A stretch of 64,000 nucleotides of DNA from Molanna angustata (lineage: Eukaryota > Arthropoda > Insecta > Trichoptera > Molannidae). The notes under the pieces are model-generated. The model was not told where the DNA came from and did no database searches. It saw nothing but the letters and a program-made list of their open reading frames with translations. Where the stretch lies: contig OY754989.1 of the NCBI GenBank assembly GCA_963576475.1, forward strand, positions 24,628,031-24,692,030, read 5' to 3'. Positions 1 to 64,000 of this stretch are shown here, piece by piece. The first letter of the stretch is position 1. Every line of letters starts with the position of its first letter. The translations under genes and the position numbers were made by a program.

Positions 1-180
1 TAAGATAGTACGAGACAGATATACTTCGATGCTTTCCATTACATTGTTTTCCCATAATTATTATTGAGTAGGTACCTGACCAATAAAATATTTTCATACT
101 ATACAGAATGTATCAGTTTGATTAATTTTTTCATCAAAAATACAAATTAAATAATATTTATTTTTACTTCTGTGAACATA

Positions 181-376
181 TATATCTGACGAGTGCTTCT
201 CAATTTTTTTCATCTGTAAAATATTTCAAAGTGACTCCAAGCTCAGGAAACTTAAAATTTGATATTTTTATTTTCAAATTGCTAAAAAGCCACATCACTT
301 TCACAAAATGGCATTGAAGAATTTTCAAGTTTTGATTATAAAATATTAAATAAAAAATAATTTAACAAAGTATATA
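181..376 (-). repeat. Repeat family A, fragment
   Basis: Matches, in reverse orientation, the part of the 7500-8095 copy containing cctgagcttggggtcac and the text around 'cttcaatgcca'. Family A also occurs at 49330-49910 (+) and 57275-57845 (-). No coding capacity is seen; class unknown. Bases 1-180 are plain AT-rich DNA with nothing recognisable. Confidence 0.7.
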
Positions 377-394
377 TCGATAGAGTCCAGCCTA

Positions 395-502
395 GAGAGG
401 TAATATTAGCGTGAGAAATGAATATAAACAAATTTATTCTCTCCTGGGGATCGAACCCAGGACGCCCGCACAGAAGCTGACCAACTGTGTCACGGCGGTC
501 AG
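395..502 (-). mobile_element. tRNA-derived SINE, family B
   Basis: Read on the minus strand it begins ctgaccgccgtgac and carries a pol III B-box-like GGTTCGATCCC (447-457), followed by a non-tRNA body. A second copy of the same family lies at about 39790-39985. The match to a tRNA is only partial, so this is a SINE head and not a functional tRNA gene. Confidence 0.7.
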
Positions 503-512
503 TATTTTGCAT

Positions 513-1984
513 ACGATAAGAAGTACTTTTATTAATTTCTTTTGACAATAACAACGTGAAGAAAAGAGCGTCCCCATTTTTTCTTTAATTTAATTGTTTT
601 TATATTAAAATGTTCCAAATCAGTTGGTAACTGCTTAGTTTTTTTAATTATAATAATACATATTTTCTTCATTACGGCGATGGTCGATTTACTAATGATA
701 TTATTAATAATAATTAAGCACTACAAATAATAACACTCAATTATTATTATTACCATTATACACTTCCTCAAAAGAATTAGCAGATCAATGTGTAAATTGT
801 AATTTATTTAATGCAACAAAATAAAATGCAACAAACGCATCATCAAGCTTTCAATTGGGAATAGTTCACCCATCCAGATACTTAACATATCAAAGGATTA
901 GGCTCTGAGGAGGTCTCTATACTACCTATCAACCCTACTGATTCCCGAATATTAACGTTTAAAAAATCTTTAACGATTCTACATGTATTCATTATTATTA
1001 TTTGCATTTTTATTATTTAATTTTTCGGTAAATCTTAAATTTCTAATTTACGGCTTAACGATTTTGGAATAATGCCAGTGGCTGAAATAATGAACGGTAC
1101 CTAATATTATTATTTTACGAGAATGCCAAAGTCTTTTAATCTCGTTACCTAAAGCGGTGCATTTTCAAATTTTTTCATCAAAAGATTTTACAATATTAGG
1201 TACTAGAATTTGGAATAGCCTCGTCGCAAATATATGTTATTTTTTTAAATTTTATAATGTATTATTATATCGGGTCTGTTATGTTGAATTGAGCGGTCAG
1301 TTAATATTGTTTTATCGTAATAAATCGAAATATTATTTTAAAAATAAAATTGGTTCATATTCATAATATGGTTTTATGTTTAGAACGTCAATTATTTCAT
1401 ATATATTCTTCATTTTATTATTTTCTTTACATTTTGTTTGTTTTTTGTCATTTTCAAAGATTTCTTTGCGTCGAATTATCAAAAAGTGTTTAAATTTCGC
1501 TTTGATGTTTTCGTGTGTATGGCGTATTGTCAAATTCTACGTATTTTGTAAAGTTCAAACAATAATTTTGATATCGTGTAGGAATCTAAGTACTTTGAGT
1601 TCATTAATAAAAAAATCTACGAAATATTATATAAATTATACCACACTTTTAGGTACTTATAATTTATTTTTTAACATTATCTCTCACATTAGTATCATGT
1701 AGTTAGTGAACAAGGTGATTCGTCATAATAATTTCGTTCAAGGAAATGACATGTTGGTGTGCAAAAAAGCATTTGACAATGACAAACGTAATATTTGAAT
1801 GTATGATGCATTATATTTATCTATACTTATTTTTAATGTAAATTCTCAACGTATGTTCACATCTTATATATTATATTTCTACCTAAATAGGTACAATGAG
1901 TTAGTGCGAGTCTTGTGAAATATATTTCTGACTTGTGAAATAGTTGTGACATGTGAAATCACATTTATTTTTCAAATTTGGATA
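513..1984. other. AT-rich DNA, nothing recognised
   Basis: Strongly AT-rich sequence. The open frames here (for example 1376-1702 +) are low-complexity Phe/Ile/Lys-rich strings with no motif and no splice context, and I do not consider them genes. A short stretch near 1685-1720 (atcatgtag...) resembles a dispersed repeat also seen near 6660, 7220 and 55215. Confidence 0.5.
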
Positions 1985-2680
1985 TTAAGGGGGGGACTGC
2001 TGCCAACGTACCTATTTTTCAATTTGATATACCTACCATCATTATTTCTTATTAAATCATTTTGAAAACAAATAATTTAGATAGTTTGGGTATTAATAAA
2101 GATAAATATATCTTTACTTTTTGATAATGTTCTGTATAAATTCTTGTAGAAAAATAATGGCATACCCCGATTTTCAACGTTTATCTTATATTTTTAATAA
2201 AATATATGGCGTAGTTCAACATATTTTTTTTTAAATTAAAGAAGACAAAAATATCTAGAAAAATACGATGTGACGTTGTATTAATGCTTCAGGTTTAGTA
2301 AATAAACCTAAAAAACATTTATTTTTCATTCAGCGCCATTGCGAAATAAAAGTTTTTTTGGTTTATTAACTTAACCTGATGCATTAATGCAACGTTACAT
2401 CGTATTTTTCCAGATATTTTGATCTTTTTTAATTTATAAAAAAATATAATGCTCTATACCTTATAGTTTTTTAGAAATTTAAGATAAATGTCAAAAATTG
2501 GGGTATGCTTATTATTTTCCTACAAGAATATATACAGAACATAATTAAAAAATTAAGGTATAGTTTTATTTATTAATATCCAAACTAACTAGGTTATTTT
2601 TTTCAAAATGATTCGTTTTGTAGTAATGACGCAAATTCAAATTGAAAAAATAGGTACGTTGGCAGCAGTTCCCCCCTTAA
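1985..2680. mobile_element. Palindromic TTAA-flanked MITE, copy 1
   Basis: A 688-bp element (1989-2676) flanked on both sides by TTAA (1985-1988, 2677-2680). The ends are inverted repeats of ggggggactgctgccaacgt, and the similarity continues inward so that nearly the whole element folds back on itself. There is no coding capacity. A TTAA target duplication is characteristic of the piggyBac superfamily; that assignment is inference because no transposase is present and the ends do not look like canonical piggyBac ends. Copies 2 and 3 are at 20140-20829 and 57861-58400. Confidence 0.85.
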
Positions 2681-2722
2681 AAGAAATATCCGAACAGATT
2701 CACAGAGCTTATAACGCTAAAT

Positions 2723-3231
2723 AACGCTAATATTACTAAACTACTATAAAAATGATCATAAAATCCCCTTTAAAAATAAGTACAACACTAGGCAAGTAGC
2801 ATCCGGTAAATATATCATACCTAGAGTTAATAACTATTACGGAGAACGTACGTTACAATTTTCTATACCAACTATATTTAACAGCTTGCCATCGGACATA
2901 ATTGGATTGAAGTCATATTACAAACAAGTATGCAAAAAAATTATTCTAAACAAATAGTGCCAATAAGCTTGACTTATTTTTATTTTTATTACAGTACCTT
3001 CGACTTATATATTTTGTATTAAATCTGGTTATAACACACACATTTTTGTACAGTTCTCCATATTTATATAGATATTTTATGTATATAATTTTTACATTGT
3101 TTACTTTTTACATTGTTAGTTGGTTAATTTGTTATTTTGTTTATATAGAAACCCACTGATAACCTAGTATGGTTAGTGGGATCTTTGGTTATATTATTTT
3201 TCATGTATTATTGAAATAAATAAAAAAAAAA
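2723..3231 (+). mobile_element. CR1/Jockey-like LINE, 3' end
   Basis: A frame without an ATG reads through ...YNTRQVASGKYIIPRVNNYY... to ...IPTIFNSLPSDIIGLKSYYK and stops at 2955-2957. The 'IPxIFNSLP' stretch followed by a short basic tail is typical of the C-terminus of CR1/Jockey-group reverse transcriptases. It is followed by a 3' UTR containing 'gaaacccactgataacctag' and an A-rich end near 3217-3231. It is truncated at the 5' side and non-functional. A related but diverged 3' UTR follows the LINE at 18173. Confidence 0.65.
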
Positions 3232-5024
3232 TTGGTGACTGAAAACATGATATATTTAAACCGCCTAATAAACTATGAAGTTACATATATTATGTGTTAG
3301 TAAGGCAAACAACTATCGTGTGATTTAAACTATCGGAAACCCAAAATTTGTTGATATTTTGCTTTTTAAGAACAAACCTGATTTGAAATAAAAAAACGCA
3401 CGTTGACTTTGATTTTAGGCACGTCACATGGTTATAGAGTAATTTTAACAAAATGCTGTAAAATGATATTTTGAATTATGTTTTTAGGGAATGTATGCTG
3501 AATTTTTAAAATTGTATGACGAACATTCACTAGTGACTAGAGATATGTTGAAAATACGTAAGGTATTTTTTCAGAAACACACTGTATAAAATATTTCAGA
3601 AATTTGAATTGAAATTGAGGTGTTTAGGTTAATATGATTGGCTTATTTCGTATTCAATTGTATAACTATATAATGTATTTTGTAAAACAAAAACTGTTAT
3701 GTTTTCAATAAAATAAAAAGAAATAATCTTAATAATTCTACAAATTTGAATCCAATTATTGAGATGACCGGCCTTGCAAGGGTATTTTAACTTATGAAAA
3801 TTTAAATGTATAAAGAAATAACATCACAAAGAATATTTAAAATGAATATTAAAAAATACATCATAAATTATGGGAGGACAAAACTAACACAAATACTTAG
3901 TATTCAACAATAACTACTTAAATAATTCAAAATTAAAATTATTAACAACATTTGTAACTATGCCGTATTGTGTTTGCGATGCTCTTTGAGTAACACATAA
4001 CAATTTTATATGTCATGATTTTTTTTCCTTTTCTGCTGATGTATTTGTGATATTGTGATGTATTTTGATAATTTCTCGTGATATAATATATTTTGATATA
4101 TGCTGATAATATCTATTTTTTGATAATGCAATTGCCGAGAACAAGCGCTTATCTCAAGCCTATGTTTTATAATATAACAATAAACATATTTGATTTGATT
4201 TAGGAATCATGTGATTCATATTAATTACACCAACATAGTTAACTAGTCTCTTTCTATGGCTCTGAAATAAAAATCGCGTCAGAGATTGGATTTATGACAG
4301 GTATTATGGCTGACATTGGGATCTGGTTGATCTATTTTGTGAGAGCCCATATGTTTGTGAGTGCAGAAAGTTGAGATTGTATACATATTTAGTGTGGAAC
4401 GGGAAAAATCACCTGGTTCATAATTGCATATTATTGTCAATATAAATTGTAAACTGCTATCCCTAGAATAGGATGATTTCCTAGTTGGGCAGGCAGCAGT
4501 AATCTACTTATTGTTGTCATTATAAATATGGAGTGATAAATAAATAAATAAATAATAAATAATACGCCTTATATAGTAATACAAATTAAAAGAATATTGG
4601 AAAAAACAAGTATCGTAAAATTTTAATATAACAAAAGTAATTATGATGTTCTACGGTATGAACTACAGTATATTCTCTACAGTCGAAATATTATTGTATT
4701 TGTCATTTGTTGACTCGAGTGAAATCGATGTCGTGTGGTAAATGAAACATGTTTCACAAAGACAGCACAAAGTCCCCTATAAGGACATTATAAAACATCT
4801 TTGTGTCAAGGTATACAAGTATTTGCTGTAATTATATTATGCACAATGAATATAATAGGATATAAACTTGGAATGTAGGTAGTTATGTATTTTACATATT
4901 ATGTACATTTATACATACATATACATTAATATTTTATACATTTATTTGATCGGTTCACGCCACGAGTGGCAGAGTGAACCGTTCGCCATATTAGTAGATG
5001 GTAAAAATTAAAAAACAAAATTAT
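3232..5024. other. AT-rich intron or intergenic DNA with LINE tails
   Basis: No gene is visible. Two A-rich tails look like the 3' ends of old retroelements: one near 4128-4202 ending in 'caataaacatatttgatttg', and a (taaa)n end near 4534-4560 preceded by 'gggcaggcagcagtaatct'. A motif at 3236-3300 (ccgcctaata-actatgaagtta) recurs at 16635-16685. The rest is AT-rich and featureless to my reading. Confidence 0.45.
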
Positions 5025-5125
5025 ATTAGCATTAGCTCTTTTCACGTCAAGCAATATTTCATACTACACTAAAATGTATACTTGCACCTCTGTATCACTT
5101 CAACCTACCATTAAACCTTATATAA
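5025..5125 (+). repeat. Dispersed repeat, paired with 38765-38885
   Basis: The segment containing 'agcaatatttcatactaca' and 'cacttcaacctacca' is found in the opposite orientation at 38765-38885 with small differences. Class unknown. Confidence 0.6.
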
Positions 5126-5131
5126 ATTAAC

Positions 5132-5858
5132 TAATGGCCAGTTTCATAAAAATTAAAGGAGATTTAATGTCGACTTTAAAATAAATTGCGTTTCATAATA
5201 ACAAAATGTCACTTAAAGTTCACTTTAATTTAAAGTCCGTTGTCTTCGTACTTTAGTCACTAAAGTCTTCTTTAAGAGCAGTTCATTTTTTGCCACCAGA
5301 GTGTGCTGCAATATGACATAATGTTCAAGTTGGTTCAAGTCAGTTCTTGTTGATGTCAATACTGTCAATTGTATGTTGACGATTATGTGCATATTACTTA
5401 CAAATATTCAATAGTTTTGTTATTATTTAAACATTTTTTTATAAATAATATAACAAAATGATGTTTTCAAAATGAGATTATTAGAAGATGCATACTGTGA
5501 TACGGCGGTGAAAAGTATATAGGAAAAGAATCGACCACATGGAAAAGTAGAATTAAGGAGAATTTTTTGATAGGTTTGGTTCCATAAACATGTCCTATAC
5601 ATCAATGATCTATTCAATGGCAGAAATAACATATTATATGGTAGTAGACAGAAAGATTTACCTATGCCATTAGCTATGTTTCCATAGATTTTGATAGCAA
5701 TATTGCCAACTTTCTGGTATTTTGGTGACATTTCTGCCTTTTACTAAAGTACGCGGCATTATTATTTATGAAACGCAACGACTTAAAGGCGACTTTAAAT
5801 TATTAAAGAACCTTTAACTAAAGGGTCCTTTTGCTGCTTTTTATGAAACTGGCTGTAA
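5132..5858. mobile_element. PIF/Harbinger-like non-autonomous element
   Basis: The element (5135-5855, 721 bp) is flanked by TAA (5132-5134 and 5856-5858). The ends read TGGCCAGTTTCATAAA and, reversed, CAGCCAGTTTCATAAA. A second, inner inverted pair around gcgtttcat / atgaaacgc lies just inside the ends. TWA 3-bp duplications are typical of PIF/Harbinger. Interior open frames are broken; no transposase domain could be recognised with confidence. A related single end, with aaaactggc, may lie at 52030-52076. Confidence 0.75.
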
Positions 5859-5929
5859 CTCTACTTACCCTTGTCTCTGCTGTCAGATATCAAACAAACT
5901 GGAGACACGAAGGCCGAAATTTGTGTTCA

Positions 5930-6300
5930 TATGTTCCTCTATGTCAATTAATTTATGTTAACATATATTTCTATGTCAATTAATTTATGTTAAAATATTT
6001 TTCTATGTCAATTAATTTAGGTCTATATGTTTTTCTATGTCAATAAATATTTTTTTTATATTTTTTCTAAGTCTATAAATTTACGATCATATGTTTTTCT
6101 ATGTCAATAAATTTAATTTCATATGTTATTCTATGTCAATTAATATATGTTTATATGTTTTCTATGTCATTGAATTTATGTTAATATGTTTTCTATGTCA
6201 TTGAATTTATCTCTATATGTTTTTCTATGTCAATAATTTTATGTTTATATGTTTTCTATGTCATTGAATTTATCTTTATATGTTTTTCTGTGTTAATTAA
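5930..6300 (+). repeat. Degenerate tandem repeat just upstream of exon
   Basis: Roughly eleven diverged units of about 30 bp built on 'tttctatgtcaattaattta' followed by 'tgttaatatg'. The array ends only about 25 bp before the 3' splice site at 6326, so it supplies the pyrimidine-rich and branch-point region of this intron. Confidence 0.8.
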
Positions 6301-6326
6301 TATGTTTTGTTTGATTTTGTTTACAG

Positions 6327-6509
6327 ATGCCGCCTTGTTTCTTGGCAGCGGGTGCGGTGTGGTCTCCGGTGTCGGTGTTACTGGAGGTTTCCTGGAGACT
6401 ATAGTTGAGGAGACCAGCGAGGAACTGAGGTCTGAGGATGGATCCTCATTGCAAGGGTGGATGGCTGACAGTGACACGGACAGTGTCATACATGTACCAA
6501 CTATCAAAG
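6327..6509 (+). CDS. Internal exon 1 of an unidentified large host gene
   Basis: A 183-nt exon bounded by a good acceptor (ttgatttgtttacag-type tract ending at 6326) and a donor (AAAG|gtatat at 6510). It begins and ends in phase 1 and encodes about 61 residues, read in frame as (D)AALFLGSGCGVVSGVG... through an acidic stretch, IVEETSEELRSEDGS, to GWMADSDTDSVIHVPTIK. Base composition is GC-rich against very AT-rich flanks, which supports real coding DNA. The phase-1 end joins exactly to the next exon at 9457, giving ...TIK-V-DDCDSGS. The 5' neighbour exon lies outside the window. A glycine/valine-rich start followed by Asp/Glu/Ser-rich sequence gives no clear domain. I do not recognise the protein. 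A symmetric 1-1 phase means the exon could be skipped without shifting the frame. Confidence 0.8.
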
Positions 6510-7069
6510 GTATATTCTAACAAACAAACATACATGTCATGTTATTATAGTTAGTGACAAAGAGATTGAGAAATCATGTGGAATAGTTCACACTATGGAA
6601 TAGTGGAAAGTCATGATTTCACAATTTTTAAGCGTATTATATTTACATCAATTTCTCAACGGGTATCATGTAGAGAGTGCACACTGTGAGTTTCGTCGTG
6701 ATGTGTTTGTAGGTATGTAAAATGCCTGCATAGACTTAGAGCTGATTAGTTTTCCATAGATATCCGTTAATTTCTTCTCTATGATTTCATCTGTGCAAAT
6801 TGTCAAAATGCTCTCACGGTTTGGAAAATCGAGGAATTTTTGTACTGTTTGAAATTGTGATACAATAAAAATACACTCATCAAAAATTCATTCAAGGATG
6901 TCGAAATTTAAAGAAAAAAAACTATGGTCTGCCATATCAATGTGAAATAAATTTCATATTTGTATGAAAAGTTTATATAACAGAAGTAAAATAGCTTATG
7001 TAAGGAAAAATTGAGTGATCAACTTCATATTGATATTGTATGTGTCTCTATAGACAAGTGTATTTTTTA

Positions 7070-7188
7070 CTCTCCACTTCTATCTTCCTCAAGGGGTAGG
7101 CAGTGAGAACCAAACACCGCATTCTTCTATCTTGACACATACATCGCCTCATCAACATTGATACACTGTCTCATACATACTCATCTTA
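7070..7188 (-). mobile_element. RTE-like LINE, degenerate 3' tail
   Basis: The stretch 'ggggtaggcagtgagaacca' and the following 'catcgcctcatcaacattg' match, with decay, the minus-strand 3' ends of the RTE-like copies at 8729, 24347 and 53512. Only the last part of the reading frame is represented. Confidence 0.7.
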
Positions 7189-7499
7189 CTAGTAATGCAA
7201 TTTTACTTAATATTTCTCAACAGGTATCATGTAGAAATACATACTATGAGTATCGTGACAATGTTTTTGTGTGTATGGTGTATTGTGAAAACTTTTGTCC
7301 TCTAGGAAACTTATATTTGTTAAAGAATCCAATTGAAATGTACTTCATAAAAACTCATTTAGAAATTGTCAACCATTCGAAGAAAAAATGTAAACTCACT
7401 GTGTATAGTGGAGAGTTTGGTGTTAGACACAACCAAATCGTTTTACTTAACACCCCCGTATATTTTTTTTAATGTCATTTGAATATCCAATATGTACCA

Positions 7500-8095
7500 C
7501 TAACATAATATAACATATCTCGTTAGTTCAAAACGAGTGGGTTGTGGTCAACGCTAAACTCTTCACTAACAAGTCACTCCATAAAGTATTCAAATTTTGT
7601 ATGGAAAATTTTCAACATCAGGATGAAAAGAGTTTGTTCAACTATTTTTTTATTTAAATATTTTATTATGAAAACTTGATAATTCTTCAATGCCATTTTA
7701 TAAAAGTGATGTCTTTTTTATAATTTGAAAATAAAAAAATCAAATTTTAAGTTTCCTGAGCTTGGGGTCACATTAAAATATTTGACGTTATAAAAAATGA
7801 GAAGCACTATTCAGACGTCCTTCAAAATCTAATGGGGACTAAGTGAGTATTAGATATACAAATTTACAAAATTTGAAAAGAATCGAATTAGTACTTTAGT
7901 CTATAATCGATAAAGTAAAATAAACACGCCGTACATAGCACACACACAGATACATTGTGATGAAGCATTCAGAATACAATCTCAGTATGATACTAGTTGA
8001 TAATCTGCAATAAAAAAATAGCTTTAAAAATTGCGAAATCATAACTCCCCACTATATCCCCCTGGGTTAGTGAGGAATAAAAATTGCCGTATGGC
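7500..8095 (+). repeat. Repeat family A, near full copy
   Basis: Starts near 'aaaacgagtgggttgtggtc', runs through cctgagcttggggtcac and ends near 'ccctgggttagtgaggaata'. The same order of motifs is seen at 49330-49910, reversed at 57275-57845, and partially at 181-376 and 15498-15560. No terminal repeats or coding sequence could be identified, so the class is open. Confidence 0.7.
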
Positions 8096-8728
8096 AACAA
8101 TCCTGTTTATGTACAATAATTAGCTTCGTAATTTGTGTAGGTAAGTGCCTACAACTAGTTAGTTGCTTATACATAATTTCTATTATACAAATAATTTAAT
8201 TATATATTTAGCCTTACATGGTTACCACACTTACGACAACTCATGACATGTTAGTTGGAAAGATTCACCAGATAAACTTGACAGTCTACAATGTATGTAG
8301 AATGTGAAGAATATCTTATATCTATTATTACCTACAAGTTATACTTTATAAATTGTATTAATGTGGTGTGATAAAAGGTAAAGAAATAAATAAATAAAAT
8401 AAAATACATAATAATTATTCCTATACAATTTCTTCTTCTTCTTCTTCGTTTAGTATACCAAGTTGGTCTGTTCTTCAGAAACTATGCCACCTTCCATCTC
8501 TTGGATGACTTTCCGGCTAGCGTATTTACCTTTCCGTATTGATTAGGAGGCAAGTACTGTGTTAGAGGCATCTTTTGTGTATGTTTGTTTTTGTTTTGAT
8601 AGATTTATCTACACAAATCTACATTATATCATAAAAATTCATTAAGACAATTTTTTGTATGAGATTGGTACTCATGAATATTTCAATGAAATAATCACAC
8701 TTTGCGTCGTAATTACCTTCACAAGATA

Positions 8729-9123
8729 TACATACATACCATCACGACATGTCCCTTGCGGGGTAGGCAGAGAGAACCAAACGCCACATTTTTTTATCCT
8801 GGTAGGTACGCATTTCTCGCCTCGTCCACATTCATGCATCGTCTCATACATGTTCGTCTGTTGCTCACACTTCTAACATTTCCGTATTTCAGAATATCGT
8901 TCACATGGTCGTTCCATCCCTTTCTTGGGCGTCCCCGACTTCTCATTCCATTCCTTTCCGCTCTGTATATTTTCTTCGTCAGGCGCTCCTCATTCATTCT
9001 CCCCATGTGACCAAACCATCTCAATGTGTTCACTTTCATTCTAGTTATGACATCTTTCTTCAACTTACATTCTTTCCTTATGTCCTCATTTCTTACCCTG
9101 TCATACATCGTTCTATTGCAAAT
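8729..9123 (-). mobile_element. RTE-like LINE, 3' fragment
   Basis: Minus-strand translation over 8794-9108 reads ...MYDRVRNEDIRKECKLKKDV..., ...LRWFGHMGRMNEERLTKK... and ...GRPRKGWNDHVNDILK..., the C-terminal part of an RTE-type reverse-transcriptase polyprotein. The 3' end is marked by the family's (tatg)n tail, seen here as catacatacc at 8731. The copy is 5'-truncated and lies in the intron of the host gene. Confidence 0.85.
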
Positions 9124-9456
9124 TCTTCTTTATTTATTTATTTATTTATTTAAATCCACAATAACCATACATAAAAAATTACAACAATACGACAGTGAAA
9201 CATAGAACAAAAAAAAATTTTTTTAAAAATTGACAATTTAGTATAACATGTTGGCACTGACGTTTCAAAATGTTATTTTTATTGTTTAAATTAGATGTAT
9301 TAATTTATATATATGTTTTTACATCTTCTTACATATTATGTATTTCTATTGCAATAGATATTTATGTGATTACCTATTTTATATTTTCAAAATCAACTGC
9401 GAGACATGTTAGAAAAAATATACGGAATAATAAATTGAATTTGTTTTGTTTTACAG

Positions 9457-11767
9457 TAGATGACTGTGACAGCGGATCAGAGCGTGACTTTCTGTGTCCG
9501 GCCAAGAGAAGGAGACCCAACCAGCAGCGTCCCGAGTGTCCTCCTAGTCCCAGTGACTCCACCAGCTACCTCAGTCTGTCGAGAAGTTCCAGTCTAGCGC
9601 AGTTCGAGAGTCTAGAGCAGTCGTGTCAACTCCTGGAGGCGTCAGGACCACCTTCCCCTCTCTCCATCCTCAGTCTGGACTCCCTGGACAGGCTGAGAGT
9701 TCCGGAAATATACACAGACAGTCTGGAGAACTCGTCGGACTCGGAAAGGAACAGCTCGTCATCGCAAGACTCGGCCTACAGAATTAAACCGCAGACGACC
9801 GAAGTAGACCATTTCAAAGACAGGAGCCTACCCGAAGAGAGGTTCGCCGACCACACGTACATCATAGACAAGAAAGATGAAACTGCAGACGAGATCAATG
9901 GATACTTCGTCTGCAACGGAGAAACTGGATACTGGAACGGAGCTACAGACAGCGCCAACAGGGAATCCAGTTCCAGCGAATTCTCCGACGCGAGGAGCAG
10001 CGACAGCGACAGAACCCTGCACGAGGAAACTGTCATACCGGCTGAAGTACCCGCCCTCAAGTACAACTTCAAATCTTGCCGAAGTCTCGACGCCCTTTCG
10101 TCCTTTGAAAACTTGGACGCGGCAAAGATCGACAACGCATACTCTGTTCCGTCGGTGAGGCGCCAGGCGCTGAGACAGGTCTCCGCTCAATACTCGGCGG
10201 AGAACCTCAGCGAGGACAGCGGCTACTCAGACCACTTTTGCAATTTCCTCAGACTCAAGTCCAAGTCCATCCCTAACGTCAGCGAGGACAAAACGAACCG
10301 CGGACAGTCGAAAGATTCCCTCAAGCGTAAGAGCGAGGATAATCTCCCGTCAATATTCAACGCCAAGTGCATCAAGAGGAGCGAGATGGACACCCACTTC
10401 GGCGCCAGCGGTACGTTTCACAAGAAAGCGACGTCGCCGGATGTCGCGTGCGGGACGGACGTCGCGGCGGCGTCGAGGGCGGGCGAGGGGACGCGTACAA
10501 AAATAAACGTCGCACGGCCCGCCCGTCCCTCTCCCAGTCTACCGGACCTTCGCTCGCGGCCAGCACTCGCCGAGTTTGACAAATATTTCGACCCCAAACG
10601 CGCGAGAAACACTTTCCCTCGCTCCTTCGCCGACAAGCTAGCGAGACTCCTCGACGAAGAATTGGTATTCGATGCGAGTGACGCCAACCTGTACAGTGTG
10701 TCGAGCGTGCCCAAAGATCTCAATCTGTGCGACGGTCCAGCCGCGTTCGACGACAACTGGAGTTTCGGGTCGGAGCGGGTCGCTTCCTCAGTCGCCGCCA
10801 AGAACTTCGACTTGGGCGACTTGAACTATCCGTCGCGATCGCAGAAGGCGGCACACGAGGTGTCCTTCAAGCAGTCGTTTCGCGTGTGCGAGAGTTTCAC
10901 TACGAGCGTGGCCGACCTCACGGTGCTGGACTATCGAGGCGACTGCGATCCGGCCAGCAAGAATGTTTTGAAAAAGTTCACGAGTTCGAGGTGTTCGGAA
11001 AAGTCCGTCAAGATGTCGCGGAGTCTTCCGTCCACGCGGGAGATGAGCGTGGAGAGCGACTCAACCACCGAGTCGGAGAAGGCGTTCCTCTACGAGATGG
11101 AAAAGACGATGAAGGAGTTGAGCCACCGATCCAAGACCGTTTTGGAGAAATCTTTGGATAACAGCAACTTTGACAGAAACATATCAATATTGACAAACAA
11201 GAGGCTAAACTGCGCGTTGAACCCGTTCGACGAAGTGATAGCGGAGTTGGAAAAGAAGCAAGAGAGGTCTAGAGCGATAACGGAAAAGAATATTAAGGAA
11301 CCATCACCCCCCTTGCCGCCTCCGGAGTACGAGTTCAACTTTTACGGCGAAGAGACGGACCCGCCCTACTACAGGAGGACCTACGAAGCGTCCAACTCTA
11401 CTCCGGAGAACTCTAGCCCAGACATCTCCGAGACCTTCGACGAGAACATGTTCTTCCATTCGACTCCTATGAAAGCAACCAACAAGGTCCAGTCTACCCC
11501 GAATTTAAACGTGTACAAGGACACCGTGGACATGTACGGCAGCGTGTCGCCGAGCGAGGAGTTGAGGTCGTCCATGCAGCACGTGCCTCTGAAGACGGAG
11601 CCGAAACCCCAGGGCATCCTGGGCTCCAAGTCCCAGGGTCTGTCCGGGTCTGGCGGCTCCAAGGGCGTGCACTTCTGCCCGATAGTGGCAGAGGTCAGCT
11701 GGAGAGAGAGGAGTTACTCGGAGGACTCCAACATCGAACTCTCCAGCACGACTTCTTCCTACAGCAG
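9457..11767 (+). CDS. Large internal exon of an unidentified host gene
   Basis: A 2,311-nt exon with acceptor ttgttttgttttacag ending at 9456 and donor AGCAG|gtttgt at 11768. It enters in phase 1 and leaves in phase 2; 769 complete codons are open. The frame continues leftward into intron to 9270 by chance, but composition changes abruptly at 9457. The protein is rich in Ser, Asp, Glu and Pro: an early basic cluster (AKRRRPNQQ), Ser-rich blocks (SSSSEFSDARSSDSDRT), repeated 'SLDALSSFENLD' and 'SAENLSEDSGYSDH'-type stretches, a short helical charged segment (EMEKTMKELSHRSKTVLEK), a proline patch (PSPPLPPPEYEF), and near the end GVHFCPIVAEVSWRERSY. It looks like a disordered scaffold or cytoskeletal/regulatory protein with many potential phosphosites. 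No catalytic domain is visible. I do not recognise the family and give no symbol. Confidence 0.85.
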
Positions 11768-11959
11768 GTTTGTGACTTATTTATTGTTAATACACAAACA
11801 TCTTTAGTTTCTTCATTAGTTAAATCAAGGTTGCATCAATTAAACCCGCTTGATACACGCGGTTTCCAACAAACATACATAGCTTTGGACCCTTCCTTTG
11901 GACATTTGTATATCATTTATTAATTTCATATTTAAAGATATTTTTTTTGTTTTCTATAC

Positions 11960-12300
11960 AAAACATGTATGTCAAGTTAGGATCAGTACTTTTTCCTACC
12001 CCGAATATGAAAACAACATGATGGTATGTATGTATGTATGCAAGAGCGTCGCCAGCCCAAGACCCAGGGGGGGGCAATTTAACCCATTCATAGGCTATTC
12101 TCCGTATACCCTATAGTCTCTAGGTATATATCTCTAGGGGGGGGCAGCTGCCCGCCCTTGGCGACGCCCTTGTATGTATGTATGTTTGGAGATTAAGTAT
12201 CAAACTATTGAGTCCCCGTAGATATTGTGTAGTGTATACTGCCATACAAACTGTATAAAACGATGTTGTTACTAAATTCAATTTTTACAGAAATTGTTCG
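11960..12300 (+). repeat. Repeat family Y, partial copy with nested MITE
   Basis: Carries 'cctaccccgaatatgaaaac', a (tatg)n tract, then 'gattaagtatcaaactattg' and 'agtccccgtagatattgtg'. The same series appears in reverse at 21430-22085, 27330-28085 and 39655-40150. The (tatg)n tract is interrupted by the MITE at 12041-12172. Confidence 0.75.
12041..12172. mobile_element. 132-bp MITE inserted in a (tatg)n tract
   Basis: The ends are CAAGAGCGTCGCC on the left and, reversed, CAAGGGCGTCGCC on the right, with G-runs just inside both ends. It splits a tatgtatgtatg tract, so an 8-bp hAT-type duplication is compatible but cannot be proved inside a microsatellite. Family Y copies elsewhere lack this insert. 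Confidence 0.75.
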
Positions 12301-13569
12301 AATCGAACACGATATTATGTACCTTTTATAATTTTTTAAATTATTTATTTACTCAGAATATGAATTTATATCATATATAATAGTTATTTATTTATTTTTT
12401 CATACATAAAAACACATATGATGATAAAAATATATAGAATAAGAAAAAAAAAACAATTAGGTACCTATACATTTGGCAAAAAGAAAAAAAATATTTAAGT
12501 ACCTAAACAGCCAAACAATAAATTCAATAAAAAAAGTAATAACATATAAAAGAAAACAAGAAAAAGCATAAAAAACACATGGACTCAAAATAAACTAAAA
12601 AAAATGTAGGAGAGTCTTACACGACCAATCGCTGCTGCATAAAATTTTGAACAATTCCATATACTCGCCTGTACTTGTCAACCTAGTAGGTATCCATGTT
12701 CCCTGGTAGAATGGATCGTAGACCTTAATTACTTCATATTCCAACAAGTAGAACAAATATCAGGAAAAATTCAACAATTACACGAATATGCAGCCAATAT
12801 AACAATACATTCTCAGCTGAGATAGACATATTCAACGCGAAATATTACAGATCTAGACATGATGTTCTGAAGGTGATGCGCAACCAATATCCCTCTATCC
12901 TGCATGTCCTCCTAGTCTCTCTTCTCTCATTTCTCTTTCCTTCCCTAGTTGTTGTATATGTGTGTATATATGTATGTGTACTTATGTATGTATGTGTGTG
13001 TGTATGAGGGTGTGTATGAATGTGTGTGCATGAATTATTTTTGTCTTGTAAACTGTTATTTGTTTTAATATTATGTTGATGGAATGCTTTTTTTGGCTCT
13101 AACAATGTAAAAATTATTTTGTATCATTAAACTGTAAATGAGCTGTAGCTTCCCAAAGAAAATAAATAAATAAATAAACCAAAACATTAAACATAAAAGT
13201 ATTATGAATACAAAAAAAAATAACAGTAAAAGCAGTGTCATGTAAATTATAAATAAACAAAAAAGATATACAAAAAAATAAACATTTTAAAAATCGAAAA
13301 TATACAAATCCGCACTGACAATATCACAAGTCGTTTCTCTCATTAAAATATGTGCATATCGTCCGTTTGTTTATATGTTTGGACAACATAAAAATGTCAC
13401 CTAAATGAGAGTATTTAGGATATAAAGGGGGGAGAGTATTCATTCCCAATAATATGGAGACGGCTAACTAGCGAGTGATATTCTGTCTGTATGCTTGTAT
13501 TGTTGTAATGAAATATGATAATTAAGAACGTCGTGCTGGATATAATTTGTCCTAAAATTGTATATTCGA
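12301..13569 (+). other. AT-rich DNA with a LINE 3' UTR
   Basis: From about 12640 to 13180 the sequence resembles a retroelement 3' UTR: a pyrimidine-rich segment (ctctcttctctcatttctct near 12915), TG-rich microsatellite, then 'agctgtagcttcccaaagaa' and an (aata)n end at 13161-13180. The remaining parts are A/T-rich and without recognisable features. Confidence 0.5.
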
Positions 13570-13660
13570 TGTGTTTATGGCAGGTCAGGATAGCATTGGC
13601 ATGACCATGTGAAAAATATTGCGACAGATGGAAAAGTATTTTTTAGAGGACATATAAACT
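13570..13660 (+). mobile_element. RTE-like LINE, highly decayed fragment
   Basis: The segment 'ggcatgaccatgtgaaaaat' followed by '...gacagatggaaaa' aligns with the RPRKxWHDHVNxILKDG part of the RTE-like copies. It is too decayed to translate. Confidence 0.5.
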
Positions 13661-14142
13661 TAAACCTATTGGGACATATTATACCCCAATATTAATTTAA
13701 ATATGAATTTAAATTTCTCTAGTATGTTTATCAGTGCGTCCAATTCTGTAACATTTTGAACAAAAATAGAAACGTTCTAAAATATAAGAATTAAGGTCTT
13801 TTGAAGTTAATTTAGTATTCTGTGAGTGACTTTGTTCCTACAACAAAAATATAAAAATTAATGCACCGTAGATATAATATTCAAATATTATATTTACGGT
13901 GTTTGTTTGCGTAATGTTTATACATATATGTCATGTAGCTGTGATGTTACCTAACCTAACCTTACATTTCGATTGATCTGCACTAATATTCTTTACATAG
14001 GTTTGATGATATATAAAACAAAGAAAATTACATATTAATACAAATTATAAAAAAAAAATCTTATGATCGCAGAGTAGCCATAGCAGATTTAAACTATTAC
14101 TGCCTCAGAACCAAAAAAATGTAATTAGGTAAAAATCAAATT

Positions 14143-15063
14143 GTGATTTTGATACCATTGGAAATATATTATATTGTGTACTTCAATATTGCTGTGAGGC
14201 ACCGGCTTATAAAAGTGATTCCATTGTATCAAGCAAAGATAATTATTAATATAAATTATATTGTGTACTTCAATTGCTGTGAGGCACCGACTTATAAAAG
14301 TGATTCCATGGTATCAAGCAAGCATAATTATTAATAGAAATTATATTGTGTACTTTAATTGCTGTGAAGCACCGGCTTATGATAGTGAATCAATGGTATC
14401 AAGCAAATATAATTATTAATAGAAATTATATTGTGTACTTTAATTGCTGTGAAGCACCGGCTTATGATAGTGAATCAATGGTATCAAGCAAATATAATTA
14501 TTAATAGAAATTATATTGTGTACTTTAATTGCTTTGAAGCACCGGCTTATGATAGTGAATCAATGGTATCAAGCAAATATAATTATTAATAGAAATTATA
14601 TTGTGTACTTTAATTGCTTTGAAGCACCGGCTTATGATAGTGAATCAATGGTATCAAGCAAATATAATTATTAATAGAAATTATATTGTGTACTTTAATT
14701 GCTGTGAAGCACCGGCTTATGATAGTGAATCAATGGTATCAAGCAAATATAATTATTAATAGAAATTATATTGTGAACTTTAATTGCTGTGAAGCACCGG
14801 CTTATTTATTTATTTATTTATTTATTTATGATAGTGATTCCATTGTATCAAGCAAAGATAATTATTAATAGAAATTATATTGTGTACTTCAATTGCTGTG
14901 AGGCACCGGCACATTAAAGTGATTCCGTTGTCTCAAGCAAAGATATTTTTTATAGAAATTATATTGTGTACTTTAATTGCTTTGAATCACCAGCTTATAA
15001 AAGTGATTCCATGGTATCAAGCTAACATAATTATTAATAGAAATCATATTGTGTACTTTAATT
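14143..15063 (+). repeat. 85-bp tandem array derived from a transposon end
   Basis: About eleven units with an 85-bp period (for example ttatattgtg at 14341, 14426, 14511, 14596). Each unit contains 'gctgtgaagcaccggcttat' followed by 'gatagtgaat', which is the terminal sequence of the element that begins at 15064. One unit near 14804-14830 carries an inserted (ttta)n tract. Central units are nearly identical, while edge units diverge, as expected for arrays homogenised by unequal exchange. Confidence 0.9.
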
Positions 15064-15932
15064 GCTGTGAGGCACCGGCTTATAATAGTGATTCCACTCT
15101 TTTCTTTTGTCGTTTTTGGATGTCCCGTAATAACCGAGTACCTATATGAAATTATAACAGGCAACAATAGCATCTCACATAGTTCAGCAAAGAGGTTCAT
15201 CACCTACTTAATAGACATTATTTCTACATATTATAAGACAACTTTGTCAAACTGAGACACAGAAAATGGTATTTGTATTTGCCCAGACAAATAGATTAAA
15301 ATGGTTTCAAAACACGTACGTACTTGTTTTTGTTATTGTTAGCATGTCATCAAAACTAAACACGCAACATATTATAGTAGATAGGTACTTGTTAATTTCT
15401 CTCTTCATGCCAAGTCAGAATGATGTGGCGAAATGTATTTATTCAAGGGACAAATACAGTCTTATAAATTATACAAAATTATTAACGAAAGTGTTATAAA
15501 ACGAGTGGGTTGTTGGCCAACGCTAAACTCCTCACTAACAAGTCACTTCACAATTTATTCAATTTTTTAAATTCAAATGGGTTTATTTTATTTTTATTTT
15601 ATTTAGAGGACAACATACAGGATATAATAAATTATATAAAATTCATTCATACCATCACGGCATATCCCACAATGTGGGGTAACCAGCGGAAGGTGTGCGG
15701 GTGTGCATTGCCTTATAAAAGGGAGCACAACATATCTGTGTATACCCACACACCAGTCTCGTCTCACCTAAAAAGGCACTACATTCAGAATGTGTGATGG
15801 TGAACCTCATTGCTGAATTATGTGAGATGTTATTGTTGCCTGTTGTATTTTCTATTACCCGGCTCTTACGGGACACTCGAAAACAATAATAGAAAAGAGT
15901 GGAAGCACTATTCTAAGCCGGTGCCTCACAGC
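15064..15932. mobile_element. Element W with long terminal inverted repeats
   Basis: The left end 'gctgtgaggcaccggcttat' and the reversed right end 'gctgtgaggcaccggcttag' match, and the inverted similarity extends past gtcccgtaa and on through 'aacaggcaacaata'. The interior right half includes 'ttataaaagggagcacaaca' and 'gcacaccttccgctgg'-like sequence (reverse strand). Other partial copies are at 22203-22695, 24020-24070, 47075-47166 and 61150-61335. No transposase was found; superfamily unknown. Confidence 0.7.
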
Positions 15933-17175
15933 TAAAATAAAGATGATTTGATTAATAATAAAGCCAATTACAGGTTGTCACTGAAGTTATTGTAGTATAT
16001 TAAGATACATTAGGAATGGTTACATATTATGGTGAGATATTGTGTGAATTATGTGTGAAATTGTATATATAAATGTGTGCAGTATATTTAAGTGTTAAAT
16101 TTGATTATGAGGATGAAATTTTAAGTTTTTTTTTGGTTTGTTATATTATTTTTGATTCAAATATGTTGTAATGAAAACTCAATAATTCTTCGATGCTATT
16201 CTGGAAAAAATAAACGCAATATCATATTGGGTGTGAATGAATGATTTTCATATTTACCACAAACAAAATGTAACTGACCGCATTTTGTCATAACTGTGGG
16301 TCTATTTTGGATTAAGTATTAGAGATAGATACTTGTCCATAGATGATAGCGGCTAAGTATAAGTACCTACCTACATAAGTATCTACTTCTAGTTGAACTA
16401 TTTTTATCTGCCCTATAGCCCCTATACATACATACATACATTCATACAATGTATATTTTAAGAGCACCAAGAAGAGAAGTCATTGCACAACAAGGTATCT
16501 CCAAACTAAATATACAAGACGCAACTGGATGAATACATACCTATATACTTGACGAATATAATTGTAAACGCACGTGGTTTCAATGTACATATATACTTAT
16601 GTAATTTAGAGAGCATTTAGCGCTGAATCCAGTGACTGAAATCATGATATATATAAATCCGCCTAATACACTATGAAGTTATATGCGAAATGAAATTAAG
16701 TGCGAAATAAAATTGTTATTGTTAGTTAGGTATATACAAATTTAAAGTGTACGCATGAGTTTTTGTTATTGTTAGTTTGGTGTATACAAATTTAAATTTT
16801 ACGTATGAGTTTTGTTATTGTTAGTTAAGTATACCTATATAAATTTAAAGTGAACGTATGATTTCAGTTATTGTTAGGTATATAAAGTTATTGGTCACCT
16901 ACTTTTGTCATAGTTTAATGACATATTCAATATACATATGCATACAACTCATATTTTATTTGTAATAGCCCTCACAATATGTGTTGATTGACCATGAAAT
17001 TTAGCAACTTACACACAGATGGTTCGGTTTTCACTGTCGTGCGTCAGGGGTACTTAACCATTTATTTATTTATTATTATTTATCGTATGGTACTAGTGAA
17101 TCAAATGTTTAAAATCAAAATGAACAAAACACAGCAATGACAGCAAACAAATACAAAAGAGCACGATAAAAGATT
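15933..17175. other. AT-rich DNA with a short local repeat
   Basis: No gene is seen. At 16700-16880 'gttattgttagttaggtata' recurs three to four times with about 70-bp spacing. A fragment at 16180-16220 resembles family A. 16635-16685 repeats the motif at 3236-3300. Confidence 0.45.
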
Positions 17176-18025
17176 TTCTTGTCTATCAGAGCTATGGAGG
17201 ATTGTTTGAAGCTCCAGTGTGATATTGATAACTTGTCAAAGTGGTCAATCACTAATAAATTGTTGTTCAATATTAAAAAATGTGTCGTCATGAGCTACAG
17301 TCGCTCGACAAACCCTATATTATTCAACTATTTGATGGACGGTACCACGCTAGCACGAAAAGTCACATTTAAGGACTTGGGGGTGATGTATGATGCTAAG
17401 TTGACCTTCGCTGACCACATCACCAACCTGACATCCAAATGTGGACAGTTGCTAGGCCTGACTTTTCGCCTGGGAAAATATTTTACAAATCCGGAGGCGC
17501 TAAAGAGTATATTCAACTGTATGGTGCGTACCAAGCTGGAATTTGGTAGTGTTGTTTGGGCACCATGCCGGAAGAAATACTCCGAAATGCTGGAACAGAT
17601 CCAGAAAAAGTTTTTAAGGTACCTTTACATGCGTACGCACGGAGTGTACCCAACTTACATGCATCACCCTGATCTCCTTGAGGCCTGTGCCTATCAGAGT
17701 CTCGAAAAAAGGCGAGATAATTCGTTACTTCTGGTGGGTTACAAGGTTGTAAATAATATCATTGACTGCCCAATTTTGCTTGAGCACCTAGGCCTTTACG
17801 CTCCCCCGAACTACATGAGAGGTAGAGGACACCACTTATTTAATTTACCTGCCGCTCGAACAGACGTGGTTGCTCGTAACACTCTCGTACGAATGTCTGT
17901 TCTATTAAATGATTTACCTGTTGAAGCTGACGTCTTCTTCTGGGGCGTTCAGCGATTTAAAAAATATATTAAATAAAATAACGAACAGGTGTCGCACTGT
18001 AACTGGCGTAAAGCTGTCGTGCGAG

Positions 18026-18097
<72 letters not shown>
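17176..18097 (+). mobile_element. Jockey/CR1-group LINE, 5'-truncated, 72-A tail
   Basis: An open frame to 17976 encodes the reverse-transcriptase thumb and C-terminal region: MEDCLKLQCDIDNLSKWS..., LFNIKKCVVMSYSR, FKDLGVMYDAKLTF, a middle MVRTKLEFGSVVWAP and a final LLNDLPVEADVFF. The order fits Jockey/CR1-group polyproteins, of which only about the last third remains. A short 3' UTR is followed by an uninterrupted run of 72 A (18026-18097). The open frame and the intact homopolymer suggest a recent insertion. No target duplication could be matched between 17150-17180 and the bases after 18097. Confidence 0.85.
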
Positions 18098-18100
<3 letters not shown>

Positions 18101-18172
18101 GTCAATCACACATTCACGTTTATTAATTTTTATAACCATTTATAAAAATAAATTATTAATATTAATTAAAAG

Positions 18173-18850
18173 CTTTTACAAATAGTCCAAAACACCATTG
18201 TTAAAATCATCATTAAGAAACCTTTTGATTATCCAACAAACCAACTTTATCTTGATTTTTATGTTCTCAACATAAATTCACTTTTTAAAAGAGCCTCTCT
18301 TTACCAGATATTTAAAGATCATTTCATAAGAAATTTATATCCAACCTCCAATTCAAGAAAACATCCAAGAAGAAAGACAAACCTTGATATACCATTATTA
18401 AAAACGACTACCGGCCATCTCCATTATACATACCAAGGTATTAAATGGTTTAATGAGCTGACCGGTAAATATAAATTAAATACAACTGATTTTGAAAGCT
18501 ATAAAAATGCTGTTAAGTCTCTTTTTATTTTATAACTTCTTAATAGAATTGTTTAATATTTAATGTATTTTAATTGCATGTTTTTTTTATGTTCTGTATT
18601 TTAATTGCATGTTTTTTTTCTGTTCTTTATTTTTCTTTGATATTGTGTACATTATTAATTTTTGATGAATTATGATAATGAAGATTAATTTTTAGTTTAT
18701 ATAGGAATCCCACCCAAACCACGAGTATAAGCTCTTTTTGGGGGGTAATATGAATAAAATATTTTTTGTGTATGCTATTATAAGTATTGTAAAATTGTTA
18801 TATTTTATTTCTATATATATAAATAAATAAATAAATAATAATAAATAAAT
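18173..18850 (+). mobile_element. CR1-like LINE, 3' end (no ATG)
   Basis: A frame open from 18173 to the stop at 18533-18535 (120 codons, no ATG) reads LLQIVQNTIVKIIIKKPFDY..., LDFYVLNINSLFKRASLYQI... and YTYQGIKWFNELTGKYKLNT.... This is the typical end of a CR1/Jockey-type reverse transcriptase. The 3' UTR contains 'cccacccaaaccacgagtat' and ends in an (aata)n tract near 18824-18850. It lies directly behind the poly-A tail of the previous LINE and belongs to a different family. Confidence 0.8.
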
Positions 18851-18894
18851 AATACACAAATTCTGTGGCTGGGTTGTTTCAACAAAAGTATCGG

Positions 18895-19018
18895 TTGCGT
18901 ATAAACAAACATTGGATTTTTTCCCTACCGGGAGTCAATGATATTTTTATTGACAATAACATCTCAATATTTCAACTTAATCTCTATTGGGATGTTAAAA
19001 ATTTGTCAAAAAAAATAA
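18895..19018. repeat. Foldback family F, outer arm
   Basis: 'aaacattggattttttccct' with 'gggagtcaatgatattttta' and 'atctctattgggatg' match the left arm of the foldback element at 56340-56800 and, reversed, 48440-48530. Confidence 0.6.
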
Positions 19019-19019
19019 T

Positions 19020-19160
19020 ATTTGAGTCTCATCTGCATACTTAAATATGTGACCAAAGTCCAAATGAATGCATAATTATATAAATTTCAGATGTAGGTAT
19101 AATATATAGAGTTAACAGTATAGGACCTAGTATAGAACCCTGTGGAACACCTGTTTCGAC
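19020..19160 (-). pseudogene. LINE reverse-transcriptase core fragment
   Basis: Minus-strand translation of 19114-19152 gives GVPQGSILGPILL, the conserved motif preceding the catalytic YxDD box in CR1/Jockey reverse transcriptases. Downstream on the same strand a decayed YADET appears, probably the YADD box, after frameshifts. It is a short relic; no complete domain remains. Confidence 0.7.
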
Positions 19161-19170
19161 TAAATAAAAT

Positions 19171-20135
19171 TAGGGATATATGATCGTTATATTTTATTGT
19201 TTGGTATATGTTTTCAACGACTTGGAAAAAGTACCTAATTGGTTTATTTTTGTATTCTAAAATAATCTTTAACTTGCTCGATAGAATTATTATTGATAGT
19301 CCACTGAGTCGAACACCTCACTCATATATATCCAATACGGCGATGAAAACCATATTTCTAAGCCATGTTTTGGAAACTTACGATATTAATCGTCTCACAG
19401 ATTCAGATTAAAAACATAATTAAAAATTATGTCTCCATTAAACTGTGTATCTTTTATGAAATTTACTTGGCTCCACACTACATTCAAGAACTGTGTCAAT
19501 AGAATGTTCCATCAGGGAGACAGCTAACATTGAGATGACCTGGATCACAGAGTACCAACTATTTATAACAATTGGACATAATCAATAAGGCGGCTTACTG
19601 TAGTCGTCTTTTCAGTGTGAATTGGCCCTTTAAAGTTGAATAAACTGCCCCCTCCACGTACGTAGAGCTCAGAGCATTGAAATGAAAGGTTAGGAGACAT
19701 CACGGAGACATGACATAAATAAATAAATATGGTCGAACTGCAATGCGCAGTATACGCATGCGTAGTCTGCGCCATCGACAATTTAAGTTCAAATTATAAT
19801 AATAATAATATATTAAAATACATACAGGAACTTATAGTTGTTGAACATGTAATTTATAATTTACAGTGTATAAAATAAAATATAATAGTTGTTGGGAAGT
19901 ACCATGTTTTTAGTTCCTCCAATAAATATTTGTCTATCTAACTAGGAGTAATTCCTGTTTTAAGTAAGGAAAATTTTATCACAATTTTAATAACAAGTCC
20001 ATTTCAAGCTACATGATTGTAGTATTGAAATAAAAAAACGAAGAATTATACTCATAGTAAGTAATGAAAAAAGTATCCCAATTAGAAAGCAATCAATAAA
20101 CAAATAAATAAGTTGATGACCTTAAGCAAATGACC
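19171..20135. other. AT-rich DNA, little recognised
   Basis: A short segment near 19379-19412 (atattaatcgtctcacagat) matches the body of SINE family C in the same orientation as 58905. Otherwise only AT-rich sequence and an (aat)n tract near 19796 are visible. Confidence 0.45.
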
Positions 20136-20833
20136 TTAAGGGGGGGATTGCTGCCAACGTACATATTTTTCAATTTGATATACCATCATTATTTCTTATC
20201 AAATCGTTTTGAAAACAAATAATTTAGATAGTTTGGGTATTATTGAAAAAATATATCTTTACTTTTTGATAATGTTCTGTATATTTTTTTTAAGGAAAAT
20301 AATGGTATACCCCGATTTTCAACGTTTATCTTATATTTTTAATAAAATATAAGGCGTAGTTCAACATATTTTTTTTAAATTAAAGAAGACAAAAATATCT
20401 AGAAAAATATGATGTGACGTTGTATTAATGCTTCAGTTTTAGTAAATAAACCATAGAAACATTTATTTTCCATTCAGCGCCATTGCGAAATAAAAGTTTT
20501 TTTGGTTTATTAACTTAACATGATGCATAATGCAACGTTACATCGTATTTTCCAGATATTTTGATCTTCTTTAATTTATAAAAAAAAAAATAATGCTCTA
20601 TTATTTATAGTTTTTTAGAAATTTAAGATAAATGTCAAAAATCGAGGTATGCTTATTATTTTCCTACAAGAATATATTATACAGTAGGTACATAATTAAA
20701 AAGTTAAGGTATATTTTTTTTATTAATATCCAAACTAAGTAGGTTATATTTTATTCAAAATGATTCGTTTTGTAGTAATGATGCAATATCAAATTGAAAA
20801 AAATAGGTACGTTGGCAGCAGTCGCCATCTTAA
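20136..20833. mobile_element. Palindromic TTAA-flanked MITE, copy 2
   Basis: A 690-bp element (20140-20829) bordered by TTAA on both sides (20136-20139, 20830-20833), collinear with the copy at 1989-2676 with scattered substitutions and small indels. The left end keeps the G-run; the right end has mutated to 'gcagtcgccatc'. Confidence 0.85.
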
Positions 20834-21429
20834 TTCTAAAATGTTAGATCTGTCCTATTTTTAGTTGAAAAAGTTACCGAATCGGACGTAATATATCACC
20901 ACTATTCATTACTACTTAGTGGAAAGTGAAGTAAAGATGAGCATATCGGCTCGTCGTCCAGCGATTAATCACGGGGCACGAGATATATGTGCACGAACAA
21001 GTGCGTATAATACATTGCACAACGCGCCACCGCATCCATTGACAGTTGCGCATATTACATACATAGATACTAGTATGTTTATTAGTATGTGGCGTGCTCT
21101 GCTATATCGGACTGGGCTAACCGAATGACTTTGCCAAGTTTATGTTGTATGTATATTATATGTAATATTATATTCGTCATACACTCAATACATACACAAC
21201 TTAGTATAAATACATAACTATATATGCACTGAAAAAAATATTATGACAGCCGAACTGGCCACCTGCGATTTAGCCAAACCTTTTTTATCAGTAATAAATA
21301 TTTATCTATTTATGACTGCACTGTTCGGCTGCGTGCACAAAATATTTGGTTGCACAAAACTAAATGTTTTGTGGTCACTATAGTTCGGTTAATTTTAACA
21401 CGATTTTTTTATAATATTAACAAAGTTAT
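20834..21429. other. Unassigned DNA
   Basis: Slightly less AT-rich than its surroundings around 20920-21130. An open frame there (20919-21128) has no recognisable motif or splice context. No RNA gene or repeat was recognised. Confidence 0.4.
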
Positions 21430-22085
21430 AGGCCAACAAAACTTTTATACTCAGAATTTTGCATTTTTGTTTCAATCAGGGGTTATCAACGTTTGAATTT
21501 TTACATATATCTCAAAAACCATAAAAGCTAGAACGCTGAAAATTGGTACCACAAATAGACAAATACATAATCTCGAATTTATTTTTTTTGTTGATATTTC
21601 AGAGTTTCTCAAAAACATTTTTTATAAAGAACAAAAAATATGAAAAAAAAAATTTAACTGCTTAGGTATATTTTCAGTTTTTAAAAATATCGAAAAAAGC
21701 CGAAACATCTCAACATCCCCAAATATAAACATTGTAGTAGTATTTTCATAATTTTTATGTCAAGTTTTATAAAAATTGAATTTAGTGATGACATCTTTTT
21801 ATACAATTTGTATGGCAGTATACATTACACAATATCTACGGGGACTCAATAGTTTGATACTTAATCTCCAAACATACATACATACATACCATCATGCTGT
21901 TTTCATATTCTAGGTAAGAAAAAAAGACTGACCTCATACTATCCTATCCTGACATACATACCTACATGTTTTATATAGAAAAATAAATATCTTATAATGT
22001 TTATAAATTTGTGGTAAAGTGTTTATTGTTTGGTACGTATTCTTCAATTATACATACTATCGCCATCGACAGTTGGATCTCATGT
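21430..22085 (-). repeat. Repeat family Y, long copy
   Basis: Reverse-oriented copy running from 'aaaccataaaagctagaacg' through 'ctacggggactcaatagttt', the (cata)n tract, 'taccatcatgctgttttcat' and 'atcgccatcgacagttggat'. It is collinear with 27330-28085 and serves as the empty-site reference for the SINE in that copy. Confidence 0.8.
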
Positions 22086-22202
22086 GTTACATGTAACTAG
22101 TTTTATAAGCAGCGTGTCCGACAAGCCTATGTTATATAACAAACTATACATGCCACATAGTATATTATAGTACGTATTTATTTTTTTAATCTCCACTGCA
22201 AT

Positions 22203-22695
22203 AAATACATTATATCGCGGCATATCTAACATTGTGTGGTTACCAGCGACAGGTATGCGGGTGTGCATAACCTTATAAAAGGAAGCACGACACATACTTG
22301 TATGTCCACACACCAGTCTCGTCTTACTTAAAAAGGCACTACATCCAACAGAATGTGTGATGGTGAATCTCGTTACTGAACTATGTGAGATGTTATTGTT
22401 GCCTGTTATATTTTTTTAAATGAATATGTCCTTGTTAAATAAGTACCTACATATACATCTTCCTACGTTCCCTAAAATTAGCATAAATGCTTGTGCTATA
22501 GGTGAACGAAATCGGTCGAGGCAGGATTCGAACTCGCGACCACTGGATTACTAACCCAATGCGCTACCGCTCTGCCATCGACCCATTTGAAATATATTCT
22601 CGATTACCCGCCTCTTACTGGAAACCCGAAAACTATGATAATAGAAAATAGTGGAAGCACTATTCTCTCACACTAATAATACCTAATTATACAAT
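22203..22695. mobile_element. Element W, right-hand part, with a nested SINE
   Basis: Contains 'ttataaaaggaagcacgaca', 'ccagtctcgtcttacttaaa', 'gagatgttattgttgcctgt' and, after the SINE, 'attacccgcctcttactgga' and 'agtggaagcactattct'. The order is the same as at 15650-15915. The SINE at 22411-22588 splits it. Confidence 0.7.
22411..22588 (-). mobile_element. tRNA-derived SINE, family A
   Basis: On the minus strand the head reads gggtcgatggcagagcggt (A-box-like) and further on ggtcgcgagttcgaatcc (B-box-like), followed by a body with 'gatttcgttcacctatagca' and a poly-A tail, seen here as the T-run at 22411. Related copies lie at 27845-28026, 43744-43838 and, head only and opposite in strand, 24181-24255. 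Confidence 0.8.
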
Positions 22696-22975
22696 GTGAA
22701 AAATATAAAAATACACTTGTATCGTGTTAATGGTGGGCGGTATGGAATAGTGGTCACGTCACGCTAAGCACCGGACTAAATGAATTTCATATTATTTACA
22801 AAGATGAATTAGGTAAGTAAGTTTAGTATAAAACTCATCTCTGAATACCGCGAAACACATACAATATTTAATTATACACGATGACGGTAATTTTAGTCAT
22901 TATTATTTTTACTTTCGGACATAAACGTGACATATACTTATATTAAATAAATGTAATATGTACTTATTCAGCCTT

Positions 22976-23221
22976 GTATATAAGGCTGATAAAAGAGGAA
23001 TGAAAAGTAGAGGTCGGCCAAGAAAGAGTTGGCACGATCACATAAATGGGATTTTGAAAGATGGTGATGTTAGAAGTAAGAATAATAGAAGAGCGTGTAT
23101 GAGACGATGTATGGACGTGAATGAAGCGAGGAATGTATGTCAAGAGAGAGGAGTCTGGCGTTCGGTTCTCTCTGCCTACCCCAAATAGGGAAATGGCGTG
23201 ATGGTATGGTATGGTATGGTA
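22976..23221 (+). mobile_element. RTE-like LINE, 3' fragment
   Basis: The frame reads YKADKRGMKSRGRPRKSWHD..., GILKDGDVRSKNNRRACMRR... and ends ERGVWRSVLSAYPK*. The tail is (atggt)n. The sequence is nearly identical to the end of the copy at 44453-44940, so both come from one young subfamily. Confidence 0.85.
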
Positions 23222-23945
23222 ATATGTACTTATATAAAATATTGATATAACAGTTAACATAAATAATGTGAAATGTACTTTTTTATTATGTAACAGTTTA
23301 AATGAATTGTAACATGTACTTATATTTATGTAACAGTTTACATAAATGTGATATGTATCTACTTATATTGTTCATTTATGTGACTTGTAGATATTGTTCA
23401 TTATGTGACTTGTAGATTATAGACCTACTTATATTTATTAACAGTTTACATAAATGTCATACAATCTTATATTAATGTAACAGTTTACATAAATGTCACA
23501 TATAGATAAGTACTTATATTAATGTAACAGTTTACATAAATGTGATATGTGCTTATATTTATGTAACACTCTACATAAATGTGACATTTAGATACTTATA
23601 TTTATGTAACAGTTTACATAAATGTCATATACTAATGTATGTAACAGCTTACATAAATGTGTTATATGGTAACTTATATTCATGTAACAGCTTACATAAA
23701 TGTGTTATGTACTAACTTAGGTATATTTATGTAACAGTTTACGTAAATGTGAGAGGTAGGTACTTATATTGTACATTTATGTGGCATGTAAATACTTATA
23801 TTTATTAACAGTTTACATAAATGTCATATATACTAATATGTATGTAACAGCTTACATAAATATGACATGTACCTACTTATATTTATGTATCAGATAACAT
23901 AAATGTGATATGTACTTACCTATATTTACATATGTGACAGTTTAC
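23222..23945 (+). repeat. Degenerate tandem array, about 40-55 bp unit
   Basis: 'aacagtttacataaatgt' recurs about fifteen times, separated by variable 'gatatgtacttatatttatg'-type spacers. It starts immediately behind the RTE tail at 23221. It is non-coding. Confidence 0.8.
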
Positions 23946-24180
23946 AGAACTGTCACACAAAGTTCTGTCTACGATAATAATATTTGTTTTATTGTCAAGG
24001 ATTTCATTTATTTGTTTTAAGGTACCGGTTCAAAATGGTGCTTCCATTATTTTCTATTATCGTAGTTTATATTTGAGAATTACGTTGCTAGTATTGGTTT
24101 TAAGCGGTTGCTTTATAGCAATAAATTCCTAGTCAATCTTCCTGTTGTTGTCGTTATGAAATATAATAAAATAAGTTAGA

Positions 24181-24255
24181 TGGATGGTGGCAGAGCGGTT
24201 AGCACGCTTGGTTTGCAATACAGTGGTCGCGAGTTCGAATCTTGCCACGACTAGT
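24181..24255 (+). mobile_element. SINE family A, head only
   Basis: 'ggtggcagagcggttagcac' and 'ggtcgcgagttcgaatcttg' are the two pol III box regions of the family A head. The body is missing. A piece of element W (ggtgcttccattattttcta) lies just upstream at 24020-24070. A tRNA gene is unlikely because no acceptor-stem pairing is evident. Confidence 0.6.
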
Positions 24256-24346
24256 GAGGTATGGTGGTACAATCAAACTAATTTATAACTTTAATTAATT
24301 ATTGATATGCTAATGTTAGGTACCTTTTTGTAATAAACAACATATG

Positions 24347-25150
24347 TACATACATACATACCATCACGCCATGTCCCTTACGGGGTAGGCAGAGAGAACC
24401 GATCGCCATATCTTTCTATCCTGCTGGCACACATTCTTCGCCTCGTCAACATTCATGCATCGTCTCATACATGTTCGTCTATTGTACACGCTTCTAACAT
24501 TTCCGTCTTTCAGAATATCGTTCACATGGTCGTGCCATCCCTTTCTTGAGCGGCCACGGCCTCTCAATCCAATCCTATCCGCATTGTATATTTTCTTCGT
24601 CAGGCGTTCCTCATTCATTCTACCCATGTGGCCAAACCATCTCAGTGTGTTCACTTTCATTCTATTAATGATATCTTTCTTCATCTTACATTCTTTCCTT
24701 ATGTTCTCATTTCTTACCCTGTCATACATCGTTCTATTGCAGATTCTTCTTAGCGATCTCATTTCAACAGCATTTATTCTGCTTTCGTGCGACTTCTGCC
24801 ATGTCCAGGTTTCACTTGCATACGTCAACGTTGGCACTAAGATAGCGTTATGAATGGCAACTTTGGCAGCCTTTGATATGTTGCGATCATTCATAACTGG
24901 TCTCAGTGCTCCATTCACTCTGTTTCCTGCCATAACTCTTCTTTCGATATCCTTATCAGGTCGTCCATTACGTTGAAACATGCTTCCCAGATACCTATAC
25001 ATACTCGTCGACTTGCTCGAGCCATTCGTTCTCTACTTTTATTTGGCTCGCTGTTCTGCTTTCACTCTTCTCAAACACCATAATCTTTGATTTGCTGGCA
25101 TTCATCCTCAATCCGTTCTCAATGCATCCTTCATATACCATGCTTACAAG
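24347..25150 (-). mobile_element. RTE-like LINE, longest continuous copy
   Basis: Minus-strand frame 24364-25002 encodes about 210 residues: YLGSMFQRNGRPDKDIERRV, then LVPTLTYASETWTWQKSHES, AVEMRSLRRICNRTMYDRV, LRWFGHMGRMNEERLTKK and a final WRSVLSAYPVRDMA. This is the region downstream of the catalytic YxDD box in RTE-type polyproteins. A short extra stretch near 25000 shifts the frame between DEYV and YLGS; the 5' part continues to about 25150 as ...MVFEKSESRTASQIKV.... The 3' end has the (tatg)n tail at 24349-24361. The element is 5'-truncated and dead. Confidence 0.9.
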
Positions 25151-25410
25151 ATACAATATGTAATATGTAATAAACAAAAAGTATATATTTATTTATTTTA
25201 CGGTTAAAAAACCATATACATAAAAAAAATACAAAAATTAAAATACATCATAAGAGGCTGCCTAAAAAAGAAAAAAATATATACATAGACAACAATAAAT
25301 CAAGAAATGAAAGAAATAATGAGAACATAAAGTGAAAATGATTTTTTTTTTCCTTTTATAGAAATCGAAATTCTTTGTCTAATTACAACGCGATACTTCG
25401 TAACGGTCCC

Positions 25411-26209
25411 TTAAGCCGGCCTGACACCAGGTAATATTACAACTCATATTTCAACTCATTGGAATATGAACTGAAAAAATGACATTGTGCCTGACACGAT
25501 ATCATTTAAATGACTTAAAAATGTTATCACTCTTAAAACATTATATTGAAATTACATATTGATATTACAGCAATTATCCCTCTTGACTGTCAAATAACTT
25601 GCATATTTGGTTCATTAATGATTCTCGCTGGTTTTTTTATTACATTTTGAGTTTGATTACCTGTTTCGAAATATTATGAAAATCAAATGAGACGCTCTAG
25701 TAAAAAATGTACGCGATCTTGGTTGGATAGGAGAAAAAAAATCAAGGAGTTTTTTTTTTGCATATTAAACGAAAAACTCTCATTAGAATATCCATTTTCA
25801 AAATGAGATTTTTTGAAAATAAATGGAATGTATTTATGATACTCAAAACTATACATTCAAAGGCCAAATATAATATAGTGACGCGAGAAGCAATATCCTA
25901 AAAAACAGTAGTAAGAACATTTCAAATCATAGCAATTATATCGAAGAACTCCGATGTGCCGATATTTTTTTATAGCTAGGAATATACGTCTGGATCAATC
26001 AAAAATCAAAAAGAATATGAAAAAAATTTTATAAAACATTATGAAATAAAAAAATATTTCTTCCCTTGCATGACGAATGATTATGTAGTAGATAAATAAG
26101 CATAGACAAAAGAGATACCTACACACTTTCAGTTCATATGACTTCAAAAATACTTTTCAACTCATATTCCAGATGAGTTGGAATATTACCTCGTGTCAGG
26201 CGGGCTTTA
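25411..26209. mobile_element. PIF/Harbinger-like MITE
   Basis: Element 25414-26206 (793 bp) flanked by TTA (25411-25413, 26207-26209). The ends, AGCCGGCCTGACACCAGG and reversed AGCCCGCCTGACACGAGG, continue as an inverted repeat through gtaatatt. An inner 'gcctgacacgatatcattta' at 25491 is a further partial copy of the terminal motif. No transposase is seen. Confidence 0.8.
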
Positions 26210-26656
26210 GGTACTACGTTCGCTACCAGCTTCATCATATAGTATTGTCACAACTAAAACTTAACAAATTGTACCACTGATAGAGTTATTTGTCCGTAAA
26301 TAGTTGAGCGGGATGTCGTGTCGTCATTTTGTTTTTCACTAAACAAATGCCGTCCCAATTAAATTAATTAATCTCTATGTGGGGGGACGGTTTAATTGTT
26401 ATTATTATGATAGTGCCTCGCAGAAAGGGACGCAGAGGGCTTAGGCTATAGTGACAGCGTGGATAGTGAATATTGTGATTTTTTTATAAATGTGACTGCT
26501 TTGACAATTTGTCGCAATGATAGAATTAACTGCGTAAGTATCGAGTATTTTTTAATTGAATGTAATCATTTTTTGTCTGTGTGTTGGTCTCGTAAAAATA
26601 ATAACTATCGAAATTCTAGACTGTTTAAATAATTGTTTTTTTTTTATTTAACTAAA
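26210..26656. other. Unassigned DNA
   Basis: About 450 bp with no gene or repeat recognised. It includes a G-run (ggggggacgg at 26381) and a short segment 'gtgcctcgcagaaagggacg' that looks like repeat debris. Confidence 0.4.
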
Positions 26657-26903
26657 AAAAAATATACATGGGTGCAAGAGATGCAGTGAATAGCAGAGGT
26701 CCCCCAGAAAGGGATGACATGACCATGTGAATGATATTTTGAAAGAAGGAAACATAAAAAGTTTGAACAATCGACGAGCATGTATGAGACGATGCATGGA
26801 TGTAAAGGAAGCCAGAAATGTGTGCAAAAATAGAGAAGTATGGCGCTCGATTCTCTCTGCTTACCCCGTAGGGACATGGCATGATGGTATGTATGTATGT
26901 CTA
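26657..26903 (+). mobile_element. RTE-like LINE, 3' fragment
   Basis: Reads ...MNDILKEGNIKSLNNRRACM..., ...VKEARNVCKNREVWRSILSA... and ends in a (tatg)n tail at about 26886-26903. It is closest to the copy at 41749-42439 (same KEARNVCKNREVWRS). Confidence 0.85.
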
Positions 26904-27329
26904 CGGCATAAATTGCTCTTTACAAATATACATTATAAAAAATACACATAGAATAAAAAACAATGATAAATTTTGTAGAAAGGAAATTCTTACTAATATT
27001 AATTATAATCAAAAAAAAAGTCTATAAAAACAATATGACAAGAAAGCAAACAATAATATATAATTGAATTCAAATGCATGATATTACTGTACAATGTACA
27101 ACTGTCTTATGGGTAATTGTTTTCAAGTACTGCCCCTCGCCGATCGTAATAATTTTTATATCAATAGATAGATAAACGCGTATATATCACGGGAAAAATA
27201 AAAACTTTTGGCGATAAGACTTTAAAAAATTATAAAAAATAAAATAAAATTGCGAGAAATGTATAAAGGAATCCATAATAAAAATGGTTGGTTTCCTGAC
27301 TCTACTCTAGTTTCCGAAATTCACCACCA
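26904..27329. other. AT-rich DNA, nothing recognised
   Basis: No open frame, repeat or RNA gene could be supported here. Confidence 0.4.
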
Positions 27330-28085
27330 GACTTAAACATATATCTCAAAAACTATAAAAGCTAGAACGCTGAAAATTGGTATAAATATAGACTAAAAAA
27401 TCTTTAATTTATTTTTTCGATAAAAAATCCAGAGAATCCCAAACATTTTTTTATTTTATTTAATTTATATTAAACTTATGTGTTTAACTGCCTATATTTC
27501 CATTTTTTTTTATTTCAAAAAAAGCCGAAACACCCCAATTAGATAATTTAATTTTCTATAAAAAATATTAACATTGTAGTTGTATATCTCAATCTTTTTT
27601 AACAATTTTTATAAAAATTGAATATATACACAATATTTACGGGGACTCAATAGTTTGAAATTTAATCTCCAAACATTCATACATACCATCATGCTGTTTT
27701 CATATTCTTGGTAGGAAAAAAAGACTGAGCTCCATACTACCTATATTGACATACATACCTACATGTTTTATATAGAAAACAAAATATCTTAAAATGTTTA
27801 TAAATTTGTGTTTAAGTGTTTATAGTTTGGTACGTTTTCTTCAATTTTTTTTTAATGAATATGTCTTTGTTAAAGAAGTAAGTACATATACATCTTCCTA
27901 CGTTCCCTAAAATAAGCAAATAAATGCTTGTGCTATAGGTGAACGAAATCGGTCGAGGCAGGATTCGAACTCGCGATCAATGGATTACTAACCCAGCGCG
28001 TTAACCGCTCTGCCATCGACCCATCTGAATTATACATACTATCGCCATCGACAGTTGGATCTCATGTGTAACATACAACTAGTGA
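27330..28085 (-). repeat. Repeat family Y, copy carrying a SINE
   Basis: Collinear with 21430-22085 (aactataaaagctagaacgc, gggactcaatagtttgaaat, taccatcatgctgttttcat, tcgccatcgacagttggatc). It is interrupted after ttcaatt by SINE family A at 27845-28026. The uninterrupted reference is 22045-22065. Confidence 0.8.
27845..28026 (-). mobile_element. tRNA-derived SINE, family A
   Basis: Near-identical to 22411-22588, with head gggtcgatggcagagcgg on the minus strand and the poly-A end as a T-run at 27845-27853. Comparison with the empty family Y copy shows a duplicated 'aatt' at the insertion point; a longer duplication cannot be shown. Confidence 0.85.
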
Positions 28086-28134
28086 TATTAAAATTATTAC
28101 GATCGGTCAGGAACAGTACTTGTAAACAATTAAG

Positions 28135-28595
28135 GTCGAATATATTATTCTGTACAATTGTCGAATGTATTATTCTGTACCACTGTCGAATGTATTATTC
28201 TGTACAACTGTCGAATGTATTATTCTGTACAACTGTCGAATGTATTATTCTGTACAACTGTCGAATGTATTATTCTGTACAACTGTCGAATGTATTATTC
28301 TGTACAACTGTCGAATGTATTATTCTGTACAACTGTCGAATGTATTATTTTGTACAACTGTCGAATGTATTATTCTGTACAACTGTCGAATGTATTATTC
28401 TGTACAACTGTCGAATGTATTATTCTGTACAACTGTCGAATGTATTATTCTGTACAACTGTCGAATGTATTATTTTGTACAACTGTCGAATGTATTATTC
28501 TGTACAACTGTCGAATGTATTATTCTGTACAACTGTCGAATGTATTATTCTGTACAACTGTCGAATGTATTATTCTGTACAACTGTCGAATGTAT
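28135..28595 (+). repeat. 25-bp minisatellite, about 18 copies
   Basis: Unit tgtacaactgtcgaatgtat plus tattc, period exactly 25 bp, almost perfectly homogeneous with a few C/T changes (for example at 28349 and 28474). All three + frames stay open because 25 is one more than a multiple of three; the predicted peptides (CIILYNCRMYYSVQLSNVLF) are an artefact of the array and not a protein. Confidence 0.95.
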
Positions 28596-28722
28596 GTCAA
28601 ACGCACCTTTTCATATAGAGAATCTTCCAAGTAATTTCATTATTATTAACTCACCAATACATATATTGCACCACCTTGGAAACCAATATATGTAGTGCAG
28701 TTGATATATTTAATGTACACAC

Positions 28723-29060
28723 TACCCCGTATTCAGTAACTATTGGAACTAAATTAGGAATGTTCTAAAATAAATTGTAGATTTTCGATTTACGTTCTTA
28801 TTTCAGCTTTATAAAATATCATCTTGGACTAAATGAAATACGAACGTACCTATTTTGGTCGGAAATTATGAAATTTTCATAAGTATTCAAAATACGTCTA
28901 ATTCAGTTACTTTTTAAGAACGTTCCGGCCAATATACGTACGTTCCTATTCCATTTAGTCCAAGTTTATATTTTATAACTCTAAAATTAGACCGTCGATC
29001 TAAAATCTACAATTTTAATATGTTCCTATTTTAGTTACAATAGTTACTGAATACGGGGTA
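28723..29060. mobile_element. TA-flanked palindromic MITE
   Basis: A 334-bp element (28725-29058) with a TA on each side. The ends are CCCCGTATTCAGTAACTATT in inverted orientation, and the similarity continues inward through tccatttagtccaag / cttggactaaatgaa. A TA duplication and this architecture fit a Tc1/mariner-type MITE; no transposase is present. Confidence 0.85.
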
Positions 29061-29684
29061 CTATAGATGATTTCAAAAGGATGCTTAGCGCAAATTATAT
29101 TTTTTGATTTTTGATTTGTTTATTTTCTGGTTTAAAAAAGAATCTGTAATAATGTTATTTATTAATATTTATTTATTTAATACAATACACGGCATAAGCC
29201 ATTTACATGTTACATAGAATTACTTTTTTTTTTAAATTAACAACATTATATATTAAAAAGAAAAAAAAACAGAATTAACAAGAAATTTCATTTAAAAATT
29301 AACAATTAACAATACTGGTCGAATATATAAAAAATACAGAAACAACAATTAATTGACTAAACAAAATTTAAAAAAATATTATTTTCTTTTTCTTTTTGTG
29401 TGTAGTTATATTATTTTATATTGTCCTTTCTTTTACTACTTTTTATTGTTTGTTTTATTGATTTGTTTGCACTTATTGTTGTTTTGTTGTGTCTACATTG
29501 TTATTATTTATCTTGTCTTTTATTTTAAATGTCCTATTAAGGGCGTACATATATATAATAAATTATATATCTTAATATATTTGTATAATGTATTTGATAA
29601 ATTATTACATAAATACAAAATGAATAACAAAATATTATACATACACGTCACGTCATTCTCACATTGCATTGTTTATATTTACAG
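29061..29684. other. AT-rich intron end with a LINE tail
   Basis: A minus-strand LINE tail is visible at 29158-29300 (atttatttaatacaatacac, ggcataagccatttacatg). From 29353 the frame of the next exon happens to stay open, but composition and the acceptor at 29684 place the true exon start at 29685. Confidence 0.55.
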
Positions 29685-30399
29685 CGGGCATGATCCTCCG
29701 CCACCTCCTTCCCCAACACCACACCGCCCCGCCATACATACAGTAACGCCATCTGCGGCAGAGTGGCGAACTATCTCCGTGGGCGAGGCGCTCAAACACA
29801 ACAATACTCAGACAGTCACACGAGCGGCGTCAGCGGCGGACCGCGCGTGCGCACCTCACACCGCCGCCATGGAGGCATCTATAGCACCCCAACCTCCCCC
29901 AGTCAAACCATCGCGCAGCCGCATCGGCGGTTTCCTCTCGCGCTTCGCCAACTTCCGCTTCTCGTCGAGAAAACACAAAAAGCCGGCGCCGGCCGAACCC
30001 AACAATGCGTCCTCCGCAACCCGCGCAGCACCACCAGCGCCCGTTCACCAGCAAAACGCCGGCGTGAAGGGCGACGAGATTGCGACCGGCGGTAATGTGG
30101 GCACCGACGCCAACAACTTCGTCTACATACCGCTGAAGCCGGCTTCGGGGCGCCCGCCCCTCCCGCCCGGCCGCGCGCCCCGAAGTCCCTCGACGCCGAC
30201 GGAGCCCCCTAAACCGGCCGAGTCTCCGGGACCCGGCCTCCTGGAGACGGACCTCGACACGGAGACGACGAGGAGGGTGCTGCTGGTAGGAGGGGCCAGG
30301 GCCAGGAGCCTGCTGCAGATACCGCCCCCCACTCCGGTGGCGAGGTCTCACAAGTCTATGGAGTACCTTCTAGACAAGGATAACTTGATATGCGTTGAG
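29685..30399 (+). CDS. Internal exon of the unidentified host gene (Pro-rich)
   Basis: A 715-nt exon with acceptor cattgtttatatttacag ending at 29684 and donor GAG|gtcagt at 30400. The first base completes the codon left open by the exon ending at 11767 (AG|C = Ser); 238 codons follow and the exon ends in phase 0. The product begins GHDPPPPPSPTPHRP, has SVGEALKHNN, a basic block SRIGGFLSRFANFRFSSRKH that could bind membranes or nucleic acid, long Pro/Ala-rich linkers, and ends SHKSMEYLLDKDNLICVE. GC content is very high compared with its surroundings. The chain is probably mostly disordered and proline-rich, with possible SH3/WW ligands (inference). The following exon is not visible in this window. 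I do not recognise the family. Confidence 0.85.
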
Positions 30400-31288
30400 G
30401 TCAGTCATTATTTATTTACTTTTTTATATTAAATTAAATTATATATACTGTCCATTATTTACAAAATTTTATTTTACAAAAAATCTCTGCTCACATATAT
30501 AATTAACAGATATCAAACGAATTATTCTTTTTTCATTTCATTTATAGGAAGGAATGTGTTTGGGAGACCATATTTGTGTCTTTTTTTACTGTACCTAATG
30601 TTGTTTGTTATTTTTTTTTTAATATACCTACTTAGATATTGTCTCTGAATCATTATTTTTTTTTTGTAATATTTTGTTTTGTATTATCTTTTCATTAAAA
30701 AAAAGTGGAACGTCAAAAGTGTTATGTGACAAAATATATTTAAATTCTATTTTTTTTAAATTTTATTTAAACAGTTTGTCAACAGCTATGATAATTTTTA
30801 CCAATAAACATTTGATATTTAAATAAAGCCAATTATTGATGAATATTATTGAATTAAACTATACACTAGTTAAGATTAGGTAGGTACTAAAGTTTTTTTT
30901 AATATACATAATTAAACTGCTCACAAACAACACTAGGTAAAAAAAATACAATGAATAAGCTTAATACCTATATAATTGTTACAACTATCCCTACCTAGTG
31001 TCAATTACTTGTGGCAAACCAATTCATATAAGTACCTAATAACATACTGGGATGTGTTGTGATGTGTAGTGGGTGAAAGTGTGTAATGAGGTGTTATCTT
31101 GTTAAGCTGATTTTAAATTGAACAGTAAGTTTTTATATTGATAAGGCGAGTTATGGAAAATATCTACGTAGTTGTAGGGTACCTTTGATGCTTATTGTAA
31201 GTGGTGAGGATTCTGTTTATTGTATGGTGAGTTAGTTCTATAGCAATAATTAAAAATAATCTAAAGTAATAAAGCAATCAAAATGTTA

Positions 31289-31327
<39 letters not shown>

Positions 31328-31507
31328 TCTCACGCCTTCTGAAAAACCAAGAGCATCTAAAAATCTAATTTATGTGCGAACATGTACCAGTATACCTGAT
31401 GCAGTGTCACGCTAAAAATAATGCGATAAAAATGCTGCATTTTAAAAATATTTCAATAATTATTTTTTTCATACAAAATTTTCCAAACCATATCTTTCAA
31501 AAAAGTG
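30400..31507. other. AT-rich intron DNA
   Basis: Intron sequence after the donor at 30400. It holds a (gt)n microsatellite at 31291-31324 and no recognisable gene. 'aaataaagccaattattgat' near 30822 may be a retroelement tail. Confidence 0.5.
31291..31324 (+). repeat. (GT)n microsatellite
   Basis: About 15 dinucleotide units, beginning with gtctgtgtgtgtgtg. Confidence 0.95.
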
Positions 31508-31758
31508 TAGGGGAAAAGGGGGTAATGGGAGTCACTTAAGCAAGATATAGAATAAAACACACAATTTTTACATTATCTTTATTTTAATCAACTTTTAAGG
31601 TATTTTAATCGTTACACTATCAGTCTCAGACAGTTTCATTACCTTTGGAATCATGTATTAATTAACATTAAACTTAAAAAAAAAAACATCTTTGACCACC
31701 ATTGTCCATATCTGAGGGTAATTATAGTCACTATGGGGACAATGAGAGTCAGCCCAGC

Positions 31759-33651
31759 CTAACAATTGTCACATATGTAATCTTTTGGCGAGTCCCATCC
31801 TGTGCAACTAGCGTGTGCCCACAAGCCACAAGAAGTGCATCTGTACCATAACTCATTGTTGCGACCAAATTCATCACATACCAAACATTTATTCAAATCG
31901 TCGTCTTCATCATCGTCACATATCTGATTAAGACTAATATCTGATTCTGAAGAAGTGTTTAGATCTTGAAGTACACGCCTTTTGGCCTTATTCGCAATTT
32001 CTTTCTTAGGTTTCTGCTTCTTGCTAGCTTTCGGCAGAAGGTTTTTTGCTTTTGAGGCTCTCGATGCTTTCTTATTTTCTTTTTCAACAAGGCTATCTTT
32101 AACGGGTGTTGATGTCATAATTTTTGCGTGTTGCTTCATTCGTCCTTTTCTTATGGGCTTTTCAGGAATAATTTTGATAGGCAATGGAAGCAGATCTTCA
32201 ATATTGGAATTCAATATTCCAGGAGCTAACGTTGCTGATGAAGTCGATGGTATTGAATCAACTACTATGGATGATATTGATGGCATATGATGTATTTCTG
32301 CAGACGATGCAGATGATGTTAAATTCGTTGTAACCGATGAATTACACGGCATTGGATGTGTTGTTGCAGATGATGTAGATGGTATTGGATCTGTTGGAGA
32401 AGATGTAGATGGAATGACGATTGAGGTATCTTGAATAATTACTTCAGGTTGGGTTAAGACTTCAGCTGCGATAAAATCTTCTTCAGAAAAAATATTCGGA
32501 TTATATGGGACAATACCTGATGCCCGAAATCCTGATTCACCTTTATTTATAGATGCCACGGTAGAATATGCTCTATTTAAAATAGCCGCCACGTCGTATG
32601 GAGCTATTTTCTCTGCAAGGCGATTTTTTAAAAATAAATCGCACTCCTTTTTGTAAATAGCTTTAAGAGGACCAAAAAATGTGAGATCTAATGGCTGCAT
32701 CCTGTGGGATGTATGTGGAGGCAGTGACAGCATATGTATATTATTTTGTTTACAAAAATCATAAATCATCAAAGAAGTATGACTGGCGTGATTGTCAAGT
32801 ATTAATAAAACAGGCGCCTGTGACGATAGCTTGGTATACATGGCAAAGTGTTGCAGCCATTCAAAGAATAGATGTTCATTAATCCACCCATTATCTGAAC
32901 ATTTGTATATAGCTCCTGCAGGACCGTCTTTCTCAAGCTGAGGAGTCATTCTTTTTCTCGGAAAGATGAACATTGGTGGGACAAAACTACCAGCAGCGCT
33001 CATGGCACACAAGAGTGTAATATTTTTTCCTCTTTCCCAACTTGTTATGGAGCCAACTCTTTTCATGCCTTTGGGAGCTAATATTTTTCCAGGATCTTGC
33101 ACTGTGGAAATGCCTGTCTCGTCGCAGTTATAAATATTAGTAGGAGTAAATTTATATTTGTCCATTAGATCTCCTAATAATCTGTGGAACAGTTGGACTT
33201 CTTCTTTATTGAAAGCCGTTATTCTGTTGATACTTGTAGCTTCGGGTTTCCGAACAGAGATGCTATTTCTTTTTAAAAAGCCATCTAGCCAATCGTGTCC
33301 AGCCATTTTGGCACTCTTGTCAAAATTGTGTGAAACTTTAAGCTCTTCTGCATACTGGTATGCTGCTTTCCTTATTTGAATCGCTGTGACTCCATAAAAA
33401 ATAGAAGATAAGTATTTTATCCGGTTTGACAAAACCTTTTCTACATCTGCTGTGAATACAGGAAGTCGTCCGAGACGTGGTTCCGATGAATTGTTCTTCT
33501 TTAACCGCTTTTGGAGACTTGAAAAAGGTATATTCATGGCTTTAGCAGCACTTCTCATAGAGTGGCCTTGACTCATGAGAGCCCCAGCTTTTGACAGTGT
33601 TTCAGATGACCACTGAGCCTTATTTGTGGACCTGTGACGTATTTTCGGCAT
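31759..33651 (-). CDS. Pogo-like DDE transposase with C-terminal PHD-type finger
   Basis: A 630-residue protein that would cut and paste the surrounding element. Residues about 12-52 form a Psq/CENP-B-like helix-turn-helix (GHSMRSAAKAMNIPFSSLQK). About 65-140 resembles the second CENP-B-type DNA-binding helix region (GHDWLDGFLKRNS). The DDE_1 catalytic core runs from about 165 to 390: D177 in NCDETG, D286 in LILDNHASH and D322 in MQPLDLTFFGP, with 35 residues between the last two (DD35D), a pogo-group spacing. A Ser/Thr/Pro-rich linker and a Lys-rich basic stretch follow. Residues 589-630 carry C-x2-C-x12-C-x2-C-x4-H-x2-C-x10-C-x2-C, a PHD-type zinc finger. The frame is uninterrupted with all three acidic residues present. 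Start M at 33651 is the first ATG before the HTH. Domestication is unlikely, given the intact inverted repeats and TA duplication. Confidence 0.93.
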   Translation of the reverse strand: MPKIRHRSTNKAQWSSETLSKAGALMSQGHSMRSAAKAMNIPFSSLQKRLKKNNSSEPRLGRLPVFTADVEKVLSNRIKYLSSIFYGVTAIQIRKAAYQYAEELKVSHNFDKSAKMAGHDWLDGFLKRNSISVRKPEATSINRITAFNKEEVQLFHRLLGDLMDKYKFTPTNIYNCDETGISTVQDPGKILAPKGMKRVGSITSWERGKNITLLCAMSAAGSFVPPMFIFPRKRMTPQLEKDGPAGAIYKCSDNGWINEHLFFEWLQHFAMYTKLSSQAPVLLILDNHASHTSLMIYDFCKQNNIHMLSLPPHTSHRMQPLDLTFFGPLKAIYKKECDLFLKNRLAEKIAPYDVAAILNRAYSTVASINKGESGFRASGIVPYNPNIFSEEDFIAAEVLTQPEVIIQDTSIVIPSTSSPTDPIPSTSSATTHPMPCNSSVTTNLTSSASSAEIHHMPSISSIVVDSIPSTSSATLAPGILNSNIEDLLPLPIKIIPEKPIRKGRMKQHAKIMTSTPVKDSLVEKENKKASRASKAKNLLPKASKKQKPKKEIANKAKRRVLQDLNTSSESDISLNQICDDDEDDDLNKCLVCDEFGRNNELWYRCTSCGLWAHASCTGWDSPKDYICDNC

Positions 33652-33703
33652 TTCTGGAATAGTAATTAATGAGAATTATTTTTTTAGGTATGTTACAATG
33701 ATT

Positions 33704-33735
33704 GCGGGCAATGGGAGTCAACTCTCATTGCCCGC
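33704..33735. promoter_or_regulatory. Subterminal palindrome upstream of the transposase start
   Basis: GCGGGCAATGGGAGT and, after two bases, ACTCTCATTGCCCGC form a 15-bp inverted pair with one mismatch. It repeats the terminal motif of the pogo-like element and lies about 50 bp before the transposase ATG. It may be a transposase binding site that also controls transcription (inference). Confidence 0.55.
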
Positions 33736-34125
33736 ACTACAGTGACTCTTATTACCCGATCGTACTAAATGTGTGAAAATTCAAAATAAAACTTTAATTT
33801 GCTATTAAAATACCGGAACTGTTTTATAAATCGATAATATAAGCTTAAAGACACACAATAATCTACTCTAAGTATTTAAATTTTATGTTTTGATGTACTT
33901 ACCGCTTATTTTGTGCACTTGTAAAATTACATCAAATGAGCGCGAAACTGCTTAGCGGCCTTCCCGTGCAAACGATGGACGCGTACTGAACGGTCGAGCG
34001 AGGGGCCGCGAGTTGTCACTTAACGAGTCTTTATGGACGATATTCGTTTGTTTAGCTACTTTCGTCTATGAACTAGAACGCTGACCACCATTGCCCTCTG
34101 ACTCTCATTGCCCCTTTTTCCCCTA

Positions 34126-34844
34126 CTTTTTGCACGCAAATATCTGTTAATTTAAAAGTTAGAAGTACGTATTTACATGAATAAAATATATTTTCAAGTA
34201 TAACTTAGCTTTTAAGTGAAAAACATGTTGAATATTTTGTCTAATTATAATGTTTAACTTATTTTTAAAGTAAGCGTTTTGTACAAATGTACATATAACC
34301 CCGCCATTTTAATATCTTTTCATACGATATTTAATTTTCCTACCGAATGAATATGTTCTTTAAAATAATATACCTTTGAAATAAATGTGATTATGAAATA
34401 ATAAAATGAAACACAAGACTCTATAGCAAGTTTTATGACATATATTGTAAAAGTCTGTTAATTATTAGTAAAGATATAGGCATAATAAAATTGCATAATT
34501 TGTATATAATATTTGATATTTTGGACAATTATTGATTTTCGTTTTTGTGGCTTCGAACAAACCAATGTAGGTACCTACCTACATATTCAAAAAACGTATC
34601 CGAACCATTTCATATTTCTTACGTGTTCGAATTGGTTACTATGGTTACAAAAAGAATGTAATATTCAAATAATTTTTTTTATGAATCGAATTTATTTAGA
34701 AGACTGTTGTAGGTAGGTACCTACCTAATACTATTTACATACTAATCAACAATATACTGATTTCCTATAGGAAAATTATTTTATTTATTTATTAATAAAC
34801 CGTTTGTCCGATTACAATGAAACTTTGGTGAATTGTCGAGCGTA
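34126..34844. other. AT-rich DNA, nothing recognised
   Basis: No open frame or repeat could be supported. The right flank of the pogo element joins the left flank (aaaagtg|ctttttgc) when the element and one TA are removed. Confidence 0.45.
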
Positions 34845-35610
34845 TGCCCGGGATGGTTTCTGAATTTAAACTTTTTTCTTATTCTTCTTCTTCTTCGTGT
34901 ATTTGATCATTTTACCTATGAAGGGGGAGTATCCTGGGAAAAGAAGGTCCGACTGTCCCTCCATCTCTTCGCAGGTCTTCCAGGACGGGTTCTGCATATA
35001 AACTTTTTTCTTCTTTTTCTTCAACGTGTATTTGGTCATCTTACCAATGAAGATGAACTATCCTGGGAGATGATGGTCCAATTTTCCTTCCATCTCTTCG
35101 CAGGTTTCTGGATTAAAACTTTCTTCATCTTCTTCTTCGTCGTGTATTTGGTCATTTTACCTATGAAGGTGGACTAACCTGGGAGAAGAAGGTCCAATTT
35201 TCCTTCCATCTCTTCGCAGGTTTCTGGATTTAAACTTATTTCTTCTTCTTCTTCTTCATCGTGTATTTTTGGTCATTTTACCTATGAAGTTGGAGAATCC
35301 TGGGAGAAGAAGGTCCAACTGTCCTTCCATCTCTTCGCAGGTCTTCCAAGACGGTTTCTGGATATAAACTTTTTTCTTCTTCTTCTTCATCGTGCATTTG
35401 GTCATTTTACCTATGAAGGTGGAATATCCTGGGAGAAGAAGGTCCAATTTTCCTTCTATATCTTCGCAGGTATCTGGATTTAAACTTTTTTCTTCTTCTT
35501 CTTCGTGTATTTAGTCATTTTACCTATGAAGGTGGAGCATCCTGGGAAAAGAAGGTCCTTTCATCTCTTCGCGGTTCTTCCAGGATGGTTTCTGGATTTA
35601 CACTTTTCTT
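34845..35610 (+). repeat. Tandem array, about 115-125 bp unit
   Basis: Six to seven diverged units each containing 'ttcttcttcttc', 'tttggtcattttacctatga', 'atcctgggagaagaaggtcc' and 'ccatctcttcgcaggt'. Units differ mainly in the length of the TTC tract. Minus-strand open frames over it are repeat artefacts. Confidence 0.9.
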
Positions 35611-35614
35611 AACC

Positions 35615-35760
35615 GACTGAAGGGACGGGATGTAATGAAGGGAAGAGAGGCACTAAAGGGCCTGAAGGGACGGGAGGTATAAAACAGCCTGAAGGGACGG
35701 GAGGTACTGAAGGGCTTGAAGGGACGGGAGGTACTGAAGGGTCTGAAGCGACGGGTCCTG
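35615..35760 (+). repeat. Short G-rich tandem array
   Basis: Four to five units of about 29 bp built on 'gaagggacgggaggtactga' and 'agggcctg'. It is sandwiched between two unrelated longer arrays, and strongly purine-biased on the + strand. Confidence 0.85.
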
Positions 35761-35764
35761 GAGT

Positions 35765-36560
35765 CTAATTCTTTTTCTTCTTAATTTTATGTAGACCTTT
35801 AGGACAGTTTTTATACAAATTATTTCCTATAGTCTAATTCATCTTCTTTTATGTATACATTTGGGTCATTTTTTTATAAAAATTATTTCCTTTAGTCTAA
35901 TTATTCTTCTTCTTCATTTACGTAGACTTTTGGGAGAGTTTTAATACAAACTATTTCCATTAGTCTTATTCATTTTCTTCTTCTTTTTTGTAGACCAAGG
36001 GTGAGTTTTTATACAAAATTTTCCTATAGTTTAATTATTATTCTTTAATATAGACCTTTGAATTAGTTTTTATATTAACTATTTCCTATAGTCTAATTCA
36101 TCTTATTTTATGTAGACCTTTTGGTCAGTTTTTATACAAACTATTTCCAATAGTCTAATTATTCTTCTTTTTCTTTTTTGTAGACCTTTGGGTGAGCTTT
36201 TATACATACTATTTCCTGTTGTCTAATTCATCTTTTTTTATGTAGACCTTACTTATGTATTCAGTTTTTACACAAACTATTTCCTTTAGTCTTTTTCTTC
36301 CTTTTCTTATTTTATGCAGAACTTTGGTGAATTTTATACAAACTATTTCCTATAGATTAATCTTCTTCTTCTTTTATGAAGACCTTTTGGTCAGTTTTTA
36401 TACAATCTATTTCCAATAGTCTAATTCTTCTATTATAGTTATGTATTGTTACTTATTTTATGTAAACCATTGGGATAGATTTTTATATAAACTATTTATT
36501 ATAGTCTTATACTTATTCTGCTCTTTTTTATTTAGACTTTTGGATTAGTTTTAAGTCTAA
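35765..36560 (+). repeat. Tandem array, about 60-70 bp unit
   Basis: About twelve diverged units with 'ttttatgtagacctttgg', 'cagtttttatacaaactatt' and 'tcctatagtctaattcttct'. Confidence 0.9.
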
Positions 36561-36564
36561 TAGT

Positions 36565-37340
36565 CTATTGTGAAGAAATATTATTAACGATATGCACACT
36601 TGATGAAAATACATATGTAAAAATGAATGGGATGTGACGATTGTAACCTGCACTAGAATATTTTCAATACTTTTGTTTAATAAAATTTAAACCATTTATA
36701 TAATCCTATTTGTAATAATATTCAACACCTACATATTTGATTTAGTTGACAATATTTAAAGAATGGGGGTTGTGGCCATTACTGAACTCTTCACAACGTT
36801 TATATTCAAATTAAAAACTATTTACCATAGTTTAAGTCTTCTTCTTCTTCGTTAATGTAGACTTTTGTGTCAATTTTAAGTCTATTAGTCTAATTGTGCA
36901 AAAATATAATGCACCCTTGATGAAAAAATATAAAAACGAATGGGATGTGACCAACGCTAGATCTTTTCGGTACATGATTTAATCAAATTTTAAACACATT
37001 CCAACATTACTAAATTTTCAATAGGTACATATTACAATTTGTTTTCGATGATAATATTTAAAAATGGGGGTTGTGGCCAAACCAATCTCTTTACAACGTT
37101 GATAAACAGTCATATATTTAAAACCATTTCAGAATTCATGTGCAGAAATTGTATATTATACTTCATTCACACTTTATAGCAATATATAAAAAAGAATGGG
37201 TTGTGGCCATCACTTGAACATTTTACAATGCTTAAACTCAATCAAATTTCAAACCACTTTTCATAGACCGATATTGAAAAATAATTGGGTGACAATATTA
37301 TAAAAAACGATTGCTTATTTCTTCACAATTTTACATTCTT
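36565..37340 (+). repeat. Long-unit degenerate repeat related to family A
   Basis: Three to four long units with 'gaatgggatgtgacc', 'ggggttgtggccatta' and '...ctcttcacaacg'. The wording resembles the left end of family A (gggttgtggtcaacgctaa at 7548). Separate 'gtagacttttgtgtcaat' stretches show mixing with the preceding array. Confidence 0.65.
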
Positions 37341-37499
37341 GGCCAACGGCGGGACATAAAAGCTAGTAATTAAATAAAATTAGATTAATTGAAACCATCC
37401 CGTTTCTGCAAATTCCACGCAGTACGCATACTCACCTATGTGTATATAAATAAATGTATAAAATATTGTTCAGATAAATTTTCTAAGACATAGATATTT

Positions 37500-38340
37500 A
37501 TTTATTTTATTTATTAATTGTTAATACAAAGACATTTTTACATATGTAGGTTAAGTAAGTAACGCCCCACTAGGCAAAACCTGTTCTGGGGCTATTACTT
37601 TTACCCAATAAGGTATACAAATTATTTACATATAGGTAGAGGATACAAAATATATAAGGTGCACAAATGTTACATTCAAGTTATAAGAAAATGATTACAA
37701 AAGAGTAAGAAGTAAAGTTTTAGATTAAATAAAATAAATGATTAAGAAGATTAAGAAGAAAGGAAATATATGAATAAAAGTGAATAAGTCAGATGTTAAG
37801 GATGGACAACCTCCTCAGCATAGAGCCTGCCTGAAGAAATCAGCCATTTTTTATATGAATTTTAAAGGAATTGTGATGTGGTGTTTTCTTTATGTCATTG
37901 TGTAGTTTATTAAATATACGTGGGGCAATAAAATTAAACTGTCTTTGTCCAAATGAGGTCTTCATAATTGGTACAGTATAGTTAATGTTATTTGCATGTC
38001 TAGTGGTTCGTGTTTGTTGGGATCTGTTGTGTAGGGTTATGTTTTTATGGAAATGTACAAGTGCAGCTTTGAGGTACAGCTGTCTCGGGTATGCTTGTCA
38101 ATATCATTTCAATCCTCCTGGTGTTTAAGGGTATGGTGTGAGGGCTTTGAAATCAGAAGTCAGGTACGTTTGATGGAGTTGACAGTCTATATTTTCGGTA
38201 CAAGAGAGATTTCACAGATGAAAGATGAACAATAATACAGTCCAGTACGAGAGTTATTAACAATTTTATCCCATTCGCTGAACGAGTCTTTGACATTTAA
38301 ATTACTATCTTGTTTCGATGTAGAGATATCAAAATTGTTA
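37500..38340 (-). mobile_element. CR1/Jockey-like LINE, 3' end
   Basis: On the minus strand 38090-37797 encodes ...TRTTRHANNINYTVPIMKTS..., FGQRQFNFIAPRIFNKLHND..., and, after a one-base frameshift near 37850, KKWLISSGRLYAEEVVHP* with its stop at 37797-37799. 'FIAPRIFNKLxxDIKK' is the usual C-terminus of this group. The 3' UTR reaches an A-rich tail, seen as (ttta)n at about 37497-37520. It is dead. Confidence 0.75.
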
Positions 38341-38891
38341 TTTATGAAAAGAAAGCGTTTAAATACTAATAATAATAATCACATTTTCATAGCGCCATTT
38401 TATTTTATTTTAATTTATTTTGGATATCCAACAGTACAGTAGAATATTATAATAACACAGTATGAGATTAAGTACAATGAAAATAATAGTAAATGACAGA
38501 CTGCGGTACATGATAACAGGACATCATATTTATTTATTAAAAATCCTTTTTTACATATACAATAATTTCTTATGTAGGTACAATATAACTTGATAAAGTA
38601 GTAAAAAAATATATAGAACTATAATAAAGTTTGTCATAAGTGTATACATATTTATATATATTTTAATTTGTGTATTAGGCTACTCTACTAGGCTGGCTAT
38701 GCCTGTCCCAGAGTAGCGTTATATAAATCAGTTCTATTATTTTATATTCGTCAAAGTGTTAGTTAATTTTGATAAGGTTTAGTGGTAGGTTGAAGTGAGA
38801 CAGGACAGAAGTGCAAGTGTACCTACTATGTATTAGTGTAGTATGAAATATTGCTTAATGTAAATAGGGTTAGTGCTAATATAATATATCA
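38341..38891. other. Stacked retroelement tails
   Basis: Two minus-strand LINE tails are visible, starting near 38397 (attttattttaatttatttt, atatccaacagtacagtaga) and 38527 (atttatttattaaaaatcct, ctactctactaggctggcta). From 38765 to 38885 lies a reverse copy of the repeat at 5025-5125. Confidence 0.55.
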
Positions 38892-39013
38892 TACATACAT
38901 ACATACATACCATCACGCCGTTTCCCTATTTGGGGTAGGCAGAGAGATCCGAACGCCAGACTCTTCTATCTTGACATACCTGTTTTGCCTCATTTACATT
39001 CATACATCGCGTC

Positions 39014-39226
39014 CGGAATGGGACACTTGACTGCGGCCACTTGGGTGCGGGACACTTGGGTGCGGGACACTTGGGTGCGGGACACTTGGCTGCGAGACAC
39101 TTGGCTGCGGGGGACATTTGGCTGCGGGACACTTGGGTGCGACGGACACTTGGGTGCGAGCCCACTTGGTTGCGAGTCCATTTGGTCGCGACGGACACTT
39201 GGGTGCGAGCCCACTTGGTCGCGAAA
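39014..39226 (+). repeat. Minisatellite in the left Foldback arm
   Basis: Thirteen or so units of 14-18 bp based on gggacacttgggtgc, with variants cttggctgc, catttggctgc and catttggtcgc. Open frames in several phases are repeat artefacts. Confidence 0.9.
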
Positions 39227-39654
39227 TCAAAAATATTTTTTTCTGCTTAGGAATGAAATATTTCGTACTGATTTTTGTAATGCTCTTTATATTTATTTAT
39301 TTATTTTTATTTAAAGAACCACTTACAGCTAAAAAGTTACTATACATCGTTGTTTCATCAAATAAGGGCAAGCTACTACAAAACTGGTCAGCCAATTACA
39401 AGTGCCACATCCTGCATTAAATATCGGCCTACAAATCTATAAGAAAAGGAATATCAAAAAAGAATCTATATGAAAATAAAAAGATACAACAGAAACTATA
39501 ATGTATATTATTTTTATAAAATATACAGTTTTGTTCTTCTCAGTAAATATATTTTTTGTAAATATATCAGTAAATATATTTATATCAGTAAATCAGTAAA
39601 TATATATCAGTAAATATATTTTTATATTTTTTGTTTTGTCGCCTATACACAATA

Positions 39655-40150
39655 TGTTAGAAGACTTAATAGTTTGATACTTAATCTCTAAACATACATA
39701 CATACCATCATGCTGTTTTCATATTCCGGGTAGGAAAAAAGGGACTAACCTCCATACTATCCTATCTTGACATACACAATAATAATAAACACTTCCTTGC
39801 ACCATGCGCAAGTGGCGAGTTTATTGCCGTATGGCAATTTCTTCCAACTAACCAGTGTTTCCAGCCCAGAGAAGCAATATTTGCGTGAGAAATGAATTTA
39901 AATATATTTCTCCTCTACTGGGTATCGAACCCAGGACGCCCGCACAGAAACCGAACGGCTTACCAACAGTGCCACGGCGGTCGGCATACATACCTACATG
40001 TTTTGTGTAGAAAACAAAATATCTTAAAAAAATTCAATAATTTCGATTTATTGGTTTATAGTTTGGTACTTACTTATTCTTCAACTATACAAGTATACAT
40101 ACTATCGCTATCGACAGTTGGATCTCATGTGTTACATGCAACTAGTGTGT
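39655..40150 (-). repeat. Repeat family Y, interrupted by SINE B
   Basis: 'gatacttaatctctaaacat' and 'taccatcatgctgttttcat' (left) and 'atcgctatcgacagttggat' (right) belong to one family Y copy split by the SINE at about 39775-39988. It lies wholly within the Foldback-like element. Confidence 0.75.
39775..39988 (-). mobile_element. tRNA-derived SINE, family B
   Basis: The minus-strand head gccgaccgccgtggcact (rc of 39971-39988) and B-box-like GGTTCGATACCC precede a body with 'aaatatatttaaattcattt' and 'gccatacggcaataaactcg'. The copy at 395-502 is shorter. A short catac-like direct repeat flanks the insertion but lies in a repetitive context. Confidence 0.7.
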
Positions 40151-40440
40151 ATGAAAAATTCTCATATTTTTATAGTGTAAAAAATAATTTGGCTTAATAA
40201 CCTTGTTTTTACTTTACAATTTTCAACATAAGTACAAATTGGAAGAAATTGCCACTAGGCAATAAGCCCGCCAGTGTACTAATTATAATTTCAAGAAGAT
40301 TTAATAAATAAATAATTTTTTTATATTTTTAATGTCTGTATATAGGTACCTACTTGTATATCAACTACTTATATGATAAAGAACATTACAAAAATCAGCA
40401 CGAAAAACTTCAGCCCTAGGCAGAAAAAAAATATTTTTGA

Positions 40441-40654
40441 ATTCGCGACCAAGTGGGCTCACACCCAAGTGTCCGTCGCGACCAAATGGACTCGCAACCA
40501 AGTGGGCTCGCACCCAAGTGGGCTCGCACCCAAGTGTCCGTCGCACCCAAGTGTCCCGCAGCCAAATGTCCGCCGCAGCCAAGTGTCTCGCAGCCAAGTG
40601 TCCCGCACCCAAGTGTCCCGCACCCAAGTGCCCGCAGCCAAGTGTCCTAGACCG
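40441..40654 (-). repeat. Minisatellite in the right Foldback arm
   Basis: Reverse complement of the array at 39014-39226 (cacccaagtgtcccg units), with one extra gggctcgcacccaagt unit and different order of variants. The arms have therefore exchanged or drifted units since they formed. Confidence 0.9.
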
Positions 40655-41299
40655 CATCGCGTCATACATGCTCTCCTATTGTTCTGACTTCGTATGTTCC
40701 CCTCTTTCAAAATCTCATTTATATGATCATGCCAGCTCTTTCTAGGTCGACCCTTACATCTCATTCCACTCTTTTCAGCCTTGTATACTTTCTTTGTCAG
40801 TCGTTCATCGTTCATTCTCTCTACATGTCCGAACCAACGCAAAGCATTTATCTTCATTCTACTCAAAATATCCCTTTCAATCTTACATTCTCTTCTGATA
40901 TCTTGATTCCTTATCCTATCATAAATTGTTTTACCACACATTCGTCTTAGGGACCTCATTTCCACAGCGTTAATTTTACTTTCATGCTTCTTCTGCCATG
41001 CCCATGTCTCACTTGCATACATTATGGTGGAACGACAATAGCGTTGTGCACAGCGAGTTTTGCTGGCCTTGAAATAATTGGGTCAGCCATTATTGTTCTT
41101 AATGCACCATTTACTCTATTTGCTGCCGTTACCCTTCTTTCTATATCCTTTTCCAATTTTCCATCACGCTGAAACATACTTCCTAGATACACATATTCAT
41201 CCACTTGTTCTAGTAGTTCATTATTAAATCGTATCTCGCATATTGTTCGTCTTTCGCTCTTCTCAAATACCATTACTTTAGACTTCAAGAATATATCAA

Positions 41300-41745
41300 G
41301 TGATAGTTAAAGTTATACATACATTTTTAACAAATGATAACAAAATTAAAGGATCATACCTAGAACAAACAAGGAACAGTACAAAGAAGATTATATTACA
41401 GGATCATAACATGGGATTATAACGTATTTAAGGCTTAACGAAATAGGTGTATTTGCGATCTTTAGGGTGTTACATATAATATGTATATCTAGAGTGTGGA
41501 ATTTTGAGTTATGTTATCAGTGCAAAGTTGGTGCTTTATCGCAATTTTGAACGAGACTATATAGATATTGAGTATGAAAGAACTCAATGTTATTGAGCAG
41601 GTTGTTGTTGAAATTGGAGGTGGCCCGGTTAGTAAAAAAGTTTTTCCTAAGATTAGTTTTACAGTGTGAAATAGAAAAAGTTGGTTAGAAAAAGTATGAA
41701 TGTCGGTAAATATAAGATATTGGTATTCGATAAAAAGAAAGTATA
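41300..41745 (-). other. Unassigned repeat-like DNA
   Basis: A minus-strand frame over about 41640-41510 reads NLRKNFFTNRATSNFNNNLL... and stops soon after. It may be the end of another LINE, but I could not place it. Confidence 0.35.
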
Positions 41746-41748
41746 ACT

Positions 41749-42439
41749 GAATGTATGATAAAAGTAGAGAAAGAATGGCTAGAACAAGTAGAGGAATATT
41801 ATTTATACTTGGGGAGTATATTTGAACGGAATGGAAGACCTGATAAAGATATTGAAAGAAGATTTATGGCAGGTAATGGAATAAACGGAGCACTCAGACC
41901 AGTAATGTCCGATCCAAGCATCTCAAGGGAAGCCAAAACTACCGTTCATAATGCAATTTTAGTGCCTATTTTGATGTATGCCAGTGAAACATGGACGTAG
42001 CAAAAGATACATGAAAGTAGAATAAATGCTGTGGAAATGAGATCACTAAGAAGAGTATGTTATAGAACCATACCTATGATATAATTGAAAATGAGGACAT
42101 AAGGAGAGAATGCAAGATAAAGAAGAATATTATCAGTAAAACGAAAGTGAATTCCTTGAGGTGGTTTGGACATATTGAAAGAATGAACGACTGACCAAAA
42201 AATATACATGGGTGTAAGAGACGGAGTGAATAGCAGGGGTCGTCCCAGAAAGGGATGGCATGACCATGTGAATGATATTTTGAAAGAAGGAAATATGAGA
42301 AGCTTGAACAATCGACGAGCATGTATGAGAAGATGCATGGATGTAAAGGAAGCAAGGAATGTATGCAAAAATAGAGAAGTTTGGCGCTCGGTTTTCTCTG
42401 CTTACCCCGTAAGGGACATGGCGTGATGGTTTGTATGAT
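41749..42439 (+). mobile_element. RTE-like LINE, 3' half, decayed
   Basis: Reads KVEKEWLEQVEEYYLYLGSI, ERNGRPDKDIERRFMAGNGI, LVPILMYASETWT, then a stop in place of W, then ...NDILKEGNMRSLNNRRACMR and REVWRSVFSAYPVRDMA. Several stops and frameshifts are present. It ends in 'gcgtgatggtttgtatg', the normal tail with decay. Confidence 0.88.
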
Positions 42440-42530
42440 CTCTGTCATTTTAGCCCATAAAATAGTAGTGGAAATGAATGATTTCAAGCTATGGTAGAGA
42501 TTCTCAGGTTATGAAGGCAGATAATAATGA

Positions 42531-42907
42531 ATACATACATACCATCACGCCATGTCCCTTGCGGGGTAGGCAGAGAGAACCGAACGCCACATATTTCTAT
42601 CCTGGCATGCATCTCTCGCCTCGTCCACATTCATGCATCGTCTCATACATGTTCGTCTATTGCTAACAATTCAAAGACAATGGTCTTTGAAAAGAGTGAA
42701 AGCAGAACAGCGTGTAAAATAAGAGTAGAGAACGAATGGCTCGAGCAAGTCGATGAATATGTGTAGGTACTTGGGAAGCATAATATTTCAACGGAACGGA
42801 CGACTCGATAAAGAGATCGAAAGAAGAGTTATGGCAGGAAACAGAGTGAATGGAGCACTAAGACCAATTATGAATGATCGCAACATATCGCAACATATCA
42901 AAGGATA
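42531..42907 (-). mobile_element. RTE-like LINE with 5' inversion
   Basis: 42531-42662 is the minus-strand 3' end (catacataccatcacgccat, then reversed RTCMRRCMNVDEAR region). From 42671 the next part of the same element runs on the + strand: MVFEKSESRTACKIRVENEW, LEQVDEYV, then a shifted LGSI-F and ...NGALRPIMNDRN. The opposite orientation of the 5' piece within one insertion is the signature of twin priming. The + part shares the four-base frameshift seen at about 25000. Confidence 0.8.
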
Positions 42908-43270
42908 ATAATGAATTGTGTTAGGATATTGTGTTATGTTAGGATCTTGGAGTATGTTCCGTGGTTATGATATATTTAACAAGATACGAGCAGATTGTAT
43001 TCTGCCATTTCTTTTCCACCAGTCTATAACCACTTTTTTGAAGTTTGTTCCGTCGCGTGAGATATTGTGTTCTATGTCTGGTAATATGTTATCGTTAATT
43101 CTAGGAGCAAGAAAGGGATAATGTCGCTGGAAAAAAGTATAAAACAAAATTTCTATTTGGAAATTTACTGCCTCGCTAGACGAGTCGGTTCTGAGGCAGT
43201 TTTTTTTTTCAATTTGACCTAAGGTTACCTACGTGTTTTTAAGTGCAAAATAATTAAACATAAACAGAAG
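42908..43270. other. Unassigned DNA
   Basis: A minus-strand frame 42965-43147 includes HYPFLAPRINDNILPDIEHN and VVIDWWKRNGR, which may be the end of a retroelement protein, but no family could be named. Confidence 0.35.
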
Positions 43271-43274
43271 AGAA

Positions 43275-43742
43275 AATATACTGTAATATTGTGAAAAATA
43301 TACCGCGATCTCGTGATAATATTGTGAAAAATATACCGCGATCTCGTGATAATATTGTGAAAAATATACCGTGATCTCATGATAATATTGTGAAAAATAT
43401 ATCGTGATCTCGTGATAATATTGTGAAAAATATATCGTGATCGCGTGATAATATTGTTCAAAAAATATCGTGATCGCGTGATAATATTGTGAAAAATATA
43501 CCTACCGTGATCGCGTGATAATATTGTGAAAAATATACCGCGATCTCATGATAATATTGTGTAAAATATATCGTGATCTCGTGATAATATTGTGAAAAAT
43601 ATACCGTGATCTCATGATAATATTCTGAAAAATATATCGTGATCTCGTGATAATATTGTGAAAAATATACCGTGATCTCATGAGAATATTGTGAAAAATA
43701 TATCGTGATCTCGTGATAATATTGTGAAAAATATACCGTGAT
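43275..43742 (+). repeat. 33-bp minisatellite, about 14 copies
   Basis: Unit gtgataatattgtgaaaaat plus ataccgcgatctc, period 33, with variants cgcgatc / cgtgatc / tcgtgatct. Because 33 is a multiple of three, the minus strand carries long periodic frames (HEITVYFSQYY repeated). This is not evidence of a gene. Confidence 0.93.
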
Positions 43743-43743
43743 C

Positions 43744-43838
43744 ATAAATACTTGTGCTATAGGTGAACGAAATCGGTCGTGGCAGCATTCGAACTCGCGA
43801 CCACTGGATTACTAACCCAGCTCGCTAACCGCTCTATT
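43744..43838 (-). mobile_element. SINE family A, partial
   Basis: 'cttgtgctataggtgaacga' and the reversed boxes around 'attcgaactcgcgaccactg' match the family A head; it starts directly at the end of the 33-bp array. Confidence 0.75.
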
Positions 43839-43854
43839 GTGTGTTAACCGTGTA

Positions 43855-43975
43855 CCATTGAAAGAATGAACGAAGAAACGCGCAAAAATTTTGAACGAAC
43901 ATGTATGAGATGGTACATATATGGCTTCCGGTTCTCTCTGCCGTCTCCATTATGAACACGGCGTGATGGGACGCA
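43855..43975 (+). mobile_element. RTE-like LINE, short internally deleted relic
   Basis: 'gaaagaatgaacgaagaaac' (ERMNEE), then 'ttgaacgaacatgtatgaga' (NRRTCMR) and 'cggttctctctgcc' (RSVLSA) with 'acggcgtgatggg' (tail). Large parts between these motifs are missing. Confidence 0.7.
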
Positions 43976-44050
43976 AGTTGTGTGATGTAGTTAAATAATG
44001 CAAGCTATGTCACATACAAACAAACTCGTAATATATCATCTCTTGAGATG

Positions 44051-44074
44051 GTTTAACACACACACACACACACA
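44051..44074 (+). repeat. (CA)n microsatellite
   Basis: About twelve CA units in 'aacacacacacacacacaca'. Confidence 0.9.
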
Positions 44075-44274
44075 TAGTATTCGTTTGTGCGTTTTATCTG
44101 CTGTCATATAAATTCCTGACGCGTATAAACATGTATCTACTCATATACCACACCTAACTATGACAGCATTGCCTAATACATTATATACTTACACACTATA
44201 TATTATATAAATACCTATATGTTACCTTGATTATATAAAACTACATAGTTGTATGTAACACATGAGTACCTATG

Positions 44275-44452
44275 TATCTATAGTTGAAGAACACGTACCA
44301 AACTATAAACCCTTAAATCCAAATTATTCAATATTTTGAGATATTTTGTTATCTATACAAATCATGTAGGTACCTATGTGTGTCAAGATAGGATAGTATG
44401 GAGGTCAATCCTTTTTTTTTCCTACCCAGAATATGAAAACAGCTTGATGTTA
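44275..44452 (+). repeat. Repeat family Y, partial copy
   Basis: 'tatagttgaagaacacgtac', 'gtcaagataggatagtatgg' and 'tacccagaatatgaaaacag' match family Y in forward orientation. Its (tatg)n tract runs straight into the RTE fragment at 44453. More family Y-like sequence follows that fragment at 44945-45060 (ctagcttttatggtttttga). Confidence 0.7.
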
Positions 44453-44940
44453 TGTATGTATGCTAGTGAGACATGGACATGGCAGAAGACGCATGAAAGT
44501 AGAATTAACGCGGTTGAAATGAGGTCATTAAGACGAATGTGTGGTAAAACGATGTATGATAGAATAAAAAATGAGGATATTAGACGAGAATGTATGATTG
44601 AAAGAAATATCGTAAGTAAGATGAAAATAAATTCCCTAAGGTGGTTCGGCCACATAGAAAGAACGAGTGATGACCGTCTGACAAAAAAAGTATACAAGGC
44701 TGATAAAAGAGGAACGAAAAGTAGAGGTCGGCCAAGAAAAAGTTGGCACGATCACATAAATGGGATTTTGAAAGATGGTGATGTTAGAAGTAAGAATAAT
44801 AGAAGAGCGTGTATGAGACGATGTATGGACGTGAATGAAGCGAGGAATGTATGTCAAGAGAGAGGACTATGGCGTTCGGTTCTCTCTGCCTACCCCAAAT
44901 AGGGAAATGGCGTGATGGTATGGTATGGTAGGGTAATTTT
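44453..44940 (+). mobile_element. RTE-like LINE, young 3' fragment
   Basis: An uninterrupted frame reads YASETWTWQKTHESRINAVE, MRRMCGKTMYDRIKNEDIRR-like, SLRWFGHIERTSDDRLTKKV, RGRPRKSWHDHINGILKDGD and ends RGLWRSVLSAYPK*, then (atggt)n. It is almost identical to 22976-23221 over the shared part. Confidence 0.9.
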
Positions 44941-45289
44941 TTTTTGAAAAAATATGTTTGAGATTTTTTTACGTCTATATTTGTATCAATTATCAGCGTT
45001 CTAGCTTTTATGGTTTTTGAGATATATGGAAAAATAAAGTGAAATTTCTAAGTTGAAAACCTGAGTAGTAGGTAGTGGTTTTCGGAGATAACAGCCTTAA
45101 AAGTGTTGATAATCGCTATTTTAACACTTTGTTGTTGCGTGCAGGGCTGCTCATGAAATTGAGTAAAGTAATATTAAAACCAGACTAAAGCAATCTTTGA
45201 GGTTTAATTAATTAAATGGCAATATTAACTTGAACAAAAATTAATGACAATAATTTCACATTAAACGTTGATACTTACTTACTTCCGAT

Positions 45290-46150
45290 GGCTATACAAC
45301 TCCGGTAGAGCTTTAGCCTCCTGAACAATAGCTTTCCAAGCCTTCCTGTCAGCTGCAGTGGACTCACAGTCATCACAAGCATTCAGCACGTTCAGATCTC
45401 GGGTAACATTGTCCATCAATCTCTGCCTTGGTCTTCCCAGGGGTCTCTTGCCCACAGGGTTATTTTGCAGGATACGTTTAGTGGCTCTTTCTTCCCCTGA
45501 TCTGACATGTCCAATCCAAGCTAATCTTCTGAACCTGATTTCGCTGGTGATTAAAGGTTATCTTGTCAATGCACGAATTTCCTCATTGCTTCGTGGTCTC
45601 CAGGTACCTGCCGCAATTCCTGATCTTGGGCCTAATATTTTACGCAATATCCTGTTTTCAAATGTTAGCAGTCTTTGTTGGTCCTTGAGTGTAATGCACC
45701 AGGACTCAGCATCATACATGATTACTGGTTTAATTAGGCTATTATATACCTGGAGTTTCACTCGTCGCGATATGGACTTTGGAGACAGGAATGCTCCTAG
45801 TGCCGCTGCTGCTCTTGTGCCACTTTGAATTCGGGACATCATCTCAACGCTCATCTCATTGGTGTTAGTAAGAATGCTACCCAGATACGTGAACTTATCT
45901 ACTTCTTCTATCCTATCCCCACTGACAACCACATCAATATATGGTGGCTTCCTAAAGTAATTTAATTTGGATAGGTAGACTTAGAGGTACTTTGTCTTCT
46001 GGGTGTTGATTTTAAGTCCCATTGTGACAGCCTAATTCTTGATGGTGGAGTACATATCCTCCAAGTCATGGTGTTCTTATGCTACCAAGGCTATATCGTC
46101 TGCATACCCAAAAATTATATGCATTCCCCCTAACGGCATACCACCTGATG
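45290..46150 (-). mobile_element. Second RTE-type LINE family, RT and C-terminal part
   Basis: Minus-strand translation contains the catalytic YADD box (46095-46106) in HIIFGYADDIALVA, then VDKFTYLGSILTNTNEMSVE, SLIKPVIMYDAESWCITLKD, and a C-terminal LAWIGHVRSGEERATKRIL and GRPRQRLMDNV before a stop near 45290. Three in-frame stops lie between 46000 and 45940. The upstream part (GLRQGDLLSPILFNLALEWV) is found at 46905-46975, separated by another LINE. Confidence 0.85.
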
Positions 46151-46154
46151 TATT

Positions 46155-46904
46155 CTCAATACCTTTTTTTTAACATGTCCACATAGGGGACACCAGCTAT
46201 TCGGATTTGAGTCCATTTTACTCTTCCGAAGAAGCGCACTACGTAGCGTTGGGAGGGGTTTGCAATCTAGAAAAGAGTTTATTAATTCGGATTTTAAAAA
46301 GACCCGGGTTGTACGAAGTTGGAAACACAGAAACAAAGCCCGACTGTGGAAGATCGTTCCACAGTCGGGCTGCTGTATTAATAAAGGAGTTCGAGAAGCG
46401 ACTGGTTCATATGTTGAAGGTCCACTGTGAATGGGTGCTGCGATTAAGTAAAGCGAGTGACTCTATTGCGAGTGGGTGGAGGAGGGACCAAAGATGCAAG
46501 TTCTTCTGAGCAATTCCCGTGGTAGTATCTATAGAATAAACTTAAAATACCGACTCTGCGTCTGTGTTCTAGTGATTGCAATCCATCAGTCAGTGATGGA
46601 TCATCAATCAGATGTATAGCACGCCTTTGGACAGCGTCGAGGGTATTCAGTAGGTATTAGGGGGCGCCACTCCAGAGGTGACTGCCATATTCAATAATTG
46701 GACGTATTTGCGCTTTGTAGAGTATACAGATCTGGGTCTTAGTAAAATATCTACGCGCTCTATATAGTACGCTCAATTTTTTGGAGGCGAGTTTCACCTT
46801 AGCTTCGATGGAGCCCTTGTAGTGTAATTGGTTCGTTATAGATACTCCAAGCAGGTCGATAGAGCTGCTGTTAGGTAGGGTGCTTCCGTTGAAAGACACT
46901 TGCA
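46155..46904 (-). mobile_element. LINE nested inside the previous LINE
   Basis: Minus-strand 46904-46657 encodes SFNGSTLPNSSSIDLLGVSI, KLASKKLSVLYRARRYFTKT and IRPIIEYGSHLWSGAP; the rest continues as ...VDLQHMNQSLLELLY-type sequence to the end RLQTLPTLR...-like region and a poly-A run (T-run at 46165-46173). The last 350 bp match 51538-51898. The reading frame of the host LINE resumes on the other side. The C-terminus has stops and an internal duplication of 'cccgactgtggaagatcgtt'-like sequence near 46337-46368. Confidence 0.8.
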
Positions 46905-46975
46905 CTACCCATTCCAAAGCTAAGTTGAAGAGGATGGGTGACAGTAGATCTCCTTGTCTAAGCCCTCATTAAACG
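46905..46975 (-). mobile_element. Upstream piece of the interrupted LINE
   Basis: Minus strand reads GLRQGDLLSPILFNLALEWV, the reverse-transcriptase segment that normally lies a short distance before the YADD box. Its continuation is at 46150. It has no further 5' sequence that I could recognise. Confidence 0.85.
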
Positions 46976-47074
46976 TTGATACTGACAAATTTTTATAATT
47001 AAATGTAGAGTACTGATTTATACATTTTAAATATTCAGGCAAGTTAAGAACGTGTCTTGAGTGTTTTAGTCTCC

Positions 47075-47166
47075 CTGTTGTATTTTCGACTATCCGGACA
47101 TCCGAAAACTACAATTATTGAAAAGAGTGGAAACATTATTCAAAGTTGGTGCCTCACAGTTAAAAA
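47075..47166. mobile_element. Element W, terminal fragment
   Basis: 'gttgtattttcgactatccg', 'aaaagagtggaaacattatt' and 'ggtgcctcacag' match the right end of element W at 15840-15932. Confidence 0.7.
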
Positions 47167-47430
47167 TATTCAGTGTGTTATAGTATGTATGTAGGTATAT
47201 GTGTGTGTGACCGTTACTAGTAGTGCTCAGTTAATATTCACACACACCATCGGATAATCCAATGAAATTATTCATTGCACACAATTTGACCGGCCCATTG
47301 TTTAACGACCGACAGATATAATCAACTCTAGTGGATTTTTTTTTAACCAACGCCAATTTCTACTAACCTTTGTACATCATACGTACCATTACGCCGTTTC
47401 CCTAACTGGGGTAAGCAGAGAGAACTGAAC

Positions 47431-48003
47431 GCCAGACTTTGGGTTACCATATCTCAGGATTTGTCCTGAGATTTCAGGATTTGTCGACTTTTCTCAGGAT
47501 TGCGGCCGAATTTTGCAAATCTCATGATATCTCAGGATTTTCAATAAAACACAGCTTACATTTGAAAGATCTCTTTAATTAAAAGTTAAGCAAACTAAAA
47601 ATAATCTTCCTTTGGTAATAATCCAAGTAGGTACTTAATCAGTTTTATCGTACTTAATATGTGAAGATACCTTTTTAAGTAAAGTTTTTTTCTTTAATTA
47701 TTGATTTATAAAATAATGCTCCAATTGTTAAACTCTTCAAATTATATTGAACCAAAAGTATAGCTCTAACTGAAGACACCTTTAGTCGATTTCTTTCTTT
47801 CGACCATTGAGCCCCCATGATAGGAAAAACTCTTTCTACGTTTGCATTCTGGGCTGTAATTGCAAATATATATTGACAAATACGCAGTATCTCTGGTAAT
47901 CGTGAAATACCTATTGTCTTGAAAATGTTTGCCCAGTTTTCCATGGAAATCAGACCTTTTCTCCGGACTTTTGACTTTTTCATCTGGTAACCCTAGCCAG
48001 ACT
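47431..48003 (-). mobile_element. Deleted hAT transposon with 8-bp duplication
   Basis: Element 47439-47995 (557 bp) flanked by GCCAGACT (47431-47438, 47996-48003). The ends read TTGGGTTACCA and reversed TAGGGTTACCAG. Just inside the left end lie repeated 'ctcaggatttgtc' motifs. Eight-base duplications and a TIR of this form are hallmarks of hAT elements. Most of the transposase gene is deleted. Confidence 0.9.
47675..47983 (-). pseudogene. hAT transposase, C-terminal dimerisation domain remnant
   Basis: The minus-strand frame of 102 codons contains LPEILRICQYIFAITAQNAN, VERVFPIMGAQWSKERNRL and VSSVRAILLVQYNLK. The sequence 'AxxxNxERVFSxxGxxxxxxRNRLxxxxVxAxLLxxxN' is the conserved hAT dimerisation region. 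Catalytic parts are absent, and the upstream segment is lost by internal deletion. It lies exactly inside the hAT element ends. Confidence 0.88.
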
Positions 48004-48194
48004 GTTCTATCTCCTAACTGAAAATTCCTGCACAAGATTTAAATTATGATTCCCTACTAGCCTATCTGCAACTCCATGACCTCTCCGATAGAAGTAATGT
48101 ATCCGATCTCATGATCATCTATAAGATAATCAATTACTACTCCAGCTTCTCTTACCTCAATAGATGGCGTTCCAATAAAATAAATAAAAATAAT

Positions 48195-48530
48195 AAGATT
48201 GTTGTTCATAATTTCACCCATAGATGGCTGTAGTAAAAATTCCTTATTTTCAAGCGAAAAGAATTTCAGTATTACAATATATAGAACTTTCAAAATTGAA
48301 TTGATAGGGATCTCATTAAAAGGCATAATTGGTGAACGTTGCGCAAGCGCATAAAGTGATCACGTAAACCAGCCGATGACAGGTCGTAAGCCCTGTAGGT
48401 GCCTTGATTTCCCGGTTCTCCTACAATAAATATTCCAACTTCGTCTCTATTGAGATAATTATAAATCTGTTAAAAAATATCTTTGACTCCCGACAGGGAA
48501 AAAAATCCAATGTTTGCGCATATGCAATAA
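48195..48530. mobile_element. Foldback family F, half element
   Basis: 'ggcataattggtgaacgttg', 'cgcaagcgcataaagtgatc' and 'aacttcgtctctattgagat' match, reversed, the left arm and loop of the element at 56340-56800. Only one arm is present here. It contains the segment 'gacaggtcgtaagccctgta', which has been deleted from the right arm of the 56340 copy. Confidence 0.75.
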
Positions 48531-48674
48531 TAAAAATATTCGGTTCTCTTACCTCGTTAGTCAGATACATACATTACCATATTACAACAAGGAATACTCG
48601 CCATACTATATAACATTCCTATGTAAGATATCCAACACTAATTATTATTTTTATAACTCACCAATTAATAGAAC

Positions 48675-49290
48675 CGTTACACTTTCTGCCCATTCTGAGC
48701 CACATTGCACCCCATGACTTGCGAAGACAGTCTGCAGTGGTCCGTGAATATGAAAAGCTTATCCGGAACTTGGAGTTGCCATTCCATCCCGATCTTGAGT
48801 ATCTCGAGTCTCACAGTAGGCTTAAATCACGAAAACCTCCACTGATTACGGCGAAGACCTTGCACGATAGCAATTTCTGTGTTGTCGAAACCTGGAGGTC
48901 TAGATGGGAGGCGGCATCGGACCCAGTGTTCAGCCATCTACCTTGCATTACGAGCAAACCACCTGGTTTCAACAAACCCCGAAGAATCTGGACAGCACTT
49001 AACCGAGTGCGGACTGGACACGGCAGATGCGCCGACTTCTCCTTCAAGTGTGGATGGCGGGACTCTCCTGAGTGTGACTGCGGTGCGGAGAGGCAGACTG
49101 TGAGCCATGTGGTGTCTGAGTGTGCTTTAAGAGCCTTTGGGGGGGACCCCTCGGAATTTATGGTCCTGAGAGAAGCAGCGCCCAATTATTTAGAAAACTT
49201 AGATTTTATTTTTTAACTTTTGACGGGCACTACAGTGCGACATATTGTTGTGATATACTAACTTTGTGACCATAAGATAAATAAATAAAT
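48675..49290 (+). mobile_element. LINE C-terminus with CCHC-like zinc motif
   Basis: Open frame to 49216: LHFLPILSHIAPHDLRRQSA, VVREYEKLIRNLELPFHPDL..., then RIWTALNRVRTGHGRCADFS and WRDSPECDCGAERQTVSHVV-SECAL. The C-x-C-x8-H-x3-C motif after an R-x-RTGHGRC stretch is seen at the C-terminus of several insect non-LTR retrotransposons. It is followed by a 3' UTR and an (aata)n end at 49271-49286. It is 5'-truncated; the open frame suggests a fairly recent insertion. Confidence 0.8.
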
Positions 49291-49329
49291 ATAATTCATC
49301 GGTTGGGTAATGATTATGGTTATCTGACT

Positions 49330-49910
49330 GATGTATTCTTCCATTCTATTAAACACTTGATAATTCTTCAATGCCGTTTTATGAAAATGATGTGCGTTTT
49401 TGTCCTTTCTACTCTTCCAAGACACTCCACAAAATTTTCAAATTTTGTATGGAAAAATTTCATTATTTTCATGATATTTCTCATTATTTTCATGATATTT
49501 TATAAAAGTGATGTCTCTTTTTATCAATTTGTAAATAAAAATAATAAATTTTAAGTTTCCTGAGCTTGGGGTCACTTTGAAATATTTGACAGTTAAAAAA
49601 TATTCACAGCACTTATCAGATATCGTTCAAAATTTAATGGGGGTCTAAGCGAGTATCAGATATACAAATTTGCAAAATTTGAAAAGAATCGAATGACTAC
49701 TTTAGTCTATAATCGATAAATAAGAACAAACACGCCGTACATAGCACAAAGTACACAGCACACACACACAGATACATTGTGATGAAACTTTAAGAATACA
49801 ATTTCAGCATGATACTAGTTGTTAATCTGTAATATAAAAAATAGACTTAATAATCGCGAGTTCAACTTCCCACTGTATCCCCTTGGGGTAGTGAGGAGTA
49901 AAAATGGGAT
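49330..49910 (+). repeat. Repeat family A copy
   Basis: Contains 'cttgataattcttcaatgcc', 'gagcttggggtcactttgaa', 'acacgccgtacatagcacaa' and 'ccttggggtagtgaggagta' in the same order as 7500-8095, with a small internal duplication around 'atgatatttctcattatttt'. Confidence 0.75.
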
Positions 49911-49999
49911 AGTGATCTTAAACGTCAAAATTAAAAAATCCGCGCAGCGAGAATATGTCGGCATTCTTTCTTATTTTCGACTGCAATGCGTGCGAATGA

Positions 50000-50980
50000 A
50001 ATGGCCGAAATCCTTTTTTGATATTTGGCTGGCCGCAAGCGGTCCGCTGCCCGCAGTTTGCTCGGGGCTGGTATATGTGTATATTTAAGTGTGTATGTTT
50101 GCATGTGTGTATACCGCCTGACCTCTATTATAATGTAGTTTAACTCCGCTGTGTTCATACGTTGTATAAGGTACGTCCATTGATTATTCAACTTGGGACA
50201 TTTTTTTACCATCCATGACAGTTATTATGATAAATATGCATCACCTTTAACTCCTCATGACACATCGAATGATGATTACTTTTTAATTATGTAGTTATAT
50301 TGCACAAATGTATAGGGACACGGCGTGTTAGTACATATTATTATGCTGTCCTATTACTGACCTTGCATAATACAAACTTGATTAATATTAGACAACTCGA
50401 TTCGGATTCGATCCCCGGTGGAGACACAGTTTTTAATTGTTTTCAATCTGAATCTTTTTTTTTTTCGCTACTCCCACCACCACCCGCTCTGCATATGGGG
50501 ACTATAAACGGCCCCTTCACAGAACGCTAAGTGAGCGACAAGATTAGTAATCTCGGCACCATAGTGCAAAAGAAAAATCGACGAATGTGAATGGAGGATT
50601 CACACTCGGGAACTTCAGATCTTATAAATGAGAAATATCAAGGGTATGAGCAAGATCTCTGTAAAAAATAACCTACTGGGAATCTAACAATAGTAAGGTA
50701 CCATAACTATGACAAAACTTTTTAAAGGCTTTAAAATTGTTCTTCGAGATCACAAAATCCGCGTGACCAATGGGACCTTGAAGAGACCCACGGACAGCAA
50801 CGAGGAGCTCCGATCTAAAAGAGGACACCATTGGGTGGCAACACTCCCACAGGATATGTTCCGAAGTTTGGTCTGGGCACTGACAGAACTGACATGAGGC
50901 AGAGGGGGCAATATTAAATCTTTGTACGTTTTGTGTTTTTTTTATTATCTATATTGTATTAAATAAATAAATTGTTGTTT
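50000..50980 (+). other. Mixed repeat debris
   Basis: A SINE family C body fragment lies at 50399-50455 (cgattcggattcgatccccg, ggagacacagtttttaattg). From about 50640 to 50970 the sequence looks like a LINE 3' end (gaggcagagggggcaatatt, (aata)n near 50962). No gene could be supported. Confidence 0.45.
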
Positions 50981-51537
50981 CAAAACAATATGTTATTTTA
51001 TTATAACAGTTAAGATTTCAAAACACCTTTTCAGCGTGTTTCACTGAAACCAAAGCTACACAATCCTACGGATTTTTCAGGGTCCTAAAGGTAAATGAAA
51101 AGAAACATTCTATTAAGCATCTAATTATATTGAATTAAAAATTGGGATAGTGGACATTTTACAAATTGAGATAATACGAATTCTGTATCAGTGACTAACT
51201 AACTGTATATTAGTTTGCTTCACATTTTATTTTATACATGAATTACAAAAAAAATAAAATAAACATTAGAAACATCTGTGTATTGACGGGCCGGCCATGA
51301 CGTAATAAATATTTCACAAAAAAACATTTTAAAAATTGAGATAAGACAAATTCTATATTACAATACATAGATTAATTATTATCTTTGTAAATTTATGTGA
51401 TTGTAAAACAGAAAAAAAATAATAAAAATTCTGACAAATATGTCGACTATTATGTTAGCGTCCCGCAGTTGTCACAACACAAAATAATGGATGCAAACAG
51501 CTGTAAACAACGAATACCATAGAGCATAAGACGGTAT
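50981..51537. other. AT-rich DNA, nothing recognised
   Basis: Repeated 'aattgagataatacgaattc' (51174) and 'aattgagataagacaaattc' (51335) show a local direct duplication of roughly 160 bp. No coding feature. Confidence 0.45.
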
Positions 51538-51898
51538 TTTTTTTTTTTTTTTTTTAACATGTCTACGTAGGGGACGCCAGCTATTAGGATTTGGGTCCAT
51601 TTTACTCTTCCGAAGAAGCGCACTACGTAGCGTTGGGAGGGGTTTGCAATCTAGAAAAGAGTTTATTAATTCGGATTTTAAAAAGACCCGGGTTGTACGA
51701 AGATGGAAACACAGAATTCGGAAGATCGTTCCACAGTCGGGCTGCTGTGTTAATAAAGGAGTTCGAGAAGCGACTTGTTCGTATATGTTGAAGGTCCACT
51801 GTGAATGGATGCTGCGATTGAGTGAAGCGAGTGACTCTGTTGCGAGTGGGTGGAGGAGGTACCAAAGATGCAAGTTCTTTTACACGTGTTAAAAACAT
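51538..51898 (-). mobile_element. LINE 3' end with poly-A tail
   Basis: On the minus strand: FLTRVKELASLVPPPPTRNR, FINTAARLWNDLPNSVFPSS and LFKIRINKLFSRLQTPPNAT*, then a short UTR and an 18-base A run (T-run 51537-51554). It is the same family as the nested LINE at 46155-46904 and shares nearly all of its last 350 bp. Confidence 0.85.
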
Positions 51899-52751
51899 TG
51901 ATCGACGATTAGTTGATTTTTTCTTAATTGTGTATTGAAATAACCAATTTTCTAAATTGGCAATTACGAATCTAATCGACGATCAGTTGATTGACAATTA
52001 ACTCCATTTTTTATTGTCCATTGAAATATCGGCCATAAGTCTGCTTTAATTTTTATAAAACTGGCTGTTATAGAAATTATTTTCAAAATATACTATATAA
52101 CCTACTATAGCCTCTTAAAAGGATGGTATGCGAAGACCGGACAATAATATAGTTATTATGAACCTATTGTAAATTGTACGAGACAATATCCATAAAGACG
52201 ACATATCCGAAATACATATTCCCTAAAGGGACTATTGTTTGGAACCCTCTTACTGCTTATCCAATCAACTGGGTTGTAAAACCAGGGACCGCCATAATAA
52301 TTCGTTACAGTTATTGTCGGGGGTTACAGAATTGACCAGTGGTCAGAATATGGTCACTGCAAAATTTTCCAATGGACACATTGTAAAACTTGCCCATTCA
52401 ATATAAGCGTAGTTTCATTTTTATGGATTGTGCTGAAATTTCATCTAAACGGATTGATCTTTTCGACACACTTCCAATACTAGAGACCTAGGAGTAGTTT
52501 TATAGATATTCGCGCACTGTAGACTTTTAAGTCGGGCGATAGTTGATGACAGGTCATAAGGCCTGTTAGAATATCTTTGTTTTTTTCTCTGCTTTTATAC
52601 ACAATCTCGTCCTTCAAAAATGATTCGAAAAATACCTATAGTAGGTACACACCTACTTCTATGTGTTTTACTGCTCCCACAATATACCTAGCATTGTTCT
52701 AATGCAGAAAAACATTACATTAACTATTACAGAGTTAATATAATAGTTAAT
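51899..52751. other. Unassigned DNA with a possible Harbinger-like end
   Basis: 'atcgacgattagttgatttt' (51901) and 'atcgacgatcagttgattga' (51975) are a direct repeat. 'taatttttataaaactggct' (52049) resembles the reversed end of the element at 5135. 52540-52580 has a short match to foldback family F (gatgacaggtcataaggcct). No gene is seen. Confidence 0.45.
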
Positions 52752-53151
52752 GTGATGGAATGTAATAGAACGATGCATGACAGGGTCAGAAATGAGGACA
52801 TAAGGAAAGAATGTAGGATAAAGAAAGATGTTATTAATAGAATGAAAGTGAACACATTGAGATGGTTTGGCCACATGGGGAGAATGGATGAGGAACGCCT
52901 GACGAAGAAAATATACATTGCGGACAGGAATGGAATTAGAGGTCGGGGCCGCCCAAGGAAGGGATGGCACGTCCATGTGAACGGTATTTTGAAAGACGGA
53001 AATGTTAGAAGCGTGAACAAAAGACGGACATGTATAAGACGATGTATGAATGTTGTCGAGGCGATGAATGTATGTCATGATAGAGGTAAGTGGCGTTCGG
53101 TTCTCTCTACCTACCCCGTAAGGGATATGGCGTGATGGTATGTATGTATGT
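52752..53151 (+). mobile_element. RTE-like LINE, 3' fragment
   Basis: Open frame: MECNRTMHDRVRNEDIRKEC, LRWFGHMGRMDEERLTKKIY, GRGRPRKGWHVHVNGILKDG and ...GKWRSVLSTYPVRDMA, ending in (tatg)n at 53137-53151. It is close to the copies at 8729, 24347 and 53512. Confidence 0.9.
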
Positions 53152-53224
53152 ACATCACATTAAAAACGTTTGACAGCGTACAATATCCTAAAATGTACAT
53201 TGCCAAATTGAAAAATAAGAAACG

Positions 53225-53505
53225 CCTGGTTTCCTATAAATCTGTTAATTTTCCATCCCTTTTGATCGCTCCTCATCCTCTCCCTTCCCTTTCTGATTTT
53301 CCTCTCCTTTCTGAATTTGTGTAATTTCTCACTTTTGTTTTGTTGTCTTATACTGGTTGTGTTATTATGTATATGCCGAAACTATGTTATGTACTTTTGA
53401 TCTCAAATGGTTGACTCCAAGAAATTGCCTCCAGCCAATAAGTCCGCCATTTGCAGTATGTAATTTTATGTATGTACAAAAAAGTGTTATATAAATAAAT
53501 AAATC
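53225..53505 (+). mobile_element. LINE 3' UTR and tail
   Basis: A pyrimidine-rich stretch (cctctcccttccctttctga) followed by 'gcctccagccaataagtccg', 'ccatttgcagtatgtaattt' and an (aata)n end (53490-53504). Similar tails occur at 40250-40310 and 54205-54287. No coding part is present. Confidence 0.6.
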
Positions 53506-53511
53506 ACATAC

Positions 53512-54172
53512 ATACATACATACCGTCACGTCATGTCCCTCACGGGGTAGGCAGAGAGAACCGAAAGCCACATTTTTCTATCTTGACACACATTCATCGC
53601 CTCATCAACATTCATACATCGTCTTATACATGTTCGTCTGTTGTTCACGCTTCTTACATTTCCATCTTTCAGAATATCGTTTACATGGTCGTGCCATCCT
53701 TTTCTTGGGCGCCCGCGAACTCTTATTCCATTCCTGTCAGCTTTGTATATTTTCTTCGTCAGGCGTTCTTCATTCATTCTCTCCATGTGGCCAAACCATC
53801 TCAATGTGTTAACTTTCATTCTGTTAATTACATCTTTCTTCATCTTACATTCTTTCCTTGTATCTTCATTTCGAACTCTGTCATACATCGTTCTGTTACA
53901 AATTCTTCTAAGCGTTCTCATTTCAACTGCATTTATTCTGCTTTCGTGCGACTTCTGCCATGTCCAGTTCTCACTTGCATACGTCAGGGTTGGCACTACG
54001 ATTGCGTTATGAATGGCAACTTTAGCATCTTTTGATATGTTGCGATCATTCATAACTGGTCTAAGTGTTCCATTCACTCTGTTTCCTGCCATAACTCTTC
54101 TTTCAATATCCTTATCAGGCCGTCCATTCCGTTGGAACATACTACCCAGATAGACGTACTCGTCGACTTGTT
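53512..54172 (-). mobile_element. RTE-like LINE, long 3' fragment
   Basis: An uninterrupted minus-strand frame 54140-53526: MFQRNGRPDKDIERRVMAGN, HNAIVVPTLTYASENWTWQK, FGHMERMNEERLTKKIYKAD, GRPRKGWHDHVNDILKDGNV and LSAYPVRDMT. It lacks the four-base insertion seen at 25000 and 42768. The 3' tail is (cata)n at 53509-53523. 5'-truncated at about 54172. Confidence 0.92.
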
Positions 54173-54179
54173 AAATCAC

Positions 54180-54290
54180 AGTCATCCATATTATGTAACA
54201 GATGGTTGTGAGGAAGATATTGTCACTAGGCAATCAGTCCGCCATTTGTACCGACAAAAAAGTGTTAAAACAAATAAATAAATAAACGAT
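54180..54290 (+). mobile_element. LINE 3' tail
   Basis: 'acagatggttgtgaggaaga', 'actaggcaatcagtccgcca' and an (aata)n tract form the end of a retroelement of the type that begins at 63148. The RTE fragment above seems to have joined or inserted upstream of it. Confidence 0.6.
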
Positions 54291-54589
54291 TCGTTACATG
54301 AACGAAATTCTACTATTTGGGTCCGTGCTGTTTTCGTATGAGTCACTTCACATCACATCTCATGTGTCCTTCTCACAGCTGTTTAGTATTTATTCACGGT
54401 ACAAGACCACTCGAGGAGAGACAAATATGTTTGGAATTTCACTATACCTACATATACCTATATATTATATTACAGACATGCCATACCTATGTACATATGA
54501 AGTTATTTGTTTACATTTTGTATGGATACAAAACAACGGAACTCAGACATTTTTACTATGGAATAGTGAAAAGTCATGATATCAAAATT

Positions 54590-55195
54590 TGTAAGGACAA
54601 AATGAGGATATACAAAACATGCGTCAGACCTATCCTAACATACGCCATTGAATCCAGGGCTGATACGGTCCGTACTAAACAACTTATGCGCACCAGTGAA
54701 ATGAAAATAATTATCGATGAAGTTTTTATTTGGTAGAATTCCATTATATGTTATATCTACAATAAAAAGTAAAGACTTTTTGATTCTACATTAATTTAAT
54801 TGAGCGCGATAGGCCTATTTCGCCTTGTTAGGGCATTAACTAGTTTATAAGCTAGTTAATGCCCTAACAAGGCGAAATAGGCCTATCGCGCTCAATTAAA
54901 TTAATGTAGAATCAAAAAGTCTTTACTTTTTGTTATAGATATAACATGAAATGAAAATACTTCGATGCATAGCTGGCAAAAGTCTTCGTGATAGAGTCAT
55001 GAATACAGAGATCCGAAGAATTTGCGAAGCTGAGGACATCGTAAGATGGGGGCGCCAAAGAAGAAGGTACTGGAATGAACACGTCTGCCGCATGTACGAA
55101 GATAGGATCCCAAAGATAGCACGAGACAACGTACCGGAGGGGTGCAACATTAAACAGGCCCTAGGCCTAATAATGAAAGAAGAAGAAGAAGATTT
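54590..55195 (+). mobile_element. LINE fragment interrupted by a palindrome
   Basis: RIYKTCVRPILTYAIESRAD and QLMRTSEMK (to 54709) continue after the insert as MKILRCIAGKSLRDRVMNTE, IVRWGRQRRRYWNEHVCRMY and VPEGCNIKQALGLI. The order matches the post-catalytic part of RTE-type polyproteins, from a family different from the (tatg)n-tailed one. The duplicated 13 bases (54697-54709 and 54947-54959) mark the insertion site. Confidence 0.82.
54748..54947. mobile_element. 200-bp near-perfect palindrome
   Basis: Arms 54748-54847 and 54848-54947 are inverted copies with about three to four mismatches over 100 bp and no loop. Thirty-eight bases (54710-54747) between the left 13-base direct repeat and the left arm have no inverted partner. 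The palindrome would fold into a very stable hairpin. Superfamily unknown. Confidence 0.9.
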
Positions 55196-56339
55196 TTTTA
55201 CATCAATTTCAGAACGGGTATCACGTAGAGAGTGCACAGTATGAGTTTCGTCGTGATGTGTTTGTTTGTTTGTTTGTATGGCGTAAACCGTAAATATTAT
55301 CATTAAATCGCCCCCAAAATTTTTAAACACATATCTGGAATTGTAACTAATTTTGAGATTTAACATTGTTTCATGGCGCATTCATATCAGATCGGCTCAC
55401 AACTGTATTTGTGTCTGCAAGGAACAAAAACCATTGGCAATTTATTTATTTACGGTAACAGTCACAATTACAAAAGTACATTAAATAAGACAATTACCCA
55501 CAGAAGGACCAGAATATGTACAAAGTTAACAAAAACATGTGAATGATGGTGTATCTGAATCAAAAGGATCTAGGAGAGGATTAAAAGGGAAGATTAACAA
55601 TATTACAATATTACTACATGCCATCATGATGAGAACTCGATTTCGTCATAACGATTTATCATAATAATTACATTTTGGCATACATCGCATACACACATAC
55701 ATTAGAAGTAGGTAAGTTTATTACATCGTAATAAACTTAAACATCGCTTTCCTTTGTAAACATCGCTTAACTTAAATAAAAAAGGTATTATTAGAATTAA
55801 ATACATTAAACTAGATTTAAAATTCAACTGCTACCATATCTATTCACCTATTTTATCTCGATAATTCATGTATGTATTTGTGACCAATATTGTCTTGTTA
55901 GACAAGGTCTGAAAAAAAGTACGAAATAAAATCATAACTCGAAATCTACATAATAGTGATTTTCTGTTCTCCACCTTCTGACTGTACTGTATGGGACGCA
56001 CTGTACGAAGAGTATAACATTACATATTTAATATTAAGATACAGGTGACTTCATACGAACATACCTATGTAAATACCTGTTGATTGTACCTACATAATAT
56101 GTACAAAAGGTCAAAGATGAAAGATCGCGTGACTATTTATGTAACTAATATTGTTTTATATACAATAGTGACATCTATTGATATTTTGTTTAACTATTAT
56201 GCAACATATTAGTTTTAACCCTTTCTTAACCGATGATTCCAATTGGAATCATTAATGTATTTTACGTATTATCACAATGAATATTGTTTTTAGCTATGTT
56301 ATTTCTCTTTTAAATTATTAATCACAATATTCGAATATT
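55196..56339. other. AT-rich DNA with a LINE tail
   Basis: 55200-55265 matches the dispersed repeat at 6645-6715 (aacgggtatcacgtagagag). 55441-55600 looks like a minus-strand LINE tail (atttatttacggtaacagtc). Otherwise nothing recognised. Confidence 0.45.
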
Positions 56340-56800
56340 CTTTTTTAAATGCATATACGCAAACATTGGATTTTTTTCCCTTTCGGGAGTCAAATGATAT
56401 TTTTATTGACAAAAATTTTTTCAACATCTCAATAGAGACGAAGTTGGGACATTGTAGAAGAACCAGGAACTCGAGACACCTACAGGGCTTACGACCTGTC
56501 ATCGGATGGTTTATGTGATCACTTTATGCGCTTGCGCAACGTTTACCAATTATGCCTTCTTATTGAGTTCCCTTATAAATTAAATTTTTGAAAGTTCTAT
56601 ATATTTGAATAGTGTGTAACATTTCACCTGAAAATAAGGGACTATGCTATTGCCATCTATGGAGTAAGAAGGCATAATTGGTGAACGTTGCGCAAGCGCA
56701 TAAAGTGATCACGTAAATCAGCCGATTCTTCCTAATTCTTGTACAATATCCCAACTTCGTCTCTATTGAGATGTTGAAAAAATGTTTGTCAGTAAAAAAA
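56340..56800. mobile_element. Foldback family F, two-armed copy
   Basis: The left arm (about 56413-56565) and right arm (about 56667-56790) are inverted copies: 'aacatctcaatagagacgaa' with 'ttcgtctctattgagatgtt', and 'tgcgcttgcgcaacgtttac' with its reverse. The right arm lacks an internal segment of about 30 bp that the left arm and the copy at 48195 retain. The loop has no coding capacity. Confidence 0.8.
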
Positions 56801-57274
56801 AAATCACAATATTTTGATCGCTTTCAATACTGAGAATGACGGAAATATCTATACTCGGTTATTGCGACTCGGTTATTGTACAGTTGAAAAATCGGTTATT
56901 GCAAAATGTACTTTTCTTGCTAAACACGGTTATTCAAATTTTTTAATAAATGTGAGTTTTTTTTGTTTTTTAGCATGCTATATTTTTTTTATTAGGTAAT
57001 TATATTTCCTTCAATCTCTAACAATAATTAAAAGTGAAAGTTTTTTTATTTTATTTAATGTAAGTATATAGTTTTATATGTGAATGATGACAATTGGAAT
57101 CGTTTAAATTTCCAAAAAAAGCAAAAAAAAAATTATAAAAATTATCAAAATCTCTTTAGGTATATCACATATTTTGCCCATTTTTTATAAAAGATATTTT
57201 TTTTTATAATATTTTCATAATTCGGTTTAGAGAGGGTTAAAAACAGTACCAACGCAGACTCGTCTAAATATCAA
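56801..57274. other. AT-rich DNA, nothing recognised
   Basis: No gene, RNA or repeat could be supported. A short direct repeat ('atactcggttattgcgac', 'tcggttattgtac', 'tcggttattgc') is present at 56852-56900. Confidence 0.4.
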
Positions 57275-57845
57275 TTCTGTTACTCCTCACTACCCCAAGA
57301 AGATATAGTGAGGAGATGAATTCGCAATTTTAAAGTTTTTTTTTTTTTGAGATAATCAACAAGTATCATGCTGAAATTGTATTCTGAAAGTTAAAACACC
57401 ATGATGGTATGTGCTATGTAAGGCGTGTTTATTCTTCTTCAACGATTATAGACTAATGTACTAATTCGATTCTATTCAAATTTTGCAAATTTGTATATCT
57501 ATCTAATACTCGCTTAGACCCCATTACATTTTTAAGGATATCTGAATAGTGCTTCTCATTTTACTATCTGTCAAATATTTCAAAGTGACCCCAAGCTCAG
57601 GAACTTTAAAATAATATATTTTTATTTTCAAATTCGTAAAAAGGCACATCGCCTTCATAAGATGGCATTGAAGAATTATCACGTTTTCGTAATAAAATAT
57701 ACGAATCAAAAATAATTTAACAAACTCTTTTCATGAAATGCTAAATATTTTCCATTAAATATTTGAATACTTTGTAGAGTGAATTGGTAGTGATGAGTAT
57801 TGGCTACAAACCGCTCGTTTTTCACTTGTGAAAATAAACGAACGT
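57275..57845 (-). repeat. Repeat family A, reverse copy
   Basis: Starts at the reversed right end (ctcctcactaccccaagaag) and runs through 'gaccccaagctcaggaactt' to 'acaaaccgctcgtttttc'. It is collinear with the reverse of 7500-8095. Confidence 0.75.
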
Positions 57846-57860
57846 ACAGAGCACAAACAT

Positions 57861-58404
57861 TTATTTTTAATGAAATATAAGGCGTAGTTCAACATATTTT
57901 TTATTAAATTAAAGAAGACAAAAAAAAAATCTAGAAAAATAAGATGTCACGTTGCATTAAAATGCTTCAGGTTTAATAAATAAACCTAAAAAACATTTAT
58001 TTTCCATTCAGCGCCATTGCGAAATAAAAGTTTTATTGGTTTATTAACTTAACCTGATGCATTAATGCAACGTTACATCGTATTTTTCCAGATATTTTTA
58101 TCTTCTTTAATTAATAAAAAAAATATTTTTCTATATCTTATATTTTTTTAGAAATTTAAGATAGATGTCAAAAATCGGGGTATGCTTATTATTTTCCTAC
58201 AAGAATATATACAGAACATAATTAAAAAGTTAAGGTATATTTTTCTTTATTAATATCCAAACCAAAGACCTTATATAATAACGTAATTATAAGGTCTTTG
58301 ATCCAAACTAACTAGGTTATTTTTTTTCAAAATGATTCGTTTTGTAGTAATGATGCAATTTCAAATTGAAAAAGTAGGTACGTTGATAGCAGTCACCCTC
58401 TTTA
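57861..58404. mobile_element. Palindromic TTAA MITE, copy 3 (left end lost)
   Basis: Corresponds to the part of copy 1 from about 2191 to its right end. The right terminus reads gatagcagtcaccctc followed by TTTA in place of TTAA. It contains a 38-bp insertion at 58263-58300 absent from copies 1 and 2. Confidence 0.85.
58263..58300. mobile_element. 38-bp hAT-like mini-insertion
   Basis: The insert has inverted ends caaagaccttata / tataaggtctttg and is flanked by the exact 8-bp duplication ATCCAAAC (58255-58262, 58301-58308). The other two copies of the host MITE have a single ATCCAAAC at this place (2578-2585 and the corresponding site near 20735), which proves the insertion. Confidence 0.9.
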
Positions 58405-58790
58405 TTTAGGGAATGTAAGAAGATGTATAATATATACCTATACTTGTTTAAATAAGTAGATATTCATTTTTTGTATAAAATTAAAACAAAAAAAAATAAT
58501 CGTATCACATATCCAGACTGAAAAACATGTATATTATATCGAGCTGAGATAACCAAGTATTATTGCTAAAGCTAAGACGTCAAATAGACATCATAGATAT
58601 TATATAATAATAAATTAAATATTTAATGTTGGATGTCTGTTTATATGGATAGCTAAATTGTTATAAATGTTATAACTAGATTGTGCTAATCCAAGATTAG
58701 CTATAAACAAACAAATCGCCAGATGAACGACTCAAATAAACGAATAGCGATATAAAAAACTCAAACATCGCATCTTGAAAATACATATAT
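58405..58790. other. AT-rich DNA, nothing recognised
   Basis: No coding or repeat feature could be supported. Confidence 0.4.
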
Positions 58791-58791
58791 T

Positions 58792-59030
58792 GTCGGCCTT
58801 CGTGGCTCAGTTGGTTAGGTATCTGACTGCTGATCCAAAGGTCCCGGGTTCGATTCCCGGTGGAGAACAGTTTTAAATTGTGTTTTCAGTCTGGATCTGT
58901 GAGACGATTAATATCGTAAGTCTCCAGAATGTGGCAACTTGTTATTGGACTAACAGTTACTAAGTAGATAAATATTTGACATAGTAACTGTTAGTTACCC
59001 GGGAAGCAATATTAAATAAATAAATAAATA
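58792..59030 (+). mobile_element. tRNA-derived SINE, family C, full copy
   Basis: Head 'ggccttcgtggctcagttgg' (A-box region) and 'ggtcccgggttcgattcccg' (B box), a body with 'ttttcagtctggatctgtga' and 'gacgattaatatcgtaagtc', and an (aata)n end at 59013-59030. Fragments of the same family are at 19379-19412, 50399-50455 and, head only and reversed, 60483-60500. The head differs from a functional tRNA by lacking a paired acceptor stem. Confidence 0.85.
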
Positions 59031-59229
59031 TTCTCAAATTATGTTGATTTAAGTTTCAGTGTCGGCAACTCGACGTTTTTTATTCAAAAATACATACATA
59101 AATGACAATCGATTTTTTCGTTCCTCGTCTCACTAGGAAAACCTGTTCTGATGTGGGTAACTTATAATATTTCTGTTTAAATATACTAGTTGGATGTAAC
59201 ACATGAGATCCAACTGTCGATGGCGATAG

Positions 59230-59336
59230 ACAACTGTCCCCGCGGTCAATTGTCCTCAAGGCCAACTGTCCCCAAGGTCAATTGTCCGTGCGGTAAATTG
59301 TCCTCACGGTCAACTGTCCACGGTTAACTATCCGGG
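59230..59336 (+). repeat. 16-bp short tandem array
   Basis: About six units of 'caactgtccccgcggt' type, alternating caactgtcc and caattgtcc. It starts inside the end of a reversed family Y fragment (59190-59228) and is followed by 'aatcaatattttttcgtgaa', a layout like that of the Foldback arm at 39014-39250 but with a different unit. Confidence 0.85.
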
Positions 59337-59635
59337 AATCAATATTTTTTCGTGAAGAAAATGCAAAATTAAGAGTTTTCCTTTAAACAGAAAGAATATT
59401 TCATTCAATAGTACCTACAAAAACTCAGCCGGTAGATTTTCAAATTTCAGTGCAGAAACTGTGTTTCCGCCTGGAATTAATCCGGGACCGTTAGCTCTGT
59501 TGTCAGATATCTTACATCAGAGCGAATGTATATTATCGTTATTATTAAGACCACAGCCAAAAACCCCCTTTAGGGAATAGACAAAATAACATAAATATTA
59601 TAATTATATTTTTATTAATGAATAAAATAAAATAC

Positions 59636-60479
59636 TAAGGGGCTGTTTCACCAAAATCCGAATAAGTCCCGAATAACTATTCGGCAAGTAGTGTTATTCG
59701 CCGGTTAAAATGTTTTGAATAAATTCTGCGTTTCACCATCGTTGGATAAGTTCCGAATAGTAAATTGACGAATAACGATGGCAACGTCGCATTTTTATAG
59801 ACAAATGCATAGAAATGTACCTACTAGTTTTCAAATCCTTCTATGGACAAACGCCAAATGCGTTTCATTTTGACATTTAGAATCGAAACTGTGTGTCGTA
59901 GCTTTTGAATTTAAATAATAATAAACAATATTCTATGTATTTAAAATATTACTTAATTTTACATTTGAATGTCATTTATTATTTACATAACAAATGAATA
60001 TAATAAAGTAATGTTTTGTATATTAAAGTTTGTATGTGCTTCATTGTATTTGTCGTAATTCGATATTTTATCAAGTCATATACTATTGATACTGTAAGCT
60101 TTGACAAGCCAAATTTCTTTTAAAATCAACTTCATCGAATTTGACGAAGTAGTCTTTTCATGGCCAAAATATTTTATTTATTCGTGTAGGAAACATTTCC
60201 GCATCAAAAACATCGTCTATTGCCTTAAATAAAATCATATTTAAAAGAAAATAACAATGAAACACATGATACCGGCAATGAAATGCAACTGTCAAAGTGA
60301 CAAATAAAGTTCCGAATAACTTTACTGGGTAGGTAAAGTCCCCTATAAGTTACTTGTCACTTTATCTGACGAGTAGCGCTATTCGGGAGTGGTGAAACGC
60401 AATTTTTACTTTACTTGAGACATAACCGCTAAATAGGCATAATCGAGAGATATTCGGGACCTGGTGAAACAGCCCCTAA
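59636..60479 (-). mobile_element. PIF/Harbinger-like element with transposase remnant
   Basis: Element 59639-60476 (838 bp) flanked by TAA (59636-59638, 60477-60479). The ends are GGGGCTGTTTCACCA in inverted orientation, with further inverted motifs around tcccgaata. It is a deletion derivative of a Harbinger-type transposon. Confidence 0.88.
60050..60190 (-). pseudogene. PIF/Harbinger transposase N-terminal relic
   Basis: Minus strand reads DYFVKFDEVDFKR, then after a frameshift KKFGLSKLTVSIVYDLIKYR. This resembles the N-terminal region of Harbinger-type nucleases (Y-F-x-x-F/Y-D-x-x-D-F-x-x-R-F-R-L-S-K-x-T-V). The catalytic part is missing. Confidence 0.6.
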
Positions 60480-60950
60480 GTGAGCCACGAAGGCCGACAT
60501 ATTTTTAACCCAACAATTTATTTATGTTAATAGAATTTGGTATATTGATGTTTCTGGTTGAATAACATAAAAATTGTAGTTGTTTTTTTTTTATTACATT
60601 CTCTCCGGTCAGTCGCTGATTGACGCTGGCGTCTCGCTCGGCCGAAAGCGATAATGAAAATAATAATATCATACCGAGATTATTGTTATTGACATCGGTT
60701 TCGACCGAGTTCGGCTCACTTTACACGGTCTAACCATTCATTAAAATAACATCCCGCCAACAGTTAGTTACTTCTAGAAAACAAAACGTCAATCTCCCGT
60801 AACGCAATAATTCAATACTGCTCAGATTGAATTATTGCGGAGCTTTTGTATTTTAGGGCTATGCATATCTCCAGGTATCACCAAAATAAGTAGTTAAATG
60901 GGTAGGTATTCAATTTAATATTATTTTATTTTATCCAATTATTTTTATTT
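60480..60950. other. Unassigned DNA
   Basis: Begins with a reversed SINE C head (gccacgaaggccgacat) and then a less AT-rich stretch around 60600-60800 without recognisable coding sequence. 'gtaacgcaataattcaatac' and 'gattgaattattgcggagct' form a local inverted repeat near 60800-60845. Confidence 0.4.
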
Positions 60951-61148
60951 TATGACACCTATTTAATTTAATTTTATTTTTTATTTATTTTATTTTATTT
61001 TATTTTATTTTATTTTATTTTATTTTATTTTATTTTATTTTATTTTATTTTTTATATTAATTTTATTTTATTTTATTTTTTATATTTATTTTATTTTATT
61101 TTATTTTATTTTTTTATATTAATTTTATTTTATTTTATTTTTATTTTT
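60951..61148 (+). repeat. (TTTTA)n microsatellite
   Basis: A nearly pure pentanucleotide tract about 200 bp long with three interruptions (tatattaa near 61053, 61081 and 61118). Confidence 0.95.
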
Positions 61149-61149
61149 T

Positions 61150-61335
61150 TGGGATCTGGCATGATGGTAAGCATTAATATATTATATTAACATCTTACAT
61201 AGTTCCTTTTTACGTGTAACACAAGGCCGGCATGTGGGGATGTATACACATACGTGCCGTGCTTCCTTTTATAAGGAAATGTACACCCGCCTATCTGTCG
61301 CAGGTACCCTGAATTTTAGGATATACCATGGTGGT
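61150..61335 (+). mobile_element. Element W, internal fragment
   Basis: 'cgtgccgtgcttccttttat' with 'aaggaaatgtacacccgcct' and 'atataccatggtggtaa' match, reversed, 22213-22290 and 15660-15730. Confidence 0.65.
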
Positions 61336-61924
61336 AACTATTCATTTAAAACAGCATTTATGCTCAGTTTATGGAATATGAATATGTATAATGTATATGT
61401 ACCTAATTGTTTCAAGGACATATTCTTTAAAAAAAACATGTATAATTTTCGATAAACATCTTGAACGAGCTTCCGGTTGCGCAGAGCGCAAATTTGTGTC
61501 CTTTTGCTTCGTTGGTTTACGTGCAAATCGCCCCCCTTCTCGACTTAAAGTTCAAGATGTTTGGCTACAACTTATACACGTCTTGCGACTTGTTATATAA
61601 ACAGGCATTTTGATTTAGTAATGCGTTTTACTATACCGTACGGATATGTTATGACCCGATGCTATTTCTGGAGTCGTTATGAAGTTGGAGAATGTCGGTT
61701 TATAGTTGCAAAGATCAAATAATCGAGTAGATAGCTACCTACATACATATATTATAAACCGTATTGCTATCATTTGATTTGACAGTTACTACCAAAATGG
61801 CGGACAAAGTTTTATCAAACACTCACTTCGATCAAAAGAATAGAAAGAAAAAAATAAATGAAAGTATTCTAATGTGTTTTGGCCAATTAACGTCTAACGA
61901 ATATATGAAGTCGAATGATGTATC
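61336..61924. other. Unassigned DNA
   Basis: Open frames at 61391-61600 and 61764-61961 were considered. The second starts with ATGG in a fair context (MADKVLSNTHFDQKNRKKK) but runs into RTE-derived sequence, so it is probably not a gene. Confidence 0.4.
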
Positions 61925-61985
61925 AGCAGAGGCGGAGGTCGACCATAAAGAGCTGACATGACCACATTAGAGATTCTTTTAAAAG
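61925..61985 (+). mobile_element. RTE-like LINE, decayed fragment
   Basis: 'gaggcggaggtcgaccataa' then 'agctgacatgaccacattag' and 'agattcttttaaaagaa' align with the GRPRKSWHDHINxILKE segment of RTE copies, with frameshifts. Confidence 0.55.
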
Positions 61986-62292
61986 AATCAGTAAATAAAT
62001 GTAATAAACTTAACGTCAGGCATTCGTAATAGTGATTTTCCTTTCCAAATTTTTCCCATTCCTATTCATAGTTCTGTCCTTATTTCCTAGCTTGTCCATT
62101 GTTTAACTACTTTTGACTGATCTTATTTTAATTGTTTCTTTATCTTTGTCTTTTTTGTTTTTCTTTTTCGTAAGATCGTAATTAAGTAATTGGTGTTACT
62201 ATTTTGTTTATATATTTAATAATTAAATTTGAATTTATATGTATATTAAAAAAAAACTGTTTGTAACCTTAAATAAATAAATAAATAAATTA
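61986..62292 (+). mobile_element. LINE 3' UTR and tail
   Basis: T-rich 3' UTR (ttccttatttcctagcttgtc-type wording, cattgtttaactacttttga) ending in an (aata)n tract at 62270-62290. It resembles the 3' UTR following the LINE at 63148. Confidence 0.5.
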
Positions 62293-62897
62293 GATGTACT
62301 AGACTAAACTTTGTCAGTAAGTAGATGCAATAGACTAAACTCTGGTAGTAAGTAGACGCAATATACTAAACTCTGGTAGTAAGTAGATGCAATATAATAA
62401 ACTCTGGTAGTAAATAGATGCAATAAACTAAACTCAGCCAGTAAGTAGATACAGTAGGCTAAACTCTGTCAGTAAGTAGATGAAGTAGGCTAAACTCTTA
62501 TCAGTAAGTAGACGCGATAGACTAAACTCTGGTAGTAAGTAGATGCAAAAGACTAACATCTGGTAGTAAGTAGATGCAATAGACTAAACTCTGTCAGTAC
62601 GTTTATGAAATATACTAAACTCTGTCAGTAAGTTTATGCAATATACTAAACACTAGCAGTACGTAGATGCAATGCATAGTCAGTAAGTAGATGAAATAGA
62701 CTAAAATCTGTCAGTAAAAAGATGTAATAGACAATACTCAGAAAGGCAGAAAGTATATGCAATAGTCTAAACACTGGTAGTCATTACATACAATAGACTA
62801 AACTCTGGCAGTAAGTAGATGCAATAGACTCAACGCAGTTAGTGAATAGATGAAATAAACTAAACTCTATTAGTAAGTCGATGTAATAGACTAAACA
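62293..62897 (+). repeat. 31-bp tandem array, about 19 copies
   Basis: Units of 'actaaactctggtagtaagt' plus 'agatgcaatag' with scattered variation (ctctgtcagtaagt, tagacgc). It begins immediately after an (aata)n retroelement tail. It is non-coding. Confidence 0.92.
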
Positions 62898-63147
62898 CAT
62901 TCTTTTCCAGATGATTCATAGCGCAGGAACGTTTGTAGGTACGTTATTTTTAGATTTTATGATGTTGGTACCTCAGTGCCTATATTTTAAACGAACGAAC
63001 GAAAGATTCATATTAACCAATACTTTAGATTTCATAGCAGTGGAGAGTAAAAAACTTATATTATATTAATATCTTTTTTTATATTGCATATCGTGCAACT
63101 AGCAGGTACTATGTCAAACATTAATTTAACACGCACCCAATAACTAG

Positions 63148-64000
63148 GAGTTCTCTTCAATCAACATCTTTCCTGGACTGAACAAGTCAGTGAAGTCAGC
63201 AGAAAACTTTTCTATAGTATTCACTCTGTCAAAAAACTTCAAAAATTTCTTCCAACCAACATCAAAATAAAGCTCGCACAAACTCTCCTTCTCCCCATTC
63301 TCGATTATGCTGATATTCGCTATTTGGATCTTACTCAGGAACTTCTAAACAAATTAGATCGATTACAAAACGTCTGCATACGTTTCATATTTAATCTTCG
63401 CAAATACGATCACATATCATTTTTTCGCGAGGAACTCAAATGGCTTCCTATCCGTCTGCGCCGTGATCAACACACTCTTTGTCTTCTGTTTAACATTTTG
63501 AACAACCCTAATGCTCCATCATACCTGACCGAAAGATTTCAACCTCTGGCCTCTCATGGACTCCCGCTTCGATCTAGAGAAGAGAGAACCCTCGCCATCC
63601 CATCACATGCCACGGCTTTCTATTCATCATCATTTACTGTCCATGCTGCCCGGTTATGGAACAACTTGGCCCTTGACATTAGAACTGCACCAACGTTAGG
63701 AACCTTCAAAACTAGATTAAAACGCGCGCTCTTACTTTCCATTTCTTAACCTACATACTTCCCATTTATTTCCCTATTCTTGTAGTTAGTCATATCTCCT
63801 CTCCTTTTTTCTCTTCCCTCCCATAGTGTTGTAACAGGTCTTTCTATCTATGATTTGTTTAATTTTCATTGATGTACATATTTATATTCTTCTTACTTTA
63901 TTGTGTTTAAATGTAATATGTTTATGGTTATATATATATTTTCTTTTTTTGTACATGTACCATTTTGTCTCATAACTGTCACAGATGGTTGTCTGGAAGA
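63148..64000 (+). mobile_element. LINE (Jockey/CR1 group), 5'-truncated, runs off the window
   Basis: A frame open from 63148 to the stop at 63747-63749: LGVLFNQHLSWTEQVSEVSR, LAQTLLLPILDYADIRYLDL, KLDRLQNVCIRFIFNLRKYD, HISFFREELKWLPIRLRRDQ and AARLWNNLALDIRTAPTLGT. It is the part of the polyprotein after the catalytic box. No ATG is needed because the copy is truncated. A 3' UTR of at least 250 bp, rich in T and C, follows and reaches the window edge with cacagatggttgtctggaag, a stretch similar to 54200. Confidence 0.88.

What the first reader, a model, noticed from the sequence alone, without database searches (positions are those of the whole stretch)
39005..40663. Foldback-like element with minisatellite inverted arms and a 9-bp target duplication
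Seen directly: inverted arms of about 279 bp, each mainly an array of gggacacttgggtgc-type units, bracket a 1.1-kb interior. The exact 9-mer CATCGCGTC lies on both sides. The target is an RTE reading frame that becomes continuous again (ACMTR/CMNVNEAK) when the insert and one 9-mer are removed. Known: Drosophila FB elements have long inverted ends made of short tandem units and 9-bp duplications. Inference: a similar structural class exists here, and it trapped older repeats (family Y, SINE B) as its loop. Unit order differs between arms, so the arrays evolve after insertion.
Basis: partly seen in the sequence, partly recalled or inferred. Interest (0 to 1): 0.85.

Follow-up and report, generated by a model that had tools for sequence, protein, structure and literature searches.

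The report
Non-autonomous foldback MULE-type transposon
The feature is a real, young, high-copy jumping-DNA family whose ends are ladders of a short repeated word, built like known mosquito and nematode transposons; it is a good new example of a known kind, and its enzyme was not found.

Summary
Bases 39014-40654 are a transposon flanked by the exact 9-bp duplication CATCGCGTC, inside an RTE-type retrotransposon whose uninterrupted site is seen in 8 other copies in the window. Its ends recur genome-wide: 696 exact 23-mer end matches, control 0. Of 20 both-ended copies examined first, 19 have an exact 9-bp duplication; one reads as 10 bp. Each arm is a 7-bp side-specific tip, GGA, 9-15 (mostly 12-13) copies of a 12-bp core (CACTTGGNTGCG) with 2-5-bp spacers, then an AT-rich inner stem. 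This is the architecture printed for Tm1 and Muta1, foldback-type Mutator-like elements. The 30 convergent pairs among the first 100 listed ends all join a left-type with a right-type tip. No partner transposase was found: 0 of 82 MULE matches lie within 12 kb of 379 of 438 exact right ends. New member of a known kind; mechanism inferred from anatomy.

The parts
39005..39013 (+). left target-site duplication CATCGCGTC
39014..39023 (+). left tip: 7-bp side-specific motif CGGAATG followed by GGA
39024..39223 (+). left ladder: 13 copies of the 12-bp core CACTTGGNTGCG-type with 2-5-bp spacers
39224..39290 (+). left inner stem, AT-rich, paired with the right inner stem
   Evidence: (I5, 84% over 62 nt)
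39291..40375 (.). loop (interior); shared with nine other 1.6-kb copies, the ten being 0.17-0.94% from their majority (235 nt at each end left out of the count)
39644..39776 (.). repeat Y, first part, with an RTE-like 3' tail; also present elsewhere in the window
39860..39982 (.). SINE-like repeat inside Y (82% to window 386-500)
39985..40146 (.). repeat Y, second part
40376..40443 (-). right inner stem
40444..40644 (-). right ladder: 13 core units on the minus strand, same series of unit variants as the left ladder
40645..40654 (-). right tip: CGGTCTA then GGA, read on the minus strand
40655..40663 (+). right target-site duplication CATCGCGTC
38897..39004 (-). target: 3' end of an RTE-type retrotransposon, left side of the insertion
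40664..41300 (-). target: same RTE copy continuing to the right

Best explanation
This is a non-autonomous cut-and-paste DNA transposon of the foldback type, most likely moved by a Mutator-like (MULE) transposase supplied in trans. The transposase would bind the ladder of 12-bp cores in each arm, cut at the side-specific 7-bp tips, and join the element to a target cut with a 9-bp stagger, giving the duplication. One founder, already carrying repeat Y and a SINE-like repeat in its loop, was amplified recently; the window copy is one of those copies and landed in an older RTE. Shown: termini, ladders, 9-bp duplications, empty sites, copy number, low divergence and shared loop. Inferred: MULE enzyme, ladder as binding sites, movement in trans.
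For: Exact 9-bp duplications in 19 of 20 both-ended copies, the other reading as 10 bp; later L050 exact and L049 8 of 9. Empty site in 8 RTE paralogues. 696 exact end matches against 0 control; 438 matches of the 17-base right end with a base before it (96+116+143+83). 30 of 30 convergent end pairs are left-type with right-type, one of them with a one-base variant of the left tip. Loop of the 1.6-kb class 0.17-0.94% from majority in 10 copies, of the 2.0-kb class 0.26-0.81% in 6. Architecture equals the printed text of Tm1 (mostly 9-bp duplication, asymmetric 7-bp tips one of which begins CGG, then GGA, then 13-15-bp tandem units) and Muta1 (12-bp repeats with 3-4-bp spacers, 8-9-bp duplication, active in yeast). 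MULE domains, many in long open frames, are present in this genome (82 matches), including three uninterrupted 466-aa FLYWCH+MULE frames.
Against: No copy encoding a MULE transposase was found. 0 of 82 MULE matches lie within 12 kb of 379 right ends (296, nearest 18.4 kb; 83, nearest 243 kb). Of all 438, 59 were not in these tests; copies with a changed right end were not tested at all. At 20 MULE loci of 3.3-4.2 kb (12 of them from one top-scoring group) no ladder of this type was seen; one fuzzy unit match in L046 and lone CACTTGG words in L043, L044, L047 are taken as chance. The long copies hold other things: a LINE in L019, a reverse transcriptase frame in the slice L051 of a 5.4-kb copy, RTE pieces in L020 and L021, a TA-flanked nested element in L021, a TTAA-flanked piggyBac in L050, other repeats in L012 and L049; about 1.9 kb of L020 was not identified. 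The 9-bp duplication is typical of MULEs but does not prove the enzyme.
Confidence: 0.8

Rival explanations
1. It is a member of the Rehavkus / FB-NOF branch rather than of the Tm1/Muta1 (Phantom-type) branch; the mechanism would be the same in outline, with a PHD-finger transposase.
For: Rehavkus is described with 9-bp duplications, 26-400-bp inverted ends, a minisatellite and a PHD finger, in arthropods and annelids (PMC6446971 passages).
Against: The printed Rehavkus minisatellite lies before the 3' inverted repeat; here both arms are ladders. The one frame that looked PHD-like to my eye (L021; Pfam names no PHD finger in it) sits in what reads, by eye, as a TA-flanked element with its own inverted ends nested in an RTE piece, so I take it as a passenger.
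Confidence: 0.12
2. A foldback element of a different superfamily, moved by a P-, hAT- or other transposase, that reached the same form independently, as Galileo did.
For: Foldback form arises in unrelated superfamilies: Galileo is a P element (passages of PMC4079207 and PMC3169594).
Against: Exact 9-bp duplications in 20 of 22 copies, where P and hAT elements give 8 bp or less (recalled). The tip layout matches Tm1 in detail.
Confidence: 0.06
3. Two minisatellite arrays that arose independently by slippage in opposite orientation beside a 9-mer, not a transposon.
For: Tandem arrays are common in this window: 61 rows from Tandem Repeats Finder, overlapping rows included.
Against: Same ends, same unit order and target duplications at many loci, empty sites in paralogues, 0 control matches.
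Confidence: 0.01

Closest known systems
Tm1 (root-knot nematodes; Mutator/Foldback, Phantom-type transposase; PMC3169594, passages seen)
   Same: Mostly 9-bp duplications (8-10 bp in 45 of 53 there); asymmetric 7-bp tips, one beginning CGG; GGA next; then 13-15-bp tandem units; arms of one element about 93% alike (here left-right 95.3%); mostly non-coding copies
   Different: Unit sequence unrelated by eye; Tm1 has a purine-rich inner motif, here the inner stem is AT-rich; a coding copy is known there and none was found here
Muta1 and Muta5 (Aedes aegypti MULEs; Muta1 called 'type2 Foldback'; PMC5225508, passages seen)
   Same: 8-9-bp duplications; short tip followed by a ladder of 12-bp units with 3-4-bp spacers (Muta1) or 15-bp units (Muta5); many non-autonomous derivatives with other loops and variable unit number
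   Different: Autonomous copies known and, for Muta1, transposition shown in yeast; Muta1 tip is a 10-bp imperfect palindrome; its ladder has 9 units against 9-15 here
Tetris (Drosophila virilis foldback; PMC4079207, passages seen)
   Same: Foldback form, 8-10-bp duplications, no coding copy found, assigned to Mutator by its authors on duplication length
   Different: About 220-bp units; three structurally complete copies against hundreds of ends here
Drosophila FB / FB-NOF
   Different: No sequence comparison was made; kinship untested
Rehavkus (PMC6446971, passages seen)
   Same: 9-bp duplication, minisatellite, arthropod hosts
   Different: Minisatellite printed as lying before the 3' inverted repeat; PHD-finger transposase, none found in these copies

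Membership tests
Foldback-type MULE (Tm1/Muta1 kind) | 8-10-bp target duplication, mostly 9 bp | tested here: met
   19 of 20 exact 9 bp, one 10 bp; L050 exact, L049 8 of 9
Foldback-type MULE (Tm1/Muta1 kind) | Short terminal motif, then subterminal ladder of 12-15-bp tandem units in both arms | tested here: met
   7-bp tip + GGA + 12-bp cores with 2-5-bp spacers; 12-15 units left, 9-13 right in 20 copies
Foldback-type MULE (Tm1/Muta1 kind) | Asymmetric, side-specific tips (Tm1) | tested here: met
   30 of 30 convergent pairs among the first 100 listed ends join a left-type with a right-type tip
Foldback-type MULE (Tm1/Muta1 kind) | A copy of the family encodes a MULE transposase | tested here: inconclusive
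   0 of 82 MULE matches within 12 kb of 379 of 438 exact right ends; no ladder at 20 MULE loci; one distant relative at C22:27583613 not inspected
Drosophila FB / FB-NOF | Sequence kinship with FB ends or the NOF frame | not tested
   no FB sequence was compared
Drosophila FB / FB-NOF | Long inverted ends of short tandem units, 9-bp duplication (recalled) | tested here: met
Rehavkus | PHD-finger transposase | tested here: inconclusive
   none of the family's own found; the frame in L021 that looks PHD-like by eye is in a nested element and Pfam names no PHD finger in it
Rehavkus | Minisatellite before the 3' inverted repeat (as printed) | tested here: not met
   here the minisatellite makes up both arms
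Galileo / P superfamily foldback | 7-bp duplication (recalled) | tested here: not met
   9-bp duplications
Galileo / P superfamily foldback | P-type transposase | not tested
   no search for P-type transposase was made

The most novel reading that the evidence does not exclude
A large, young foldback family (438 exact right ends) persists with no coding copy found so far, its two tips differ in sequence and are always paired one of each in the pairs seen, and its two ladders keep the same series of unit variants. That suggests the ladder and the left/right tips are read as an address by a transposase borrowed from a different MULE family, or by an enzyme now lost from this genome.
Probability: 0.15. 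Interest if true: 0.6.

Novelty: new member of a known kind. Interest (0 to 1): 0.4.

Why it matters
It adds a well-documented, recently amplified foldback family with very clean anatomy: hundreds of matching ends, and intact duplications in nearly every copy examined. Such a set shows directly how ladder units are gained and lost, how nested elements become passengers (piggyBac, LINE, RTE, SINE-like), and that the two tips are not interchangeable in the pairs seen. The side-specific pairing (30 of 30) is a testable constraint on how foldback MULE ends are recognised.

Tried and rejected
Rejected: independent minisatellites (duplications, empty sites, copy number); post-insertion reordering of the arrays; loop trapped at this site; the PHD-like frame (by eye) in L021 as the element's own enzyme (it lies in what reads by eye as a TA-flanked nested element with its own inverted ends); the 587-aa piggyBac frame in L050 as the partner (TTAA-flanked with perfect 12-bp inverted ends).

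Led nowhere: exact ladder pattern in viral contigs and genome contigs, 0 matches each; 20 MULE loci without this ladder; tblastn of 20 MULE-locus frames against the copies held gave no hit at E 0.01; paper PMC2927773 (Phantom) not held. I saw only search listings and 'find' passages of PMC6446971, PMC13359780, PMC4079207, PMC3169594 and PMC5225508, never whole texts. The six paper searches listed no report that I recognised as this family, but the unit itself cannot be searched for, so absence from print is not shown. That the host is a moth or butterfly is recalled from the look of the RTE tail and was not tested. Copies were chosen by similarity to this copy's left arm (20 of the 40 scored places fetched), so they lean towards its close kin; L014 showed no right end in the fetched stretch and was dropped from the 20. 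The pairing count used adjacent rows of an exact pattern; 40 of the 100 listed ends had no partner in it.

Full report
What is there. The window copy runs from 39014 to 40654 (1641 bp) between two exact copies of CATCGCGTC. It sits in the 3' part of an RTE-type retrotransposon on the minus strand. Joining the flanks in a script and aligning them to the window gives 8 other RTE copies that run through the junction, with at least 20 bases on each side, without an insert; the joined reading frame is open across it. Those alignments are 72-82% identical, so the target family is much older than the insert family.

The arms. Each arm has four parts: a 7-bp tip that depends on the side (CGGAATG left, CGGTCTA right, both read inwards), then GGA, then a ladder of a 12-bp core, CACTTGGNTGCG-like, separated by 2-5-bp spacers, then an AT-rich inner stem. 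In 20 copies the left ladder has 12-15 units and the right 9-13. In the 8 copies printed the series of unit variants is the same in both arms, apart from units gained or lost (L017, L018 and L025 differ most). Left arms of different copies are on average 99.0% alike, right arms 98.1%, left to right within a copy 95.3%, gaps left out. So the left-right difference is inherited, while whole units come and go between copies. The window copy's extra left unit is shared with other 13-unit copies; its extra right unit is not in the other 7 right arms printed, though L017 and L018 have a similar extra unit at that place with another spacer.

The family. The 296-bp arm query gave 40 scored matches out of 1362 candidates. 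A 23-base end pattern occurs 696 times exactly, its reversed control never. The 17-base right end CGGTCTAGGACACTTGG occurs 438 times (96, 116, 143 and 83 by preceding base). Of 20 loci fetched, 19 have both ends in the fetched stretch; with the window copy that makes 20. Nineteen have an exact 9-bp duplication and L027 has a 10-bp one. Two further copies fetched later: L050 exact, L049 8 of 9. Among the first 100 listed ends, 30 convergent adjacent pairs lie within 12 kb, 644-9422 bp long; all 30 join a left-type with a right-type tip (one left tip is a one-base variant), none left-left or right-right, and 40 ends were unpaired in that exact pattern. The tips are thus distinct ends and the arms are not simple mirror images.

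The loop. Ten copies of the 1.6-kb class (window included) share the loop at 0.17-0.94% substitutions from their majority (pairwise 0.43-1.55%), and six of a 2.0-kb class share theirs at 0.26-0.81% (pairwise 0.58-1.49%). The loop of the window copy holds repeat Y with an RTE-like tail and a SINE-like repeat inside it. These were in the founder before amplification. Longer copies hold further insertions: a LINE in L019 (reverse transcriptase and endonuclease domains), a reverse transcriptase frame in the slice that was read of a 5.4-kb copy (L051), RTE pieces in L020 and L021 and, in L021, an element that by eye is TA-flanked with inverted ends, a piggyBac frame between TTAA sites in L050, other repeats in L012 and L049. 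About 1.9 kb of L020 (878-2782) was not identified. L050 without its piggyBac would be about 0.7 kb, close to the eight 0.64-0.81-kb pairs; by eye its centre is itself nearly palindromic.

The enzyme. PF10551 (MULE) has 82 matches in this genome, many with long open frames. None of 20 such loci inspected carries this ladder (12 of the 20 belong to one top-scoring group; one fuzzy unit match in L046 and lone 7-base words in L043, L044 and L047 are taken as chance). Two carry other tandem repeats near the frame (L042 18-bp units, L048 39-bp units with inverted copies). None of the 82 lies within 12 kb of the 379 right ends put to the test (296, 83) of 438; one more right end (C22:25570727) is by eye 1.8 Mb from the nearest; 58 were not placed. 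A FLYWCH+MULE frame of 466 aa occurs uninterrupted three times; L046, the one inspected, holds AT-rich tandem repeats. The partner is therefore not identified.

What it works like. The printed description of Tm1 is nearly a description of this element: mostly 9-bp duplications, asymmetric 7-bp tips, GGA, then tandem units of about 14 bp, inside a Phantom-type MULE family. Muta1 has 12-bp units with 3-4-bp spacers, 8-9-bp duplications, over 300 putative non-autonomous derivatives, and transposes in yeast. I therefore take it as a non-autonomous foldback MULE. Its membership rests on anatomy; the coding test is open. FB of Drosophila looks alike, but no sequence was compared.

Verdict.

Noticed in passing
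window 59231-59319: A second short array (CAACTGTCCCCACGGT-type 16-bp units) next to a piece of repeat Y and followed by an AT-rich stretch (GGGAATCAATATTTTTTCGTG) that by eye resembles the inner stem of this element; possibly one arm of another foldback family.
   Followed up: partly
window 34124-37393: Large tandem-repeat region (129-bp, 68-bp and 27-bp periods) whose sequence is also inside a foldback copy at another locus (L049 511-3318; main pieces 84.6% and 89.1% identical).
   Followed up: no
L042 1689-4062: MULE transposase frame (563 aa from its first start codon) followed by an 18-bp minisatellite of about 600 bp; the window has units that look similar by eye at 35615-35755.
   Followed up: partly
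L050 341-3592: Open 587-aa piggyBac transposase frame between TTAA sites with perfect 12-bp inverted ends, nested in a foldback copy; L049 holds a short piece that by eye has the same ends.
   Followed up: partly
G000 C12:20984750-22090825: Ten weak matches (27-34 bits) to the N-terminal, zinc-finger part of the FLYWCH+MULE protein within about 1.1 Mb, perhaps a gene cluster with that finger.
   Followed up: no
G000 C4:782307-793089: Two copies of the element in the same orientation 9.2 kb apart, perhaps a tandem segmental duplication.
   Followed up: no
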